A stretch of 64,000 nucleotides of DNA from Micromonospora inositola. Lineage in GTDB: Bacteria; Actinomycetota; Actinomycetes; Mycobacteriales; Micromonosporaceae. Both the position numbers and the translations under genes were made by a program. The stretch lies in NCBI RefSeq assembly GCF_900090285.1, contig NZ_LT607754.1, positions 186,001 through 250,000 of the forward strand, in the 5' to 3' direction. Within the stretch, counting starts at the first letter, position 1. Each line of letters opens with the position of its first letter. The notes beneath the pieces were generated by a model that saw only the letters and a program-made list of their open reading frames with translations, was not told the DNA's origin and searched no databases. This document shows positions 1 to 64,000 of the stretch, one piece after another.

Positions 1-96
1 GACGGTCAGCTCGACCCGGACCGGGTCGAGGGGATGGTCACCCATGTCATAGGCGAGGAGGGCCTCGTCCCACACCACCACCGTGTCGTCCGACAT
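1..96 (-). CDS. acuC: AcuC-like histone deacetylase family protein (N-terminal part only)
   Basis: This is the first 32 codons of a gene that runs off the left edge. The visible residues (MSDDTVVVWDEALLAYDMG, then DHPLDPVRVELT) match the start of AcuC-type deacetylases, where a DHP(L/M)xPxR motif lies just after the N-terminus. AcuC proteins are zinc-dependent deacetylases; in Bacillus AcuC controls acetyl-CoA synthetase acetylation. An acuC-like gene next to ideR is a common actinobacterial arrangement. An alternative ATG nine bases upstream (position 105) would add three residues. The catalytic histidines lie outside the window, so activity cannot be judged. Confidence 0.75.
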   Translation of the reverse strand, partial: MSDDTVVVWDEALLAYDMGDHPLDPVRVELTV

Positions 97-135
97 GCGT
101 GCCATCGTCGCACGCGGTTCCGCCGGTCGCCCTGC

Positions 136-993
136 TCAGCTCCCAGGTGTCCGCCCGGTCGCCACCGGGCGGGCCGGGTCGGCCACCCAGTTGCTCCACG
201 AGCCGACGTAGAGCGCCGCGTCCGGCCGGCCGGCGAGGTGCAGCGCGAGAACGGCCTGGGCGGCGGTCACCCCGGATCCGCAGTACGCCCCGACCGGCGC
301 GGCGTCGGTCACGCCCGCCGCGGCGAACCGCCGGCGCAGCGCCTCGGCGGCCGGGAAGCGGCCCTCGCCGACGTACTCGGGGGCGGGGAGGTTCACCGCA
401 CCCGGCACGTGCCCGGCGACCGGATCGATCGGCTCGGTCTCACCCCGGTAGCGCGGCGCGGCGCGCACGTCGAGCAGCACCCCGGGGTCGGCGGCGGCCA
501 GCCGGGCGGCCTCCCCGGCGTCGAGGACCGGCAGCGCGCCGGGTGCGACGGTGACGTCGCCCGGGGTCGGGGTGGGCGGCTCGGTGGAGGTGGGCAGGCC
601 GGCGGCCACCCAGGCCGGGAAGCCGCCGTGCAGCAGGCGTACCGGGCGGTGCCCGGCCCAGCGCAGCGTCCACCAGGCGCGGGCGGCGGACATCCCGTCG
701 CCGCCGTCGTACACCACGACGGGGTGACCGGCGCGGACGCCGGCGGCCCGCAGCGCGGCCTGGAGCGCGGCGGGGTCGGGCAGCGGGTGCCGGCCGGCGG
801 CGCCGGGCCGGCCGCAGAGCTCGGTGTCCAGGTCGACGAAGACCGCGCCGGGCAGGTGGCCGGCCGCGTAGTCGTCCCGGCCGGGCGGGCCGACGAGCCG
901 CCAGCGGACGTCGAGCAGGGTGGGCGGGTCGGCGCGGTCGAGCTCGGCGGCGAGCCGGTCGGCCTCGACCAGCAGCTCCTCGGTTCCGGACAT
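136..993 (-). CDS. sseA: Two-domain sulfurtransferase, 3-mercaptopyruvate type
   Basis: The 285-residue protein has two rhodanese domains: an inactive N-terminal one (about residues 20-140, LLDVRW and YDGGDGMSAARAWW) and a catalytic C-terminal one (about 160-280, LLDVRAAPRYRG). The active-site loop is CGSGVTA near residue 240; this loop is typical of 3-mercaptopyruvate sulfurtransferases, whereas thiosulfate rhodaneses more often carry a CRxG-type loop. The enzyme moves sulfane sulfur from mercaptopyruvate or thiosulfate to thiol acceptors in the cytoplasm. The ATG at 993 follows a gap of about 100 bp from the divergent ideR leader, so the two share a promoter region. The family is clear; substrate preference is inferred from the loop. 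Confidence 0.9.
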   Translation of the reverse strand: MSGTEELLVEADRLAAELDRADPPTLLDVRWRLVGPPGRDDYAAGHLPGAVFVDLDTELCGRPGAAGRHPLPDPAALQAALRAAGVRAGHPVVVYDGGDGMSAARAWWTLRWAGHRPVRLLHGGFPAWVAAGLPTSTEPPTPTPGDVTVAPGALPVLDAGEAARLAAADPGVLLDVRAAPRYRGETEPIDPVAGHVPGAVNLPAPEYVGEGRFPAAEALRRRFAAAGVTDAAPVGAYCGSGVTAAQAVLALHLAGRPDAALYVGSWSNWVADPARPVATGRTPGS

Positions 994-1063
994 GCGGTCC
1001 AGTCAACACCATCCGGGCGGCGACCTCGCGGTTCGCCGGCGACCGATCGTCGTGCCTCCGGGG

Positions 1064-1083
1064 TAGCATCGACCACCGGGAGG
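1064..1083 (+). promoter_or_regulatory. ideR promoter -10 and leader ribosome binding site
   Basis: A -10-like TAGCAT lies at 1064-1069, and a strong Shine-Dalgarno GGGAGG at 1078-1083, eight bases before the GTG of the leader peptide at 1092. No good -35 hexamer is seen. The best ribosome site of the locus therefore serves the leader ORF rather than ideR itself. Confidence 0.45.
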
Positions 1084-1091
1084 CCGCTGAC

Positions 1092-1160
1092 GTGAAGCAT
1101 GACCTGGTCGATACCACCGAGGGTGTAGTTACCTTCGTCGCCAGAAAGGGACGGAAGTGA
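1092..1160 (+). CDS. 22-aa leader peptide translationally coupled to ideR
   Basis: This short ORF starts at GTG 1092 with an excellent Shine-Dalgarno (GGGAGG, spacing 8) and ends at TGA 1158-1160, overlapping the ideR GTG start at 1157-1159. Its beginning (KHDLVDTTE) copies the N-terminus of IdeR itself (KHHLVDTTE). At DNA level 1104-1121 and 1172-1189 match at 16 of 18 positions, but the copies are in different reading frames relative to each other (68-bp offset). The peptide ends in a basic stretch (ARKGRK). I infer a leader that couples translation of ideR, formed by duplication of the ideR 5' end. Whether the peptide has a role of its own cannot be told. Confidence 0.55.
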   Translation: MKHDLVDTTEGVVTFVARKGRK

Positions 1161-1189
1161 GTAAACACCACTTGGTCGATACGACCGAG
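1104..1189 (+). repeat. Imperfect direct repeat across the ideR start
   Basis: CTGGTCGATACCACCGAG at 1104-1121 recurs as TTGGTCGATACGACCGAG at 1172-1189 (16 of 18 identical, offset 68 bp). The first copy lies in the leader ORF and the second encodes IdeR residues LVDTTE. A local duplication of the gene start explains it best. Confidence 0.8.
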
Positions 1190-1846
1190 ATGTACCTGCG
1201 CACCATCCTCGAGCTGGAGGAGGAGGGGGTGCCGCCGCTGCGTGCCCGGATCGCGGAGCGGCTGCGGCAGAGCGGTCCCACCGTCAGCCAGACCGTCGCC
1301 CGGATGGAGCGGGACGGCCTGCTCACCGTCGAGGGCGACCGGCACCTGTCGCTCACCGCGCTGGGCCGCGGCAGCGCCGTCTCGGTGATGCGCAAGCACC
1401 GCCTGGCCGAGCTGCTGCTGGTCAACGTGATCGGGATGCCCTACGAGGAGGCCCACGAGGAGGCCTGCCGGTGGGAGCACGTGATGAGCGACGCGGTCGA
1501 GAAGCGGGTCTACGACCTGCTCAACCGGCCGACCCGCTCCCCGTACGGCAACCCGATCCCCGGTCTGGAGGGGCTGGGCAGCCCCGAGCAGCCCGAGACC
1601 GAGGGGTCCGAGGCCGAGCGCAACCTGGCGTTTCCGGGCCTCTCCGGGCCGGTCGTGGTCCGGCGGATCTGCGAGAGCGTGCAGACCGACGCGGACGTGC
1701 TCCGGCAACTGCACGCGGCGGGCGTGGACCCGGGCGCCACGGTGACCGTGGCCCAGGAGCGGGACGGCGTGTCGATCGACCGCTCCGGTGAGCGGATCCG
1801 GCTGCCCCGCGAGGTGGCCTCCCGGGTGTTCGTCGCCGCCCACTGA
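1157..1846 (+). CDS. ideR: DtxR/IdeR family iron-dependent transcriptional regulator
   Basis: This 229-residue protein is an Fe(II)-activated repressor of iron uptake and storage genes. The N-terminal winged helix (about residues 5-70) includes the recognition region SGPTVSQTVARMERDGL. The dimer and metal domain (about 75-140) shows the expected ligands: the KHRLAELL histidine and glutamate, then AHEEACRWEH, holding the C-x2-E-H primary site with its upstream His. Residues 150-229 form the SH3-like C-terminal domain. The GTG start at 1157 overlaps the leader stop codon, and its own Shine-Dalgarno-like AAAGGGACGG (1145-1154) sits very close, so translation is probably coupled. I do not see a classical 19-bp iron box upstream, so self-regulation is unproven. 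Family assignment is secure. Confidence 0.95.
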   Translation: MSKHHLVDTTEMYLRTILELEEEGVPPLRARIAERLRQSGPTVSQTVARMERDGLLTVEGDRHLSLTALGRGSAVSVMRKHRLAELLLVNVIGMPYEEAHEEACRWEHVMSDAVEKRVYDLLNRPTRSPYGNPIPGLEGLGSPEQPETEGSEAERNLAFPGLSGPVVVRRICESVQTDADVLRQLHAAGVDPGATVTVAQERDGVSIDRSGERIRLPREVASRVFVAAH

Positions 1847-1860
1847 CTTCCCGGCGCGCC

Positions 1861-2409
1861 TCACATCCGGCGGGTGTCCACCGTCTTCGCCAGGGTGACC
1901 AACTGGCCGGCCACCTTCTCGGCGGCCGCGTTGTCGGCGCCGTGCGGGCAGGTCCAGCTCAGGGTGGCCAGCCGCCCGTCGGTGGCGAGCCAACCCACCT
2001 CGGCCGCCGGCCCCGCCTTCGCGGTCTTGGGCAGCGTGCGGCGGTAGGCGATCTGGCCGAGCTTGGTGACCTTCTTCGCCCCGTCGGGCAGCACGTCGAG
2101 GGTGAAGGTCGACTTGTCGATCGACGTCTCGGTGACCGTGAGGGTCAGCTCCGGCAGGACGGCCTGCTCGGCCCGCACCACGCAGGTGTGGGTGTCCCCC
2201 CGGTCACTGGCCGCCGCCACGTCGAACCGGCCGCCGGTGTGCTTCGCGATCACCGCGAAGTCGAGCAGCCGGCAGGCGCCGCCGGAGGAGGCGGCCGCCA
2301 CCTCGACGGTCACCGGCTCCGCCGCGGGAACCGCCACCCGCTCGGCCTCCGCGGCGCAGCCGGCGGTCAGCGCCACGACCACCCCGGCGAGCCAGATCCG
2401 CCCGTGCAC
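1861..2409 (-). CDS. Secreted lipoprotein, DUF3558-like
   Basis: The 182-residue protein begins with a lipoprotein signal peptide; the lipobox LTAGC puts the lipidated cysteine at residue 18. The mature part contains conserved-looking cysteines in GACRLLDF, HTCVV and SWTCPHG, and the layout CxLL...C...C resembles DUF3558 lipoproteins of actinobacteria. The function of that family is unknown. The start is GTG at 2409 with a strong GAGGAGGGG upstream. The gene ends 14 bp from the stop of ideR, so the two are convergent. DUF3558 membership is a resemblance judged by eye. Confidence 0.65.
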   Translation of the reverse strand: MHGRIWLAGVVVALTAGCAAEAERVAVPAAEPVTVEVAAASSGGACRLLDFAVIAKHTGGRFDVAAASDRGDTHTCVVRAEQAVLPELTLTVTETSIDKSTFTLDVLPDGAKKVTKLGQIAYRRTLPKTAKAGPAAEVGWLATDGRLATLSWTCPHGADNAAAEKVAGQLVTLAKTVDTRRM

Positions 2410-2490
2410 GCGCCACCCCTCCTCGCCGACGGCTCCCCCGCCGGATGTCCGTCGGACACCGTACGGGCTGCCCCGGTCGGGCGGAAGCCC

Positions 2491-2733
2491 TCAATCGTCC
2501 ACATACGGACAGTGCCGGCACCCTCGCCCACAGCAGGTGCCCCGCCGGGCCAGGAAGCCGGCGCTGAGCACGAAGAGCCCGGTCGCCGGGTCGAGGTAGC
2601 CGGCCTCCCCCGCGGCCAGGGCGGCGGCGTGGACGGCCAGGATGCGCGCCCGGTCGGGATGCTCGGGCGTTAGCCGGGACGGGTGCGGCTCGGTCAGCGG
2701 CCGGTCCGCCAACGGTCGTCGCTCTCCGGTCAC
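2491..2733 (-). CDS. Small cysteine-rich protein, DUF5522-like
   Basis: An 80-residue protein with no signal peptide. The N-terminal half carries R-x-LTPEHPDRARILAVHAAA; the C-terminus ends in CCGRGCRHCPY, four cysteines that could bind a metal. This pattern (HP-x-R-x-xIL...HxxAL...GY-x-DP-xTG ... CCxxGCRHCPY) matches the small DUF5522 proteins of actinobacteria, whose role is unknown. The start is GTG 2733. It lies downstream of the asparaginase gene on the same strand, with a hairpin and a dispersed repeat between them, so it probably has its own transcript. Confidence 0.7.
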   Translation of the reverse strand: MTGERRPLADRPLTEPHPSRLTPEHPDRARILAVHAAALAAGEAGYLDPATGLFVLSAGFLARRGTCCGRGCRHCPYVDD

Positions 2734-2750
2734 CGGCCGAGTCTACGGAG

Positions 2751-2773
2751 GCCGGGCGGTTCGATCGCCCGGC
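2751..2773 (-). terminator. Hairpin, likely terminator of the asparaginase gene
   Basis: GCCGGGCG (2751-2758) and CGCCCGGC (2766-2773) form a perfect 8-bp stem around a 7-base loop, between the asparaginase stop and the DUF5522 start. There is no U-tract, as is usual in this high-GC group. Confidence 0.5.
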
Positions 2774-2811
2774 ACCGGGCCGGGCCGGGCCGTCCAGGTG
2801 TGCGGCGCTGA

Positions 2812-2862
2812 CGGTACGAACTTGATGTCGCAGATGAATCAGATGGCGCTGCTGGCGTACCG
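2812..2862 (+). repeat. Dispersed repeat copy A, AT-richer, with 7-bp terminal inverted repeats
   Basis: CGGTACG (2812-2818) and CGTACCG (2856-2862) are perfect inverted repeats bounding a 51-bp segment clearly less GC-rich than its surroundings. Its core 2815-2840 matches the minus strand of 12584-12609 at 22 of 26 positions (shared GAACTTGATG and CGCAGA). The element abuts the asparaginase stop codon. It could be a remnant of a short non-autonomous element or a conserved RNA motif. Confidence 0.5.
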
Positions 2863-2863
2863 G

Positions 2864-3841
2864 TCAGCCGTGCCGGTTGAAGGCGGCGCGGACCTCCCCC
2901 CGATCCGCGCCGGCGGCGAGCAGGAGCCGGAGCAGCACCTTTGCCTTGTACGGGTCGAGCAGCCCGCCGTTGATCAGCCCGCGCCGCTGCAGGTCGGTCT
3001 CCGACCCGACCGCGCCGTAGGTGTGCCGCAGCACCGCCCCCGCGCCGGTCCGCGAGGTGAGCACCACCGGCATCCGCTCGGCGAGGGCACCGAGCACCGG
3101 CGCGAAGGCGGGCGGCACGTGACCGACACCGAAGCCGGCCACCACCAGGCCCTGCCGGCCGTGGACGAGCCCGTCGAGCAGCGCCACGTCGTCGTCGAGG
3201 GTGACGGTGTGCAGTGCCACCCGGGTGGCGGCCAGCCGGTTCGGGTCCACCGGCGGCAGCGGGGCGTGCCGCGCCGGCCGGGTCAGCAGCCGTACCTCGC
3301 CCTCGATCACGTGACCGAGCGGACCCGCGTTGGGCGAGGCGAAGGTGGCCGTGCTGGTGCTGTGCGTCTTGCGGACGTGCCGGGCGGCGTGGATCTCGTC
3401 GTTGAACGCGACCAGGACGCCGAGGTCGCGGGCGGCCGGCGCGGCGGCGACCCGGACGGCGGCGAGCAGGTTTGCCGGGCCGTCCGGGCCGGCCAGGGTC
3501 GGGTTGCGCATCGCGCCGGTGAAGACCAGCGGCGCCGGGTGCGACCAGACCAGGTCGGCCAGGAAGGCGGCCTCCTCCAGGGTGTCGGTGCCCTGGGTCA
3601 CCACCACGCCCGTCGCCCCGTCGGCCACCGCCGCGTCCGCCGCCGCCACCAGGTCGAGGATCCGGCGGTACGTCAGGTCGGCGCTCGGCACCGCCTCGAC
3701 GTCCCGCACCTCCAGCGGCAGGTCGGCCAGCCCGGGCACGGCGGCGGCGAGTTCGGCGCCGGTCAGCCGGGTGACCACGCCCGTCGGCCCGGCCCCGGCC
3801 ATCGCGATGGTGCCGCCGAGGGTGAAGATGCTGATGGTCAC
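2864..3841 (-). CDS. L-asparaginase, type I/II fold
   Basis: This 325-residue enzyme hydrolyses L-asparagine to aspartate and ammonia. Both catalytic threonine motifs are present: FTLGGTIAM near the N-terminus (nucleophile Thr about residue 11) and VVTQGTDTLEE near residue 85. The GAMRNP stretch that follows is also typical of the family. There is no signal peptide, so the enzyme is probably cytoplasmic. The start is ATG 3841. The next gene upstream on this strand is a methyltransferase almost 300 bp away, and no operon is evident. Confidence 0.93.
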   Translation of the reverse strand: MTISIFTLGGTIAMAGAGPTGVVTRLTGAELAAAVPGLADLPLEVRDVEAVPSADLTYRRILDLVAAADAAVADGATGVVVTQGTDTLEEAAFLADLVWSHPAPLVFTGAMRNPTLAGPDGPANLLAAVRVAAAPAARDLGVLVAFNDEIHAARHVRKTHSTSTATFASPNAGPLGHVIEGEVRLLTRPARHAPLPPVDPNRLAATRVALHTVTLDDDVALLDGLVHGRQGLVVAGFGVGHVPPAFAPVLGALAERMPVVLTSRTGAGAVLRHTYGAVGSETDLQRRGLINGGLLDPYKAKVLLRLLLAAGADRGEVRAAFNRHG

Positions 3842-3989
3842 GCCTGGTTCCTTTCGCCGCGCCCGGGTCGGGGATGGACCCTACCGCCGGCGACCCGTGG
3901 CACCGTGAACCCGTCACCGCCCATCGGGCAGGAACGGATGTGACCGACGTGCAGCGGGCCCACACCCACGAGCGGGAGCAGCCGGACAA

Positions 3990-4125
3990 CCCAGCCCTCG
4001 GGACCTGCTCGGCGAGAGGTTCCTGGTGGCGTTCCGGCGGCGGGGTGACTTCCGGTCGACCGGCGTCGGGGTGGTCCCTGGCATCGCGAGGCGCTGTACG
4101 CCCCGACGCGACCGCCGGAACGCCG
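3990..4125 (+). pseudogene. Remnant of an ECF sigma factor gene (region 2 only)
   Basis: Read from 4002 in frame, this segment gives DLLGERFLVAFRRRGDF followed by VVPGIARRCTPRRDRRN. This closely resembles the start of region 2 in ECF sigma factors (D-x2-x-E-T-F-L-V-A-F-R-R-R...PWLxGIAxN). It has no start codon in reasonable position. It has lost the conserved W of the PWL motif, and it runs into the methyltransferase 3' end after about 40 codons. No region 4 is present. I take it as a fossil lying in the 289-bp gap 3842-4130; nothing else is visible in that gap. Confidence 0.45.
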
Positions 4126-4130
4126 GCCGA

Positions 4131-4784
4131 TCAACCGCCGACGCCCGCGTCCGGCCGGATCGCCAGCATCAGCGACTGCGGCCCCTTCTCCCGGCCCTGG
4201 CGCTCGCGGTCCAGCCGGGCGCGCACCTCGAACCCGGCCTCGGCGAGCTGGGCGGCGACCCGGGCGGGCGACAGCCAGTGCACGTCGTACGAGACGGTGT
4301 GGCCGTACGCCTCCTCGAGCCGGACCAGGCGGTCGCCGGCCTTGAAGGCGAGCAGCAGCCGACCGCCCGGGGCGAGCACCCGGTGGAACCCGGCGAACAC
4401 ACCGGGCAGCAGCTCCGGCGGCACGTGGATGATCGAGTACCAGGCGACGAGGCCGGCGAGGGCGCCGTCCGGCAGCGGCAGGTCGGTCATCGAACCGACC
4501 GCGAAGCGCAGCCCGGGGTGGTGGCGGCGGGCCACGTCCACCATGCCGGGTGACAGGTCGATCCCGGCGACGTCCAGCCCGAGGTCGCGCAGGTGGGCGG
4601 TGATCCGGCCGGTGCCGCAGCCCACCTCGACCACCGGACCCGTTCCGCCGACCTGCTCGGCGAACGCGGCCAGCATCGCCCGGTCCAGCGGCCCCTCCCC
4701 CACGTCGGGCAGGAGTCGGGCGTAGTCGACCGCGACGGTGTCGTAGGCGGTCCGGGTCTCGGCCATCCAGCTCGGTTCCGTCAT
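4131..4784 (-). CDS. Class I SAM-dependent methyltransferase
   Basis: The 217-residue protein has the Rossmann-like methyltransferase fold: motif I VVEVGCGTGRITAHL (about residues 52-66), the acidic loop GIDLSPGMV, motif II region LPLPDGALAGLVAWYSIIH, and the post-motif PGGRLLLAFK. This resembles small-molecule or ubiquinone-type methyltransferases annotated only to family level; the substrate is unknown. The ATG at 4784 is preceded by a short divergent region shared with the MFS gene. Confidence 0.88.
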   Translation of the reverse strand: MTEPSWMAETRTAYDTVAVDYARLLPDVGEGPLDRAMLAAFAEQVGGTGPVVEVGCGTGRITAHLRDLGLDVAGIDLSPGMVDVARRHHPGLRFAVGSMTDLPLPDGALAGLVAWYSIIHVPPELLPGVFAGFHRVLAPGGRLLLAFKAGDRLVRLEEAYGHTVSYDVHWLSPARVAAQLAEAGFEVRARLDRERQGREKGPQSLMLAIRPDAGVGG

Positions 4785-4917
4785 GATCTCCAGACCCTAG
4801 TCGGTCCGGTCACCCCGGCCGGGCCCGCAATTGCGGTGCCGTCCCTCCACGCCCGGCGATAGGGTGCCCGGGCCGCGGCGGCCAGCCGGCGGCGTTCATC
4901 GACAGACAGGCCCAGCA

Positions 4918-6189
4918 GTGACCGCGCACCTGACCCGACCCGCCCCGGCGAACCCGGCCCGTCCCTCGCTCTGGCGCAGCCGGAACTTCCTGCTGCTGTG
5001 GAGCGGCCAGACGGTCAGCGAGCTCGGCACCCGGGTCTCCGGGCTGGCAGTGCCGCTGCTCGCCGCGGACACCCTCGGCGCCAGCGTCTTCCAGATCTCC
5101 CTGCTGACCGTCCTGGCCTGGCTGCCGTACCTGATCTTCTCGCTGCCGGCCGGGATCCTCGCCGACCGGGTCGACCAGCGGCGGCTGATGATCGCGTGCG
5201 ACCTGGGCCGGGCCGCGCTCCTGCTGTCGCTGCCGGTGGCCGCGCTGGTCGGGCACCTCACCCTGGTCTTCCTGTACGTCGTGGTCGGCCTCTCCGGCGT
5301 GCTGACCGTCGCCTTCACCGTGGCGTACCGGAGCATGCTGCCCCGGCTCGTGCCGGCGGAGCAGCTCGTCGACGGCAACGCCAAGCTGGTCACCAGCCAG
5401 CAGTTCGCCGAGCTGGCCGGGCCGACGCTGAGCGGCGCGCTGATCGCGCTGGTCGGCGCGGCCCGGACGTTCCTCACCACCGGCCTCGCCTTCGCGGTCA
5501 GCGCGGTCACGCTGCTGCTCATCCGGGCCACCCCCGACGCCGCGCCGCCGGCCGCCGGGCGGGTGACCGCGCGGGCCGCCCTGGGCGAAGGACTCGGTTT
5601 CGTCCGCCGGCAGCCGATCCTGGTGAAACTCCTCGCCTGTACCAGCACGTCCAACTTCTTCGTGATGGCCGCGAGCGGGATCGAGGTGCCGTTCCTACGC
5701 CGGGAGTTGCACGCCGCGCCGCTGGTGGTCGGGCTGGTCTTCTCCGCCGGCGCGGTCGGCGGCCTGGTCGCCGGCGCCCTCGCCGACCGGCTCTCGCGGC
5801 GGATCGGCACCGCCCGGATCATCTGGGTGGCGATGGCCGCGCCGGGACCGTTCTACCTGCTCATCCCGCTGGCCCGACCGGGCTGGGGCGTGCTGCTCTT
5901 CGCGGTCGGGTTCGCCGCGTTCTCAGCCAACGCGGTGCTGTTCAACGTGGCGGCGATGTCGTACCGGCAGCGGATCACCCCGGCGCCGCTGCTCGGCCGG
6001 GTCAACGCCGCGTTCCTGTGGATCTGCTACGGGGTGATTCCGCTCGGCGCGCTGCTCGGCGGAACCCTCGGCAGCCGGCTCGGGCTGCGGCCGGCGCTGT
6101 GGATCTGCGTGCTGGGCATGTGGAGCGCCGCGGTGTTCGTGGTCTGCTCGCCGCTGCGCCGGATGCGCGACTTCCCGACCGACGCCTGA
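4918..6189 (+). CDS. MFS transporter, EntS-like drug/siderophore exporter group
   Basis: A 423-residue polytopic membrane protein with about 12 hydrophobic segments and the cytoplasmic loop motif GILADRVDQRRLM between TM2 and TM3, repeated in weaker form as GALADRLSRRIG in the second half. The start LWRSRNFLLLWSGQTVSELGTRVS is typical of the EntS/MFS_3 exporter group. I chose GTG 4918 because residues upstream are arginine- and proline-rich and not family-like; the Shine-Dalgarno is weak. The exported compound cannot be inferred from the neighbours. Confidence 0.88.
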   Translation: MTAHLTRPAPANPARPSLWRSRNFLLLWSGQTVSELGTRVSGLAVPLLAADTLGASVFQISLLTVLAWLPYLIFSLPAGILADRVDQRRLMIACDLGRAALLLSLPVAALVGHLTLVFLYVVVGLSGVLTVAFTVAYRSMLPRLVPAEQLVDGNAKLVTSQQFAELAGPTLSGALIALVGAARTFLTTGLAFAVSAVTLLLIRATPDAAPPAAGRVTARAALGEGLGFVRRQPILVKLLACTSTSNFFVMAASGIEVPFLRRELHAAPLVVGLVFSAGAVGGLVAGALADRLSRRIGTARIIWVAMAAPGPFYLLIPLARPGWGVLLFAVGFAAFSANAVLFNVAAMSYRQRITPAPLLGRVNAAFLWICYGVIPLGALLGGTLGSRLGLRPALWICVLGMWSAAVFVVCSPLRRMRDFPTDA

Positions 6190-6333
6190 CCGCCGCCGGG
6201 GTGGTTCAGTCGGCGTCGCGAGGTCCCGCCGATCAAGGTGAGCGGGGCACAATTTCCCGGTCCGCTGTCGAATCCGGCCGGACCCGCTCGTCGGGATGGC
6301 AAGAAGGTGGAACGACAACCTGAGGAGAACCTG

Positions 6334-6675
6334 ATGGCCCAGTACGCAGTCCTGATCTACTCGCCCGCGCCGGCCGACCCGATGGAGATCACGCCCGACT
6401 ACCTGGCGCTGCTGGAGCGGTACCCGGCCCAGGTCGAGGAGCTGGGCGGCAACATCGTCACGGGGTTCGCCCTCCAGCCCAGCACCACCGCCACGGCGGT
6501 CCGCAGCGACCTCGTCACCGACGGCCCGTTCATCGAGGCCAAGGAAGTGGTCGCCGGGTTCTTCATCCTGGAGGCGCCGGACCTGGACGTCGCCCTGAAG
6601 ATCGCGAAGCTGAACCCGGCCACCATCGACGGGGGCGTCGAGGTACGGCCGCTGTTCGTGCCCCCGTCCGAGTGA
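6334..6675 (+). CDS. YCII/DGPF-domain protein, partner of the downstream sigma factor
   Basis: The 113-residue protein carries a single YCII-related fold: MAQYAVLIYSP, the VTDGPFIEAKEVVAGFFILE segment, and the C-terminal GGVEVRPLF. The DGPF motif is diagnostic of the small proteins encoded beside ECF42-type sigma factors. The start is ATG 6334 with GAGGAG at 6322-6327. Its TGA overlaps the GTG of the sigma factor gene (GTGA), so translation is coupled. Such proteins have been proposed to be regulators or targets of the sigma factor; the biochemical role is not known. Confidence 0.9.
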   Translation: MAQYAVLIYSPAPADPMEITPDYLALLERYPAQVEELGGNIVTGFALQPSTTATAVRSDLVTDGPFIEAKEVVAGFFILEAPDLDVALKIAKLNPATIDGGVEVRPLFVPPSE

Positions 6676-7925
6676 GCAACGCCGGCACGGCCGCGGCCGA
6701 ACGCGCCGTGGCGGACGCGCACCGTCGCGAGTGGGCCTTCGTGCTCGCCGCGACGGCGCGCGTCGCCGGCGACCTCGACGTCGCCGAGGAGTGCGTGCAG
6801 GACGCGTACCTCGCCGCGCTGGACGCCTGGGCGCGGGACGGCGTACCCCACAGGCCCGGCGCCTGGCTGACCGCCACCGCAAAGCGCAAGGCGCTCGACG
6901 TCCTGCGCCGGGAAAAGATCTTCCGGTCGAAGATGCCCCTGCTCGTGGAGCCGGCGGAGGAGGAGGTCGTGGCGGAGCCCGACGAGGACGCGGTGCCCGA
7001 CGACCGGCTGCGGCTGGTCTTCACCTGCTGCCATCCGGCACTGGCCCGGGAGGCCCAGGTGGCGCTGACCCTGCGCCTTGTGTGCGGGGTGAGCACCGGC
7101 GACATCGCCCGCGCGTTCCTCGTCTCCGAGCCGACCATGGCCGCTCGGGTCACCCGGGCCAAGAAGAAGATCGCCGCAGCCGGGATCCCGTACCGGGTGC
7201 CGGAGGCCAGCGAGCTGCCCGAACGGCTGGACGCGGTGCTGACCGTCATCCACCTGCTCTTCACGACCGGGCACACCGCGCCGTCCGGCGCCGACCTGGT
7301 CCGCGCCGACCTGGTGGACCGGGCGCTGCACCTGACCCGCATGCTGCTGGCCCTGATGCCCGACGAGCCGGAGGTCCGCGGGCTGCTCGCGCTGCTGCTG
7401 CTCACCGACGCCCGCCGGGCCACCCGGACCGACGCCGAGGGGCGGCTGCTGGTGCTGGCGGAGCAGGACCGGTCCGCCTGGGACCGGGCCGCCATCTCCG
7501 AGGGCAACCGCCTGGTGCTCGGCGCGTTCCGCACCGGCCGGGTCGGCCGGTACGCGCTCCAGGCCGCCATCGCCTCGCTGCACGCCGTCGCCCCCAGCTA
7601 CGCCGCGACCGACTGGCCCCAGGTGGTACGCCTCTACGACGAGCTGCTGAAGCGCTGGCCCTCGCCGGTCGTCGCGCTCAACCGGGCCGTGGCCATGTCC
7701 ATGATGGACGGGCCATCAGCGGTACTGGCCGAGGTGGACGCCCTGGCCGGCGACGCCCGGCTGGCCGGGTACCGCTACCTGCCGGCGATCCGGGCCGACC
7801 TGCTACGGCAGCTCGGCCGGCAGCGGGAGGCCGCGACCGCGTACCGGGCGGCATTGGACCTGGTGGACAACGAGGCCGAACGGGAGTTCCTCACCGCCCG
7901 CCTCGCGGAGGTCACCGCCGGGTGA
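6672..7925 (+). CDS. ECF42-type RNA polymerase sigma factor with C-terminal TPR-like extension
   Basis: The 417-residue protein has sigma region 2 (about residues 15-80, with AEECVQDAYLAALDAW and PGAWLTATAKRKALDVLR) and region 4 (about 115-165, VALTLRLVCGVSTGDIARAFLVSEPTMAARVTRAKKKI). It then has a helical C-terminal half of about 240 residues, including VVALNRAVA and LPAIRADLLRQLGRQREAATAYRAAL, which is TPR-like. This long extension together with an adjacent DGPF protein defines the ECF42 group, which has no classical anti-sigma factor. The extension is thought to control activity. The GTG start overlaps the upstream stop. No anti-sigma gene is nearby, consistent with the group. Confidence 0.92.
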   Translation: MSNAGTAAAERAVADAHRREWAFVLAATARVAGDLDVAEECVQDAYLAALDAWARDGVPHRPGAWLTATAKRKALDVLRREKIFRSKMPLLVEPAEEEVVAEPDEDAVPDDRLRLVFTCCHPALAREAQVALTLRLVCGVSTGDIARAFLVSEPTMAARVTRAKKKIAAAGIPYRVPEASELPERLDAVLTVIHLLFTTGHTAPSGADLVRADLVDRALHLTRMLLALMPDEPEVRGLLALLLLTDARRATRTDAEGRLLVLAEQDRSAWDRAAISEGNRLVLGAFRTGRVGRYALQAAIASLHAVAPSYAATDWPQVVRLYDELLKRWPSPVVALNRAVAMSMMDGPSAVLAEVDALAGDARLAGYRYLPAIRADLLRQLGRQREAATAYRAALDLVDNEAEREFLTARLAEVTAG

Positions 7926-7938
7926 CCCAAGGGGCCGG

Positions 7939-8172
7939 TCACTCCTGCTTGCCGGCCTCCGACACCTTCTTGGCCCCTCCCCCGAACAGCAGCAGAAGGA
8001 CGATCCCGCCCAGGATCCACGGCCCGAGTCGGTTTTCTCGTCGGGGCGCTTCTGCGCCCACGTCCGCACCTGCACCTGCACGCTTGTGCGGTCGCTGTCG
8101 TGGTCGCGGCGGGACGACCACCACGATCAGCCCCACCACCGTAAAGAGTACGGATACGCTAATACCGATCAA
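7939..8172 (-). CDS. Possible small two-helix membrane protein
   Basis: This minus-strand frame encodes up to 77 residues with two hydrophobic stretches, VLFTVVGLIVVVV near the start and GPWILGGIVLLLLFGGG near the end, separated by a basic linker (PRPRQRPHKR). It finishes with AKKVSEAGKQE. The second segment resembles TatA-like amphipathic ends, but the protein does not fit TatA. The best start is TTG 8172, which has no clear Shine-Dalgarno, so the start is uncertain. It is convergent with the sigma factor gene (14 bp apart) and divergent from ltrA. The family is not recognised. Confidence 0.35.
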   Translation of the reverse strand: MIGISVSVLFTVVGLIVVVVPPRPRQRPHKRAGAGADVGAEAPRRENRLGPWILGGIVLLLLFGGGAKKVSEAGKQE

Positions 8173-8196
8173 AGATAGGCAGGAGCGGGCGGGCCG

Positions 8197-9396
8197 GTGA
8201 CGACGAGTGGCACGAGCGGACTGCTTCGCAAGCTCGAGGACATCGCGCGAGCGTCCTTCCTGGAGCTGTTCTTCGATGTGGTGTTCGTCTTCGCGCTCCG
8301 CGCGCTCGCCCAGCAGCTGTTCAACAACCTGACCTGGTCCGGCGCGTTCCAGGCACTGGTGCTGCTGCAGGCCATCGGATGGGTGTGGTCCCTCACCGCG
8401 CGGGTGACCGGAGCGTTGAACCCGCGGCGGCCGCCGGTCCAAGTGCTGGTCCTCGCCACCATGGTGGGTGCCCTGGTGCTGTCCGCGGCGGTCCCCGAAG
8501 CGTTCGGCAAGACCGGCCTGATCTTCGCGGTCACCTACCTTGCCATACAGATCGGCCGCAGCCTGTTCCTCGTGGTCCTGTTGCGGGGCCAGGAGCTGCA
8601 ACATGTTGCCGCACGGGGGGCGATTTGGCACGCCGCCACCGCGGTGCCCTGGCTGGCCGGGGCGGTCGCCTCAGGCACAGCACGTACGGCGCTGTGGACG
8701 CTCGCGGTTGTCCTCATCTACGTCGAACGACGGTTCAGCTACCCCCTGCCAGGACTCGGGCGCCTGGCCGGTGCGCAGTTGCCGGCCGGCGGCGAGTACC
8801 TGGCCGACCGGTACCGGGCACTGTTCGTCATCGGCCTCGGCGAAGTCGTTCTGGCCATCGGATCGAGCCTCACCAGTCGCGGCTTTTCCACCGAGCAGAC
8901 CGTGGCGTTCGTGGTGGCATTCGTCGTCACGGCATTGATCTGGCGGGTCTACATCTTCCGTGCCGGAGAAGACATGGGGCCGGCCATCCAGGCCTCCGCC
9001 AACCCTGACCGGCTCGGCACCCTGGTGTCCGACGCACACCTGGTCATGATCGCCGGCCTCGTCGTCACCTCGGTCGGCGCCCAACTGGTCATCGACGACC
9101 CGTTCGGCCATCCACGAGCGGCCGCGACCGTCACCATCCTCGGCGGTACCGCGCTGTTCCTCGCCGGTCGGACCCTCCTGCAATACCTGGTATTCGGCAG
9201 CGTCTCCAGAAGCCGCGTCCTCGGGCTGATCGCGCTCGCCTGCCTCGTGCCGCCGATGCTGCTCCTGCCACCGCTCGTCAACGCCCTCGCTAGCGCCACA
9301 GTCCTCACCGGCATCGTCATCGCCGACAACATTCGCGTACGACGACACCCCGCACCGATCTCCCCACCAGGTCCCCACCGCCCCAGCAAGACGTGA
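8197..9396 (+). CDS. ltrA: Low-temperature-requirement A (LtrA) family membrane protein
   Basis: A 399-residue membrane protein with about ten or more hydrophobic segments. The N-terminal signature ASFLELFFDVVFVFALRAL and the central YRALFVIGLGEVVLAIGSS are hallmarks of LtrA proteins. The name comes from Listeria, where loss impairs growth in the cold; the transported or bound substrate is unknown. The start is GTG 8197 with AGGAGCGG at 8181-8188. The upstream region 8140-8180 is unusually AT-rich and probably holds the promoter. Confidence 0.88.
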   Translation: MTTSGTSGLLRKLEDIARASFLELFFDVVFVFALRALAQQLFNNLTWSGAFQALVLLQAIGWVWSLTARVTGALNPRRPPVQVLVLATMVGALVLSAAVPEAFGKTGLIFAVTYLAIQIGRSLFLVVLLRGQELQHVAARGAIWHAATAVPWLAGAVASGTARTALWTLAVVLIYVERRFSYPLPGLGRLAGAQLPAGGEYLADRYRALFVIGLGEVVLAIGSSLTSRGFSTEQTVAFVVAFVVTALIWRVYIFRAGEDMGPAIQASANPDRLGTLVSDAHLVMIAGLVVTSVGAQLVIDDPFGHPRAAATVTILGGTALFLAGRTLLQYLVFGSVSRSRVLGLIALACLVPPMLLLPPLVNALASATVLTGIVIADNIRVRRHPAPISPPGPHRPSKT

Positions 9397-9406
9397 CAAG
9401 ACCGCC

Positions 9407-9446
9407 GCGACACCCTCCGTCAACGTCACGATCGGCCGGGTGTCGC
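9407..9446 (+). terminator. Hairpin downstream of ltrA
   Basis: GCGACACCC (9407-9415) pairs perfectly with GGGTGTCGC (9438-9446) around a 22-base loop, starting 11 bases after the ltrA stop. Confidence 0.5.
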
Positions 9447-9487
9447 CCATCATCTGGAAACCAATCTGTAACTCACCAAGCGGAGTA

Positions 9488-9512
9488 CGACACTCGCCGT
9501 ACCGGCGTGTCG
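9488..9512 (-). terminator. Hairpin downstream of the GlxA-type gene
   Basis: CGACA-ct-CGCCG (9488-9499) folds on CGGCG-TGTCG (9503-9512) with a 3-base loop and a 2-base bulge, just past the stop of the minus-strand regulator gene. With the ltrA hairpin it separates two convergent genes. Confidence 0.5.
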
Positions 9513-9523
9513 GGACAACAACT

Positions 9524-10486
9524 TCATGATCGACGAGGCGGGCGCGGGGCGGGCGGGAACGCGGCCCGGTAAGCGCGGGGTGGGACGCCCACGACCTGAC
9601 GGAAGGACTCGCGGAAGGCCGTCGGGGAGGTGAAGCCGACGAGCGAGCCGACCCGTTCGACCGGCTGGTCGGTCTGTTCCAACAGCTGTTGCGCGCGGCG
9701 GATCCGCTGCCGGTTGAGCCACCGCACCGGGGTCGCACCGGTCTGGTCGCGGAAGTGCCGGCTGAGGGAACGCGTACTCATTGAGGCGTGGGCGGCGATG
9801 TCGGCCAGGGTGAGCGGGCGGTGCAGGTTGTGGGTCAGCCAGACCAGCAGCGGTTGCAGGCTGTGCCCGGCCGGCGCCGGCGGCTCGTACGCGATGAACT
9901 GCGCCTGACCACCCGCGCGCTCCAGTGGCATCACGCAGCTCCGCGCGGTGTCCGCGGCGACCGCGGCGCCGTGGTCGTTGCGTACGACGTGCAGACACAG
10001 GTCGAGTCCGGCCGCCGCGCCGGCCGACGTCAGTACCGGTCCGTCCTCGACGAACAGCACGTCGGGGTCGACGGTGACGGCGGGATGGCGGCGGGCCAGC
10101 TCGGCCGCCGCCGCCCAGTGGGTGGTGGCCCGCCGGCCGTCGAGCCGCCCCGCGGCGGCCAGCACGAAGGCGCCGGTGCAGATCGACACCAGCCGGGCCG
10201 GGGTGGCGGCGAGCGCGTCGAGGATCGCGCCGGGCACCGCCGAGTCGAGGTCGGCAACTCCCGGTACGACGACCGTGTCGGCCTCCGCCAGCGCGGACAG
10301 GTCGTGGGGTGCCCTGATGCTGACCGCTCCGGCCCGCACCTCGTCCGTGACGGCGCAGACGCGTACGTCGTAGGCCGGGCGACCGTCGGCCAGGCGCGCG
10401 CGGCCGAACACCTCGACCGGCACGGACAGGTCGAACGGGACCACGCCGTCGTAGGCAAGAACCCTCACCTGATGCACGGGTCCCAT
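9524..10486 (-). CDS. GlxA-family transcriptional regulator (DJ-1/PfpI plus AraC HTH)
   Basis: The 320-residue regulator has an N-terminal class I glutamine-amidotransferase-like domain (about residues 5-180, including VVPGVADLDSAVP, the nucleophile-elbow-like SICTGAFVLAAAG and the THWAAAAELARRHP stretch). A C-terminal AraC-type double HTH follows (about 215-315: LTLADIAAHASMSTRSLSRHFRDQTGATPVRWL and VGSLVGFTSPTAFRESFRQVVGVPPRAYR). Such proteins sense small metabolites and activate nearby genes. The divergent DUF6010 gene starts only 75 bp away and is the most likely target. Confidence 0.92.
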   Translation of the reverse strand: MGPVHQVRVLAYDGVVPFDLSVPVEVFGRARLADGRPAYDVRVCAVTDEVRAGAVSIRAPHDLSALAEADTVVVPGVADLDSAVPGAILDALAATPARLVSICTGAFVLAAAGRLDGRRATTHWAAAAELARRHPAVTVDPDVLFVEDGPVLTSAGAAAGLDLCLHVVRNDHGAAVAADTARSCVMPLERAGGQAQFIAYEPPAPAGHSLQPLLVWLTHNLHRPLTLADIAAHASMSTRSLSRHFRDQTGATPVRWLNRQRIRRAQQLLEQTDQPVERVGSLVGFTSPTAFRESFRQVVGVPPRAYRAAFPPAPRPPRRS

Positions 10487-10561
10487 CCTGGCGGGAATCC
10501 GTCGACGGTTGGCGCGCCGGCCCCTGCCGGGCGCGGCGGCCCGTCCCTAGATTCGGCCACC

Positions 10562-10990
10562 ATGACAATCCTCGTTCCACTGCTCATCGGCCTCCTGTAC
10601 GTGTGCCTCAACGCGTCGATCCCCGAACGGCACCGCCGCACCTTCAACGCGGTCATGGTCGGCGGGGCCGGGGCGGCGTACCTCAGCGGCGGTGGTCTCG
10701 GGGGCTGGGAACTTCCGTTCGTCGTGCTCATGACCTACGTGGCCTGGCGTGGGCTGGAGTCGTGGACATGGATCGGGATCGGCTGGCTGCTGCACACCGC
10801 CTGGGACGTCGTCCACCACCTGCGCGGCGCGCCGATCATCCCGTTCCTGCCGGGCTCCTCGCACGGCTGCGCCATTTGCGACCCGGTCATCGCGCTGTGG
10901 TGCCTCACCGGCGGCTGGTCGGTGGCGGACCTGCTGCGGCGGGTGCGTCCGCCGGCGTCGAGCGTCGAAGGCGCTACCCGAACCAGGTGA
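10562..10990 (+). CDS. DUF6010-like small integral membrane protein
   Basis: A 142-residue protein with four predicted membrane segments (MTILVPLLIGLLYVCL; VGGAGAAYLSGG; LPFVVLMTYVAWRGL; WIGIGWLLHTAWDVVHHL) and a conserved-looking tail PFLPGSSHGCAICDPVIALWC containing a CAIC motif. It resembles the DUF6010 family, of unknown function. Start ATG 10562. It is transcribed divergently from the GlxA-type regulator, and its last 17 bp overlap the 3' end of the convergent DUF2332 gene. Confidence 0.75.
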   Translation: MTILVPLLIGLLYVCLNASIPERHRRTFNAVMVGGAGAAYLSGGGLGGWELPFVVLMTYVAWRGLESWTWIGIGWLLHTAWDVVHHLRGAPIIPFLPGSSHGCAICDPVIALWCLTGGWSVADLLRRVRPPASSVEGATRTR

Positions 10991-11909
10991 TGGCCTGCCC
11001 GTGTCCTCGGGTCCAGGCGAGCGGCGTCCCGTCCAGCGCGAGCACGTTGTAGTGCGCGTCGCTCGGCGGCGTCGGCAGCGCCTCGTAGGTCAGCACGTCC
11101 GGGGCCTCGTTCGCGATCCAGTGCCCGGGCCGGCCGCGGACCACGTCGGCGAACGCGTCCCGCCCGGGCGCCGGCACCTGGTAGAGCACCGAGGTGTGGA
11201 ACACCACCAGCGTCGCGGCGGAGGGCGCCTGCGCGGCCAACGCCGGTAGGTCGTCCACCAGGTCACCGCGGACGAGCAGCGGCGGATCGGCGGCCGCGAC
11301 GGCCGCCGCTTCCCGCAACCGGGCCCGGCGGTGCTCGTGCTCCGGCCAGATGAGGGCGTCCAGCCACGCCACGTCCGCGCTGTCGGTCACGTCGAGCGGG
11401 TTGAGGTCCAGGCCGGCCCGCCACACCACCTCGGGCAGCCGGGTCGGCGGCGCGGTCCCGGTGAGCGCGCAGTCGAGGACCGGTTGACCGGCGCCGACGC
11501 GGTGATCGCCATAGCGGTAGGCGTACCGGTCGGGGTAGAGGCACAGGCCGGCGGAGGCGCCGACCTCGAGCAGCGCGAGCGGCTGCGGCAGCGCGGCGAG
11601 CACCGGCAGCAGTACGGCGCACCGCCCGGCCTCGTTGGTCTGGGTCGCCCGGACCCGCATCTCCGCCTCGATCGCCGGCCAGTTCGCCACCGCGAAGTCG
11701 TGGAACGCCGCCGGGTCCTCGACCGGGCCGCCGAGCAGGCGGACTACGCCGAACAGCAGATTCGGCTGCCGCTTGGCGGGCGGGAGCGTGCCGAGCAGCG
11801 CCAGCAGTTCGTGGTCGCCGGCGACCGCCAGCGCCAGCCGCTCGTACGTGGGTGACACCCCGCGGACTTCACGGGCGGCGAACCGTGCGTAGGTCTCGGC
11901 GATCGTCAT
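10974..11909 (-). CDS. DUF2332 family protein
   Basis: The 311-residue protein shows the DUF2332 pattern: an N-terminal AETYARFAAREVRGVSPTYERLALAVAGD, then PNLLFGVVRLL, RATQTNEAGRCAVLLPVL, a glycine-rich LLEVGASAGLCLYPDRYAY and a late VVFHTSVLYQVP. The LLEVGASAG stretch resembles a SAM-binding loop, so a methyltransferase-like fold is possible; the function is unknown. I chose ATG 11909 because the longer upstream extension is arginine-rich and unlike the family. Confidence 0.85.
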   Translation of the reverse strand: MTIAETYARFAAREVRGVSPTYERLALAVAGDHELLALLGTLPPAKRQPNLLFGVVRLLGGPVEDPAAFHDFAVANWPAIEAEMRVRATQTNEAGRCAVLLPVLAALPQPLALLEVGASAGLCLYPDRYAYRYGDHRVGAGQPVLDCALTGTAPPTRLPEVVWRAGLDLNPLDVTDSADVAWLDALIWPEHEHRRARLREAAAVAAADPPLLVRGDLVDDLPALAAQAPSAATLVVFHTSVLYQVPAPGRDAFADVVRGRPGHWIANEAPDVLTYEALPTPPSDAHYNVLALDGTPLAWTRGHGQAITWFG

Positions 11910-12199
11910 GGCCCGAGCATCCCAGCCGATCTCCGCCGCCGAACACCGCGGCCGGAGTGAGATTCGCCCCGCTCCCGCACCGCCAGCTGTCCCATGAGGG
12001 TACGGAACGTCCGCCGTCATCCGCGGCCCTCACTCGGCTGGCACCCCGCAAACGCCAGTAACTGTGATCGTGACCATACGCGGAGTAGTTGCTCCGTCGA
12101 GCGACGGCTGACTAGCGTTTGCTTGACCAGGCAACAAAATCTGCGGGGGCCCGACATTCGGATGCCCTCCGTGCCACCATGCCGTTTCAGGAGTCGGAC
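11910..12199. other. 290-bp non-coding stretch with a possible promoter
   Basis: No gene is supported here. The right half is AT-richer. TTGCTC (12089-12094) and TAGCGT (12113-12118), spaced 18 bp, could be a promoter for the small gene at 12200. A palindrome, CCGTCG-ag-CGACGG (12094-12107), sits inside the spacer and could be an operator. Confidence 0.4.
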
Positions 12200-12355
12200 A
12201 TGATCTTTGAGCCAGCTCACCGCAGTTGCCGTGACGAGCACCGGTGGCGGGCGGCCCGGCGGCGAATCCGGGAGACGCTCGCGCTGCGCCGGGCCGCTGC
12301 GGCGGCCGGGCAGCGGACCGTCGAACCGCCGGCCGACTCCAACCCGGCGGCGTGA
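12200..12355 (+). CDS. Small basic hypothetical protein upstream of an HTH gene
   Basis: This 51-residue ORF (MIFEPAHRSCRDEHRWRAARR...) starts at ATG 12200 with AGGAG at 12189-12193, spacing 6. It is arginine- and alanine-rich, with a likely helix RRRIRETLALRRAAAAAG. It ends three bases before the GTG of the HTH gene, so the two form a tight pair. I do not recognise the family. An in-frame ATG at 12179 lacks a ribosome site. Confidence 0.5.
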   Translation: MIFEPAHRSCRDEHRWRAARRRIRETLALRRAAAAAGQRTVEPPADSNPAA

Positions 12356-12358
12356 GCC

Positions 12359-12568
12359 GTGAAGCGACCGCGCTTGTACGGACCCGGCGAGTTGGCCGCG
12401 CTGTTCGGCGTGTCGCGTCAGCGGGTACTGCAGATCACACGCAGGCCCGGCTTTCCCGAGCCCGTCGCCCGCCTCATCGGGATGACCGTCTGGGACGCCG
12501 ACGAAGTGGACGAGTGGGCGAGGCACAACCGCCCGCCCCGACCGACGGACGGCGACGAGGACCGCTGA
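12359..12568 (+). CDS. AlpA/excisionase-like helix-turn-helix protein
   Basis: The 69-residue protein is a single winged-helix MerR/AlpA-type DNA-binding domain: LYGPGELAALFGVSRQRVLQITRRPGFPEPVARLIGMTVWDADEVDEWARHN. The SRQRVLQI recognition helix and the terminal W-xx-xEVxxW pattern are typical of excisionase-like proteins. Such genes often belong to integrated elements, but no integrase or att site is seen here. The GTG start at 12359 follows the small upstream gene by three bases. Confidence 0.8.
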   Translation: MKRPRLYGPGELAALFGVSRQRVLQITRRPGFPEPVARLIGMTVWDADEVDEWARHNRPPRPTDGDEDR

Positions 12569-12583
12569 CCCGGGTCGGCAGCA

Positions 12584-12609
12584 GAGTCGTCTGCGGCATC
12601 AAGTTCATA
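12584..12609 (-). repeat. Dispersed repeat copy B
   Basis: On the minus strand this reads TATGAACTTGATGCCGCAGA and continues with CGACTC, matching the core of copy A (2815-2840) at 22 of 26 positions. It lies between the HTH gene and the truncated SRPBCC gene. Read as protein, both copies give a similar YELD(V/A)AD(E/D)S string, so a former coding origin is possible. Confidence 0.5.
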
Positions 12610-12631
12610 GCCTGTGAACCAACCGTGATGA

Positions 12632-12868
12632 GTGGCCTTAGCCTTGCACGCCAAGAGACCCGACTTCGTCATTTGGTCCTCGATCTGGAGCAGGCGGCCG
12701 GACGCTGTGGTGCGCTTCGACCTGCCGTCCGATGGCGGAGGCGGAACGGACTTGCGCTGGACTCCCCTGGTGGCGGCGCCACTGCCGGAGTCGTCATTGC
12801 TCGGGCATATGTCCAAGCGGCTCAATCAACTGATCAACGCGAACCTGCGGTACACGTTCGGTCAGTAG
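12632..12868 (+). pseudogene. 3' remnant of an SRPBCC-family gene
   Basis: The last ~55 codons (DAVVRFDLPSDGGGGTDLRWT, then a C-terminal helix HMSKRLNQLINANLRYTFGQ) match the C-terminal third of SRPBCC/polyketide-cyclase-like proteins, which are normally about 140-160 residues. The frame opens only at 12632, the residues before about 12690 are not family-like, and there is no good ribosome site. The N-terminal two thirds are missing, so this is most likely a truncated gene. Confidence 0.5.
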
Positions 12869-12973
12869 AAGCGCGACGCCGACTGGCAGCGTGACTTGTG
12901 GCGCCCCGCCCGCGCCACCGAAATGCCGCGAGCGCGGCAGGAAACCCTGCCGCGCTCGCGAGACGGTGAAACG

Positions 12974-15856
<2,883 letters not shown>

Positions 15857-15920
15857 CTCATCCGCCCCCTCGTCTGCGCGGTCACCCACCGCGCGTCGTC
15901 ACTGTCAGAAATCCGAAAAC

Positions 15921-16421
15921 TCAACTGGTACGGCCGGCGGCCTCGACCGCGTCGGCCCCTGCGCCCTCCCGGGCGCGGGCGGCGGCCCGCAGCGTCTCGA
16001 TCTCGTGCTCGAAGTCGGCGAGCGAGTCGAAGGACCGGTAGACGCTGGCGAAGCGCAGGTAGGCCACCTCGTCCAGGTCGCGCAGCGGCCCCAGGATGGC
16101 CAGCCCGACCTCGTGGCTCGGGATCTCGGCGGCCCCCTTGGCCCGGACGGTCTCCTCGACCTTCTGCGCCAGCAGCGCGATCGAGTCGTCGTCGACCGGC
16201 CGGCCCTGGCACGCCTTGCGCACCCCGCCGATGATCTTCGTACGGCTGAACGGCTCGGTCACCCCGCTGCGCTTGACCACCGCGAGCACCGCCTCCTCGA
16301 CGGTGGTGAACCGCTTGCCGCACTCCGGGCAGGACCGCCGCCGCCGGATGAGCTGGCCGTCGTCGGCCTCCCGCGAGTCGACGACCCGGGAGTCGGCGTA
16401 CCGGCAGTACGGACACCGCAT
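15921..16421 (-). CDS. nrdR: Transcriptional repressor NrdR
   Basis: The 166-residue regulator has the N-terminal zinc ribbon ([22 protein letters not shown]...[15 protein letters not shown], four cysteines) followed by the ATP-cone domain (about residues 47-140: [24 protein letters not shown] and [28 protein letters not shown]). It senses ATP/dATP and represses ribonucleotide reductase genes. A perfect AGGAGG lies seven bases before ATG 16421. nrdJ follows directly, and NrdR boxes are present in the upstream promoter, implying autoregulation of the operon. Confidence 0.97.
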
Positions 16422-16546
16422 CGCCTGACCTCCTTCATCGAACCGCGGGCGCACCGACGCGTTCCCGGGCACGCGGCACCGCGGAGAGGCCATCCTGGGA
16501 TGGCCGCCCCGGGTCGGCGGTACGGGAGTGCGGTCGGTAGTCGAAC

Positions 16547-16592
16547 CCAACCTATAGGCAACTTACGCCCATGTGACTACTACATCTAGGGG
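16547..16592 (-). promoter_or_regulatory. nrdR-nrdJ promoter with two NrdR boxes
   Basis: On the minus strand a promoter TAGTCA (16579-16574), 17-bp spacer, TATAGG (16556-16551) is visible. An NrdR box with core CTAGATGTAG spans 16577-16592 and overlaps the -35. A weaker palindromic box centred on CCTATAGG (16547-16562) covers the -10. Centre-to-centre distance is 30 bp, about three helical turns, as is usual for paired NrdR boxes. Confidence 0.7.
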
Positions 16593-16736
16593 TCGACCGT
16601 ATGTCGTCGCCCAGGCGAGGTCAAGTTGGCCGGCGTGTCCGGCGCGTCATCAGAATCACTCACCCGTCCCACCTCCCCCGGGGGTCGCCGAAAGCCCAAC
16701 GGGCGACTCCCGCCACGGTCACGCTCAACCGTTTCG

Positions 16737-16784
16737 TCGAACATCCGTTCGAAGCCGACGTATCATTTATCAGAACAGGCGTTC
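16737..16784 (+). promoter_or_regulatory. lexA promoter with two LexA (SOS) boxes
   Basis: TCGAACATCCGTTCGA at 16737-16752 is a perfect match to the actinobacterial SOS box (TCGAAC-n4-GTTCGA). A second box, GAACAGGCGTTC, lies at 16773-16784, 33-34 bp away. A -10-like TATCAT (16761-16766) sits between them. LexA bound to either box would block initiation, so this is a classic autoregulated lexA promoter. Confidence 0.85.
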
Positions 16785-16964
16785 GGAAATCCAGCTTTCG
16801 GCCCGACACGCCGACAAGAGGTCGTACAGATGTTTGAAAATGGCCGATCTCACCTATACGGTCAACAACGACCGGGCGCGGCGTGTCGCCTCCGGCCGAT
16901 CGGCAACCATCCGCGCGCACCACGAGCCGCCAAGGCACCCAGCGCCGACCAGGGAGGGACGGAC

Positions 16965-17747
16965 GTGACCGAGGACCGGGCCAACCGGCAGAAGAACCCG
17001 CAGCCGATCAACGGGGCGGGTCCGCCGGCGACCCGACGGCCCCGCGCCGCGCGCAGCCGGACGGGCCAGCCCGCCGTGCGCCCGGTCACCCCGGTGGTCA
17101 GCAGCTTCCCCGACCCCGCCACGATCGACCTCACCGCCCGGCAGCGCCGGATCCTGGAGTTCATCCGCACCTGGGTGGAGCGCCACGGCTACCCGCCGAG
17201 CGTGCGCGAGATCGGCGAGGCGGTCGGCCTGGTCTCCCCGTCGAGCGTCGCCTACCAGCTCAAGGAGCTGGAGAAGAAGGGCTTCCTGCGCCGCGACCCC
17301 AACCGCCCCCGGGCGGTCGACGTCCGCGCCCCCAGCGACGCCGACGACGAGCTGGCCCGCGCGCAGCGCCCCACCCCGGCGTACGTGCCGATGCTGGGCC
17401 GGATCGCCGCCGGTGGCCCGATCCTCGCCGAGCAGGCGGTGGAGGACATCTTCCCGCTCCCCCGCGAGCTGGTGGGTGAGGGCGAGGTCTTCATGCTCCA
17501 GGTCAAGGGCGACTCGATGCTCGACGCGGCGATCTGCGACGGCGACTGGGTGGTGGTCCGTCAGCAGCCGACCGCCGAGGCCGGCGACATCGTGGCCGCC
17601 ATGCTCGACGGCGAGGCGACCGTGAAGACCTACCGGCGCCGCGACGGGCACGTCTGGCTGATGCCGCAGAACCCGGCGTTCGACCCCATCCCCGGCGACG
17701 ACGCCACCATCATGGGCCGCGTCGTCGCGGTGCTGCGTCGAATCTGA
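16965..17747 (+). CDS. lexA: SOS repressor LexA
   Basis: The 260-residue protein has an N-terminal winged helix ([63 protein letters not shown]). The C-terminal S24 self-cleaving domain has the Ala-Gly cleavage site in [13 protein letters not shown], the catalytic serine in [10 protein letters not shown] and the lysine in [11 protein letters not shown]. RecA filaments trigger its self-cleavage and so induce the SOS genes. A Lys/Arg/Pro-rich tail of about 50 residues precedes the HTH. The start is GTG 16965 behind AGGGAGGGAC; a longer in-frame extension reaching into the operator region is unlikely. Confidence 0.97.
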
Positions 17748-17755
17748 CACCCGCC

Positions 17756-17783
17756 CGGGTGACCGCCGCGCCGCGGTCACCCG
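17756..17783. terminator. Bidirectional hairpin between lexA and the convergent membrane protein gene
   Basis: CGGGTGACCGC (17756-17766) pairs perfectly with GCGGTCACCCG (17773-17783), giving an 11-bp stem and 6-base loop centred between the two stop codons. Confidence 0.75.
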
Positions 17784-17792
17784 GTGCCGTGG

Positions 17793-19319
17793 TCAGTAGC
17801 GGTCGCCCCGGTAGTCGCGACCGCCGGGCACCTGCCCGTACTGACCCCGTCCGTCGTCGTAGCCGTTGCGCCGGCCCCCACGCGGATCCCCGTAGTCCGG
17901 GTCACGCCGGGGCGGCTCGGCGCGGCCACCGCCGTACCCGCCACCGCCCTGCGGCGCACCGCCGCCGTAGACCCCACCGCCCTGCGGGCGACCACCACCG
18001 CCGCCGTACACGCCGCCGTGCGGACGGCCGCTCTCAGGGGGACGACCGCCGCCGTACACCCCGCCCGAGGCGGGCCGGCCCGGCGCGTCGTTCACCGGCC
18101 CGCCGCCGTAGCCGCCCCCGGCCGGGCCGCCGTACACGCCACCGGGGGGCCCGCCGGGCGGCGGCCCGCCCCGGTCGGGTCCGTCCGTCCGGTCGGTGGC
18201 CGGTGCGGGCCGGCGCCGGGACCGGAGGATGCCGAAGATGCCCGCGCCGACCAGCAGGGCGCCGAGCGCGCCTACCGCCGCGATCAGGTACGTGATCTCG
18301 TCCAGGCTCAGCCCCTCGACCCAGGACTTCTTGGCGGCCGGCTTCGCCACCTCACCGGCGGCCGGCAGCGCCTCGGCCCCCTTGCTCGACGGGACGTAGC
18401 TGAGGATGTCGATCGGGTCGTCGGGAGCCAGCTGACCGCCGTCGGAGACGGTGACGAAGGACTTGCCGTCCGGGGTGTAGGAGATCGCCTCGCCGAACGG
18501 GTCGGTCAGCGGGGTGACCCGGGGCTTGACCGTGGTCAGCGCGCCGACGATGTCGCCACCGGCCACGTCGTACTCGAAGGCGTCCGCGTACGTCCGCAGC
18601 ACCACCTTCGTGCCGTCCGGCGAGCGGGCCGCGCCGGTGACCAGGAGCCGGCCGGGCGCGCCCAGTTTGTTGTCGGTGGTGGTCTTGGGGAGCGTGACCT
18701 CGCCGACCTTCTGCATCGGCACCGGCTCGGTGTCGCCGGTCTTCAGCGCGGCCGCCGGCCTGAACAGCTCCGACTTGCCGGAGAGCTCCTTGGTGATGAT
18801 CAGCGGCTTGCCGTCGTCGCCGATGAGCAGCGCCTCGGCGTCGTGCGGCTGCTTCTGCGGGTACGCGAGCCGGTGCAGCACCGGCTGCTTCGACCCGCCG
18901 ACCGGCATGGTCCAGACCGCGACCCGCTCCCGGCGCTGCTTACTGGTGATGTTGTCCCCGGTGTCGGCGATCCACAGGGTCCTGCGGTCCGGCGAGAGGG
19001 CCAGGTCCTCGGTGTCGAGCGGCCCGTCACCCGAGTACTGGACCGGCTCCTTCGAGATCTCGCACTTGGTGTCGAGGTAGAAGACCCGCTTGCGGCTCGG
19101 GATGTCGGTACCGTCGTTGATCACGACGTAGCCGGTGCTGGTCGCGACCAGGCCGGACAGCTCCCGCAGGCGCTTGTCCTCGACGGTGCACTTCTTCTTG
19201 CCGGGAGCCACGGCCTGCACGGGGGCCGTGGCGGGACTCGCCAGGGCGACCCCGGCAGGCGCCACGGTCGCGCCCAGCAGGCCGAGCGCAACCGTGACCG
19301 AGGAGAGAACGTGCCGCAT
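17793..19319 (-). CDS. Secreted beta-propeller-like protein with membrane anchor and Gly/Tyr-rich tail
   Basis: The 508-residue protein has a signal peptide (VLSSVTVALGLLGATVAPAGVALASPA) and an extracytoplasmic domain of about 300 residues with repeated propeller-like segments (LDTEDLALSPDRRTLWIADTGDN, GAARSPDGTKVVLRTY, EAISYTPDGKSFVTVSDGG). One transmembrane helix follows (ITYLIAAVGALGALLVGAGIFGIL), then a cytoplasmic tail of about 130 residues made of irregular GGVYGGG repeats and ending in charged RDYRGDRY. The tail is low-complexity and likely disordered. The start ATG 19319 fits the signal peptide. Function is unknown; the propeller suggests a binding or sensing role at the envelope. Confidence 0.8.
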   Translation of the reverse strand: MRHVLSSVTVALGLLGATVAPAGVALASPATAPVQAVAPGKKKCTVEDKRLRELSGLVATSTGYVVINDGTDIPSRKRVFYLDTKCEISKEPVQYSGDGPLDTEDLALSPDRRTLWIADTGDNITSKQRRERVAVWTMPVGGSKQPVLHRLAYPQKQPHDAEALLIGDDGKPLIITKELSGKSELFRPAAALKTGDTEPVPMQKVGEVTLPKTTTDNKLGAPGRLLVTGAARSPDGTKVVLRTYADAFEYDVAGGDIVGALTTVKPRVTPLTDPFGEAISYTPDGKSFVTVSDGGQLAPDDPIDILSYVPSSKGAEALPAAGEVAKPAAKKSWVEGLSLDEITYLIAAVGALGALLVGAGIFGILRSRRRPAPATDRTDGPDRGGPPPGGPPGGVYGGPAGGGYGGGPVNDAPGRPASGGVYGGGRPPESGRPHGGVYGGGGGRPQGGGVYGGGAPQGGGGYGGGRAEPPRRDPDYGDPRGGRRNGYDDGRGQYGQVPGGRDYRGDRY

Positions 19320-19369
19320 GGAGCCCAGTGTCGCACGTCCGCTTAACCGGGCGGGCGACGCCGGAGGCC

Positions 19370-20833
19370 TCACCGGCCGGCGCCCACCCGCTCCTCCTCG
19401 ATGAGCCGCTCACCGGCCCGGAACGGCGCCAGCTCGGCGGCGAGCGCCTGACCGACCCGGACGTGCAGCAACGTCCCCTCCGGGAGGTGGGCGGTGCTCA
19501 GCACCTCGCCCTGCCGGTGAACCCGGGCCACCAGGTCACCCCGGTCGTAGGGAAGCACCGCGTGCACCTCCACCGCCGGACGGGGCAGCCGCTCCTCGAT
19601 CGCCTCGCGCAGCCCGTCCACTCCGCGCCCGCTGTGTGCGGAGACGAAGACCGCGTCCGGCCAGAGCCGCTTGAGCCGCAGCAGCGTCTCCTCGTCGGCG
19701 GCGTCCGTCTTGTTGACCACCAGCAGCTCGGGCAGCCGGTCGGCGCCCACCTCGGCGAGCACCTCGCGGACCGCTCGGACCTGCTCCTCCGGGTCCGGGT
19801 GGGTGCCGTCCACCACGTGCACCACCAGGTCGGACTCGGCGACCTCCTCCAGGGTCGAGCGGAACGCCTCGACGATCTGGTGGGGCAGGTGCCGGACGAA
19901 GCCGACCGTGTCGGAGAGGGTGTAGAGCCGCCCGTCGGAGGTGGTGGCCTTGCGGGTGGTCGGGTCCAGGGTGGCGAAGAGCGCGTTCTCGACCAGCACG
20001 CCCGCCCCGGTCAGCCGGTTGAGCAGGCTGGACTTGCCGGCGTTGGTGTAGCCGGCGATGGCCACCGCGGGCACCGCGTTGCGGGACCGGCGGGCACGCT
20101 TGGTCAGGCGTACCGTCTTCATGCCCTTGATCTCGCGGCGCAGCCGCGCGATGCGGTGCCGGATCCGGCGCCGGTCGGTCTCGAGCTTGGTCTCACCGGG
20201 ACCGCGCAGGCCCACGCCGCCGCCGGCGCCGCCGCCGCGGCCGGAACCACCGGTCTGCCGGGAGAGCGTCTCACCCCAACCGCGCAGCCGCGGGAGCAGG
20301 TATTCGAGCTGGGCCAGCTCGACCTGCGCCTTACCTTCCTTGCTCTTGGCGTGCTGGGCGAAGATGTCGAGGATCAGCGCGGTGCGGTCGACCACCTTGA
20401 CCTTGGTGCGCTGCTCCAGGTTGCGCAGCTGGGACGGGGAGAGCTCACCGTCGCAGATCACCGTGTCGGCGCCGGTGGAGAGCACCATCGCGCCAAGGTC
20501 GTCGACCTTGCCCCGGCCGACGTAGGTCGCCGGGTCGGGACGGTTGCGCCGCTGGATCAGCCCCTCGAGCACCTGCGAACCGGCCGTCTCGGCCAGCGCC
20601 GCCAGCTCGGTGAGGCTGTTCTCCGCGTCGTCCTGCGTGCCCTCGGTCCAGACGCCCACCAGGACGACCCGCTCCAGCCGCAGCTGGCGGTACTCGACCT
20701 CGGTGATGTCGGTGAGCTCGGTCGAGAGGCCGGGGACCCGCCGCAACGCCTGCCGCTCGGACAGCTCGAACTCACCGGTGGTGGTGTCGAGCTCGTCGTC
20801 TTCGAAGGGAACGTAGGTCTCCTGGTCTCGCAA
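19370..20833 (-). CDS. hflX: Ribosome-associated GTPase HflX
   Basis: The 487-residue protein has the HflX N-terminal domain (about residues 60-200, with PDPATYVGRGKVDDL and the glycine-rich GRGGGAGGGVGLRGPGETKLETDRR) and a G domain with GYTNAGKSS (G1), DTVGFVRHLPHQ (G3) and NKTDAAD (G4). HflX splits stalled or heat-damaged 70S ribosomes. I placed the start at TTG 20833: AGGAG lies just upstream, and the consensus promoter at 20877-20905 puts the transcription start near 20870, which excludes the ATG codons further upstream. Confidence 0.93.
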   Translation of the reverse strand: MRDQETYVPFEDDELDTTTGEFELSERQALRRVPGLSTELTDITEVEYRQLRLERVVLVGVWTEGTQDDAENSLTELAALAETAGSQVLEGLIQRRNRPDPATYVGRGKVDDLGAMVLSTGADTVICDGELSPSQLRNLEQRTKVKVVDRTALILDIFAQHAKSKEGKAQVELAQLEYLLPRLRGWGETLSRQTGGSGRGGGAGGGVGLRGPGETKLETDRRRIRHRIARLRREIKGMKTVRLTKRARRSRNAVPAVAIAGYTNAGKSSLLNRLTGAGVLVENALFATLDPTTRKATTSDGRLYTLSDTVGFVRHLPHQIVEAFRSTLEEVAESDLVVHVVDGTHPDPEEQVRAVREVLAEVGADRLPELLVVNKTDAADEETLLRLKRLWPDAVFVSAHSGRGVDGLREAIEERLPRPAVEVHAVLPYDRGDLVARVHRQGEVLSTAHLPEGTLLHVRVGQALAAELAPFRAGERLIEEERVGAGR

Positions 20834-20876
20834 ACTGATCTCCTGTCCGTTCTGTCTGCTACCGAGTGGTTTCGCG

Positions 20877-20905
20877 TGTGTACCGATCATCCTGACATGT
20901 GTCAA
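20877..20905 (-). promoter_or_regulatory. hflX promoter, near-consensus housekeeping type
   Basis: Reading the minus strand, TTGACA (20905-20900) is followed after exactly 17 bp by TACACA (20882-20877). This is the best consensus promoter I see in the window, and it fixes the hflX start at the downstream TTG. Confidence 0.75.
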
Positions 20906-20918
20906 CGCGCGACGCACC

Positions 20919-20927
20919 TGCTATATG
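20919..20927 (+). promoter_or_regulatory. Extended -10 promoter of the malic enzyme gene
   Basis: TGC-TATATG (20919-20927) is an extended -10 element about 100 bp upstream of the malic enzyme start. It lies back to back with the hflX promoter; the -35 regions of the two would overlap. Confidence 0.5.
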
Positions 20928-21029
20928 CCCGTGGCGCATGTCCCTGAAAGCGGGGGCGGATGCCGGGCGACCTGGGTGGGCGGGTAGAAATGCGGAGCGA
21001 GCCGCTCAGTGTTGACGGAGGGATTTTCC

Positions 21030-22502
21030 GTGGCCATCACCCGACTTCCGAGTGCGGGATTCTCGATCACGATCCGGATCGCGGTGACGGCGGACGCCTC
21101 CTCGATCGGCCGGCTGACCACCGCGGTGGGCGAGGCCGGCGCGATCGTCACCGCGCTCGACGTGGTCGATTCCGACCCGACCAGCGTGATCGTCGACCTC
21201 ACCTGCGACACCGCCGACGCCAGCCACGCCGACCAGGTGGTCGACGCCCTGACCGCGCTCGACGGCGTGGACGTCCGCAAGGTCTCCGACCGGACGTTCC
21301 TGCTGCACCTCGGCGGCAAGATCGAGGTCAACTCCAAGGTCGCGCTGCGCACCCGCGACGACCTGTCCCGCGCGTACACCCCGGGCGTGGCCCGGGTCTG
21401 CATGGCGATCGCCGAGAACCCGGCCGACGCCCGCCGGCTGACCATCAAGCGAAACACGGTCGCCGTGGTCAGTGACGGCTCGGCCGTGCTCGGCCTGGGC
21501 AACCTCGGGCCGGCCGCGTCGCTGCCGGTGATGGAGGGCAAGGCGGCGCTGTTCAAGCGCTTCGGCGGGGTGGACGCCTGGCCGGTGGTGCTGGACACCC
21601 AGGACACCGACGAGATCGTGGCGATCGTCAAGGCGATCGCACCCGCGTACGGCGGGATCAACCTGGAGGACATCGCCGCGCCGCGCTGCTTCGAGATCGA
21701 GGCCCGGCTGCGCGAACTGCTGGACATCCCGGTCTTCCACGACGACCAGCACGGCACCGCGATCTGCGTGCTGGCCGCGCTGACCAACGCGCTGCGCGTC
21801 GTGGGCAAGCAGCTCGCGGACGTCCGGGTCGTGGTCTCCGGGGCCGGCGCGGCGGGCACCGCAATCATCAAGCTGCTGCTGCGTCAGGGCGTGGGCGACA
21901 TCATCGCGTACGACCGGCAGGGCGCCCTGCACCGCGGCCTGCCGGACCTCAACCCGGCCTGGCAGTGGCTGGCGGAGAACACCAACAAGGAGAGCTACTC
22001 CGGCGACCTGCCGGGCGCGATCCGGGGCGCGGACGTGTTCATCGGGGTCAGCGCGCCGAACCTGCTCACCGGCGACGACATCGCCACCATGGCCAAGGAC
22101 GCGATCGTCTTCGCGCTGGCCAACCCGGACCCGGAGGTCGACCCACGGGAGGCGCGCAAGCACGCCGCCGTGGTCGCCACCGGCCGCTCCGACCAGCCGA
22201 ACCAGATCAACAATGTGCTCGCCTTCCCGGGCGTCTTCCGCGGCATGCTGGACGCGCACGCCGAGGAGTTCACCGAGGAGATGGCGATCGCGGCGGCCCG
22301 GGCCATCGCGGACGTGGTCGGCGAGGACAAGATCAACCCGACGGTGATCGTGCCGAGCGTCTTCGACTCGCGGGTGGCCCCGGCGGTCGCCGCCGCGGTC
22401 CGCGCCGCCGCCCAGAACCCGGCCGCCACCCCGCCCCCGGCCGCCGACCCGGGCCCGACCGACCTTCCCGAAATCGCCGCCGAGGCCAGCGCCACACCCT
22501 GA
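21030..22502 (+). CDS. NAD-type malic enzyme with N-terminal ACT domain
   Basis: The 490-residue enzyme converts malate to pyruvate and CO2. An ACT-like regulatory domain occupies about residues 8-85 (SITIRIAVTADASSIGRLTTAVGEAGA...). The catalytic domains follow: YTPGVARVC with the catalytic Tyr, GNLGPAASLPVMEGKAALFK with the Lys, FHDDQHGTA with metal-binding acidic residues, and the NAD Rossmann motif VVSGAGAAGTAIIKLLL. The end (about residues 465-490) is a Pro/Ala-rich tail. GTG 21030 has GGAGGG upstream. ACT-fused malic enzymes are typical of actinobacteria; the ACT ligand is unknown. Confidence 0.93.
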   Translation: MAITRLPSAGFSITIRIAVTADASSIGRLTTAVGEAGAIVTALDVVDSDPTSVIVDLTCDTADASHADQVVDALTALDGVDVRKVSDRTFLLHLGGKIEVNSKVALRTRDDLSRAYTPGVARVCMAIAENPADARRLTIKRNTVAVVSDGSAVLGLGNLGPAASLPVMEGKAALFKRFGGVDAWPVVLDTQDTDEIVAIVKAIAPAYGGINLEDIAAPRCFEIEARLRELLDIPVFHDDQHGTAICVLAALTNALRVVGKQLADVRVVVSGAGAAGTAIIKLLLRQGVGDIIAYDRQGALHRGLPDLNPAWQWLAENTNKESYSGDLPGAIRGADVFIGVSAPNLLTGDDIATMAKDAIVFALANPDPEVDPREARKHAAVVATGRSDQPNQINNVLAFPGVFRGMLDAHAEEFTEEMAIAAARAIADVVGEDKINPTVIVPSVFDSRVAPAVAAAVRAAAQNPAATPPPAADPGPTDLPEIAAEASATP

Positions 22503-22519
22503 CCCGCCCTTTCGCGTGC

Positions 22520-22547
22520 GTTTGTTGTCGCCAGAGCGGCAACAGAC
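22520..22547 (+). terminator. Terminator hairpin of the malic enzyme gene
   Basis: GTTTGTTGTCGC (22520-22531) folds on GCGGCAACAGAC (22536-22547) with a 4-base loop. It is a 12-bp stem with two G-U pairs, beginning 17 bases after the stop codon. Confidence 0.7.
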
Positions 22548-22627
22548 GGACCGAACCCCTCCCCCCGTCTCCGCCTGCGCCGCCGGGCGACTCAGGGGTG
22601 GACGACCGACCGCGGGTGGTCAGCCCG

Positions 22628-22716
22628 CGTCGTTTGCTCTGCTGCAGCGACGGCAACACCTGGCGTCCGGTATCCGGACAACGGGTGTTGCGCGGGCTGA
22701 AGCAGAGCAAAGGACG
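22628..22716. repeat. 89-bp near-perfect palindromic element
   Basis: The outer arms CGTC-g-TTTGCTCTGCT (22628-22643) and AGCAGAGCAAA-g-GACG (22701-22716) pair at 15 of 16 positions. CAGC/GCTG continue the stem. A middle stem GCAACACC (22653-22660)/GGTGTTGC (22684-22691) follows, and an apical GTCCGG-tat-CCGGAC (22665-22679) closes the hairpin. It lies in the 378-bp gap between convergent malic enzyme and dapF genes, well away from the malic enzyme terminator. Possible roles are a small mobile palindrome or a structured RNA; the rest of the gap (22548-22627 and 22717-22880) shows nothing I can name. Confidence 0.75.
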
Positions 22717-22880
22717 TTGAGCACATCCCCGGGCGCGGACGGGGAGGCGAGCCGTGTCTCCGGCCGATGGGACGGCGCGGACCGATGGGACGGCGGGCAG
22801 GACGCGGAGCACCTGAGGCGTCGGCGCCCGGCCCAGAAGGACACGGGCACCGGTCCCCTGGGGCGGGCGGGGCGGGTGGG

Positions 22881-23726
22881 TCAGGCGAGCAGGGCGTCCG
22901 GGGTGAGCTCGCCGGTGGCGACCAGGACCGCCGGGCCCGACAGCCAGCAGGAGTCGTCGGTCACCGTCACCGTGAGGCGTCCGCCGGACACGTCGACCGT
23001 GACCGTGCCGGTGTCCCGGTCGGCGTCGCGCAGCGCCACCGCAGCCACCGCGCAGGCACCGGTGCCGCAGGAGAGCGTCTCGGCGGAGCCCCGCTCGTAG
23101 ACCCGCATCAGCACGTGCCCGTCGGTGTCGTCCACCGGGTCCCCCGGGACGGTGAACTCGACGTTCACCCCGGCCGGGAAGACCGCGGGGTCGACGTCCG
23201 GCGCGCGGGTCAGGTCGAGGCCCGCCAGGTCCAGCCCCGCCGGCAGGGCGCAGACCAGGTGCGGGTTGCCGACGTCCACCGCGGTGCCGGGCAGGGTCAG
23301 TCCACCCAGGGTGGCGGTCGCCGTGTCGTACAGCCGGGGGCGGCGCATCTCGACGGCGATGGACTCGCCCTCGACCCGCGCGCGTACGACGCCCGCCCGG
23401 GTGGCCACCGGCAGCGCCGCGCCGGACGGCGTGGCCAGGCCGATCTCCAGCAGGTACCGGACGAAGACCCGGGCGCCGTTGCCGCACATCTCGGCGAACG
23501 AGCCGTCGGAGTTCCAGTAGTCCATGAACCACTCGGCGTCGCCCGCCAGAGCGGCGCCCTCGGGGTGCTTGGCCGCCCGGACCACCCGCAGCACGCCGTC
23601 CCCGCCGATCCCCCGCCGCCGGTCGCAGATCGCCGCGACCAGCCCCGGGGTGAGGTCCAGCGCCCCGTCCGGGTCGGGCAGGATCACGAAGTCGTTGCCG
23701 GTGCCGTGGCCCTTGGTGAACTCCAC
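22881..23726 (-). CDS. dapF: Diaminopimelate epimerase
   Basis: The 281-residue enzyme interconverts LL- and meso-diaminopimelate for lysine and peptidoglycan synthesis. The two catalytic cysteines are seen in MCGNGARVFVRYL (about residue 80) and LSCGTGACAVAAVALR (about residue 225); the N-terminal FTKGHGTGNDFVILPD and the internal VDVGNPHLV are also diagnostic. I chose GTG 23726, which begins the conserved MEFTKGHG; the ORF upstream is not family-like. It lies 7 bp downstream of miaA in an operon. Confidence 0.96.
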   Translation of the reverse strand: MEFTKGHGTGNDFVILPDPDGALDLTPGLVAAICDRRRGIGGDGVLRVVRAAKHPEGAALAGDAEWFMDYWNSDGSFAEMCGNGARVFVRYLLEIGLATPSGAALPVATRAGVVRARVEGESIAVEMRRPRLYDTATATLGGLTLPGTAVDVGNPHLVCALPAGLDLAGLDLTRAPDVDPAVFPAGVNVEFTVPGDPVDDTDGHVLMRVYERGSAETLSCGTGACAVAAVALRDADRDTGTVTVDVSGGRLTVTVTDDSCWLSGPAVLVATGELTPDALLA

Positions 23727-23733
23727 GCCCCCA

Positions 23734-24645
23734 TCATCCCCGATGGTCGGCGACCACCCGCAGCGCAGTCTCGACAAACGCCGGTGAGGCCGAGTCCAGC
23801 CAGTGGATGCGCGGGTCGCGCCGGAACCAGGACCGCTGCCGCCGGACGAACCGGCGGGTGGCCCGGACGGTCTCGTCGTGCGCCTCGACCTCGGTCAGTT
23901 CCCCGGCGAGGAACCGCAGCACCTGCTGGTAGCCGAGCGCCCGGCTGGCCGTACGCCCCTCGGGCAGGCCGTGCCCGACCAGCGTCCGGGTCTCAGCGAC
24001 CAGGCCGTCGGCCCACATCCGGTCCACCCGCAGCGCGATCCGCTCGTCCAGCAGGGCGGTGTCCAGGTCGACGCCGAGCTGCACGGAGGGGTAGTACGGC
24101 GTCGGCTCGGGCAGCGAGGCGGTGAACGGCGCGCCGGTCAGCTCGATCACCTCGAGGGCGCGGACGATCCGCCGGCCGTTGCCGGGCAGGATGCCGGCCG
24201 CCGCGGCCGGGTCTGTCTCGGTCAGCCGGGCGTGCAGCGGGGCCGGGCCGACCGCCGCCAGCTCCGCCTCCAGCCGGGCCCGCACGGCCGGGTCGGTGCC
24301 GGGGAACTCGAACTGCTCCAGCACCGCCCGCACGTACAACCCCGAACCGCCGACCAGCAGCGGCAACTTCCCCCGGGCCAGGATGTCGTCGACCGCCGCG
24401 CGGGCCAGCCGCTGGTACTCGGCGACGCTGGCCGGCTCGGTCACGTCCCAGATGTCCAGCAGGTGGTGCGGCACGCCCTCCCGCTCTGCGGGGGTCAGCT
24501 TCGCGGTGCCGATGTCCATGCCCCGGTAGAGCTGCATCGAGTCGGCGTTGACCACCTCGCCGTCGAGCGCGTGCGCCAGCGCGATGCTCAGCGCCGACTT
24601 GCCGGCCGCGGTCGGCCCGACCACGGCCACGACCGTGCCCCTCAC
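23734..24645 (-). CDS. miaA: tRNA dimethylallyltransferase
   Basis: The 303-residue enzyme transfers a dimethylallyl group to A37 of tRNAs reading UNN codons. Visible motifs are the P-loop VVGPTAAGKSALS, NADSMQLYRGMDIGTAKLT, HHLLDIWDVTEPASVAEYQ, LPLLVGGSGLYVRA and the C-terminal TRRFVRRQRSWFRRDPRIHWLD. The GTG start at 24645 overlaps the stop of the upstream dioxygenase-like gene (GTGA). Its modification is the substrate of MiaB, encoded 2.3 kb away. Confidence 0.96.
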   Translation of the reverse strand: MRGTVVAVVGPTAAGKSALSIALAHALDGEVVNADSMQLYRGMDIGTAKLTPAEREGVPHHLLDIWDVTEPASVAEYQRLARAAVDDILARGKLPLLVGGSGLYVRAVLEQFEFPGTDPAVRARLEAELAAVGPAPLHARLTETDPAAAAGILPGNGRRIVRALEVIELTGAPFTASLPEPTPYYPSVQLGVDLDTALLDERIALRVDRMWADGLVAETRTLVGHGLPEGRTASRALGYQQVLRFLAGELTEVEAHDETVRATRRFVRRQRSWFRRDPRIHWLDSASPAFVETALRVVADHRG

Positions 24646-25370
24646 GCCGGCACCCAGTTCGCCACGAAGTAGGAGACGCCGTAGGGCGCCGCGGCGTAGC
24701 TCAGCTCGCCGCGCCAGTCGCCGCCCGCCGCCCGCGCCGCGCCGGCCAGCACCTGCCAGGGCGCCCGCCCGGCGACCTTCAGCTCCGCCGACAGTGCCGG
24801 GTCCAGGCCGAGCAGGGCGTCGGTGTCCGCGTCGGCCAGGGCCCGGGCCACCCCCTCGTCGTACGCCTCGGCGCGCGGGTCGTCGTAGCCGGGCGCCTGC
24901 CGGCCCCGGCACGCCGACCCGTCCCCCATCACCAGCAGCGCCCACGGCTGGTTCCCCCCGATCCCGGCGCCGACGGTGACGCACTCCTCGACCGAGCCGT
25001 CCCGCGCCACGGTCGCCATCCGCCAGCCCATCGGGCCCGTCTCCGGCCGCACCCGGTTCAGCAGCCAGGTCCCGACGAGCAGGCCCAGCGGGAGGCCGTC
25101 CGTGTTGACGCAACCGTCGGGCAGCCTGCCGAGCTGGACCTCCAGCGGCAGGCCCCACGGGGCGAAGCTGCCCCGGTACGGGTAGGGCAGGTCGGCGGTA
25201 CCGTCCCCGGCGCCGACCACCACGATGCTCCGCGCGCCGGCGGCGTACAGGTGGGCGACGGCGGCGTCGCAGGCGGCGCGGAGGTCGTCCAGCTCGGGCG
25301 CGGCGGTGCCGGCCAGCTCGGGCACGATCAGTGGCGGGTGGGGGCAGACGGCGGCGGCGACCAGAGGCAC
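24642..25370 (-). CDS. Class III extradiol dioxygenase-like protein
   Basis: The 242-residue protein begins VPLVAAAVCPHPPLIVPELAG, the histidine-containing start of the LigB/MEMO superfamily. It continues with RSIVVVGAGDGTADLPYPYRG and ALLVMGDGSACRGRQAPGYDDPRAEAYDEGVARAL, also typical. Classical LigB enzymes use two His and one Glu to bind Fe(II); only part of that set is clear here, so catalysis is uncertain. A gene of this type directly upstream of miaA and dapF is a recurrent actinobacterial arrangement. The GTG start at 25370 has GGTGAGG upstream. Confidence 0.75.
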   Translation of the reverse strand: MPLVAAAVCPHPPLIVPELAGTAAPELDDLRAACDAAVAHLYAAGARSIVVVGAGDGTADLPYPYRGSFAPWGLPLEVQLGRLPDGCVNTDGLPLGLLVGTWLLNRVRPETGPMGWRMATVARDGSVEECVTVGAGIGGNQPWALLVMGDGSACRGRQAPGYDDPRAEAYDEGVARALADADTDALLGLDPALSAELKVAGRAPWQVLAGAARAAGGDWRGELSYAAAPYGVSYFVANWVPA

Positions 25371-25573
25371 GCCCTCACCGTAGCGGGATCCACCGGTGCG
25401 TCCCCGCGCCGATCCGGTCATTCGAGCGGTAGGACACCGTATGGTCACGGTCGACGACAGGCGCTCGACGCGGACGGGGTCGGACCTGTGACAATGCCCG
25501 GAGTAACTTTGCTGCGCCGTGGCGGCGATCGCGGGGGCTGTCCCGTCGACGCCGGGAGAACGAGGATGGGCAC

Positions 25574-26782
25574 ATGAGCGACTGGACTGCCTTCGGACGG
25601 GTGGACGCGGACGGCACCGTGTACGTCAAGACCGCCGAGGGCGAGCGGGTGGTCGGATCCTGGCAGGCGGGGGCCCCGGAGGAGGGGCTGGCCCACTTCG
25701 CCCGGCGCTTCGCCGACCTGGTGACCGAGGTGGACCTGACCGAGGCCCGGCTCAACTCCGGCGCCGCGGACGCCGGCGGGTCGCTGACCACGATCCGGCG
25801 GATCCGCGCCTCACTGCCCGAGGCGCACGTCGTGGGTGACATCGACGCGTTGGCCGCCCGGCTCGACAAGCTCGCCGAGGTGGCTGAGGCGAAGGCCGGC
25901 GAGGCGAAGGCCGCCCGGGACGCCGCCCGGGGCGAGGCCCTCGCCCGGAAGACCGCCCTGGTGGAGGAGGCCGAGAAGCTGGCCGCCGAGTCGACCGGCT
26001 GGAAGACCGCCGGGGACCGGCTCAAGGAGATCCTCGACGAGTGGAAGACGATCCGCGGCGTCGACAAGAGGACCGACGGTGAGCTGTGGAAGCGGTTCGC
26101 CGCCGCCCGGGACGGCTTCACCCGCCGGCGGGGCGCCCACTTCGCCTCCCTCGACCAGCAGCGCAAGCAGGCGCAGACGGTCAAGGAGGAACTGGTCGCC
26201 GAGGCCGAGAAGCTGAAGGAATCCACCGACTGGGCGATCACCGCCAACCAGCTCAAGGACCTGATGACCCAGTGGAAGGCCGCGCCGCGGGCGTCCAAGG
26301 AGGCCGAGCAGAAGCTCTGGGAACGGTTCCGGGCGGCGCAGGACGATTTCTTCACCCGGCGCAGCGAGGTCTTCTCGGCGCGGGACAACGAGCAGCGGGC
26401 CAACCTGGAGCGCAAGCAGGCCCTGCTCGCCGAGGCCGAGGCCCTCGACGTCGATGGCGACCCGAAGGGCGCCCAGGCGAAGCTGCGGGAGATCCAGGCG
26501 CAGTGGCACGAGGCCGGCCGGGTGCCGCGGGAGGCCGCCGCCGGGCTGGAGCGCCGGCTCCGCGCGGTCGACGACAAGGTCCGCGAGATCATGGACTCGG
26601 CGTGGCGGCGGACCACCAAGGAGGACAACCCGCTGCTCGCGCAGATGCGGGCGCAGGTCGCCGAGGCCGAGGAGCGGCTGTCCCGCGCCCAGGCCGCCGG
26701 TGACGCCCGCCGGATCAAGGAGGCCGAGCAGGCGCTGGCCTCGAAGCGGCAGTTCCTCCAGCTCGCCGAGCAGGCCGGCTGA
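25574..26782 (+). CDS. DUF349-repeat coiled-coil protein
   Basis: The 402-residue protein is almost wholly helical and charged, made of DUF349-type repeats whose signature is W-K-x(n)-LW-x-RF-x-x(A)-R-x-x-FF. Examples are EWKTIRGVDKRTDGELWKRF, QWKAAPRASKEAEQKLWERF and QWHEAGRVPREAAAGLERRL. Around these lie long coiled-coil linkers. The N-terminal 60 residues (WTAFGRVDADGTVYVKT) form a small separate domain. The function of the family is unknown. ATG 25574 is preceded by a GAGGATGGG ribosome site. It stands alone between a divergent dioxygenase gene and a terminator. Confidence 0.88.
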   Translation: MSDWTAFGRVDADGTVYVKTAEGERVVGSWQAGAPEEGLAHFARRFADLVTEVDLTEARLNSGAADAGGSLTTIRRIRASLPEAHVVGDIDALAARLDKLAEVAEAKAGEAKAARDAARGEALARKTALVEEAEKLAAESTGWKTAGDRLKEILDEWKTIRGVDKRTDGELWKRFAAARDGFTRRRGAHFASLDQQRKQAQTVKEELVAEAEKLKESTDWAITANQLKDLMTQWKAAPRASKEAEQKLWERFRAAQDDFFTRRSEVFSARDNEQRANLERKQALLAEAEALDVDGDPKGAQAKLREIQAQWHEAGRVPREAAAGLERRLRAVDDKVREIMDSAWRRTTKEDNPLLAQMRAQVAEAEERLSRAQAAGDARRIKEAEQALASKRQFLQLAEQAG

Positions 26783-26795
26783 GCTGACGCACGTC

Positions 26796-26833
26796 CGGAA
26801 GCCCTCGGTCCCGCCACGGACCGGGGGCTTCCG
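26796..26833 (+). terminator. Terminator hairpin of the DUF349 gene
   Basis: CGGAAGCCC (26796-26804) pairs with GGGCTTCCG (26825-26833), and inside it GGTCC pairs with GGACC around a 6-base loop. The structure begins 14 bases after the stop codon. Confidence 0.75.
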
Positions 26834-26927
26834 CGCGTCCGGACCGAACCCCTGCCGACGTCGCCGGCGGGGGTGTCGCACGCCCTGCCGGGGCCGCCGC
26901 GGGGCGGTCCCGGCCGTCGGCGGTCGG

Positions 26928-28427
26928 TCAGTGCGCGGCGCAGCCGGTGGTCGGCGCGGGCGCCGCGGCCGCCGCGCCGATCGTGGGCAGCCCGAGCAGC
27001 ACCCCGGGGGTACGCGGGGAGCGGCCGGCCTCGGCGGCGTCGCCGGCCCGGGTACGCCGGTGCGACAGCGGCTCGCCGTCGGCGTTGAGGTGGTGCGGGG
27101 CGGCGTACGTGACGGTGGTGTGCACGATGTCGCCCGGCCGGATCCGCCCGGCCAGTGTGCCGGCGTCGAAGTGCACCAGGCGGCCGTCGCGGGCGCGGCC
27201 GGACATCCGGCCGGTGCGCTCGTCCTTGCGCCCCTCGCCGACGGCGACCAGCACCTCGACGGTCTCCCCCACCAGGCGCTTGTTCTCCGCCCAGGTGATC
27301 TCCTCCACCGTGGCGATCAGCCGCTCGTAGCGCTCCTGCACGACCTGCTTGGGGAGCTGGCCGTCCATCGTCGCGGCCGGGGTGCCGGGGCGCTTGGAGT
27401 ACTGGAAGGTGAACGCCGACGAGAACCGGGCTTCCCGGACCACGTCGAGGGTCCGCTCGAAGTCCGCGTCGGTCTCGCCGGGGAAGCCGACGATGATGTC
27501 GGTGGTGATCGCCGCGTCGGGCATCGCCGCCCGGACCTTCTCGATGATCCCCAGGTACTTCTCCGACCGGTACGACCGGCGCATCGCGCGCAGCACCTCG
27601 TCGGAGCCGGACTGCAGCGGCATGTGCAGCGAGTGGCAGACGTTCGGCGTCTCGGCCATCGCGGCGATCACGTCGTCGGTGAAGTCCTTCGGGTGCGGGC
27701 TGGTGAACCGGACCCGCTCCAGCCCGTCGATGTCGCCGCATGCGCGCAGCAGCTTGCCGAACGCGTACCGGTCGCCGAACTCGACGCCGTAGGAGTTGAC
27801 GTTCTGCCCGAGCAGGGTCACCTCCAGCACGCCCTCGTCGACCAGGGCGCGCACCTCGGAGAGGATGTCGCCGGGGCGGCGGTCCTTCTCCTTGCCGCGC
27901 AGGGAGGGCACGATGCAGAACGTGCAGGTGTTGTTGCAGCCCACCGAGATCGACACCCAGCCGGCGTACGTCGACTCGCGCCGGGTGGGCAGCGTGGAGG
28001 GGAAGACGTCGAGGGATTCGAGGATCTCCACCTCGGCGGCGGCGTTGTGCCGGGCCCGCTCCAGCAGCACCGGCAGCGAGCCGATGTTGTGCGTGCCGAA
28101 GACCACGTCCACCCAGGGCGCCCTGCGGACGATCTCGCCGCGGTCCTTCTGGGCCAGGCAGCCGCCGACGGCGATCTGCATCCCGGGATGCTTGTCCTTC
28201 ACGGGGCGCAGATGACCCAGGTTGCCGTAGAGCCGGTTGTCGGCGTTCTCCCGGACGGCGCAGGTGTTGAACACCACCACGTCCGGGTTGTCGTCGGCCT
28301 CGGCGGCACGCACGTAACCGGCCTGTTCGAGCAGGCCGGAGATGCGCTCGGAGTCGTGCACATTCATCTGGCAGCCGTACGTTCGCACCTGGTAGGTGCG
28401 CGGGCTGCCCGCGGCTGCGGTAGTCAT
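26928..28427 (-). CDS. miaB: tRNA-2-methylthio-N6-dimethylallyladenosine synthase
   Basis: This 499-residue radical-SAM enzyme adds the methylthio group to i6A37 of tRNA. The N-terminal UPF0004 domain has its three Fe-S cysteines ([25 protein letters not shown]). The radical-SAM site is [15 protein letters not shown], and the TRAM domain lies near residues 380-440. An Ala/Thr/Pro-rich tail of about 45 residues, ending TTGCAAH, extends beyond the usual end. ATG 28427 begins the family-like region. Only 52 bp separate it from the divergent DUF2277 gene. It acts on the product of MiaA. Confidence 0.96.
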
Positions 28428-28479
28428 GACGTGCACAGCGTATCCGGGCCGAGCTGGTCGGACCGAACGAGGAGGAGCC

Positions 28480-28707
28480 GTGTGCCGGAGCATCAAGACC
28501 CTGCGTGAGCCGTACGTCCCGGTGGTCACCGAGGAGGACGTCCGCGCGGCGGCGTTGCAGTACGTCCGGAAGATCTCGGGCTTCCGGACGCCCGCCGCCC
28601 ACAACGCGGCCGCCTTCGACGCCGCGGTGGACGCCGTGGCCGCCGCCACGGCGACCCTGCTCGACCAGCTGGTGGTGCGCGGCCAGCAGCCGACGGCCCG
28701 CGCCTGA
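28480..28707 (+). CDS. DUF2277 family small protein
   Basis: The 75-residue protein begins [42 protein letters not shown], the hallmark of DUF2277 (CR-x-I-KTLR and [11 protein letters not shown]). It is basic and helical with no signal or metal motif beyond one cysteine; the function is unknown. Start GTG 28480 behind GAGGAGGAG. It is divergent from miaB, a common arrangement in this group. Confidence 0.85.
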
Positions 28708-28755
28708 CGCCGCTTGACGCGCTCCCCGGCCGGCCCGCGCCGGCCGCGCCCGGGC

Positions 28756-29235
28756 TCAGGCCGCGGCTAACGCCGGGGCGACGGAGTCGGGGGCCCACCG
28801 GGAGCGGTGGCACTGCGACCAGCCCCGGCAGCCCGGGTCGGCCACGGTGCAGAGCCGCTGGTCGCTGAGCACCTCGCCGTCGTCCGTCTCGGTGACGGTG
28901 AAGTGCACCGGGCGGATGGTGCCGTCCGGGGCGACCAGCAGGTGCCGGCCGGCGTCCAGGGTGTCGTCACGCATCAGGCAGTTGCGGTCCAGCAGCCGGG
29001 CCAGCGCCGCGATGCTGGGCAGCTCGGGCAGCCGCTCGGGCACCCCGTAGCAGTCGACCATCGTGCCGAACTCCCCCGGCGTCTCCCACACATCGCAGAT
29101 CACCGCGTACGTGGGCAGCCGGGCCGGGTCGGCGACGGCGAGGGGCATCACCACCCGGCCGAGCGCCTCGGCCAGCGCGGGGTACACCTCCACGGGTGCC
29201 GCCCCGTCGATTCTCCAGTTCCACAGCTCGGTCAT
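28756..29235 (-). CDS. Hypothetical protein, actinobacterial
   Basis: A 159-residue cytoplasmic protein ([32 protein letters not shown]...) with no recognised motif. It has three cysteines near the C-terminus in [21 protein letters not shown], which might bind a metal. The 200-bp region upstream contains a GTnAC-n6-GTnAC direct repeat at 29325-29340. GGAGGCGGC precedes ATG 29235. I cannot assign a function. Confidence 0.65.
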
Positions 29236-29324
29236 GCCGCCTCCTCGCTGTGCTCGATCCCACCGGCCTCCGGATCGGGCCTTACTGACGATGGTGGGGT
29301 GCATATGACCTCAGCCGGGGGCAA

Positions 29325-29340
29325 GTTACCGGTCTGTGAC
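29325..29340 (-). promoter_or_regulatory. GTnAC-n6-GTnAC direct repeat
   Basis: GTTAC-CGGTCT-GTGAC has the 11-bp-spaced direct-repeat form bound by OmpR-family regulators of actinomycetes (AfsQ1, MtrA and GlnR type). A near-identical site stands upstream of gluA. Here it lies about 90 bp upstream of the hypothetical gene that starts at 29235. Confidence 0.45.
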
Positions 29341-29438
29341 CATTCCGGGCAAAAATTCCTCGGGCGCTGTTGCTCCGAGTAGCGGGAAGATGACAGCTTA
29401 TCGGGTATCGTGCCGCTGCCCGGCAGGCGACATGGCGG

Positions 29439-30428
<990 letters not shown>

Positions 30429-30519
30429 CCCCACATGATCTCCGCGAAACCCGGCCGGCGCCACTCACGCGGCCCGACGCGTGCCGGAATTCGGACTCCC
30501 GGACACGGCGGGGACCGGT

Positions 30520-30574
30520 GTTACCGCTCCGTGACCATCTGAGTTGCGTCCCGCCACATGACCCCGCCTACAGT
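30520..30574 (+). promoter_or_regulatory. gluABCD promoter with upstream direct-repeat operator
   Basis: GTTAC-CGCTCC-GTGAC (30520-30535) matches the site at 29325-29340. It sits just upstream of a candidate -35 TTGCGT (30544-30549) and -10 TACAGT (30569-30574, spacer 19), a typical activator position. A GGGGTC-tacc-GACCCC hairpin (30585-30600) lies at the start of the leader. Confidence 0.45.
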
Positions 30575-30634
30575 TGCCGCACCGGGGGTCTACCGACCCC
30601 GCTTCCGGGACGACCGACAGGGACGGTGGACTAC

Positions 30635-31381
30635 GTGACGACGGGCGAACCGCTCATCGTGCTGGACCAGGTCAACAAGTACTTCGGCCCGCTGCACGTG
30701 CTGGACGACGTGTCACTCTCCGTCGGCAAGGGCGAGGTGGTCGTGGTGATCGGCCCCTCGGGCTCCGGCAAGTCGACGCTCTGCCGGACGATCAACCGAC
30801 TCGAGCCGATCAACTCCGGCGCCATCACCTTCGACGGCACGCCGCTGCCCGCCGAGGGCAAGGCGCTGGCGAAGCTGCGCAGCGAGGTCGGCATGGTCTT
30901 CCAGTCGTTCAACCTCTTCGCGCACAAGACGATCCTGGAGAACGTCACCCTCGGCCCGGTGAAGGTCCGCAAGGAGAAGCCGGCCGCCGCCCGCGAGCGC
31001 GGCCTGGCCCTGCTGGACCGGGTCGGCATCGCCAACCAGGCCGAGAAGTACCCGGCCCAGCTCTCCGGCGGCCAGCAGCAGCGGGCGGCGATCGCCCGCG
31101 CGCTGGCCATGCAGCCCAAGGCGATGCTCTTCGACGAGCCGACCAGCGCGCTGGACCCGGAGATGGTCGGCGAGGTGCTGGACGTGATGACCTCGCTGGC
31201 CCGCGACGGCATGACGATGGTCGTGGTCACCCACGAGATGGGCTTCGCCCGGCACGCGGCCAACCGGGTCATCTTCATGGCCGACGGCCAGCTCGTCGAG
31301 GACGCCCCGCCGGCGGAGTTCTTCGCGAACCCCCGCAGCGAGCGGGCCAGGGACTTCCTGTCCAAGATCCTCACCCACTAG
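30635..31381 (+). CDS. gluA: Glutamate ABC transporter, ATP-binding protein
   Basis: The 248-residue ATPase powers glutamate uptake. It has Walker [10 protein letters not shown], the Q-loop region [18 protein letters not shown], the ABC signature [15 protein letters not shown], Walker [15 protein letters not shown] and the switch His in VVTHEMGFA. The order ATPase, binding protein and two permeases matches the corynebacterial and streptomycete gluABCD operon. I prefer GTG 30635; an in-frame GTG nine bases upstream is possible. Confidence 0.95.
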
Positions 31382-31438
31382 GCGTCCGTTGTGGAGCGCG
31401 CCGTCCCCCGGCGGGCTCCATCGAAAAAGGAGATGAGT

Positions 31439-32314
31439 ATGCGTATGAAGCGCGTAGCGGCGCTCGCGGCGGCCGCCACCCTGGCGCTCGGGATGGCCGC
31501 CTGCGGCGGCGACTCCGAGAAGGGCACCGGCGCGGGCAGCAAGTCCTTCGCCGCCGGCAGCACCATGGAGAAGCTCAACAAGGCCCAGAAGATCAAGATC
31601 GGCACCAAGTTCGACCAGCCGGGCTTCGGCCAGAAGGGCCTGTCGGGCAAGCCGGAGGGCTTCGACGTCGAGATCGCGAAGATCATCGTCAAGGAGCTCG
31701 GCATCCCCGAGGACAAGATCGAGTTCGTGGAGACGCCGTCGAAGGTCCGTGAGGACAAGATCGTCGACGGCAGCGTCGACCTGGTCGCCGCGACCTACAC
31801 GATCAACGACAAGCGCAAGGAGCGCATCGCCTTCGCGGGCCCGTACTACGAGGCCGGCCAGAACATCCTGGTCAAGAAGGACGACACCACCATCACCGGC
31901 CCGGACTCGTTCAAGGACGGCACCAAGAAGGTCTGCTCGGTCACCGGCTCGACCCCGGCCGAGAACATCAAGAAGTACGTCAAGGACGTCGCCACCCAGT
32001 TGGTGCTCTTCGACACCTACGACAAGTGCCGCGACGCCGTCAAGGGCGGTCAGGTCGACGCCGTCACCACGGACAACGTGATCCTGCTCGGCTACATCGC
32101 CAAGGACGAGGCGTCGTTCAAGCTGGCCGGCGACAACTTCACCAAGGAGCCGTACGGCATCGGGGTGAAGAAGGATGACACCGCCTTCCGCACCTTCATC
32201 AACGACACGCTGGAGAAGGCGATCGCCGACGGCCGCTGGAAGAAGGCCTGGGACGACACCGCCGGCAAGTTCGGCGCGGAGCTGGGCAGCGCCCCGACCA
32301 TCAACCGCTACTGA
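31439..32314 (+). CDS. gluB: Glutamate-binding lipoprotein
   Basis: The 291-residue solute-binding protein has a lipoprotein signal (VAALAAAATLALGMAACGG, lipidated Cys about residue 22) and a type 3 periplasmic-binding domain: KIKIGTKFDQPGFGQKG, GFDVEIAKIIVKELGI, ATYTINDKRKERIAFAGPYY and DAVTTDNVILLGY. The ATG at 31439 has AAGGAG six bases upstream, the best spacing among three clustered ATGs. It is encoded 57 bp after gluA. Confidence 0.95.
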   Translation: MRMKRVAALAAAATLALGMAACGGDSEKGTGAGSKSFAAGSTMEKLNKAQKIKIGTKFDQPGFGQKGLSGKPEGFDVEIAKIIVKELGIPEDKIEFVETPSKVREDKIVDGSVDLVAATYTINDKRKERIAFAGPYYEAGQNILVKKDDTTITGPDSFKDGTKKVCSVTGSTPAENIKKYVKDVATQLVLFDTYDKCRDAVKGGQVDAVTTDNVILLGYIAKDEASFKLAGDNFTKEPYGIGVKKDDTAFRTFINDTLEKAIADGRWKKAWDDTAGKFGAELGSAPTINRY

Positions 32315-32355
32315 TCTGATCCTTCGATCTGGAGGGTGGGGAGGAACACCGACCC

Positions 32356-33063
32356 GTGAACGTGCTCATCGACAAGTTCGACGTCTTTGCGGGTGGTTTC
32401 TGGCTCACCCTCCAGATCTGCGTACTCGCCGCGATCGGCGCCCTGATCCTGGGCGCCGTCGTGGCGGTGCTCCGGATCTCCCCGGTGCCGCCGCTGCGCG
32501 CCGTCGGCACCGGCTACGTGAACGTCTTCCGCAACATGCCGCTGACCGTGGTGATGTTCTTCGCCGCGTTCGGCCTGCCGGCGCTCGGCTCCAACGCCGA
32601 CTTCCTGCGCATCCCCGGCGTGGACGCGCTCTTCACCCGGCTCGGCACCGACCTGCCGTACTTCCGCTTCGCGCTGATCGCCCTGGTGCTCTACACCGCG
32701 GCGTTCGTCTGCGAGGCGCTGCGCTCCGGCGTGAACGCGGTGCCGGCCGGGCAGGCCGAGGCCGCGCGCTCCATCGGTCTCACCTTCGGCCAGAACCTGC
32801 GCTACGTGGTCCTGCCGCAGTCCTGGAAGGCCTCGGTGGTGCCGCTCGGCTCGGTCATCATCGCGATGATCAAGAACTCGGCGCTGGCCGGCTTCTTCGG
32901 GGTCGTCGGCGATCTGTCGGCCACGGCCGACCAGCTCACCGGAGCCGAGGGCTACGCCTTCATCCCGGTCGCCATCGGCATCTCGATCGGCTACCTGATC
33001 ATGACCGTGCCGCTCGGCGCCCTGCTGGACCGGATCGAGAAGCGACAGGCGGTGGCCCGATGA
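32356..33063 (+). CDS. gluC: Glutamate ABC transporter permease GluC
   Basis: The 235-residue permease has about five membrane helices. It contains the polar-amino-acid permease signature EALRSGVNAVPAGQAEAARSIGLTFGQNLRYVVLPQ, which includes the EAA loop contacting the ATPase, and the N-terminal NVFRNMPLTVVMFF. The start is GTG 32356 behind GGAGGGTGGGGAGG-type sequence. Its stop overlaps the gluD ATG (ATGA). Confidence 0.95.
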   Translation: MNVLIDKFDVFAGGFWLTLQICVLAAIGALILGAVVAVLRISPVPPLRAVGTGYVNVFRNMPLTVVMFFAAFGLPALGSNADFLRIPGVDALFTRLGTDLPYFRFALIALVLYTAAFVCEALRSGVNAVPAGQAEAARSIGLTFGQNLRYVVLPQSWKASVVPLGSVIIAMIKNSALAGFFGVVGDLSATADQLTGAEGYAFIPVAIGISIGYLIMTVPLGALLDRIEKRQAVAR

Positions 33064-34028
33064 GTCAGCAGACCAGCGTCCTCTACGACGTCCCCGGCCC
33101 CCGCCAGCGGCGGATCACCCTGATCAGCAGCCTGGTTGCCGGGGTGGTCCTGCTCCTCGGGGTGTACTTCCTGATCTACCAGCCGCTGGACGACAAGGGC
33201 CAGTTCTCGATGGAGTTGTGGGGGCCGCTGGTCGACCCCTCCAACGAGAACTTCTCCCTGGTGTGGGACCGGATCGGCCTCGGCTTCAAGAACACGCTCA
33301 CCGCCGCCGCGCTGGCCATCGTCGCCTCGCTGGTGGTCGGCACCCTGCTGGCCGTGCTGCGGATCCAGCTCAAGAGCCTCGCCCGGCGGCGGTTCACCGG
33401 GCTGGCCACGCCGCTGGCGTACCTGCTGCGCGGGCTGAGCCTGCTGCTGTCGGCGGTCACCCGGGTCTGCGTCGAGGTGTTCCGGGGCCTGCCGGTCGTC
33501 ATCACCATCTTCTTCGTGGCCCGCGGGTTCCCCGAGTTCGGCATCTCGTTCGACACGCTCTGGTACCTGACGATCGGCCTGACCATCTACAACTCGGTGG
33601 TCATCGCGGAGATCCTCCGCTCCGGCATGGAAGGGCTGCCGGGGGGCCAGGCGGAGGCCGCCCGCGCCATCGGTCTCTCGCCGCTGCAGACCACCCGCAT
33701 GATCCTGCTGCCGCAATCCTTCCGGATCATGCTGCCGGCGCTGATCAGCCAGCTGGTCGTGGTGCTCAAGGACACCTCGCTGGGCTTCATCATCAGCTAC
33801 GAGGAGACCCTCAACATCGGCAAGCAGATCATCGGCGTGCTGGGCAACCCGATCCAGGTCTACGTCGTGATCGCGGTGCTGTTCATCGCGGTGAACTACT
33901 CGCTGTCGAAGCTGGCCCAGTACATCCAGCGCCGGCTCTCCCGGGGCCGCAAGACCGCCGGCACCCCGGCGCAGAACCCGCCCCCGGCGGCGCTCACGGC
34001 ACAGGCCGAGGGCGCGGGCAGCAACTGA
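33060..34028 (+). CDS. gluD: Glutamate ABC transporter permease GluD
   Basis: The 322-residue permease has an N-terminal helix (ITLISSLVAGVVLLLGVYFLIY), the conserved VFRGLPVVITIFF, and the EAA-loop segment EILRSGMEGLPGGQAEAARAIGLSPLQTTRMILLPQ. It ends in a Pro/Ala-rich tail. It is longer than GluC, as usual. ATG 33060 overlaps the gluC stop, so the two permeases are co-translated. The strong hairpin at 34043 ends the operon. Confidence 0.95.
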   Translation: MSQQTSVLYDVPGPRQRRITLISSLVAGVVLLLGVYFLIYQPLDDKGQFSMELWGPLVDPSNENFSLVWDRIGLGFKNTLTAAALAIVASLVVGTLLAVLRIQLKSLARRRFTGLATPLAYLLRGLSLLLSAVTRVCVEVFRGLPVVITIFFVARGFPEFGISFDTLWYLTIGLTIYNSVVIAEILRSGMEGLPGGQAEAARAIGLSPLQTTRMILLPQSFRIMLPALISQLVVVLKDTSLGFIISYEETLNIGKQIIGVLGNPIQVYVVIAVLFIAVNYSLSKLAQYIQRRLSRGRKTAGTPAQNPPPAALTAQAEGAGSN

Positions 34029-34042
34029 CCCACGGATACGAA

Positions 34043-34078
34043 ACGAGGGCCGGCCCGGGCATCCGGGCCGGCCCTCGT
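34043..34078. terminator. Strong bidirectional terminator between gluD and rny
   Basis: ACGAGGGCCGGCCCGG (34043-34058) and its exact complement (34063-34078) form a 16-bp perfect stem with a GCAT loop, 15 bases after the gluD stop and 41 bases after the rny stop on the other strand. Confidence 0.85.
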
Positions 34079-34118
34079 CGTGTCGGCCGCCTGCGGCGGC
34101 GCTGGGCCGACGTCGGCG

Positions 34119-35885
34119 TCAGCGGGCGATCTCGGTGACCCGGGACTCGCGGACCACAGTCACCCGGATCTGACCGGGGTAGGTCAGCTCCTCCTCGATC
34201 TGCTTGGCCACGTCCCGGGCCAGCACCGCCGCGCCGATGTCGTCGACGTCCTCCGGCTTCACCATCACCCTGACCTCCCGGCCCGCCTGCATCGCGAAGA
34301 CCTTTTCCACGCCGATCTTCCCGGCCGCGATCTCCTCGATCCGCTCCAGCCGCTTGACGTACGCCTCCAGGCTTTCCCGGCGGGCGCCCGGCCGCCCGCC
34401 GGAGCAGGCGTCGGAGGCCTGGGTGAGCACGGCCTCGATGGTCTGCGGCGGCACCTCGTTGTGGTGCGCCTCGATGGCGTGCACCACGTCCTCGCTCTCG
34501 CCGTACTTGCGGGCCAGGTCGGCGCCGATGATGGCGTGGCTCCCCTCCACCTCGTGGGTGAGCGCCTTGCCGATGTCGTGCAGGAAAGCGCAGCGCTTGA
34601 TGGTCGGCACGTCCAGCCGCAGCTCGGCCGCCATGATCCCGGCGATGTGCGCGGTCTCCACCAGGTGCTTGAGCACGTTCTGCCCGTACGACGTCCGGTA
34701 GCGCAGCCGGCCGAGCAGGGTGACCAGCTCCGGGTGGATCTCGGTGATGCCGACCTCGACCAGCGCATCCTCGGCGGCCCGGTGGCACAGCTCCTCGACC
34801 TCGTGGCGGGCCAGGTCGTAGATCTCCTCAATCCGGTGCGGGTGGATTCGCCCGTCGAGGACCAGCTTCTCCAGCGTGAGCCGGCCGACCTCCCGGCGTA
34901 CCGGGTCGAAGCAGGAGAGCAGCACCGCCTCGGGGGTGTCGTCGATGATCAGGTTGACCCCGGTGATCGACTCGAAGGCGCGGATGTTGCGCCCCTCCCG
35001 ACCGATGATCCGCCCCTTCATCTCGTCGCCCGGCAGGTGCAGGACGCTGACCACGCTCTCCGCGGTCTGCTCGCTGGCCACCCGCTGGATGGCGTCGACC
35101 ACGATGTGCCGGGCCCGCTGCTCGGCGGTGTTGCGGGCATCGGACTCGATGTCCCGGACCAGCAGCGCGGCCTCCCGCTTGGCCTGGCCCTCGATCGCCT
35201 CGACCAGCTCGACCCGGGCGGCGTCGGCGGTGAGCCCGGCCACCCGCTCCAGTTCCCGCCGGCGCTGCTCCTCCGCCTCGGCCACCGCCCGCTCCCGCTC
35301 CGCCAGCGCGTTCTCCCGGGCGGCGAGGGCGGCGCTGGCGGCGGTGAGCTGCCGCTCCCGCTCGGCGAGCCGCTCCACCTCCTCGGTGTGCAGCCGCTCC
35401 CGCTCGTCCATCCTGGCCGCCCGGCGTTCCACCTCGGCGGCCTGCTCCCGGGTGGTCGCGGCGAGCACGGCCACCTCCCGCTCGCCGCTGCGCCGGGCGG
35501 CCGTGCGGAGCTGCTCGGCGTCCGCCTCGGCCTGCTTGTGCGCCCGTTCCAGGACGGTGTCGGCCTCCGCACGGGCGTCGTCGAGCACTCGGCCGGCCTC
35601 GGCCCGGGCCGCCTTCGCCTCGGCCTTCGCGGCGGCCGCCTCGGCACGGGCCGCGGCGGCAGCCGACTTCGCCACGTCGATGGTGCTGTTCGCCTCGTCG
35701 GCGGCGGAACGCAGGGCGGCGAGCGACTGCTCCTGGCGGTCCTTCTCGGCGATGAAGGCCGGATCCTCGGGGGCCGGCGCGACGCCGATCCGGCGCAGCG
35801 CCCGGACGCCCACCAGGACGGCCCCGACCACCACGACGGCCAGGATCAGCACGACCGCGAGGATGACGACGTCGAAGCCGCTCAT
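34119..35885 (-). CDS. rny: Ribonuclease Y
   Basis: The 588-residue endoribonuclease starts mRNA decay from the membrane. It has an N-terminal transmembrane helix (VVILAVVLILAVVVVGAVLVGV), then about 200 residues of Ala/Glu/Arg coiled coil. A KH domain follows (EMKGRIIGREGRNIRAFESITGVNLIIDDTPEAV), then an HD domain (CAFLHDIGKALTHEVEGSHA) and the C-terminal SLEAYVKRLERIEEIA...MQAGREVRVMV region. ATG 35885 overlaps the stop of a short upstream ORF (ATGA), which suggests coupled translation. Confidence 0.95.
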   Translation of the reverse strand: MSGFDVVILAVVLILAVVVVGAVLVGVRALRRIGVAPAPEDPAFIAEKDRQEQSLAALRSAADEANSTIDVAKSAAAAARAEAAAAKAEAKAARAEAGRVLDDARAEADTVLERAHKQAEADAEQLRTAARRSGEREVAVLAATTREQAAEVERRAARMDERERLHTEEVERLAERERQLTAASAALAARENALAERERAVAEAEEQRRRELERVAGLTADAARVELVEAIEGQAKREAALLVRDIESDARNTAEQRARHIVVDAIQRVASEQTAESVVSVLHLPGDEMKGRIIGREGRNIRAFESITGVNLIIDDTPEAVLLSCFDPVRREVGRLTLEKLVLDGRIHPHRIEEIYDLARHEVEELCHRAAEDALVEVGITEIHPELVTLLGRLRYRTSYGQNVLKHLVETAHIAGIMAAELRLDVPTIKRCAFLHDIGKALTHEVEGSHAIIGADLARKYGESEDVVHAIEAHHNEVPPQTIEAVLTQASDACSGGRPGARRESLEAYVKRLERIEEIAAGKIGVEKVFAMQAGREVRVMVKPEDVDDIGAAVLARDVAKQIEEELTYPGQIRVTVVRESRVTEIAR

Positions 35886-36034
35886 GCCGTCGCCCCGCAA
35901 CGTGGGACCGTCTCCCGGCAACCTCCGGCCGTCTCCCGACCTCCGGCCGTCTCCCGACCGCCGGTGGCGTGGTCGGCGCCCGACCGGCCCGCGATGCGTG
36001 GAAGACCGCCGGTGAACCTGTGCCGCCCCGCCAT
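35882..36034 (-). CDS. 50-aa ORF translationally coupled to rny
   Basis: This ORF starts at ATG 36034 with AGGGGAGG (36048-36041) six bases upstream, an excellent ribosome site. It ends at TGA 35884-35882, overlapping the rny ATG. The peptide is basic and contains a tandem GGRETAGGRETAGGCRET repeat, encoded by two exact copies of an 18-bp unit (35923-35940 and 35941-35958). rny itself has no comparable Shine-Dalgarno, so this ORF probably delivers ribosomes to it. I do not recognise the peptide. Confidence 0.5.
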   Translation of the reverse strand: MAGRHRFTGGLPRIAGRSGADHATGGRETAGGRETAGGCRETVPRCGATA

Positions 36035-36468
36035 GGCCGCCTCCCCTGAACGTCGACTCCGCAGGAGACGTGCCGGGGGCACGCACCTGCGGCTCTGGAC
36101 GCCCGACCGGAGCGGCTGGCAGTGGGTAGCTCTCCGTCGGCGGTGCCCTCGAAAGGACATCGCCGACGGCCGGTTGCAGTTGTCGGCCGGCTCCGGACCG
36201 GCTGTCCGGAGCTGCCGTCAAGGGCCGGTGAAGCTGGCCAAAGTGATGCTGTTCTGTTACGAGATCTATGTTGTGCGCTTAGCCTGCGCTGGTCGGGCAA
36301 TGTGAACCTGTATGGCGAGGCTAGGTCGCGAGAGGCGGTTCGGTCAAGAACTCATGATCAAACCACCCGGACGGAGAGAAGTTGGGGCATCACCCAGCGC
36401 TGACCAGATGCCGGACACGGGTGGACAAAGACGGCGAGCCAGCAGGCGCGGAGGGGTGTCGGCCCTGC
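35886..36468. other. 583-bp stretch upstream of rny: leader ORF, two strong hairpins, AT-richer segment
   Basis: Apart from the 50-aa ORF there is no supported gene. On the minus strand the likely 5' leader holds two hairpins. The first is CCGTCGGCG/CGCCGACGG, extended to a CGAA-type loop (36134-36169). The second is GCTCCGGAC/GTCCGGAGC (36190-36212). Positions 36240-36370 are AT-richer and may hold the promoter; no clear hexamers are seen. Confidence 0.5.
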
Positions 36469-37173
36469 TCACCGGGCACCGAGCGCGGCGGCGGCGGAGA
36501 CCAGCGCCGAGTTGTCGGCCGCCGGCGAGCCGTCCGGCAGCACGACGGTGTCCTCGAGGCCGATCCGGGTGTCCAGGCCGCGGCGTATCGCGTCGGCGAG
36601 CACCGGCCAGGTGGCCGGGCCCTCGCCGTGCAGCAGCACCGGCGGGCCGTCCGGCGGGAGCGCGGCGAGGATCGCCGCGGCGTCGGCCAGCGCCACCTCG
36701 GGCTCCTCGGCCAGGCACTCGACCAGGATCCGGCCGGCCGGCACCCGCCACCGGCGCCAGGCATCGACCGCCGGCACCGTCCAGAGCCCGGCCTCGACCA
36801 GCACGCCCCGCTCGTGCAGCGCCGCGGCGACGGCCTCCGCGCCGGGCTCGTGGGCGTTCACCGAGGCGAAGTCGGGCAGCACCGGCCAGGCCCGGACGGC
36901 GGCCACCCGGGCGGCCGGGTCCGGCTCGATCCAGGCGCCGGTGGTCACCCCCACCGGCAGCCCGGGCACGGCGGTCCGCAGCGCGGTGACCGCCTCGGCG
37001 ATCACCGCGGGATGCAGCGACTCCGCGCCGGTGGCGTCGCGCGGGTGGACGTGCACCGCGGCGACCCTCCGCGCGGCGCATCGGGCGGCGTCGGCCGCCA
37101 GCTCGGCCGGGGTGACCGGGACGCCGGCATGCTCGTCGCGGCGCCGGCCGCCGTTGAGACAGGCTTTCAGCAC
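36469..37173 (-). CDS. BKACE-type beta-keto acid cleavage enzyme
   Basis: The 234-residue protein resembles the BKACE (DUF849) family, whose members condense a beta-keto acid with acetyl-CoA. Visible features are MLKACLNGGR, the metal-site VHVHPRD, VGVTTGAWIE, FASVNAHEPGAE, VLLHGEGPATWPVL and the C-terminal IGLEDTVVLPDGSPAADN. It is shorter than the roughly 270-300 residues of characterised members but appears complete, so it may be the compact actinobacterial subtype. The substrate is unknown. Start GTG 37173. Confidence 0.85.
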   Translation of the reverse strand: MLKACLNGGRRRDEHAGVPVTPAELAADAARCAARRVAAVHVHPRDATGAESLHPAVIAEAVTALRTAVPGLPVGVTTGAWIEPDPAARVAAVRAWPVLPDFASVNAHEPGAEAVAAALHERGVLVEAGLWTVPAVDAWRRWRVPAGRILVECLAEEPEVALADAAAILAALPPDGPPVLLHGEGPATWPVLADAIRRGLDTRIGLEDTVVLPDGSPAADNSALVSAAAALGAR

Positions 37174-37270
37174 CCGGCCATCATCGCCGGACCGGGCGAC
37201 GGTCGCGAACCGCGCCGCCTCGCCCGCCCTTCGGCCCGGAACGCGTGCCGCACCCGGTCGCCGACCCGGC

Positions 37271-37969
37271 TCAGCCGAGGGCGCGGTTGTCCCGGTCGGG
37301 TTCGCCCTCGGCGTCGGCCAGGGCGTCGGCGTCGATCTGCTCGGCGAACTCGGCCGCCTCCGCGCTCTGCGCGGCGAGCGCGTCCTTCACCGCCCGGATC
37401 GCCACGCCCGGCGGGTAGCCCTTGCGGGCCAGCATGCCGACGAGGCGGCGGAACACCGCGTCCGGCTCGCCCCGGACGGAGCGCAGCTTCCGCTCCACCA
37501 GGGCCCGGGCGGTCTCCACCTCGGTCTCCTCGTCCAGCTCGCCGAGGGCCTCGCTGGCGGTGTCGCCGTCCACCCCGCGCTGGCGCAGCTCGTTGGCGAG
37601 CGCCCGGCGGGCCAGCCCCCGGCCGGCGTGCCGACTGGAGACCCAGGCCCGGGCGAAGGCGGCGTCGTCGATGATGCCGACCTCGTCGTACCGGTCGAGC
37701 ACCTGCGCGGAGACCTCCTCGGAGATGCCCCGCTTGGCCAGCGCCCCGGCCAGCTCGGCCCGGGTACGCGGCCGCACCGCGAGCTGCCGCAGGCAGATCT
37801 CCCGGGCCACCTCGGCCTCGTCGCGCGGCGGCGCCGGGGTCGCCTCCGGACCGGGCTCCTCGGACCGGCCGCGGCGGCCTCGTCGGGGTCGGGGGGTCGT
37901 GTTGTCGTCACCCGGCCGGGGCGGGCTGGCGTCCCAGCCCCGCCCCGTGCGGGCGCGTCGTCCTGCCAC
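37271..37969 (-). CDS. recX: Regulatory protein RecX
   Basis: The 232-residue protein inhibits RecA filaments. An Arg/Pro-rich N-terminal tail of about 50 residues precedes three-helix RecX repeats: EICLRQLAVRPRTRAELAGALAKRGISEEVSAQVLDRYDEVGIIDDAAFARAWV, then RHAGRGLARRALANELRQRGVDGDTASEAL, then a third weaker one. It lies 15 bp downstream of recA on the same strand, the usual operon. Confidence 0.95.
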   Translation of the reverse strand: MAGRRARTGRGWDASPPRPGDDNTTPRPRRGRRGRSEEPGPEATPAPPRDEAEVAREICLRQLAVRPRTRAELAGALAKRGISEEVSAQVLDRYDEVGIIDDAAFARAWVSSRHAGRGLARRALANELRQRGVDGDTASEALGELDEETEVETARALVERKLRSVRGEPDAVFRRLVGMLARKGYPPGVAIRAVKDALAAQSAEAAEFAEQIDADALADAEGEPDRDNRALG

Positions 37970-37984
37970 TTAGCCGGCGACCGG

Positions 37985-39031
37985 TCAGAAGTCGACCGGC
38001 GGCAGCTCCGGGCCACCGGCGGCGTCGCCCGCGCCGATCCCGACGCCGAGCTTCTCCAGGATCTTCTTCTCGATCTCGGCGGCCACGTCCGGGTTGTCCT
38101 TGAGGAACTCCCGGGCCTTCTCCTTGCCCTGGCCGAGCTGGTCGCCGTCGTAGGTGTACCAGGCGCCGGACTTGCGGATGATCGCCTGCTCCACACCGAC
38201 GTCGATCAGGGAGCCCTCGCGGGAGATGCCCTTGCCGTACATGATGTCGAACTCGGCCTGCTTGAACGGCGCGGCGACCTTGTTCTTCACGACCTTGACC
38301 CGGGTCCGGTTACCGACCACGTCGGTGCCGTCCTTGAGGCTCTCGATGCGGCGCACGTCGAGCCGGACCGAGGCGTAGAACTTCAGCGCGCGACCACCGG
38401 TGGTGGTCTCCGGGCTGCCGAACATCACGCCGATCTTCTCGCGGAGCTGGTTGATGAAGATCGCCGTGGTGCCGGTGTTGCTGAGCACACCGGTGATCTT
38501 CCGCAGCGCCTGGCTCATCAGCCGGGCCTGGAGGCCCACGTGGCTGTCGCCCATCTCGCCCTCGATCTCGGCGCGCGGCACCAGTGCCGCCACCGAGTCG
38601 ATCACGACGATGTCGAGCGCGCCGGAGCGGATCAGCATGTCCGCGATCTCCAGCGCCTGCTCGCCGGTGTCCGGCTGGGACACCAGCATCGCGTCGGTGT
38701 CGACGCCGAGGGCCTTCGCGTACTCCGGGTCGAGCGCGTGCTCGGCGTCGATGAAGGCGGCGATGCCCCCGGCCCGCTGGGCGTTGGCCACCGCGTGCAG
38801 GGCGACCGTGGTCTTACCGCTGGACTCCGGACCGTAGATCTCGACGACCCGGCCGCGGGGCAGACCGCCCACGCCGAGCGCCACGTCGAGCGCGATGGAG
38901 CCGGTCGGGATCACCGCGGTCTGGATGACCGGCCGCTCGCCCAGCCGCATCACCGAACCCTTGCCGAACTGCTTGTCGATCTGAGCGAGAGCAAGGTCGA
39001 GTGCCTTCTCCCGGTCGGGCCCTGCGGCCAT
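37985..39031 (-). CDS. recA: Recombinase RecA
   Basis: The 348-residue recombinase has Walker [25 protein letters not shown], the L1/L2 loop regions ([25 protein letters not shown] and [31 protein letters not shown]) and the acidic C-terminus. It catalyses strand exchange and triggers LexA self-cleavage. No intein is present. ATG 39031 starts the conserved [25 protein letters not shown]. The upstream region carries an SOS-box-like site, two DnaA-box matches and a second damage-type promoter. Confidence 0.97.
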
Positions 39032-39086
39032 GTTTGCCACCCCTGCCTTCGCCGGCGTCTTTCCTGAGCTTCGCGTCACGCGGGAC

Positions 39087-39110
39087 ACGCTAGGCGCTGG
39101 GTCCGACAGA
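39087..39110 (-). promoter_or_regulatory. recA promoter, partly RecA-NDp (PafBC) like
   Basis: On the minus strand TCTGTC (39110-39105) is followed after 12 bases by TAGCGT (39092-39087). The TGTC-n12-TAnnnT geometry fits the LexA-independent RecA-NDp promoter activated by PafBC in mycobacteria, although the intervening GTG bases differ. Confidence 0.4.
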
Positions 39111-39133
39111 AAACCAGCCGACGGGCCGCGAGC

Positions 39134-39160
39134 TGTGGACGAGCACCCCGCTGTGGACAA
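39134..39160 (-). promoter_or_regulatory. Two DnaA-box matches upstream of recA
   Basis: On the minus strand TTGTCCACA (39160-39152) is an exact actinobacterial DnaA box, and TCGTCCACA (39142-39134) differs by one base. They are direct repeats 18 bp apart, between the SOS-box-like site and the promoter. Confidence 0.5.
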
Positions 39161-39163
39161 TAG

Positions 39164-39179
39164 CCGAACAGGTGTACGA
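39164..39179 (-). promoter_or_regulatory. SOS-box-like site upstream of recA
   Basis: CCGAACAGGTGTACGA matches the TCGAAC-n4-GTTCGA LexA consensus at 10 of 12 fixed positions. It lies about 135 bp upstream of the recA start codon. Confidence 0.55.
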
Positions 39180-39216
39180 CTCGGCAAGCGACACGCGGAA
39201 GCAGCGATGGGGCCGC

Positions 39217-39417
39217 TCAGCGTAGCCGGGCGGGGACCCGGTCGGGATAGGCGGCGACGACGGCCCGCCAGACCACGTGGGTCTGCTCACCCGACCTGAG
39301 CGCCTGCTCGATGGTCCGCCCGCCGAGTTGGGACAGCACCTGGTCGCGGGCGATGCTGGCCGCATAGCCGGGCCCGAACACCTCCTCCAGCCGCGCCCAG
39401 AAGTCGGTCAGCCGCAC
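39217..39417 (-). CDS. DUF3046 family protein
   Basis: The 66-residue protein ([40 protein letters not shown]...[18 protein letters not shown]) matches DUF3046, a small actinobacterial family often encoded close to recA. The function is unknown. Its GTG or ATG start near 39417 follows the stop of the MFS gene by 4 bp, so it is in an operon with that gene. Confidence 0.9.
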
Positions 39418-39421
39418 GTGA

Positions 39422-40771
39422 TCAGTCCTCCTCGTCGGGCACCCGCCCGGGCACCGGACGCAACGCTAGCGCCACCAGGGGCACCACCGCGATCGCCGCG
39501 AGCAGGGTGAGCACCGGATAACCGGCCGCCCGCACCACAAACCCGCTGACCGCGGCGGCGCTGGCGCCGGCCAGCCCCATCGTCAGGTCGGAGAACCCCT
39601 GCACGCTGGGGCGGACCGCCGCCGGCACCGACTCCGACAGCAGGGTGGAGCCGGCCACCATCGTGCCGGACCAACCCAGCCCGAGCAGGACCAGGCCGAC
39701 CGAGAGCCGCGGCGTGTGGTGCCCGGCGGTGCCGGCGACCGCGCACGCGGCCAGCAGCAGCCCGACGCCGCCGAGGACGACCGCGCGCCGACCCAGCCGG
39801 TCGGTGAGCCAGCCAACCAGCGGGCTGAGGGCGTACATGCCGGCAATGTGCAGGCTCAGCACGATGCCGACCAGCCGCAACACATCCGCATCGCCGTGCG
39901 ACTCGCCGAGGCGTACCGGCGTCATCGACATCACCGCGACCATCACCACGTGGCCCACCGCCACCGACGCGATGCCGAGCCGGGCGGCCGGGCGCCCGCG
40001 TACCACCTGCCAGGCCGCCCGCATCCCCGCACCGCGCCGGGCGGGCTCCGCCTGCGCGGCGACGGCGTCCACCGGCGGGGTGACGTCCGGCGCGGCGACG
40101 GAGTCCGCAACCGGGGCGTCGGCCGCCGCCAGCCGGCGCGCGGTGAGCAGCGGGTCGGGCCGCAGCAGCACCAGGAGTACGACGGCGGCGAGCACGAACG
40201 CGGCGGCGCTGAACGCGAACGGGCCGGCCAGCGGCGGCAACCCCCAGCCGCTGGTGGTGCGATCGGCCAGCGCGGCGAAGTTCGGCGCGGCCACCGCGCC
40301 GATGGTGGTGGCCCACACGATCAGCGAGAGCTGGCGGCCCCGGCGGGCCGGCTCGGCGAGGTCCACCGCGGTGTAGCGGGCCTGGAGGTTCGCCGCGGTG
40401 CCGCCGCCGAAGAGCAGCATGCCGAGGAAGAGCAGCGGCACGAAGCGGGTGACCGTGGCGAGCACCACCAGGACGGCGCCGACCGCGCCCGCCAGGTAGG
40501 CGACGGCCAGTCCGGGGCGCCGGCCGTGCCCGTTCATGATCCGGGTGACCGGGACCGCGAGCAGGGCCCCGCCGACCACGGCGGCGCTCTGCGCCAGGCC
40601 GGCGACCGCGGTGCCGGCGATCCGGGCGGCGAGCAGCGCCCCGACGGCGATGCCGATGGTGACGCCGATCCCGCCGATGATCTGGGTGGCGAAGAGCAGG
40701 CGCAGGGTCCGCCGCTGGATCGGCGCGACATCCGGCCGGGTACGGGCCGGCGCGGTCAGGTCGGTGGCCAT
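39422..40771 (-). CDS. MFS transporter, YnfM/CynX-like general exporter
   Basis: A 449-residue protein with 12 predicted helices in two six-helix halves, split by a long central loop (about residues 205-260) rich in Ala, Pro and Asp. Loop motifs include NGHGRRPGLAVAYLAGAVGAVLVVLA (between TM2 and TM3) and WLTDRLGRRAVVLGG in the second half. No substrate-specific motif is visible, and the neighbours (DUF3046, acyl-CoA dehydrogenase) give no clue. Start ATG 40771. Confidence 0.85.
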   Translation of the reverse strand: MATDLTAPARTRPDVAPIQRRTLRLLFATQIIGGIGVTIGIAVGALLAARIAGTAVAGLAQSAAVVGGALLAVPVTRIMNGHGRRPGLAVAYLAGAVGAVLVVLATVTRFVPLLFLGMLLFGGGTAANLQARYTAVDLAEPARRGRQLSLIVWATTIGAVAAPNFAALADRTTSGWGLPPLAGPFAFSAAAFVLAAVVLLVLLRPDPLLTARRLAAADAPVADSVAAPDVTPPVDAVAAQAEPARRGAGMRAAWQVVRGRPAARLGIASVAVGHVVMVAVMSMTPVRLGESHGDADVLRLVGIVLSLHIAGMYALSPLVGWLTDRLGRRAVVLGGVGLLLAACAVAGTAGHHTPRLSVGLVLLGLGWSGTMVAGSTLLSESVPAAVRPSVQGFSDLTMGLAGASAAAVSGFVVRAAGYPVLTLLAAIAVVPLVALALRPVPGRVPDEED

Positions 40772-40846
40772 GCCGGCCTCCTCAGTAAGGGGTCAGACGC
40801 CGCCCCATCCTTGCAAACCGACCCCGTCCCGCGGGAGCCGGTTTCG

Positions 40847-41986
40847 CTACAGGCCGAGCCCCCTGCCGATGATCTCCTTCATGATCTCGGTGGTGCCGCC
40901 GTAGATCGTCTGCACCCGCCCGTCCAGCCAGGCCTTCGCCACCGGGTACTCCAGCATGAAGCCGTAGCCGCCGTGCAGCTGCACGCAGCGGTCGGCCACC
41001 TTGTTCTGCAGCTCGGTGGTCCACCATTTGGCCTTCGCCGCGTCGGTCACCGACAGCCGGCCGGCGTTGAACTCGGCCACGCAGTGGTTGACGAACGTCC
41101 GGGCGATGGTGACCTCGGTGTCCAGCTCGGCCAGGAGGAAGCGGTTGTGCTGGAACTTCCCGATCGGCCGGCCGAACGCCTCCCGGGAGCGGGCGTACTC
41201 CAGGGTGACCGCGAGCAGCTTCTCCGCCGCCGCCACCGCGGCCACCGCGATGCTCAGCCGCTCCCGGGGCAGGTTCCCCATCAGGTGGTAGAAGCCGTGG
41301 TTCTCGGTGCCGATCAGGTTCTCCGCCGGCACCCGGCAGTCGTCGAAGAAGAGCTCCGCGGTGTCGTTGGCCTTCAGGCCGACCTTGGCCAGCCGCCGGC
41401 CCCGGCTGAAGCCGGGCGCGCCGGTCTCCACCGCGACCAGGCTTACCCCGTGTGCGCCCTGATCGGAGGTCCGGACCACCACCACGACCAGATCGGCCAT
41501 CTCCCCGTTGGTGATGAACGTCTTCTGCCCGTTGAGGACGTAGGAATTCCCGTCGCGGACCGCGCTGGTACGCACCCCGGCCAGGTCGGAGCCGGCCCCC
41601 GGCTCGCTCATCGCGATCGCCGTGACCAGGTCGCCCGAGCAGAAGCCCGGCAGCCAGCGCTTGCGCTGGTCGTCGGTGGTCAGGTCGGTCAGGTACGGCG
41701 CCGCCACGTCGTTGTGCAGGCCGAAGCCGAGCCCGGAGCAGCCGGCCGCGACGATCTCCTCGTCCAGCACCGCGTTGAACCGGAAGTCCTGCTGACCGCC
41801 GCCGCCGTACTCCGGGTCGACGTCCATGCCGAGCAGCCCCGCCGCGCCGGCCTTGCGCCACACCTCCCGGTCGACGATCCCGTCGGCCTCCCAGCGGTCG
41901 TGGTGCGGGACGGCCTCCCGGGTCAGGAACCGGCGGCACAGGTCCCGGAACTCTTCGTGGACGGGCTCGTAGAGATGCTGCTCCAT
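40847..41986 (-). CDS. Acyl-CoA dehydrogenase
   Basis: The 379-residue flavoenzyme oxidises acyl-CoA thioesters at the alpha-beta bond. Visible features are LVTAIAMSEPGAGSDLAGVRT, VLNGQKTFITNGEMADLVVVVVRT, the FAD site FGRPIGKFQHNRFLLAE, QLHGGYGFMLEYPV and the C-terminal catalytic region IYGGTTEIMKEIIGRGL, with Glu in the GGTTE position. It resembles long-chain-type ACADs. I chose ATG 41986; GTG 42010 would add eight residues. It stands alone, with no other beta-oxidation genes nearby. Confidence 0.93.
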   Translation of the reverse strand: MEQHLYEPVHEEFRDLCRRFLTREAVPHHDRWEADGIVDREVWRKAGAAGLLGMDVDPEYGGGGQQDFRFNAVLDEEIVAAGCSGLGFGLHNDVAAPYLTDLTTDDQRKRWLPGFCSGDLVTAIAMSEPGAGSDLAGVRTSAVRDGNSYVLNGQKTFITNGEMADLVVVVVRTSDQGAHGVSLVAVETGAPGFSRGRRLAKVGLKANDTAELFFDDCRVPAENLIGTENHGFYHLMGNLPRERLSIAVAAVAAAEKLLAVTLEYARSREAFGRPIGKFQHNRFLLAELDTEVTIARTFVNHCVAEFNAGRLSVTDAAKAKWWTTELQNKVADRCVQLHGGYGFMLEYPVAKAWLDGRVQTIYGGTTEIMKEIIGRGLGL

Positions 41987-42082
41987 GGCGGCCAGTGTGG
42001 CACCGCTCACCGGAGCTGCCCAGGGGCGGTTGCTCCAGCCGACGCACCCGGATCAGCCGGGGTACGGCGGATGGGACCCGGC

Positions 42083-42787
42083 TCAGGCGGCGAGGGCGCG
42101 GGCGGCGACCGTCAGGTCGGAGACCAGGCCGGCGTACGCGGTGTCCTGGTCGTCGGCGCGCAGCACCGCCGACGGGTGGATGGTGGCCAGCAGCCGGGCC
42201 TCGGGGGCGTCGGCGACCTTCCCGGCGTTGTCCACCGGCACCCGGATGAAGTCCTCGGGGCGCTGCGCGGAGGCGGGCCAGGGCAGCAGCCCGCCGCGCT
42301 GCTTCGTCACCCGGAACGTCGGGCCGAGCAGCGCCTTGGCGGCGGTGGCCCCGAGCACCACCACGATCTCGGGGTGCAGCCGGGCGAACTCGGCGACCAG
42401 CCAGGGCCGGCACGCGGTGATGTGCACCCGGTCCGGCGTCTGGTGGATCCGGCGCTTGCCGCGCAGTTCGAAGCGGAAGTGCTTCACGGCGTTCGTCAGG
42501 TAGATGTGACCGGGGTCGATCCCGGCGTCGTCCACCGCCTTACGCAGCAGCCGGCCGGCCGGGCCGACGAAGGGCAGCCCCTTCTGGTCCTCCATGTCCC
42601 CGGGCTGCTCGCCCACGAAGACCACCCGGGCGCTCTCGTCGCCCCGGCCGAATACCGTCTGCGAGGCGTCCCGGTAGAGCTCGCACCCCTGGCAGCCGGC
42701 CGCGGCGGCGCGCAGCTCGTCGATGGTGTCGGCCTGCGGCGGGATGAACTGCTGGGCGCCGGGGGCGCTCTCGGTCTGCTCGGCCAT
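42083..42787 (-). CDS. udgX: UdgX-type uracil-DNA glycosylase
   Basis: The 234-residue protein belongs to the Fe-S family 4-like uracil-DNA glycosylases. Motif A is GEQPGDMEDQKGLPFVGPAG, the cluster cysteines include GCQGCELY and TACRPW, and LLATIHPSAVLR forms the C-terminal motif. The loop KRRIHQTP is the signature of UdgX, whose histidine becomes covalently joined to the abasic site after uracil removal in the mycobacterial enzyme. ATG 42787 lies only about 9 bases from a TATATA -10 element, so the transcript is probably leaderless. Confidence 0.93.
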   Translation of the reverse strand: MAEQTESAPGAQQFIPPQADTIDELRAAAAGCQGCELYRDASQTVFGRGDESARVVFVGEQPGDMEDQKGLPFVGPAGRLLRKAVDDAGIDPGHIYLTNAVKHFRFELRGKRRIHQTPDRVHITACRPWLVAEFARLHPEIVVVLGATAAKALLGPTFRVTKQRGGLLPWPASAQRPEDFIRVPVDNAGKVADAPEARLLATIHPSAVLRADDQDTAYAGLVSDLTVAARALAA

Positions 42788-42795
42788 GCCGACTT

Positions 42796-42801
42796 TATAT
42801 A
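42796..42801 (-). promoter_or_regulatory. TATATA -10 element of udgX
   Basis: TATATA on the minus strand ends nine bases before the udgX ATG, in an otherwise GC-rich region. The predicted transcription start falls within one to three bases of the start codon, and no Shine-Dalgarno is present, which points to a leaderless mRNA. Confidence 0.5.
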
Positions 42802-42855
42802 CCGGTTTCGTCCCGGACGGCGGGTGCCGCGCATCGCGAGGCACGCGTCCGTGCG

Positions 42856-42978
42856 TCAGTAACCGCCACCTCCTCCTCCGCCGCCGCCGCGCATGGCCAG
42901 CGCGATCACGATGATCACGATGATCACCGCCACCGCGATGGCGATCCAGAGTCCGGTCCGGGACCTGTTCGAAGCCAT
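42856..42978 (-). CDS. 40-aa single-helix membrane peptide with polyglycine tail
   Basis: This short gene encodes MASNRSRTGLW, then one strongly hydrophobic helix (IAIAVAVIIVIIVIALAM), an Arg, nine consecutive glycines and a final Tyr. The ribosome site GGGAGGTGG is eight bases upstream of ATG 42978, and codon use fits the genome. Positive residues at the N-terminus predict N-in topology with the Gly tail outside. I know no function. It lies between mocR-like (stop at 43036) and udgX on the same strand. Confidence 0.7.
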   Translation of the reverse strand: MASNRSRTGLWIAIAVAVIIVIIVIALAMRGGGGGGGGGY

Positions 42979-43035
42979 GGTCGACCACCTCCCGGCGCGG
43001 CATTCCCGCAGATGCGGCCGGCATGCCCGGCGCGG

Positions 43036-44376
43036 TCAGGCGGTGAACCCGAACGGCGCGGTGGGGCGTACCGCGCGGGCGACCGCGGCGGCAAGCGGGG
43101 CGAGGTCGGCCTCGTCGAGGGAGCTGACCGTGATCCGGACGCCGGGACCGGCGGCGATCCGGTTGAGCGCGCCGGGGGCGACCGACCAGCCGGCGTCCCG
43201 CAGCGCGGTGACCACCACGGTCTCGTCCGGGACGGGCACCCAGACGTTGATCCCGGTGCGGCCGTGGGCGGCCAGGCCGTGCGCGGCGAGCGCGTCCGCC
43301 AGCCCGTTCCGCCGTCGCTCGTAGCTCTCCCCGGCCCGGCGCACCAGGTCGGTGGTGCCGGGGTCGCGCCAGAGCGTCAGGACGAGGCGTTGCAGCACGG
43401 TGGAGACCCAGCCGGCGCCGACCCGGGCCCGGCCGGCGACCCGGGCCACCGTGGCCTCGTCGCCGGCCAGCACCGCCAGGCGCAGGTCCGGGCCGTAGGG
43501 CTTGCTCACCGACCGGACGAAGGCCCAGGCCGGGGTCGCCCCGGCGAGCGGACGCAGCGGTACGCGGGCCAGCTCGGCGGCGTGGTCGTCCTCGATCAGC
43601 AGCAGGTCGGACCGGCCGGCGAGCAGCGCCCGCAGCGCGTCGGCGCGGTCGGCGGACACGGCCGCGCCGGTCGGGTTCTGGGCACGGCTGGTGACGATCA
43701 GCGCGCGGGCCCCGGCGGCGAGGGCGGCCCGTACCCCCGGCTCGGTGGGGCCCTCGTCGTCGACCGGCACGCCGATGGCGCGCAGCCCGAGCGCGGCGAC
43801 CAGGTCCAGCAGGTTGGCCCAGCCCGGGTCCTCGACCGCCACCGCGTCACCGGGCCGGAGGTGGGCGGCGAGCAGCCGCTCGATGCCGTCCAGCGCGCCG
43901 CCGGTGACGGTGATCTCCTCGGCCGGTACGCCGTCGGCGGTGAGCCGTTCCCGGGCGGCGTCGGCGAGCTCGGGGACGACGGCGGTGGCCGCGTACCCGG
44001 TGGGCGGGCCGATCTCGGCGGCGAGCGCGGCCAGGTGCGGACCGAGGGGCGGCAGCAGCCGGGGGTCGGGCTGCCCGGCGGAGAGGTCGCGGGCGCCGGG
44101 CAGCGGCGTCGGCAGCAGGCCGGCGCGGCGGGCGGCGACCGGCGGGCGCGGCCGGACCCGGGTGCCCTGCCGGCCGGCGGTGACCACGAGGCCGCGTTGC
44201 CGCAGCTCCTGGTACGCCCTGGCGACGGTGGCGGGGCTCACCGCCAGCCCGGTGGCGAGGGCGCGGACGGCGGGCAGGGCGTCGCCCGGGGCGAGTGCCC
44301 CGCTGCGGACCCCGCTCTCCACGCTGGCCGAAATGGCGGCCGACGTCGACCCCTCGATCTGATAATGTGCTGCCAC
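43036..44376 (-). CDS. MocR/PdxR-family regulator (GntR HTH plus aminotransferase domain)
   Basis: The 446-residue protein has a GntR winged helix (about residues 12-75: SAAISASVESGVRSGALAPGDALPAVRALATGLAVSPATVARAYQELRQRGLV) joined to a type I aminotransferase domain. That domain has the PLP-lysine region FVRSVSKPYGPDLRLAVLAG, EDPGWANLLDLV and SRAQNPTGAAVSADRA. MocR proteins use PLP as effector, and PdxR members control vitamin B6 genes. The divergent neighbour carries a PNP-oxidase-like domain, which fits a B6-linked circuit. The GTG start at 44376 is only a few bases from the predicted transcription start, so it may be leaderless. Confidence 0.93.
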   Translation of the reverse strand: MAAHYQIEGSTSAAISASVESGVRSGALAPGDALPAVRALATGLAVSPATVARAYQELRQRGLVVTAGRQGTRVRPRPPVAARRAGLLPTPLPGARDLSAGQPDPRLLPPLGPHLAALAAEIGPPTGYAATAVVPELADAARERLTADGVPAEEITVTGGALDGIERLLAAHLRPGDAVAVEDPGWANLLDLVAALGLRAIGVPVDDEGPTEPGVRAALAAGARALIVTSRAQNPTGAAVSADRADALRALLAGRSDLLLIEDDHAAELARVPLRPLAGATPAWAFVRSVSKPYGPDLRLAVLAGDEATVARVAGRARVGAGWVSTVLQRLVLTLWRDPGTTDLVRRAGESYERRRNGLADALAAHGLAAHGRTGINVWVPVPDETVVVTALRDAGWSVAPGALNRIAAGPGVRITVSSLDEADLAPLAAAVARAVRPTAPFGFTA

Positions 44377-44385
44377 AGTTCAGGC

Positions 44386-44414
44386 ATTGTACTAGAACAA
44401 AGGTGGGATGTCGC
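44386..44414 (-). promoter_or_regulatory. mocR-like promoter and palindromic operator
   Basis: On the minus strand GCGACA (44414-44409), a 17-bp spacer and TACAAT (44391-44386) form a promoter. The imperfect palindrome TTGTACTAGAACAA (44387-44400) covers its -10 and sits in the leader of the divergent gene. It is a good candidate operator for the MocR-type regulator. A GATAAT at 44361-44366 could be the -10 of the divergent gene. Confidence 0.5.
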
Positions 44415-45662
44415 ATGTACCCCCGGACCGAACGGACCATCGCCACCCGCACCCGCGACCGGATGAGCTACGACGAGACCGCCGCGCACGCCGTCCTCGA
44501 CGAGGCGTACCACTGCGCCCTGGGGTTCACCGTGGACGGTGAGCCGCGGGTGCTGCCCACCCTGCACGTCCGCGTCGGCGACACCCTCTACCTGCACGGC
44601 TCCACCGGCAGCCGGCCGCTGCTCGCGGCCCGGGGCGACGCCGGGCTGCCGGTCTGCGTCGCGGTGACCCTGCTCGACGCGCTGATCTACGCCCGCTCCC
44701 AGTTCCACCACAGCGCCAACTACCGCTCGGTGGTCGCCCACGGCACCGCGCGGCTGGTCACCGACGAGCGGGAGAAGACCGACGCGATGACCGCGCTGGT
44801 GGAGAAGGCCGCCGCCGGGCGCAGCGCGGACAGCCGCCCGCCGAGCCGCCGGGAGCTGGCCGAGACCGCCGTGCTGGCGCTGCCGCTGCGCGAGGTGTCG
44901 GTCCGCACCCGCACCGGCGGGGTCAACGACGACCCGGCCGACCTCGACCTGCCGTACTGGGCCGGGGTGCTGCCGCTGCGGCTGACCGCCGGACCGCCGG
45001 AGCCGGCCCCCGGGGTGACCGCGCCGCTGCCGGCGTACCTGCGGCCGGCCCGGTCGGCCTGGCTGGAGCCGGTGGTGCTGCGCGGCGAGCACGTGGTGCT
45101 GGAACCCCTCGACCCGGCGCACGCCGAGGAGCTGTACGCCGCCACCGCCGACCCGGAGGTGTGGCGGCACCTCGGCGGCCGGCAGCCGGTCGATGCCACC
45201 GAGATGGGCGAGGTCATCGCCGCCTACCTGGCCGCGCATCACCGGGGCGAGCGGGTGCCCTGGGTACAGCGCTGCGCCGCCACCAGGGTCGTGGTCGGCA
45301 CCACGTCGTTCTACGAGGTCGACCCGGACCGGCGGTCCGTCGCCATCGGTTACACCTGGCTCGGCCGGCCCTGGTGGCGGAGCGGGATCAACACCGAGGC
45401 GAAGCTGCTGCTGCTCACCCGGGCCTTCGAGGAGCTGGGCGCCGTGCGGGTGGTCTGGCACACCGACATCCGCAACGAGCGCTCACAGCGGGCCATCGAA
45501 CGGCTGGGTGCGACCCGTGAGGGGGTGCTGCGGATGCACCGACCGCGCGCCGACGGTTCCTGGCGGGACACCGTGCAGTACGCGATGACGGTCGATGAGT
45601 GGCCGAATGCACAGGTCAGGCTGCGGGAAAGGCTTCGCCCGGGGGCGCCGGTGGGGTCATGA
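44415..45662 (+). CDS. Fusion of PNP-oxidase-like FMN-binding domain and GNAT acetyltransferase
   Basis: The 415-residue protein joins two domains. Residues 1-205 are a Pyridox_ox_2-like split barrel (RTIATRTRDRMSYDETAAHAVLDEAYHCALGFTVDGEPRVLPTLHVRVGDTLYLHGSTGSR, then SVVAHGTARLVTD). Residues 225-400 are a GNAT domain of the RimJ/RimL type (LEPLDPAHAEELYAATADPEVWRHLGG, IGYTWLGRPWWRSGINTEAKLLLLTRAFEELGAVRVVWHTDIRNERSQRAIERLGATREGVLR). ATG 44415 follows AAAGGTGGG. It is divergent from the MocR regulator, and its stop overlaps the LysE start (ATGA). I infer a B6-derivative or amine-modifying enzyme; the substrate is unknown. Confidence 0.88.
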   Translation: MYPRTERTIATRTRDRMSYDETAAHAVLDEAYHCALGFTVDGEPRVLPTLHVRVGDTLYLHGSTGSRPLLAARGDAGLPVCVAVTLLDALIYARSQFHHSANYRSVVAHGTARLVTDEREKTDAMTALVEKAAAGRSADSRPPSRRELAETAVLALPLREVSVRTRTGGVNDDPADLDLPYWAGVLPLRLTAGPPEPAPGVTAPLPAYLRPARSAWLEPVVLRGEHVVLEPLDPAHAEELYAATADPEVWRHLGGRQPVDATEMGEVIAAYLAAHHRGERVPWVQRCAATRVVVGTTSFYEVDPDRRSVAIGYTWLGRPWWRSGINTEAKLLLLTRAFEELGAVRVVWHTDIRNERSQRAIERLGATREGVLRMHRPRADGSWRDTVQYAMTVDEWPNAQVRLRERLRPGAPVGS

Positions 45663-46327
45663 TGTCCGGCGTGCTGGGCATCACCGACATCTGGACGTAC
45701 CTGCTGGGGACCGTGGCGATCATCCTGCTCCCCGGGCCGAACTCGCTCTTCGTGCTCTCCACCGCCGCCAGGCGCGGGGTGGGGGCCGGCTACCGGGCCG
45801 CGGGCGGGGTGTTCGTCGGCGACTCGGTGCTGATGATCCTCTCGGCCGCCGGGGTGGCGTCGCTGCTCAAGGCGTACCCCCCGCTCTTCCTGGTGATCAA
45901 GTACGCCGGCGCGGCGTACCTCGGCTATGTGGGGTTGACGATGCTGCGCGGCGCCTTGCGGCGCTGGCGCGACCGCAACGACCCGAGCACGCCGCGGCTG
46001 ATCGACGCGGCCGAGCCGGCGGCGCTGCGCAGCCCGTTCCGCAAGGCGCTGGTGATCAGCCTGCTGAACCCGAAGGCGATCCTCTTCTTCATCTCGTTCT
46101 TCATCCAGTTCGTCGACCCCGGGTACGCCTGGCCGGCGCTGTCGTTCCTGCTGCTCGGCCTGATCGCCCAGGTGACCAGCGCGCTCTACCTGACCGCGCT
46201 GATCTTCGCCGGGACCTTCCTGGCCGCCCAGTTCCACCGGCGCCGCCGGCTCGCCGTCGGCGGCACCACCGCGGTCGCCGCCCTCTTCCTCGGCTTCAGC
46301 ATCAAGCTCGCCACGGCCTCGGTCTGA
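45659..46327 (+). CDS. LysE/RhtB family amino-acid exporter, LeuE-like
   Basis: The 222-residue membrane protein has about six helices. The N-terminal ILLPGPNSLFVLSTAARRGVGAGYRAAGGVFVGDSVLM and the central FRKALVISLLNPKAILFFISFFIQFV are signatures of the LysE/RhtB superfamily, closest to LeuE. It exports amino acids or analogues. ATG 45659 overlaps the stop of the PNPOx-GNAT gene, so the exporter and that enzyme are made together, which suggests that the acetylated or oxidised product, or its amine, is pumped out. Confidence 0.9.
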   Translation: MMSGVLGITDIWTYLLGTVAIILLPGPNSLFVLSTAARRGVGAGYRAAGGVFVGDSVLMILSAAGVASLLKAYPPLFLVIKYAGAAYLGYVGLTMLRGALRRWRDRNDPSTPRLIDAAEPAALRSPFRKALVISLLNPKAILFFISFFIQFVDPGYAWPALSFLLLGLIAQVTSALYLTALIFAGTFLAAQFHRRRRLAVGGTTAVAALFLGFSIKLATASV

Positions 46328-46337
46328 CCACGCGGCG

Positions 46338-47261
46338 TCAGGTGCCGTCGCCGCCACCACCGCCGATGCCGCCACCGCCGGCCGTGCCGCCCAGGCCGTA
46401 GCCGGGTGCGACCGGGTCGTCGGGGTGGCGGCTGACGTGGGCGGACTCGCTGATCGCGGCGGACCAGTCGGCAGGCGCGGCGGCGGCCGCGTGCCGGTTG
46501 ACGGCGTGCCGCAGCCAGCCGTCGACGGTGGCCACCCAGTCGCGCCGGTCCTGACCCGCGTGCCAGACCCGGAACCGGCTGATGCTCTGGTGGGTGACCC
46601 CGGCCAGGGAGAGCCGGCGGTCCAGCCAGAGCAGCACCTCCACCCCCGCCGCGTTGGTCACGAAGATCAGTTCCAGCTCGGTGATCGGGCCGGCGTAGAG
46701 CGGCGCCACCCAGTAGCCCAGCCGCTCGTGGAGGGGCAGCGTCTGCTCCACCCCGGGCAGCCGGCCGTGCTGCAGAGCCGCCTGCCGCATCACGAAGCCG
46801 AGGGTTTCCAGCGCGGCGAGGATGTGCTGCTGGGTGGGGAGCGGGTGGACGAAGACCGGCACCATCGCCCCCTGGTCCAGGTCCGGGTCCACCGACACCT
46901 CGGTGCGCAGACCGGTGCGCAGACCCATCAGCGGCACCCCGCCGAAGATCGTCACCGGGGTCTCCCAGGGCAGCGGCAGCACGAAGTCCACCGCCCGCCG
47001 CCGCCCCGCCGGCACTACGAACCGGCCGGCGATCGGCACCTGGTGGTACTGCACCAGGCGGCGCGGCGAGGCCGGATCCTCCGGCTCGGCCTGGGCGACC
47101 AGGCCGAGCCGGATGTGTCGGACCAGCACGTCCTCTCCCCCGGCGGCGAGCGTCACCCGCCCGGGCAGGCGCAGGCCGGGGCGGGTGCTCGGGTTGGTCA
47201 GGGTGGTGGTCACCGACAGTCCGGTCCAGCCGGACTCCGACGACACCCCGGTCAGCCGCAC
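46338..47261 (-). CDS. Spo0M/SpoOM family arrestin-like protein
   Basis: The protein of about 307 residues belongs to the Spo0M family: GLSVTTTLTNPSTRPGLRLPGRVTLAAGGEDVLVRHIRLGLVAQAE, VAGRF-type barrel strands (VPIAGRFVVPAGRRRAVDFVLPLPWETPVT), and GLRTEVSVDPDLDQGAMVPVFVHPLP. The C-terminal 30 residues are mostly glycine. Spo0M affects sporulation control in Bacillus; its actinobacterial role is not established. GTG 47261 has GGGGGAG upstream; GTG 47339 in the same frame would add a basic tail of 26 residues. Confidence 0.88.
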   Translation of the reverse strand: MRLTGVSSESGWTGLSVTTTLTNPSTRPGLRLPGRVTLAAGGEDVLVRHIRLGLVAQAEPEDPASPRRLVQYHQVPIAGRFVVPAGRRRAVDFVLPLPWETPVTIFGGVPLMGLRTGLRTEVSVDPDLDQGAMVPVFVHPLPTQQHILAALETLGFVMRQAALQHGRLPGVEQTLPLHERLGYWVAPLYAGPITELELIFVTNAAGVEVLLWLDRRLSLAGVTHQSISRFRVWHAGQDRRDWVATVDGWLRHAVNRHAAAAAPADWSAAISESAHVSRHPDDPVAPGYGLGGTAGGGGIGGGGGDGT

Positions 47262-47364
47262 CCCGCTCCCCCCGTTTCCGCGCCGACGAGGCCGCTTTCC
47301 CGGCCGCGGCCGTTCCGAACGCGTCCGGCCGTCGGTCACGCGGACCCGGCGGCCGGACGGTCGA

Positions 47365-48429
47365 TCAGCGCAGGCGCCGGCCCCTCGGCACCGGGTCGGT
47401 CTCGTCGTCGAACTCGCCAATGACCTCCTCCAGCAGGTCCTCCAAGGCGACGAAGCCGATCGGCCGGGTCGGGCCACCGCCGTTGCGGACCAGCGCCAGC
47501 TGGGCCTGCCGGCCCCGCATCGCCGCCACCGCCTCGGTGACCGAGGCCTGCCCGGGCAGGGTGAAGGCCGGGGTCATCAGCTCACCGGCGGTCGCCGGCC
47601 GGCCGGTGGTCACCGCCCGGACCGCCTCCCGGACGTGCACCAGGCCGCAGACCTCGCCGCCGGAGTCGAGCACGGCCAGCCGGGACCGGCCGCTGTCCCG
47701 GGAGACGTGCTCGATCCGCTCGGCGGTGTCGTCCCGGCGGACCGTGACGATCCGGTCGAACGGCTCCATCACCTGCGCCACCGTGGTGCCCTGCAGCTCC
47801 AGCATGCTGGTCAGCAGCTGGTGCTGCTCCGCGCCGAGCAGGCCGCGCTCGCGGGACTGCTGCAGCAGGATGCGCAGCTCGTCGGGGCCGTGCACCTGGG
47901 CGAGCTGGTCCTGCTGGTGCACGCCCACCAGCCGGAGGACGCCGTTGGCCAGCGCGTTGAGCGCGGAGAGCACCGGGCGGGCGACCCGGGCGAAGGCCCG
48001 GAACGGCAGCGCCAGCAGCGTCGCCGACCGCTCCGCGTCGGTGATCGCCCACGACTTCGGGGCCATCTCACCGACCACCAGGTGCAGGAAGGTCACCAGG
48101 CCGAGGGCGAAGAGCAGCGCCACCAGGTGGCTGACCGCGTCCGGCAGGCCCACCGCGTGCAGCAGCGGGCTGAGCAGGTGCTCGATCGCCGGCTCGGCCA
48201 GGGCGCCCAGGCCCAGGGTGCACAGCGTGATGCCGAGCTGGGCGCCGGCCAGCATCAGCGACAGCTCGCGGACGCCGTCCAGGGCCGCCCGGGCGGCCCG
48301 CCCGCCACCGACCGCCGCGTGCTCCAGCCGGTACCGCTTGGCGGCCACCAGGGCGAACTCGGCGGCCACGAAGAACCCGTTCAGCGCCAGCAGCACCACG
48401 GAGAAGAAGAGCGCGAGTCCCGGACTCAT
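47365..48429 (-). CDS. CNNM/CBS-domain membrane protein (hemolysin C-like)
   Basis: The 354-residue protein has a DUF21/CNNM transmembrane domain (about residues 1-180: LALFFSVVLLALNGFFVAAEFALVAAKRYRLE, LAGAQLGITLCTLGLGALAEPAIEHLL, VVGEMAPKSWAI) and two CBS motifs (about 205-335, ending FVALEDLLEEVIGEFDDE). It lacks the C-terminal CorC_HlyC domain that its neighbour has. Related proteins move Mg2+ or other divalent ions. ATG 48429 overlaps the stop of a 27-codon ORF that bridges to the upstream paralogue. Confidence 0.9.
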   Translation of the reverse strand: MSPGLALFFSVVLLALNGFFVAAEFALVAAKRYRLEHAAVGGGRAARAALDGVRELSLMLAGAQLGITLCTLGLGALAEPAIEHLLSPLLHAVGLPDAVSHLVALLFALGLVTFLHLVVGEMAPKSWAITDAERSATLLALPFRAFARVARPVLSALNALANGVLRLVGVHQQDQLAQVHGPDELRILLQQSRERGLLGAEQHQLLTSMLELQGTTVAQVMEPFDRIVTVRRDDTAERIEHVSRDSGRSRLAVLDSGGEVCGLVHVREAVRAVTTGRPATAGELMTPAFTLPGQASVTEAVAAMRGRQAQLALVRNGGGPTRPIGFVALEDLLEEVIGEFDDETDPVPRGRRLR

Positions 48430-48509
48430 GCCGCCACCTCGCTTCGCTCGGCGTCGGCATGAGCCTTGTCCGCGCCGAGTTCGATGATTCGCTCGCTCCG
48501 CTCGCTCAT
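48426..48509 (-). other. 27-codon bridging ORF between the two CNNM genes
   Basis: ATG 48509 overlaps the stop of the upstream CNNM gene (ATGA) and TGA 48428-48426 overlaps the start of the downstream one (ATGA). The peptide is charged (MSERSERIIELGADKAHADA then ERSEVAA). GAGGTGG near its end supplies the ribosome site for the next gene. The DNA contains a GAGCGAGCGGAGCGAGCGAA near-repeat and a CTCGGCG/CGCCGAG inverted repeat. It shows the same design as the mrp bridging elements but is unrelated in sequence. Confidence 0.7.
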
Positions 48510-49861
48510 GCCGCCTCCTCCCCGCCTTCGGCCTCGGTCATCCGGAGCCGGACGGAGTCGGCCACGTGCCGGTCCACGGCCAGCACCTCGACCAGCGCCC
48601 GGTGCTCGGTGTCGGGGACCTCCCCGTCGACGACGAGGTTGATCTCCAGCCGGTCGCCGACCTCGGGCACCCGGCCCAGCTCCCGCATGACCAGCCCGGA
48701 GAGGGTGTCGTACTCGGGGGCCTCGGGCAATGCGATGCCGGTGCTGTCGGCGACCTCGTCGATCCGCCAGCGGGCCGGCACCACCCAGGAGCCGTCGTCC
48801 TGCCGGGCCGGGGCCCGCTCCGGCGGGTCGTCCTCGTCGCGGATCGGCCCGACCAGCTCCTCGGCGATGTCCTCCAGGGTGATCACGCCGGCGAAGCCGC
48901 CGTACTCGTCGACCACGCAGGCGAGCTGCCGGTGGCCGACCCGGAGCCGGTCCAGCACCGTCGGCAGCGGCAGCGTCTCCGGCACCAGCAACGGCGGTAC
49001 GGCCACCGCGGCGACCCGGGTGGTCGCGCGCTCGGCCGGCGGCACGCCGAGCACGTCGGCGATGCCGACCACGCCCACCAGGTCGTCGACGCCCTCGGCG
49101 CCGCGGACCGGGAAGCGGGAGTGCCCGGTGTCGAGCAGTTCGACGACCCGGCTGACCGGCTCGTCGGCGCGTACGGTGTGCACGTCGACCCGGGGCACCA
49201 TGGCCTCCCCGGCGGTCAGCTCGCGGAAGTCCAGGCCCCGGTCGAGCAGGTCGGACATCGCGGCGTCGAGGCTCCCCTCCTCGCGGGACTCGGCGATGAT
49301 CTGCTCCAGGTCCGCCGGCGTGGCGCCGCCGGGCAGCTCCTCGATCGGCTCGATGCCGAGCCGGCGCAGCAGCCGGACGGCGGACCGGTCAAAGAGGGTG
49401 ATCACCGGGCCGGCGAGCTTCAGGTAGATCAGGGTGGACCGGCTCAGCGCCCGCGCGAGGGGCTCGGCGCGGGCGATGGCCAGGTTCTTCGGGGCCAGCT
49501 CGCCGAGGACCATCTGCACCACGGTGGCGATGATCAGGGCCAGCACCACCGAGAGCGGCAGGCTGACCGCGGTGGACACCCCGGCGACGCCGAGCAGGTC
49601 GGCCAGCCCGGCGCCGAGGTACGGCTCGGCGACGTAACCGACGAGCAGGGCGGTCACGGTGATGCCGAGCTGGGCGCCGGAGAGCACGAACGACAACCGG
49701 CCGGTCACCTCCAGGGCCCGGGCGGCGGCCACGTCGCCGGCGTCGGCGAGCTGCTTGAGCTTGCCGCGGTCCACGGCGACGTAACCGAACTCCTGGGCCA
49801 CGAAGTATCCGGTGGCGGCGGTGAGCACGATGATGAGTACGAGACCCACGACGATCAACAC
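48506..49861 (-). CDS. CNNM/CBS/CorC-domain membrane protein (hemolysin C-like)
   Basis: The 451-residue paralogue of the next gene has a CNNM domain (VLIIVLTAATGYFVAQEFGYVAVDRGKLK, LSGAQLGITVTALLVGYVAEPYL, VLGELAPKNLAIARAEPLA), two CBS motifs (about 215-345, GEAMVPRVDVHTVRADEPVSRVVELLDTGHSRFPV and CVVDEYGGFAGVITLEDIAEELVG) and a C-terminal CorC_HlyC domain (about 365-445). Start GTG or TTG 49861. The pair is a typical tandem; an ion-homeostasis role is inferred from the family. Confidence 0.9.
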   Translation of the reverse strand: MLIVVGLVLIIVLTAATGYFVAQEFGYVAVDRGKLKQLADAGDVAAARALEVTGRLSFVLSGAQLGITVTALLVGYVAEPYLGAGLADLLGVAGVSTAVSLPLSVVLALIIATVVQMVLGELAPKNLAIARAEPLARALSRSTLIYLKLAGPVITLFDRSAVRLLRRLGIEPIEELPGGATPADLEQIIAESREEGSLDAAMSDLLDRGLDFRELTAGEAMVPRVDVHTVRADEPVSRVVELLDTGHSRFPVRGAEGVDDLVGVVGIADVLGVPPAERATTRVAAVAVPPLLVPETLPLPTVLDRLRVGHRQLACVVDEYGGFAGVITLEDIAEELVGPIRDEDDPPERAPARQDDGSWVVPARWRIDEVADSTGIALPEAPEYDTLSGLVMRELGRVPEVGDRLEINLVVDGEVPDTEHRALVEVLAVDRHVADSVRLRMTEAEGGEEAA

Positions 49862-50022
49862 GGGAGGTTCAGGGCTCCCGGGGTCGTAAGGGCGACGGGA
49901 TGCCGGGCACGACCCGGCTGGCTACTGCTGCCCTCCTGGGCAGAGGAGTCGATCATGCACCCATTTTATCTGCGCTGGCTGGACGCCCGCTGGGGGTGGC
50001 ACAGTTGTCCGGTTCCACCCGG

Positions 50023-50355
50023 TCAGCGGTCCGCCAGCTCGTCCGTGTCGAGGAGGGCCCGGTCGACCCGACCCGACCGGTACGCGGCCCGGCCGACCAT
50101 CTGGGCGGCGACCGGCGCGGTGGCCAGTTGGAAGGCCGCGACCAGGGCCAGCATGCCCAGGTCCGACGGCGTGCGCAGGCGCAGCGCCACCCCGGCCAGC
50201 AGGAGCAGCACGCCTAGCACCTGCGGCTTGGTGGCCGCGTGCATCCGGTCCAGCACATCCGGGAAGCGCAGCACGCCGATCCCGGCGGCCAGGCTGAGCA
50301 GGGCCCCGGCGGTCAGGCAGGCCGCACCGAGCCAGTCGGCGAGCACCCCCATCAC
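50023..50355 (-). CDS. mrpG: Mrp antiporter subunit MrpG
   Basis: The 110-residue membrane protein has three helices and the family signature GVLRFPDVLDRMHAATKPQVLGVLLLLAGVAL. It is the last gene of the Mrp operon. The GTG start at 50355 overlaps the mrpF stop. MrpG is required for Na+(K+)/H+ antiport by the hetero-oligomeric complex. Confidence 0.93.
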   Translation of the reverse strand: MMGVLADWLGAACLTAGALLSLAAGIGVLRFPDVLDRMHAATKPQVLGVLLLLAGVALRLRTPSDLGMLALVAAFQLATAPVAAQMVGRAAYRSGRVDRALLDTDELADR

Positions 50356-50615
50356 GCCGCCTCGCGGACGGCGAAGCGGACCAGGGCCACCGAGCCGACG
50401 AAGCCGAGCAGGGAGAGCACCACGAGCACGGGCAGCGTGGCGGCGTGCCGGTTGACCGCCGCCTCCGCGCCGACCGCGCCGAGCATGGTGGAGAGCAGCA
50501 GGTCGGCGCCGACGACCCGGTCCAGCAGCGACGGCCCCCGGTAGATGCGGGCCAGGGCGAGCAGCGCGGTGACCGAGAGCAGCACGGTCAGCACGACGGC
50601 GAGGAGCATGGTCAC
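50352..50615 (-). CDS. mrpF: Mrp antiporter subunit MrpF
   Basis: The 87-residue protein has three helices with the typical LARIYRGPSLLDRVVGADLLLSTMLGAVGAEA stretch; the Asp in DRVVGAD is conserved in MrpF. The GTG start at 50615 overlaps the mrpE stop (GTGA), and its stop overlaps the mrpG start. Confidence 0.93.
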   Translation of the reverse strand: MTMLLAVVLTVLLSVTALLALARIYRGPSLLDRVVGADLLLSTMLGAVGAEAAVNRHAATLPVLVVLSLLGFVGSVALVRFAVREAA

Positions 50616-51295
50616 GGATTCTTCCTCCGGTCGACGGGTTCGGTGCGCAGCTGGCGTACCTCGGCGGGCGAGCCGATCGCGCGGACGAGGCGCCGCTCGA
50701 CGGCGAGGATCCGGTCCCGGCTCGCGGTCAGGTCCTGCGGGCCGCGGACGTCGAGCACGTGCGCGTAGAGGACGCCCTGGTCCCGGTCCACCTCGAGGAT
50801 GAGGGTGCCCGGGACCAGGGAGATCACCTCGGCGGTGAGCGCCAGGTTGAGGTCGGTGCGTACCCGCAGCGGCACCGCGATGATCGCGCCGCGCGGCCGG
50901 TAGCCGGGGCGGACGGCGATCGCGGCGACGTGGAAGCTGGCGCTGACCAGCTCACCGGCGAACGTGGCCGCCAGGACGAGCAGCGCCCTAGGGCGGAGCC
51001 GGCCGCCGAAGGTGACCGGCGGCAGCGGGAAGAAGAGCAGCACCGCGGCGCCCACGACCAGCCCGCCGAGCACGTTGCCCCAGGTCACGTCCCCCCAGAG
51101 CAGCAGCCAGGTCAGCACCAGCCAGCCGAGCGCGACCGCCTCGTCCCGCCACCGGCCGCCGCGCCGGGACGCCGCCGGCTGCGGTCCGTCCGTGCCGTCG
51201 CCGCCGGGCGGCGGACCGGACGGGCCGGCACCGCGGGCCGGCGGAGGACCCGGCGGCCCGGCCCCGTCGCGACCGGACGGCCCGCCGGCCGTCAC
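50612..51295 (-). CDS. mrpE: Mrp antiporter subunit MrpE with Gly/Pro-rich N-terminal extension
   Basis: The 227-residue protein has a disordered N-terminal extension of about 50 residues, rich in Gly, Pro and Ser ([20 protein letters not shown]). The normal MrpE core follows (WLVLTWLLLWGDVTWGNVLGGLVVGAAVLLFFPLP, RPGYRPRGAIIAVPLRVRTDLNLALTAEVISLVPGTLILEVDRDQGVLYAHVLDV). The GTG 51295 start overlaps the mrpD stop; starting further in would lose this coupling, so the extension is probably real. Confidence 0.92.
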   Translation of the reverse strand: MTAGGPSGRDGAGPPGPPPARGAGPSGPPPGGDGTDGPQPAASRRGGRWRDEAVALGWLVLTWLLLWGDVTWGNVLGGLVVGAAVLLFFPLPPVTFGGRLRPRALLVLAATFAGELVSASFHVAAIAVRPGYRPRGAIIAVPLRVRTDLNLALTAEVISLVPGTLILEVDRDQGVLYAHVLDVRGPQDLTASRDRILAVERRLVRAIGSPAEVRQLRTEPVDRRKNP

Positions 51296-52800
51296 GGGAC
51301 GCCGGCCGGGAAGACGGCCCGCACGTAGGGGGTACGTTCGCGCAGGTCGGCGGCGGCGTCCGCGGTGACCTCGAAGAGCGGCCCGGCGGCGAGGGTCAGG
51401 CCCACACCGAGCGCCACCAGGGCCGCGGTCGCGCCGACCATCAGCGCCGGCAGCCGTACGGCCGGGTCGGCGGTGGCCAGCCGGGGCGACCGCCAGAACG
51501 CGATGTTCCACACCCGGGAGGCGGCGTAGAGGGTGAGCAGGCTGGTCACCGTCCCGGCCCCGACCAGCACCCCGGGCAGCACCCCGCGCGCCGCCACGCC
51601 GGCCTGGAGCAGGCCGAGCTTGCCGAGGAAGCCGGAGAGGGGCGGGATGCCGGCGAGGTTCATCGCCGGGACGAAGAAGAGCACCGCGAGCAGCGGGGCG
51701 ACCCGGGCGAGCCCGCCGAGCCGACGCAGGTCGGTACTGCCGGCGCGCTCCTCGACCAGGCCGGCGACCAGGAACAGGGTGGTCTGAATGGTGATGTGGT
51801 GCACCACGTAGAAGATCGCCCCGGAGAGGCCGGCAACGCTGCTCAGCGCCACCCCGAAGATCATGAAGCCGATGTGACTCACCAGGGTGAACGAGAAGAG
51901 GCGCTTCATGTCGGACTGGGCCACCGCGCCGAGGATGCCGACCACCATGGTCAGCCCGGCCACCACCATGAGCAGCCGGTTGGCCTGGCCGCCAGGGAAG
52001 AGCAGCGTCTCGGTGCGGATGATGGCGTACACGCCGACCTTGGTGAGCAGGCCGGCGAAGACCGCGGTGACCGGGGCCGGGGCGGTCGGGTAGCTGTCCG
52101 GCAGCCAGGCGGAGACCGGGAAGACCGCCGCCTTGATGCCGAAGGCGAGCAGCAGCATGAGCTGCAACCCCAGCCGTACGCTGTCCGGCAGGCCGTCCAG
52201 CCGCCCGGCGAGCTGGGCCATGTTGAGGGTGCCGGTGGCCGCGTACACCAGCCCCAGCGCGGCCAGGAAGATCATCGAGGAGAGGATGCTGACCACCACG
52301 TACGTCGAGCCGGTCCGGATCCGGGTCTCGGTGCTGCCCAGCGTGATCAGCACGAAGCTCGCCGCCAGCAGGATCTCGAACCCGACGAAGAGGTTGAACA
52401 GGTCCCCGGCCAGGAAGGCGTTGGTGACGCCGGCGGTCAGCACCAGGTAGGTCGGGTGGTAGATGCTCACCGGCGCGCTCTCGCTGGTCTCCCCGCGCCC
52501 CTGGCCGATCGAGTAGAGCAGCACGCAGAGCGTCACCGCCGAGGAGACCACCAGCATCAGCGCGGCGAGCTGGTCGGCGACCAGCACGATGCCCACCGGC
52601 GCCGGCCAGCCACCCACCTGCACCACGACCGGTCCGTGCCGGTACGCCTCGACCAGCAGCGTCACCGCGACCGCCAGGTTGGTGGCGAGGCCGACCACGC
52701 TGACCGACCGTTGCAGCCGGGGCCGGTTGGCCAGGATCAGCGTCAGCGCGGCGCCGAGCAGCGGCACCACCACCGGCAGCGGCACCAGCGCGGCGGTCAC
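51292..52800 (-). CDS. mrpD: Mrp antiporter subunit MrpD
   Basis: The 502-residue protein has about 14 helices and is homologous to complex I NuoN/NuoM proton-pumping subunits. Visible are AGDLFNLFVGFEILLAASFVLITLG, KAAVFPVSAWLPDSYPTAPAPVTAVFAGLLTKVGVYAIIR with the essential Lys, and SDMKRLFSFTLVSHIGFM. The GTG 52800 start overlaps the stop of a 20-codon bridging ORF inserted between mrpC and mrpD. Confidence 0.95.
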   Translation of the reverse strand: MTAALVPLPVVVPLLGAALTLILANRPRLQRSVSVVGLATNLAVAVTLLVEAYRHGPVVVQVGGWPAPVGIVLVADQLAALMLVVSSAVTLCVLLYSIGQGRGETSESAPVSIYHPTYLVLTAGVTNAFLAGDLFNLFVGFEILLAASFVLITLGSTETRIRTGSTYVVVSILSSMIFLAALGLVYAATGTLNMAQLAGRLDGLPDSVRLGLQLMLLLAFGIKAAVFPVSAWLPDSYPTAPAPVTAVFAGLLTKVGVYAIIRTETLLFPGGQANRLLMVVAGLTMVVGILGAVAQSDMKRLFSFTLVSHIGFMIFGVALSSVAGLSGAIFYVVHHITIQTTLFLVAGLVEERAGSTDLRRLGGLARVAPLLAVLFFVPAMNLAGIPPLSGFLGKLGLLQAGVAARGVLPGVLVGAGTVTSLLTLYAASRVWNIAFWRSPRLATADPAVRLPALMVGATAALVALGVGLTLAAGPLFEVTADAAADLRERTPYVRAVFPAGVP

Positions 52801-52859
52801 TCGGCCGTCTCCGTTCGCGACTGCGGGGCTCGCAGGACCGGCTCACTCCCCGCGCTCAC
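52797..52859 (-). repeat. Bridging element 2 (mrpC/mrpD junction), 20-codon ORF
   Basis: GTG 52859 overlaps the mrpC stop (GTGA), and TGA 52799-52797 overlaps the mrpD GTG (GTGA). The distance between the two starts is 59 bp. The encoded peptide MSAGSEPVLRAPQSRTETAE is nearly that of element 1, and GGAG eight bases before mrpD gives it a ribosome site. CTGCG-GGGCT-CGCAG within it can fold as a small hairpin. It looks like the same mobile or duplicated unit as at 53335-53397. Confidence 0.8.
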
Positions 52860-53338
52860 CGCTGGTCCCGCCGTCGGCGCAGCCGGCGCAAGGCGGGCCC
52901 CGGGTCCACCTGCTCCGGGTCGTTGTCCGGGCCCTCGCCGCCGAGGTCCGCGGTGGACACCTCGTTGCGCTCGGCGAGCCGGACGATCTGCCGGTCCTCC
53001 AGGTCGTCCTGCACCTCGTCGTCGCCGCTGAGATACCAGCTCCGGTACGCGACCGCGAGCAGGAACGCGGTCAGCCCGAAGGTGATCACCACGGCGGTGA
53101 GCACCATGGCCTGGGGCAGCGCGTCGCTCAACTCCCCGGTCGGCGCGGTGCCCACCACCGGGGCGGCCCCCGACCGGCCGCCGAGCAGGATCAGCAGGTT
53201 CACCCCGTTGCCGAGCAGGATGACGCCGAGCAGGATCCGGCTCAGGCTGCGCTCCAGCAGCAGGATGACGCCGGTGGCCACCAGCACCCCGACGGCGATC
53301 ACCAGCACCAGGGTGGGTCCCGCCCCGCCCGCGCTCAC
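52856..53338 (-). CDS. mrpC: Mrp antiporter subunit MrpC
   Basis: The 160-residue protein is a NuoK-like three-helix subunit: LVLVIAVGVLVATGVILLLERSLSRILLGVILLGNGVNLLILLGG, then PQAMVLTAVVITFGLTAFLLAVAYR. A hydrophilic tail of about 50 residues follows. The GTG 53338 start overlaps the stop of bridging element 1, and its own stop overlaps the start of element 2, so it is flanked by elements on both sides. Confidence 0.94.
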   Translation of the reverse strand: MSAGGAGPTLVLVIAVGVLVATGVILLLERSLSRILLGVILLGNGVNLLILLGGRSGAAPVVGTAPTGELSDALPQAMVLTAVVITFGLTAFLLAVAYRSWYLSGDDEVQDDLEDRQIVRLAERNEVSTADLGGEGPDNDPEQVDPGPALRRLRRRRDQR

Positions 53339-53397
53339 CGCGCCACCTCTGTTCGCGACTGCGGGGCTCGCAGAACCGGCTCACTCCTCGCACTCAC
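53335..53397 (-). repeat. Bridging element 1 (mrpA/mrpC junction), 20-codon ORF
   Basis: GTG 53397 overlaps the mrpA stop (GTGA), and TGA 53337-53335 overlaps the mrpC GTG (GTGA), again 59 bp from start to start. The peptide is MSARSEPVLRAPQSRTEVAR. The DNA matches element 2 at about 51 of 60 positions, with the central stretch almost identical. AGAGGTGG near the end serves mrpC as a ribosome site. Its edges are marked by a duplicated GTGA. Confidence 0.8.
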
Positions 53398-56228
53398 GTC
53401 CGATCCCCCTCCCGGTCGACCGCCAGGCCCCCCTCCGGGCCGCCGCTCGCTTCGATGTGCCGGTCCACCTCGGCGCCGAGGCTGCGCAGGATGTCCAGCA
53501 TCAGCCCGACCACGATCAGGTAGACGCCCACGTCGAAGAAGAGCGACGTGACCAGGTAGCAGTGACCGACGGCGGGCAGCCAGAGGTCGACCTTCACGCT
53601 CTCCAGCACGGATCCGGTGCGGAGCAGCCCGACCGCGCCGGTGCCGACGGAGACGGCCAGCCCGGCGCCGAGCACGGTCCCGGCCCCCACCGGCGCCGCC
53701 TCGGCCAGCTCGTACCGGCCGCCGGCCAGGTAGCGGACCGCGAGGGCGAGGCCGGCCACCAGGCCACCGGCGAAGCCGCCGCCGGGGGCGTTGTGCCCGG
53801 AGAAGAGCAGGAAGAGGGAGAAGAGCAACACGGTGTGGAAGATCAGCCGGGTGACCACCTCGAAGACGATCGACCGTCGCCGCTCGCGCAGGGTCGCCCC
53901 GCCGCGCAGCCACACCGGCCGCCGGTCCCGTCGGGGCGCGGACGGCGCGGGGCGGCGCGGCCGCGGCCCGGTGCGGGACCGTTCGAAGATCAGGCTGGCC
54001 ACCCCGGTCGCGGCCACCACCAGCACGGAGATCTCGCCCATGGTGTCCCAGGCACGGATGTCGACCAGGGCCACGTTGACCACGTTGCGGCCGTAGCCCT
54101 GGGCGACCGCCAGGTCGGGGTAGGCGAGCGAGATCGACGGCGTCCGCCGGGCGCCGGCCGCCGCCAGCGCGAGGCCGGCCAGCACCAGCCCGGCCGCCAC
54201 CCCGATCCCCCGCCGCAGCCAGCGACTGCGACGCAAGGGTCGGGCCGAGAAGCGGTCCGGCAGGCGCCGCAGCACCAGCACGAAGAGCACGATGGTGGCG
54301 GTCTCGACCAGGAACTGGGTGAGCGCCAGATCGGGCGCGCCGTAGAGGACGAACATCATCGCGGTGCCGTAGCCGGTAACCCCGACCAGCAGCATCGCGG
54401 TGAGCCGGCGGCGGGCGCCGACGGCGAGCACCGCCGCCACCGCGATGATCAGGCCGACCACGAGCTGGGCGGGGGTGTCCCAGAGCGCGATCCGCTCCCG
54501 CCAGGGGCGGGCGGCCAGCATCGCCGCGCCGGGCACCAGCACCAGCGCGAGCAGGATGGCGCCGAGGTACTGCGGCAGCGAGCCGCGCTGGGTGGCGCCG
54601 GTGACCTCGATGGCGAACCGGTCGAACCGGTGGGTCACCCACTCGTAGCCCTGGTTGCCGCCGACCGGGACGTGCAGCCGGCCGAGCGCGGGGGCGAGCG
54701 GGCCGCGTACCAGGTGCAGCGCGACGCCGCCGGCGACCGCGACCGCGGAGAGCCCCAGCGCCAGGTTCGGCCCGGGCCAGAGCGCGAGGTGCGCCTCCCC
54801 CGGGCCGAAGAGCTCGGCGTACGGGTGGAACAGGCCGCCCAGCCAGCCGGCGGCGGGACCGGCGGCCAGCCCGGCGGCGGCGAGCAGGGCCGGTGGCGCC
54901 AGCATCGCGGCCGGGGCGGCGGCCAGTTCGGTGGGCGGCGTGCCGGGGCGGCTGGCGAAGGCGCCCCAGAGGAAGCGGATGCTGTACGCGACGGTGAGGG
55001 CGGTGCCGCCGACCAGCACGGCGAGCACGAGCGGCCGGTCGGTGAAGGCGGCGAGGACCGCCTCCTTCGCGACGAAGCCGAACAGCGGCGGCAGCCCGGC
55101 CATCGACGCGGCGGCGAGCCCGGCGACCACCGCCAGCAGCGGCGCGGTACGCCCGACCCCGGAGAGCTCGCGCAGGTCACGGCTGCCGGCACAGTGGTCG
55201 AGGAGGCCCACGACGAGGAACAGGGCCGCCTTGAACAGCGCGTGCGCCAGCAGCATCGCCGTGCCGGCCAGCGCGGCCTTCGGCGTGCCCGCGCCGATCA
55301 CCACGGTCAGCAGGCCGAGCTGGCTGACCGTCCCGTACGCCAGCAGCAGCTTCAGGTCGGTCTGCCGCAGCGCCGCCCAGCCCCCGGCGACCAGGGTGAC
55401 CAGCCCGGCGACCACGGTGACCGGACGCCACGGGCCGGCGATCGCGAGCACCGGGGCGAGCAGCCCGACCAGGTAGACCCCGGCCTTCACCATCGCCGCC
55501 GCGTGCAGGTACGCGCTGACCGGCGTCGGCGCGGCCATCGCCACCGGCAGCCAGGAGCTGAACGGGAAGACGGCGGACTTGGCCAGCGCCCCGGTCAGGA
55601 TCAGCAGCACCGCCACGGCGAGGTACCCGCCACCGGGCAGCGGCGCGGCGGTGATCGCCGACCAGCGGTAGCCGCCGGCGTGCCGGCCGAGCAGGAGGAA
55701 GCCGACCAGCATGGCCAGCCCGCCGAGGGTGGTCACGGTCAGCGCCTGGGCGGCCGCCCACCGGCTGGACCGTCGCTCGGTGCTGTGCCCGATCAGCAGG
55801 TAGGAGAAGACCGTGGTCAGCTCCCAGAAGACGTAGAGGAGCAGCAGGTCGTCGGCGACCACCAGGCCGAGCATCGCCCCGGCGAAGGCGACCAGCACGG
55901 CCGCGAACCGGGCCAGCCCCGCCGAGCCGGGGTGGAAGTAGTGGGCGGAGTAGACCAGCACCAGCGCGCCGATGCCGCCGACCAGCAGCACCATCAGCCA
56001 GGACAGGGTGGTGACCCGCAGCGCGAGGTCGAGCCGGAGTTGGCCGATCCACGGGTACGTCTCGACGACCGCGCCGCCGTCGCGGACCGCCGGGGTGTGG
56101 GCGATGGCCCAGCCGAACGCGGCGGCCGGCGCGAGGGCGAGCGGGTAGCAGGCGCGCGGACCCCACCAGCGGACCAGCAGCGGCGCGAGCAGGGCCGCCA
56201 CCAGGTGCAGGATCAGCAGTACGAGCAC
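53394..56228 (-). CDS. mrpA: Mrp antiporter subunit MrpA fused to MrpB
   Basis: The protein of about 944 residues carries the NuoL-like MrpA part (HYFHPGSAGLARFAAVLVAFAGAMLGLVVADDLLLLYVFWELTTVFSYLLIGH, KSAVFPFSSWLPVAMAAPTPVSAYLHAAAMVKAGVYLV). The central MrpA-specific helices follow (LTQFLVETATIVLFVLVLRRLP). The C-terminal 170 residues are the MrpB domain (RLIFHTVLLFSLFLLFSGHNAPGGGFAGGLVAGLALAVRYL). A separate mrpB is therefore absent. Start GTG 56228 with GGAG upstream. It is the first gene of mrpACDEFG, a Na+/H+ antiporter for salt and pH tolerance. Confidence 0.94.
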   Translation of the reverse strand: MLVLLILHLVAALLAPLLVRWWGPRACYPLALAPAAAFGWAIAHTPAVRDGGAVVETYPWIGQLRLDLALRVTTLSWLMVLLVGGIGALVLVYSAHYFHPGSAGLARFAAVLVAFAGAMLGLVVADDLLLLYVFWELTTVFSYLLIGHSTERRSSRWAAAQALTVTTLGGLAMLVGFLLLGRHAGGYRWSAITAAPLPGGGYLAVAVLLILTGALAKSAVFPFSSWLPVAMAAPTPVSAYLHAAAMVKAGVYLVGLLAPVLAIAGPWRPVTVVAGLVTLVAGGWAALRQTDLKLLLAYGTVSQLGLLTVVIGAGTPKAALAGTAMLLAHALFKAALFLVVGLLDHCAGSRDLRELSGVGRTAPLLAVVAGLAAASMAGLPPLFGFVAKEAVLAAFTDRPLVLAVLVGGTALTVAYSIRFLWGAFASRPGTPPTELAAAPAAMLAPPALLAAAGLAAGPAAGWLGGLFHPYAELFGPGEAHLALWPGPNLALGLSAVAVAGGVALHLVRGPLAPALGRLHVPVGGNQGYEWVTHRFDRFAIEVTGATQRGSLPQYLGAILLALVLVPGAAMLAARPWRERIALWDTPAQLVVGLIIAVAAVLAVGARRRLTAMLLVGVTGYGTAMMFVLYGAPDLALTQFLVETATIVLFVLVLRRLPDRFSARPLRRSRWLRRGIGVAAGLVLAGLALAAAGARRTPSISLAYPDLAVAQGYGRNVVNVALVDIRAWDTMGEISVLVVAATGVASLIFERSRTGPRPRRPAPSAPRRDRRPVWLRGGATLRERRRSIVFEVVTRLIFHTVLLFSLFLLFSGHNAPGGGFAGGLVAGLALAVRYLAGGRYELAEAAPVGAGTVLGAGLAVSVGTGAVGLLRTGSVLESVKVDLWLPAVGHCYLVTSLFFDVGVYLIVVGLMLDILRSLGAEVDRHIEASGGPEGGLAVDREGDRT

Positions 56229-56385
56229 ACACGCTCCAGGTCGAGTGGGACCGCACGCCGGGACGGGCACGCTCCGGCCACGACCGATCAGACGTCAGAT
56301 CGCCGACCCAGGGGCGGGTTTGCCGAAAACGGTCCGACCGGGACCGGACCGGATCAGCGACGCGGTACGGCGTACCGGATCCGGG

Positions 56386-56772
56386 TCAGCGGAGCGAGCC
56401 TTCGCCGGCGGAGAGCGCCGGCGCGCGGGACGGCCGCTCCCGCCGGGTCTCCACCAGCAGGTCGGGTCGGCCGAGCTGGCGCACGGCCTTGTTGACCACC
56501 CGCTGGGCGGCGGCGAGGGACCGCACCGAGAGGAGCCGGCCGCGACTCTCCCGGCGCAGGACGAAGTAGTGCACCGCGGCGCGGACCAGCCCCCGGTCGG
56601 CGGCGCTGGAGTGGGCGGTGGCGATGACCAGCTCCCGCAGGCAGCTGGCGAGCTGCTCGGCGAGCTCCAACTCGGGGCCCTGCAGGCCGGTGCGGAGCGC
56701 GGCGAGATGGCTGTCGACCTTACGGATGAGCACGTCGGTCCCGGGCCCGGAGCCTCGCTCCTCGACGGTCAT
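56386..56772 (-). CDS. Hypothetical helical protein
   Basis: A 128-residue, mostly helical cytoplasmic protein (DVLIRKVDSHLAALRTGLQGPELELAEQLASCLRELVIATAHSSAADRGLVRAAVHYFVLRRESRGRLL...). No motif is recognised. The ATG at 56772 follows an AT-rich 170-bp region shared with the divergent lhr gene; TAAAGT with CTGCTT 17 bp upstream is a possible promoter for it. Confidence 0.6.
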   Translation of the reverse strand: MTVEERGSGPGTDVLIRKVDSHLAALRTGLQGPELELAEQLASCLRELVIATAHSSAADRGLVRAAVHYFVLRRESRGRLLSVRSLAAAQRVVNKAVRQLGRPDLLVETRRERPSRAPALSAGEGSLR

Positions 56773-56839
56773 CCAAAGCCCTCCACCCCACGCTGCGTTG
56801 TGAGTGAAGTTACTTTATGTTGCGCGGCACAAGCAAGCA

Positions 56840-56856
56840 GTTAAGTAAGACTTAAC
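56840..56856. promoter_or_regulatory. Palindromic operator candidate GTTAAGT-aag-ACTTAAC
   Basis: A perfect 7-bp inverted repeat with 3-base spacer in an AT-rich island between the divergent hypothetical gene and lhr. It has the size and symmetry of a homodimeric repressor site. No regulator gene is adjacent. Confidence 0.45.
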
Positions 56857-56944
56857 GCGTTCAACGTCGCATCCGTCGCGTAAGAGCCGGACCCGGACAG
56901 AACCCGCGCCCGCCGCGGGCGGGTTGTCGCACCGGCGGGGCAGG

Positions 56945-59900
56945 ATGGGAGGCGTGGCGAACGAGGCGACCGGCGACGCGGCGGTGCTGGCGGATTTCGG
57001 CGCGGCGACCCGGGAGTGGTTCACCGCGGCGTTCGCCGCGCCCACCGCCGCCCAGGCCGGCGCCTGGCGTTCGGTGGCTGCCGGGCGCAACGCCCTGGTC
57101 GTCGCCCCCACCGGCTCCGGCAAGACCCTCGCCGCGTTCCTCTGGTCGCTCGACCGGCTGGCCAAGGAGCCGCCGCCCGCCGAGGCGCGGCAGCGCTGCC
57201 GGGTGCTCTACGTCAGCCCGCTGAAGGCGCTGGCCGTCGACGTGGAGCGCAACCTGCGCGCCCCGCTCGCCGGCATCCGGCAGGCCGCCACCCGGCTCGG
57301 CGTCGCCCCGCCGGACATCACCGTCGGGATGCGCACCGGCGACACCCCGGCCGACGAGCGGCGCGCCTTCGCCCGCACCCCGCCGGACATCCTCATCACC
57401 ACTCCCGAGTCGCTCTTCCTGCTGCTCACCTCCGCCGCCCGGGACTCGCTGCGCGGGATCGAGACGGTGATCGTCGACGAGGTGCACGCGGTGGCCGGGA
57501 CGAAGCGCGGCGCCCACCTGGCGCTCTCCCTGGAACGCCTCGACGAACTGCTGGAGACGCCCGCGCAGCGGATCGGCCTCTCCGCCACCGTCCGGCCGAT
57601 CGACGTCTGCGCCCGCTTCCTCGGCGGAGCCCACCCGGTCGACGTGGTGCAGCCGCGCAGCAGCAAGACCATCGAGGTCAGCGTCCAGGTCCCGGTGGAG
57701 GACATGACCCGCCTCGACGAGCAGGAGCAGCCGGCCGACGACCTGGGCGGCCCCGGCGGCCCGCCGCGGGCGTCGATCTGGCCGGCGGTGGAGGAGCGGG
57801 TCTTCGCGCTGATCCGGGCGCACCGCTCGACCATCGTCTTCACCAACTCGCGGCGCAGCGCGGAACGGCTCTGCGCCCGGCTCAACGAGCTGGCCGCCGA
57901 GGAGCTGGCCGGCGGACCGGAGGGCGGACCGGACGGGTCGGCGCGCGACGCGGACGCCTTCGGCGGTCCGGTCGGGCCGCTGCGGGCGCCCCGCCAGCCG
58001 GCCGAGGTGATGGCCCAGTCCGGGGCGGCGGCGGGCGCGCCGCCGGTGATCGCCCGGGCCCACCACGGCAGCGTCTCCCGGGAGGAGCGCAAGCACATCG
58101 AGGAGGCGCTCAAGTCCGGCCAGCTCCCGGCCGTGGTCGCCACCTCCAGCCTGGAGCTGGGCATCGACATGGGCGCGGTCGACCTGGTGGTGCAGATCGA
58201 GGCGCCGCCGAGCGTCGCCGCCGGCCTGCAACGGGTCGGCCGGGCCGGGCACCAGGTGGGCGCGGTCTCCCGCGGCGTGGTCTTCCCCAAGCACCGCGGC
58301 GACCTGCTCTCCTGCACCGTGGTCGCCGAGCGGATGGCCGACGGCGCCATCGAGGAGCTGCACTACCCGCGCAACCCGCTCGACGTGCTGGCCCAGCAGA
58401 TCGTGGCGATGGTCGCGCTGGAGCCGTGGCGGCTGGGCGACCTGGCAGTGCTGGTCCGCCGGGCGGCGCCCTTCGCCGAGCTGCCCGACTCAGCGCTGCA
58501 CGCGGTGCTGGACATGCTCTCCGGGCGGTACCCGTCGACCGCCTTCGCCGAGCTGCGGCCCCGGCTGGTCTGGGACCGGGCCACCGACGTGCTCACCGGT
58601 CGACCCGGCGCCCAGCGGCTCGCGGTGACCAGCGGCGGCACCATCCCCGACCGGGGTCTCTTCGGGGTCTTCCTGGCCGGCGCGGAACGCGCCGCCCGGG
58701 TCGGCGAGCTGGACGAGGAGATGGTCTACGAGTCCCGGGTCGGCGACGTCTTCCTGCTCGGCTCCTCCTCCTGGCGGATCGAGGAGATCACCCCCGACCG
58801 GGTGCTGGTCTCCCCCGCCCCCGGCCAGGCCGCCCGGATGCCGTTCTGGAAGGGCGACCAGCTCGGCCGCCCGGTCGAGCTGGGTCGGGCCATCGGCGCC
58901 CGGGTCCGCGCCCTGCTCCGGCAGGACGACGAGACCGCGACGGCCGCGCTGCGCGCCGGCGGGCTGGACGACTGGGCCGCCGGCAACCTGATGGCGTACC
59001 TGCGCGAGCAGAAGGAGGCCACCCGCTCCCTGCCGGACGACCGGACCGTGGTCGTCGAACGGTTCCGCGACGAGCTCGGCGACTGGCGGCTCGCCGTGCA
59101 CTCGGTGCTCGGCGCCCGGGTCAACGGCCCGTGGGCCCTGGCCATCGGCCGCCGGCTCGCCGAGCGGTACGGCGTGGACGCCCAGGTGATGCCCTCCGAC
59201 GACGGCATCGTGGTCCGGCTGCCCGACACCGCCGACGAGCCACCCGGCGCGGACGTGGTGGTCTTCGAGCCCGACGAGATCGCCCAGCTCGTCGAGGAGT
59301 CCGTCGGCACCTCCGCGCTCTTCGCCGCCCGGTTCCGCGAGTGCGCGGCCCGGTCGCTGCTGCTGCCCCGCCGCGACCCGCGCCGCCGGCAGCCGCTCTG
59401 GCAGCAGCGCCAGCGCGCCGCCCAGCTCCTCGACGTCGCCCGCGAGTACGCCGACTTCCCGGTCACCCTGGAGGCCGCGCGCGAGTGCCTCCAGGACGTC
59501 TTCGACCAGCCCGCCCTGGCCGAGCTGATGCGCGACCTCGCCGCCCGCAAGGTGCGGCTGGTCGAGGTGGAGTCCGAGCGGCCCTCGCCGTTCGCCCGCT
59601 CGCTGCTCTTCGGCTACGTCGGAGCGTTCCTCTACGAGGGCGACGCCCCCCTCGCGGAGCGCCGGGCCGCCGCCCTGGCCCTGGACTCGGGGCTGCTCGG
59701 CGAGCTGCTCGGCCGGGTCGACCTGCGGGAACTGCTCGACCCGACGGTGCTCGCCGAGACCGAACGGCAGCTGCGCTGGCTGACCGAGCAGCGCCGCCCG
59801 CGCGACGCCGAGGACGTGGTCGAGCTGCTCCGGGTGGTCGGCGACCTGAGCGAGGCGGAGCTGGCCGAGCGGGGCGCGCCGGTCGAGTGGCTGACCGAGC

Positions 59901-61576
59901 TGGAATCTGCCCGCCGGGTGCTGCGGGTCCGCATCGCCGGGGAGGAACGTTGGGTGGGCGTCGAGGACGCCGCCCGGCTGCGCGACGCGCTCGGCGTGGC
60001 GCTGCCGGTCGGGGTGGCCGAGGCGTACCTGGCGCCGGTGGCCGACCCGCTCGGCGACCTGGTGGTCCGGTACGCCCGCACCCACGGCCCGTTCGCAGCG
60101 GCCACCTGCGCCGCCCGGTTCGGGCTCGGCGTCTTCGTGGTGGAGCAGACGCTGCGCCGGCTCGCCGCCACCGGTCGGGTGGTCTCCGGGGAGTTCGCCC
60201 CGGACAGCGTCGGCACCCAGTGGTGCGACGCGGAGGTGCTGCGGCTGCTGCGCCGCCGCTCGCTGGCCGCGCTGCGCCGGGAGATCGAGCCGGTGCCGCC
60301 CCGGGCCCTCGCGGCGTTCCTGCCCCGCTGGCAGCAGGTCGGCTCGTCGACGCGGGGCGTCGAGGCGCTCGCCGCCGCCGTCGAGCAGCTGCAGGGCGCG
60401 GCGGTGCCGGCGTCCGCGCTGGAACGCCTCGTGCTGCCCGCCCGGGTCGCCGACTACTCTCCCGCCCAGCTCGACGAGCTCTGCGCCAGCGGCGAGGTGG
60501 TCTGGGCCGGGTCCGGGGCGATCTCCGGCGGCGACGGCTGGGTCACCCTGGCGTACGCGGACGCCGCGCCGCTGCTGCTTCCGCCGCCCGACGAGGCGCT
60601 CGCCCGCACCCCGCTGCACGACGCGGTGCTCGACGCGCTCGGCGACGGCCAGGCGCTCTTCTTCCGCTCGCTGTCGGACCGGGTGGGAGCCACCGACGAC
60701 GCCGCGCTGGCCGCCGCCGTCTGGGACCTGGTCTGGGCCGGCCACCTCACCAACGACACGCTCGCCCCGCTGCGGGCGGCGCTGGGCGGCGGCGGTGCCC
60801 ACCGGTCCCGCCCGTCCGCGCCGCGGACCCGCTACCGCCGTCCGGGGCGGGTGGCGCTGCCCAGCCGCAGCGGCCCGCCGACGGTGGCCGGGCGGTGGTC
60901 GCGGCTGCCCGAGCGGGACCTCGACCCGACCCGCCGGGCCGCCGCCCTCGCCGACCTGCTGCTCGAACGGCACGGGGTGGTCACCCGGGGCGCGGTCATG
61001 GCGGAACAGGTGGTCGGCGGCTTCGCCGCGGTCTACCCGGTGCTGTCGGCGCTCGAGGAGCGCGGGGCGGCCCGCCGGGGCTACTTCGTCGAGGGGCTGG
61101 GCGCCGCCCAGTTCGCCGTCCCCGGCGCGGTGGACCGGATCCGCGCCCTGGCCGACCCGGCCGACGGCGGCCGGGGCCGGGGCGGCCCGACCCTGGTGCT
61201 CGCCGCCACCGACCCGGCCAACCCGTACGGCGCGGCGCTGCCCTGGCCGGAGCGGGTGGTCGACTCGGGTGACGGCGCGACCCCGGCCACCGGGCACCGG
61301 GCCGGGCGCAAGGCCGGCGCGCTGGTGGTGCTGGTCGGCGGCGACCTGGTGCTCTACGTGGAGCGGGGCGGGCGGACGATCCTCTCCTTCACCGACGACA
61401 CCGACACGCTCGCCGTCGCCGGCAAGGCGCTCGCCGACGCGGTGCACTCCGGCGCGCTCGGCGCGATGTCGGTGGAACGCGCCGACGGCGAGGCGGTGCA
61501 CTCCTCGCCGCTGCGCGACGCGCTGACCGCCGCCGGCTTCCGGGCCACCCCCCGCGGCCTGCGCCTGCGCGGCTGA
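56945..61576 (+). CDS. lhr: Lhr-type ATP-dependent helicase
   Basis: The protein of about 1543 residues is a long-form Lhr helicase. The N-terminal RecA-like pair has Walker A APTGSGKTLAAF, ITTPESLFLLL, the DEVH box (VIVDEVHAVAGTKRG), SATVRPI, then VVATSSLELGIDMGAVDLVVQIEAPPSVAAGLQRVGRAGHQVG. Winged-helix and Lhr-core domains follow, then about 600 further residues typical of the actinobacterial form. Mycobacterial Lhr is a 3'-5' translocase on DNA induced by damage. I chose ATG 56945; GTG 56954 is possible. Confidence 0.95.
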   Translation: MGGVANEATGDAAVLADFGAATREWFTAAFAAPTAAQAGAWRSVAAGRNALVVAPTGSGKTLAAFLWSLDRLAKEPPPAEARQRCRVLYVSPLKALAVDVERNLRAPLAGIRQAATRLGVAPPDITVGMRTGDTPADERRAFARTPPDILITTPESLFLLLTSAARDSLRGIETVIVDEVHAVAGTKRGAHLALSLERLDELLETPAQRIGLSATVRPIDVCARFLGGAHPVDVVQPRSSKTIEVSVQVPVEDMTRLDEQEQPADDLGGPGGPPRASIWPAVEERVFALIRAHRSTIVFTNSRRSAERLCARLNELAAEELAGGPEGGPDGSARDADAFGGPVGPLRAPRQPAEVMAQSGAAAGAPPVIARAHHGSVSREERKHIEEALKSGQLPAVVATSSLELGIDMGAVDLVVQIEAPPSVAAGLQRVGRAGHQVGAVSRGVVFPKHRGDLLSCTVVAERMADGAIEELHYPRNPLDVLAQQIVAMVALEPWRLGDLAVLVRRAAPFAELPDSALHAVLDMLSGRYPSTAFAELRPRLVWDRATDVLTGRPGAQRLAVTSGGTIPDRGLFGVFLAGAERAARVGELDEEMVYESRVGDVFLLGSSSWRIEEITPDRVLVSPAPGQAARMPFWKGDQLGRPVELGRAIGARVRALLRQDDETATAALRAGGLDDWAAGNLMAYLREQKEATRSLPDDRTVVVERFRDELGDWRLAVHSVLGARVNGPWALAIGRRLAERYGVDAQVMPSDDGIVVRLPDTADEPPGADVVVFEPDEIAQLVEESVGTSALFAARFRECAARSLLLPRRDPRRRQPLWQQRQRAAQLLDVAREYADFPVTLEAARECLQDVFDQPALAELMRDLAARKVRLVEVESERPSPFARSLLFGYVGAFLYEGDAPLAERRAAALALDSGLLGELLGRVDLRELLDPTVLAETERQLRWLTEQRRPRDAEDVVELLRVVGDLSEAELAERGAPVEWLTELESARRVLRVRIAGEERWVGVEDAARLRDALGVALPVGVAEAYLAPVADPLGDLVVRYARTHGPFAAATCAARFGLGVFVVEQTLRRLAATGRVVSGEFAPDSVGTQWCDAEVLRLLRRRSLAALRREIEPVPPRALAAFLPRWQQVGSSTRGVEALAAAVEQLQGAAVPASALERLVLPARVADYSPAQLDELCASGEVVWAGSGAISGGDGWVTLAYADAAPLLLPPPDEALARTPLHDAVLDALGDGQALFFRSLSDRVGATDDAALAAAVWDLVWAGHLTNDTLAPLRAALGGGGAHRSRPSAPRTRYRRPGRVALPSRSGPPTVAGRWSRLPERDLDPTRRAAALADLLLERHGVVTRGAVMAEQVVGGFAAVYPVLSALEERGAARRGYFVEGLGAAQFAVPGAVDRIRALADPADGGRGRGGPTLVLAATDPANPYGAALPWPERVVDSGDGATPATGHRAGRKAGALVVLVGGDLVLYVERGGRTILSFTDDTDTLAVAGKALADAVHSGALGAMSVERADGEAVHSSPLRDALTAAGFRATPRGLRLRG

Positions 61577-61604
61577 TCGCCCACTCACCCGTGCCCGGGC
61601 AGCA

Positions 61605-61636
61605 CGCCGCCGCGCCCCCGGGGTGCCCCGGCGGCG
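61605..61636 (+). terminator. Possible terminator hairpin of lhr
   Basis: CGCCGCC (61605-61611) pairs with GGCGGCG (61630-61636) around an 18-base loop that contains its own CCCCGGGG palindrome, 28 bases after the lhr stop and 20 bases before the convergent gene ends. Confidence 0.45.
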
Positions 61637-61656
61637 CGGCAGCTGCGAGCCGACTG

Positions 61657-62742
61657 TCAGCTCGTCGGGATCAACTGACCCACGAGGCCGTGCTGCTCGT
61701 CGTCCGGCCCGGCGCTGAACCAGAGCGCGTCCTCGCCGCCGGTCGTCTCGGTGCCGGGCAGCAACGCCCACAGGCCGTCGATGCTGATCGTGTCACCGTC
61801 ATCGTCGCGCAACTGGCCCTCGAACTCGTCGCCGTCGAAGACGTTGATCCGGCCGTCGCCGAAGTTGCCGACCAGCAGGTCGCCGGCGAACTCGCCGAAG
61901 CTGTCCGGCGCGATGGCCAGGCCCCACGGCGCGTTGAGAGTCCCCTCGCTGGCGACCCGGCGTACGTCCGTCCCGAAGTGGGTGAAGAGGTCCACGAAGC
62001 CGAATCCCGCACCGGCCACGTCGTCCTCGGCGTCCGCGTCCTGCTTCGCGTAGGTGACGTAGACCCGCTCGTCGACCGTGAACACGTTGAACGGCGCGAA
62101 CCCGTCGGGGATGTCCTCGTCCTGGAAGGCGAAGTCCGGCAGCGCGACCTTCTCGAAGTCCTCATTGAACACGTCGATGCGCGCGTTGTGGAAATCGGTG
62201 GCGAGCAGGAAGTCGCCGAAGTCCGTCTTCAGCAGCGCGACTCCCTTGTAGATCGCGTCGTCCCGGTGGGCGACGACGACCGCCTTGGTGCCCGCGTTCG
62301 GGTTCCAGGCCGTGACGTCGCCACCCTCGCTCACGAAGATGAACCGGGCCGGTTCGTCGTCACCCCGTCCCGGCACCTCGAAGCCATCCGTGTCGTTGAA
62401 CGCGGCTCCGGTCGGCGCGCCGCCGGGAATGGTGACGGTGAGATCCACCTTCTTGACGGGCTCGCCGTCCACGCCCCCGCGATACACGGTGGCCGTGTTC
62501 GTGCCGTTGTTGGCCACCCACAGCGGCGTCCTCGGTCCCAGGGCCAGACCCCAGGAGTTGACCGCGTCGGGGTCGACGACGGCGGGTCTTCGGGATTCCT
62601 GGTCTGACACCTGGTTGATGACATCGAAGCGGGGAGCGCGGTCTTCACCGTGACCTCCGTCGTCCGCCATCGCCGGACTGCCCACGGCGGTGGCCGCCGC
62701 CACCGCCCCGATTGTCACCAGCCGCGCGATCTTCGTCGCCAT
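61657..62742 (-). CDS. Secreted TIGR03118-family beta-propeller protein
   Basis: The 361-residue protein has a Sec signal peptide (ARLVTIGAVAAATAVGSPAMAD) and a propeller-like body: VVDPDAVNSWGLALGPRTPLWVANNGTNTATVY, GFEVPGRGDDEPARFIFVSEGGDVTAWNP, LLATDFHNARIDVFNEDFEKV, LNAPWGLAIAPDSFGEFAGDLLVGNFGDGRINVFD and LWALLPGTETTGGEDALWFSAGPDDEQHGLVG. These segments are characteristic of the TIGR03118 family; its function is unknown. The mature protein is very acidic, consistent with secretion. Start ATG 62742. Confidence 0.9.
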   Translation of the reverse strand: MATKIARLVTIGAVAAATAVGSPAMADDGGHGEDRAPRFDVINQVSDQESRRPAVVDPDAVNSWGLALGPRTPLWVANNGTNTATVYRGGVDGEPVKKVDLTVTIPGGAPTGAAFNDTDGFEVPGRGDDEPARFIFVSEGGDVTAWNPNAGTKAVVVAHRDDAIYKGVALLKTDFGDFLLATDFHNARIDVFNEDFEKVALPDFAFQDEDIPDGFAPFNVFTVDERVYVTYAKQDADAEDDVAGAGFGFVDLFTHFGTDVRRVASEGTLNAPWGLAIAPDSFGEFAGDLLVGNFGDGRINVFDGDEFEGQLRDDDGDTISIDGLWALLPGTETTGGEDALWFSAGPDDEQHGLVGQLIPTS

Positions 62743-62803
62743 TTCTGCTCCTTTGCATCGGCTGACAGGGAAGCCTGCGCCCGCCGGTGAGCCAGGTGGC
62801 GGT

Positions 62804-62827
62804 CACGGGCACGGGCACGGGCACGGG
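62804..62827. repeat. Four tandem CACGGG hexamers
   Basis: CACGGG is repeated four times without interruption about 60 bp upstream of the TIGR03118 gene, in the 278-bp gap 62743-63020. I see no gene in this gap; its right part is relatively AT-rich and probably holds divergent promoters. Confidence 0.7.
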
Positions 62828-63020
62828 CAGCCACAGCTGGCTTCGGAGAGGGGTACTTGTGGAGCCTTTCGCCGTCCCGAGTCGTTGGGCGCCCGTAGCG
62901 ACCCTTCCATGAGGGCCGCGAGCCAGGTGTCTGCTTCGTGAATAAATGTCAGCTTTCCACCCGGTGGGGTCGAGCGCCCGCCGCGGAACCCGACCCGGCC
63001 CACGGCGTTAGCCTGCCGGC

Positions 63021-63803
63021 ATGGGCTACACCTGGATCTCGTTGACCACCGACTACGGTTTCGCCGACGGTTTCGTGGCGGCGTGCCACGGCGTGATCGC
63101 CAGAACCGCGCCGGCGGTACGGGTGATCGACGTGACCCACCTGGTGCCGCCGGCCGACGTCCGCCGGGGCGCGGCGGTGCTCGCCCAGACCGTCCCGTAC
63201 CTGCCGGCGGGGGTGCACGTCGCGGTGGTCGACCCGGGGGTCGGTACGGCCCGGCGTGGGATCGCCCTGGCCAGCCCGGGCGGGCTGCTGGTCGGGCCGG
63301 ACAACGGACTGCTGCCCGACGCCGCCGAAGCCCTCGGTGGGGTCACCGCGGCGGTCGAGCTGACCAACCCGGCGTGGCTGGCTCCGGAGGTGTCCCGCAC
63401 CTTCCACGGCCGGGATGTATTCGCGCCGGTCGCGGCCCGGCTCGCGTCCGGCGCACCGCTGGGCGAGGCCGGCCCCGCGGTGGACCCGGAGGCGCTGGTC
63501 CGGTTGCCGGCGCCGGTGGTCCGCCCGACCGCCGACGGGTTCGCCGCCGAGGTGCTCACCGTGGACCACTTCGGCAATGTCCAGCTCGCCGCCCCGGCCG
63601 CCCTGCTGGACGGGCTGCCCGCCCGGGTCCGGGTGGCCGGCCGGCAGGCGGCGCGCGGGCGCACCTTCGCCGACGCGCCGGTCGGCGCGCTGGTGGTGTA
63701 CGTCGACTCCGCCGGCCTGGTGGCGGTCGCGGTCAACAACGGCCGGGCCGCCGATCTGCTCGCCGCCCGCCCCGGGGACGTGCTGTCGGTGACCGGCACC
63801 TGA
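63021..63803 (+). CDS. S-adenosyl-L-methionine hydrolase (DUF62 / SAM hydroxide adenosyltransferase)
   Basis: The 260-residue enzyme belongs to the fluorinase/chlorinase superfamily: LTTDYGFADGFVAACHGVI, VIDVTHLVPPADVRRGAAVLAQTVPYLPAGVHVAVVDPGVG, LLVGPDNGLL, TFHGRDVFAPVAARLASG and VDHFGNVQL. The Asp near the N-terminus, the DPGVG loop and FHGRDxFAP form the SAM site. Most housekeeping members hydrolyse SAM to adenosine and methionine rather than halogenate. The long insertion loop of true fluorinases is not evident, so hydrolase activity is the better guess. Start ATG 63021. Confidence 0.9.
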   Translation: MGYTWISLTTDYGFADGFVAACHGVIARTAPAVRVIDVTHLVPPADVRRGAAVLAQTVPYLPAGVHVAVVDPGVGTARRGIALASPGGLLVGPDNGLLPDAAEALGGVTAAVELTNPAWLAPEVSRTFHGRDVFAPVAARLASGAPLGEAGPAVDPEALVRLPAPVVRPTADGFAAEVLTVDHFGNVQLAAPAALLDGLPARVRVAGRQAARGRTFADAPVGALVVYVDSAGLVAVAVNNGRAADLLAARPGDVLSVTGT

Positions 63804-63847
63804 GATCGCGTGCCCACCGCCGGCGTCGGGTGTGGAATGCTGCTCCG

Positions 63848-64000
63848 GTGGGTGAGCACTGGGTTCCGGTCGCCTGTCCGTGTTGCGCGTCCCGGACCGG
63901 CGGGGGCACCTGCCCGGTGTGCTTCTGGACCGACGACGGCCAGTCCGACGCGGACGTTGACGTCGTGCGGGAGGGGCCCAACGGTGACCTGAGCCTCGCC
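63848..64000 (+). CDS. CPCC family cysteine-rich protein (N-terminal part)
   Basis: The first 51 codons of a gene cut by the right edge. VACPCCASRTGGGTCPVCFWTDDGQSDAD has the CPCC...CPVCFWxDDG pattern of the Cys_rich_CPCC family, small putative metal-binding proteins, and GPNGDLSLA continues as expected for that family. Start GTG 63848, 44 bp after the SAM hydrolase gene. Confidence 0.8.
   Translation, partial: MGEHWVPVACPCCASRTGGGTCPVCFWTDDGQSDADVDVVREGPNGDLSLA

Follow-up and report, generated by a model that had tools for sequence, protein, structure and literature searches.

An operon for subunits of the Mrp sodium/proton antiporter, identified by Pfam in the window analysed here (a stretch of 64,000 nucleotides from the 6.7-Mb genome of Micromonospora inositola, hereafter the source genome), carries a short element at each of two consecutive gene junctions, E1 and E2, which raises the question of what these elements are and how they can lie between coupled genes. 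The first gene encodes a fused MrpA–MrpB, and we therefore refer to the junctions holding E1 and E2 as mrpAB/C and mrpC/D. Each element has a period of 59 bp, counted from GTGA to GTGA on the minus strand, and holds a bridging ORF of 20 codons plus stop; the encoded peptides, VSARSEPVLRAPQSRTEVAR in E1 and VSAGSEPVLRAPQSRTETAE in E2, share the core SEPVLRAPQSRTE. A preceding sequence-only reading had described two 59-bp elements whose 20-codon ORFs are joined to both neighbouring genes by GTGA overlaps, a description that we could confirm base by base. Its statement that mrpD/E, E/F and F/G show a single plain GTGA overlap agreed with the coordinates and first codons of these genes. The features of the region are as follows.

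53335..53397, minus strand: E1 including both GTGA ends, with its 20-codon bridging ORF, at the mrpAB/mrpC junction (empty in locus L089; same element in locus L079)
53394..53397, minus strand: left GTGA of E1, the stop of mrpAB and start of the E1 mini-ORF
53335..53338, minus strand: right GTGA of E1, the stop of the E1 mini-ORF and start of mrpC
53339..53352, minus strand: variable 3' tail of E1 with the Shine–Dalgarno (SD)-like AGAGGTGG, the probable mrpC ribosome site (from sequence and tail statistics)
52797..52859, minus strand: E2 including both GTGA ends, with its 20-codon bridging ORF, at the mrpC/mrpD junction (empty in L089; same element in L079)
52856..52859, minus strand: left GTGA of E2, the stop of mrpC and start of the E2 mini-ORF
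52797..52800, minus strand: right GTGA of E2, the stop of the E2 mini-ORF and start of mrpD
52801..52814, minus strand: variable 3' tail of E2 with the SD-like GGAGA, the probable mrpD ribosome site (from sequence and tail statistics)
53394..56270, minus strand: mrpAB, fused MrpA–MrpB, upstream of E1 (Pfam Proton_antipo_M, MbhD, MbhE and MnhB)
52856..53338, minus strand: mrpC, between E1 and E2 (Pfam Oxidored_q2)
51292..52800, minus strand: mrpD, downstream of E2 (Pfam Proton_antipo_M)
50023..51295, minus strand: mrpE, mrpF and mrpG, with plain GTGA overlaps at 51292-51295, 50612-50615 and 50352-50355 (coordinates, first codons and Pfam)

Searching the source genome with a 71-base query returned at least 50 matches at E ≤ 10, at least 47 of them at E < 1e-4, and a profile search of the matched loci resolved 52 copies in 39 arrays. 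Eight of these arrays are tandem, with two to five units each, as are 30 of the 83 arrays usable in the flank comparison described below. The repeat family that had been suggested thus extends genome-wide beyond the mrp operon, which rules out chance or a local duplication of the mrp region as the origin of the pair. Units measure 54–69 bp (83 arrays) and have two parts, a conserved core of approximately 45 bp and, 3' of it, a variable tail that contains an SD and terminates in NTGA. Conservation is found in a 5' part, GTGAGCGCGAGGAGTGAGC, and a middle part, GCGAGCCCCGCAGTCGCGAAC, which are separated by approximately 3 variable bases; the last 15 or so bases of the unit are variable and resemble a ribosome site. 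At least three subfamilies are visible, one of them 5 nt shorter. Scanning the genome for the 5' motif, in a form that does not cover the GTGCAGCG subfamily, gave 45 sites, of which 42 fell within known complete copies and 3 elsewhere (a reversed-pattern control gave 4), so that no larger element sharing this 5' end was seen in this genome, and no mobilising gene linked to the unit. Inspection of E1 by eye revealed no terminal inverted repeats of the kind that characterise miniature inverted-repeat transposable elements (MITEs), as E1 starts with GTGAGTGCGAGG and the reverse complement of its end starts with TCACCGCGCCAC; Rfam gave no matches at E ≤ 1 between positions 52600 and 53600 of the window. 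The same window also holds a second family, of approximately 80 bp, with ends similar to those of the 59-bp family.

Copies of the family occupy a particular kind of site. Judged by codon-position GC content rather than by annotation, the left TGA is in frame with a coding upstream gene in 24 of the 39 arrays of the source genome. An in-frame NTGA start lies no more than 45 nt past the core in 35 arrays; in 32 it coincides with the expected right end of the unit, and in L016, L036 and L041 it lies further on. All 24 arrays with an in-frame left stop also have the NTGA start at their right end, 8 further arrays have this start without an in-frame upstream stop, and 7 have no NTGA start at that position. 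The orientation matches that of the downstream gene in 38 of 39 arrays. For comparison, a crude gene caller applied to an 864-kb sample of this genome gave 728 adjacent gene pairs, 93 of them with 4-bp overlaps. Set against this background, the 24 arrays combining stop and start and the 8 with the start alone support the proposed specialisation for coupled stop/start junctions. Likewise, the expectation that copies would sit at ATGA or GTGA junctions mostly held genome-wide, with 32 of 39 arrays at an in-frame NTGA start. Annotated coordinates tell the same story in Micromonospora terminaliae (NZ_CP045310), in which the stop of one CDS falls exactly within the left GTGA and the start of the next exactly within the right GTGA, 59 bp apart. 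The junctions themselves are functionally unrelated and include, besides the Mrp antiporter, pdxS/pdxT, an ABC-2 transporter and an aminotransferase/aldehyde dehydrogenase pair.

Comparison of orthologous junctions revealed both filled and empty sites. Across 80 named mrp loci, the A/C junction held a unit in 10, showed a plain NTGA overlap in 62 and was in another state in 8; the corresponding counts were 6, 44 and 30 for C/D, 0, 56 and 21 for D/E (3 missing), 0, 75 and 2 for E/F (3 missing) and 4, 59 and 14 for F/G (3 missing). Nine of the filled mrpAB/C junctions hold one unit and L110 holds four. On a tree of MrpD, a minimum of 9 changes must be assumed for the A/C state, and well-supported (starred) branches force 6 of these; its clustering on the tree is weak, as label shuffles average 10.5 changes and 45 of 500 were as low, and one row (L131) sits on an unreliable long branch. 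M. inositola and Micromonospora sicca are sisters on this tree and have both E1 and E2 in common, and Micromonospora veneta, which adjoins the two, has both sites empty. Beyond mrp, the pdxS/pdxT junction (named by Pfam) is filled in the source genome and empty in L188, whose PdxT is 98% identical. Three further junctions were scored by eye within 110–130 nt: the unit is present in 6 of 30 loci including that of the source genome at the L002 junction (and partial in two more), in 3 of 30 at the L017 junction, and in the source genome and L175 at the ABC-transporter junction of L008, where the other 28 of 30 loci are without it. Orthologous junctions of all these groups are therefore commonly empty, mostly as plain NTGA overlaps, in line with the earlier suggestion that the plain overlap is the empty state. 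In the Micromonospora saelicesensis clade, most empty A/C junctions are ATGA and the filled ones have GTGA on both sides; these alleles are not accounted for by simple insertion with duplication and count against our reading.

How an insertion affects coupling depends on its length: a unit of 2 mod 3 keeps both 4-bp overlaps, one of 0 mod 3 amounts to an in-frame extension and one of 1 mod 3 breaks the link. Among 140 units in the 83 arrays, these classes held 110, 27 and 3 units, respectively, and the 27 units of 0 mod 3 would lengthen the downstream protein rather than bridge. The excess of 2 mod 3 largely reflects the founder length of 59 bp, and 21 independent arrays of other lengths contributed 7, 15 and 1 distinct lengths to classes 2, 0 and 1. 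For the 59-bp unit itself, a core of 45 nt plus a tail of 14 nt (2 mod 3) preserves both overlaps, and insertion should therefore be near-neutral for the translation of both genes.

Matches of at least 4 nt to the anti-SD complement were found in 94% of 63 right tails and 78% of 63 left flanks. The corresponding figures were 77% for 71 called starts with a 4-bp overlap and 39% for 2812 GTGA sites on the forward strand. The ribosome site that had been read at the end of E1 and E2 is thus, as an SD-like tail, a property of the family. Bridging mini-ORFs also occur at gapped junctions: in the 864-kb sample, 15 of 40 ATGA or GTGA junctions with a gap of 4–150 nt were bridged, compared with 24 of 126 in a CTGA pseudo-control, and because repeat families make up part of this excess we do not claim a general enrichment of repeat-free bridges. 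At repeat-free gapped mrp junctions in which a start overlaps the stop, perfect bridges were found in 4 of 4 cases at A/C, 17 of 25 at C/D and 2 of 2 at F/G, in loci that share ancestry; the remaining 8 C/D gaps are also 2 mod 3 and were scored as non-bridging since the script picked a more upstream start. These counts leave out junctions with a CTGA stop (2, 3 and 9, respectively) or in which no start was found (2, 2 and 3).

Duplication of the target upon insertion predicts that the sequences preceding the left and the right GTGA are alike. A first, cruder comparison gave a mean of 4.86 matches per 10 nt in arrays of the source genome versus 4.08 after permutation (n = 29, p = 4e-4) and a weak difference in other arrays (4.34 versus 4.01, n = 44, p = 0.03). 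We then compared the left flank with every tail of its array, for which 83 of 100 arrays were usable (the other 17 had no left TGA or right NTGA, contained an N or lay near an end) and 63 remained after removal of near-identical upstream contexts. The suffix alignment score of these 63 independent arrays was 3.97 versus 2.38 (p = 5e-5, the lowest value attainable with 20,000 shuffles). Four of them (L008, L017, L045 and L070) share an exact 10 nt plus GTGA, that is, 14 nt, between both flanks, as compared with 1 of 3906 cross-pairs. The duplicated 14 nt comprise a ribosome site plus GTGA, and in the L182 ortholog, which is without the unit, the 14-mer of L008 is present once. Elsewhere the match is shorter, with 9 nt at pdxS/pdxT; most arrays show no 14-nt duplication, E1 and E2 among them, whose flanks have only GTGA in common, and the tail of E1 is similar to those of other copies. 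Either the partial matches reflect older duplications that have been overwritten, or the right boundary varies between the end of the core and GTGA. The prediction that insertion with duplication of GTGA would add a length of 2 mod 3 holds for the length of 110 of 140 units; its duplication part needs correcting for some arrays, in which the duplicated stretch measures 14 bp. This duplication of ribosome site plus GTGA around some arrays is what is new here.

Within the family Micromonosporaceae the repeat is widespread, as judged from genome collections with a single genome for each species. The E1 query matched 37 of 61 genomes, namely all 37 of the genus (36 congeners and the source genome) and none of 24 from other families. 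With a sequence-only search model and stricter filters, 125 of 250 Micromonosporaceae genomes were matched, representing 26 of the 44 genera sampled; the occurrence in related genomes that had been anticipated was thus found in 36 of 36 congeners and in more than half of the sampled genera. An order-wide sample of 397 genomes, searched with the 59-bp model R1, yielded 70 matched genomes, and outside Micromonosporaceae this sample contained five weak single matches only (E from 2e-4 to 8e-4, best 2.1e-4). We rejected a phage or plasmid as the vector, given that no phage record matched the unit, viral contigs held no exact match of two unit motifs, and a single plasmid record matched, at two places. 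In the literature covered, which included few subscription journals, the core 17-mers were absent and no description of the family was evident among the titles listed.

The closest known kind of element appears to be the mycobacterial interspersed repetitive unit (MIRU), reportedly introduced by Supply et al. 1997. MIRUs are the basis of tuberculosis strain typing; to our knowledge, how they move and whether they affect their genes is unsettled. According to a 2025 review (PMC12548453), these repeats are mobile and target start codons; the ORF inside the repeat is coupled at −4 nt to the gene, probably with minimal impact on that gene's expression. Other papers give units of 40–100 bp, located at 41 sites of the M. 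tuberculosis H37Rv genome (PMC2734929); MIRUs of 77 and 53 bp in the senX3–regX3 interval, stated to be confined to M. leprae and the M. tuberculosis complex (PMC4213456); and, as a hypothesis, transcription of MIRU loci as part of polycistronic operons (PMC3635867). The present family resembles MIRUs in size class and number of places (units of 54–69 bp, 39 arrays in the source genome), in head-to-tail tandem arrays of varying copy number (here up to five units), in apparent mobility (here empty and filled orthologous sites) and in a location at start codons, where the ORF of the unit is coupled at −4 nt (here 32 of 39 arrays at starts, 24 of 39 with a stop, and not every unit in bridging phase). 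By contrast, it belongs to Micromonosporaceae, with the five weak matches beyond in the sample of 397, and some of its arrays carry the 14-nt duplication of ribosome site plus start, which goes unmentioned in the MIRU descriptions consulted. The likeness is one of architecture, and we therefore call the family MIRU-like rather than MIRU. Enterobacterial RU-1 to RU-3 (PMC2759123) are, according to their abstract, also small, mobile and intergenic, and contain open reading frames, but they measure 103–168 bp, are MITE-like and intergenic or fused to genes, and the abstract does not describe bridging of stop and start.

Taken together, E1 and E2 probably belong to a MIRU-like family of Micromonosporaceae whose units are very small, mobile and non-autonomous, and whose insertion would be translationally quiet. 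A unit would insert adjoining a GTGA start codon, usually one that overlaps an upstream stop. The upstream gene would then end in the left GTGA, which would also start the mini-ORF from the old ribosome site; the mini-ORF would end in the right NTGA, where the downstream gene would start behind a second ribosome site. Ribosomes finishing the upstream gene could thereby restart first on the mini-ORF, presumably translating it, and then once more on the gene that follows. In some insertions, the second of the two ribosome sites and its start are a 14-nt duplicate of the target's own, whereas in others, such as E1 and E2, the tail seems to have been brought in with the unit. An enzyme acting in trans would mobilise the unit, and insertions elsewhere would mostly harm genes and hence be lost, so that maintained coupling would be the reason why these insertions survive. 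Such duplication of a ribosome site would offer a concrete account of how insertions survive inside operons.

Rather than quiet passengers, the units might be domesticated regulatory parts, with the bridging ORF and its pair of ribosome sites setting how much upstream protein is made relative to downstream protein, and copy number providing the adjustment. Arrays of one to five units at the same kind of junction would suit such a role, as would reports from M. tuberculosis that mRNA levels were higher where the repeat region upstream of Mtb-fpg1 was longer (PMC2734929) and that MIRUs are said to drive senX3-independent expression of regX3 (PMC4213456). However, occupancy of the same junction varies among close relatives and the host junctions are functionally unrelated, which looks more like neutral insertion than like regulatory parts. 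We therefore regard this reading as unlikely, and the function in translation or operon tuning that the sequence-only reading had floated found no direct support beyond the keeping of coupling. It is very unlikely indeed that the 20-residue peptide is the selected product. The core VSARSEP[VG]LRAPQSRT does recur in 38 of 62 units, but the third codon position is no more variable than the others, with 66, 54 and 54 minor alleles at positions 1, 2 and 3 of 62 aligned units (approximately 3 of which are misaligned members of another subfamily), so that selection on the peptide is unsupported; the shorter subfamilies moreover alter both frame and peptide.

Other alternatives concern how the MIRU-like units move. 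Small dispersed, non-autonomous palindromic repeats of bacterial chromosomes are known as REP/RAYT systems, and the precise insertion beside a tetranucleotide resembles the IS200/IS605-like mechanism of Y1 (HUH) transposases, which counts in favour of units moved as single strands by such an enzyme, as do three Y1_Tnp matches in the source genome. The present units are likewise small, dispersed, non-autonomous and chromosomal, but they differ from REP/RAYT in their placement at start codons, in the lack of a consistent Y1 transposase (Y1_Tnp was found in 12 of 37 Micromonospora genomes, yet the repeat in all 37 of the same set) and in single-strand folding, as the five units analysed showed no RNA structure beyond that of shuffles (z −1.2 to 0.5). 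A REP/RAYT- or IS200/IS605-like origin is thus improbable. Spread by recombination or template switching between SD–start regions (gene conversion, with microhomology at TGA) together with horizontal transfer, and with no dedicated transposase, is conceivable but doubtful. It would accommodate the varying match between tail and target (4 nt in E1 and E2, 9 nt at pdxS/pdxT and 14 nt in four arrays), the lack of a larger element with the unit's 5' end, and GTGA at some mrp junctions where close relatives have ATGA, whereas base-precise insertion at unrelated sites without longer homology and the four exact 14-nt duplications, which resemble the product of transposition, argue against it. We put forward tentatively, and as a minority possibility within the MIRU-like reading, that the unit has an insertion mechanism of its own that recognises translation-initiation regions, inserting just after a GTGA start and duplicating the 14 nt of ribosome site and start, such that each insertion would yield a bridging ORF and a spare initiation site. 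If so, the approximately 80-bp family with its similar ends would point to a general mode of operon colonisation in actinomycetes. The many pairs of empty and filled sites across Micromonospora species provide a tractable system for studying both the insertion mechanism and the effect of a bridging ORF on coupled translation.

In the mrp operons, gaps that lack the 59-bp repeat are occupied by other bridging mini-ORFs. Their many lengths stay 2 mod 3, and the NTGA overlap at either end is kept. Such mini-ORFs were found at both junctions, in the following loci (L-numbers):

mrpC/D: L086, L099, L105, L109, L114-L116, L120, L122, L125
mrpC/D, further loci: L132, L134, L139, L142, L146, L148, L154
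mrpAB/C: L078, L085, L122, L125

Genome-wide, such bridges showed no clear excess over the CTGA pseudo-control in an 864-kb sample of the M. inositola genome. At mrpAB/C, the short bridging ORFs of L126 and L122 (26 and 29 nt), which also keep 2 mod 3, look like units with an internal deletion. Diverged or tandem units were present at an ABC-transporter junction (L175) and at pdxS/pdxT (L196 and L209), where M. inositola copies also sit; the same target sites have perhaps been used recurrently.

The 59-bp unit has two match places in a M. terminaliae record, one of which adjoins one of two acyltransferase gene copies; a single acyltransferase accession appears twice in this record:

NZ_CP045310.1, 2501-7563 (L367): M. 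terminaliae, named plasmid pLB1

A second bridging repeat, with an 80-bp period, sits in the window between two CNNM/CBS genes:

48426-48509, minus strand: second bridging repeat, ATGAGCGAGCGGAGCGAGCGAATC...GAGCGAAGCGAGGTGGCGGCATGA

Counting this copy, the M. inositola genome holds 10 matches at E<1e-4, among them a tandem pair at 367246 and 367326. The ends of the 80-bp-period repeat are similar to those of the 59-bp family.
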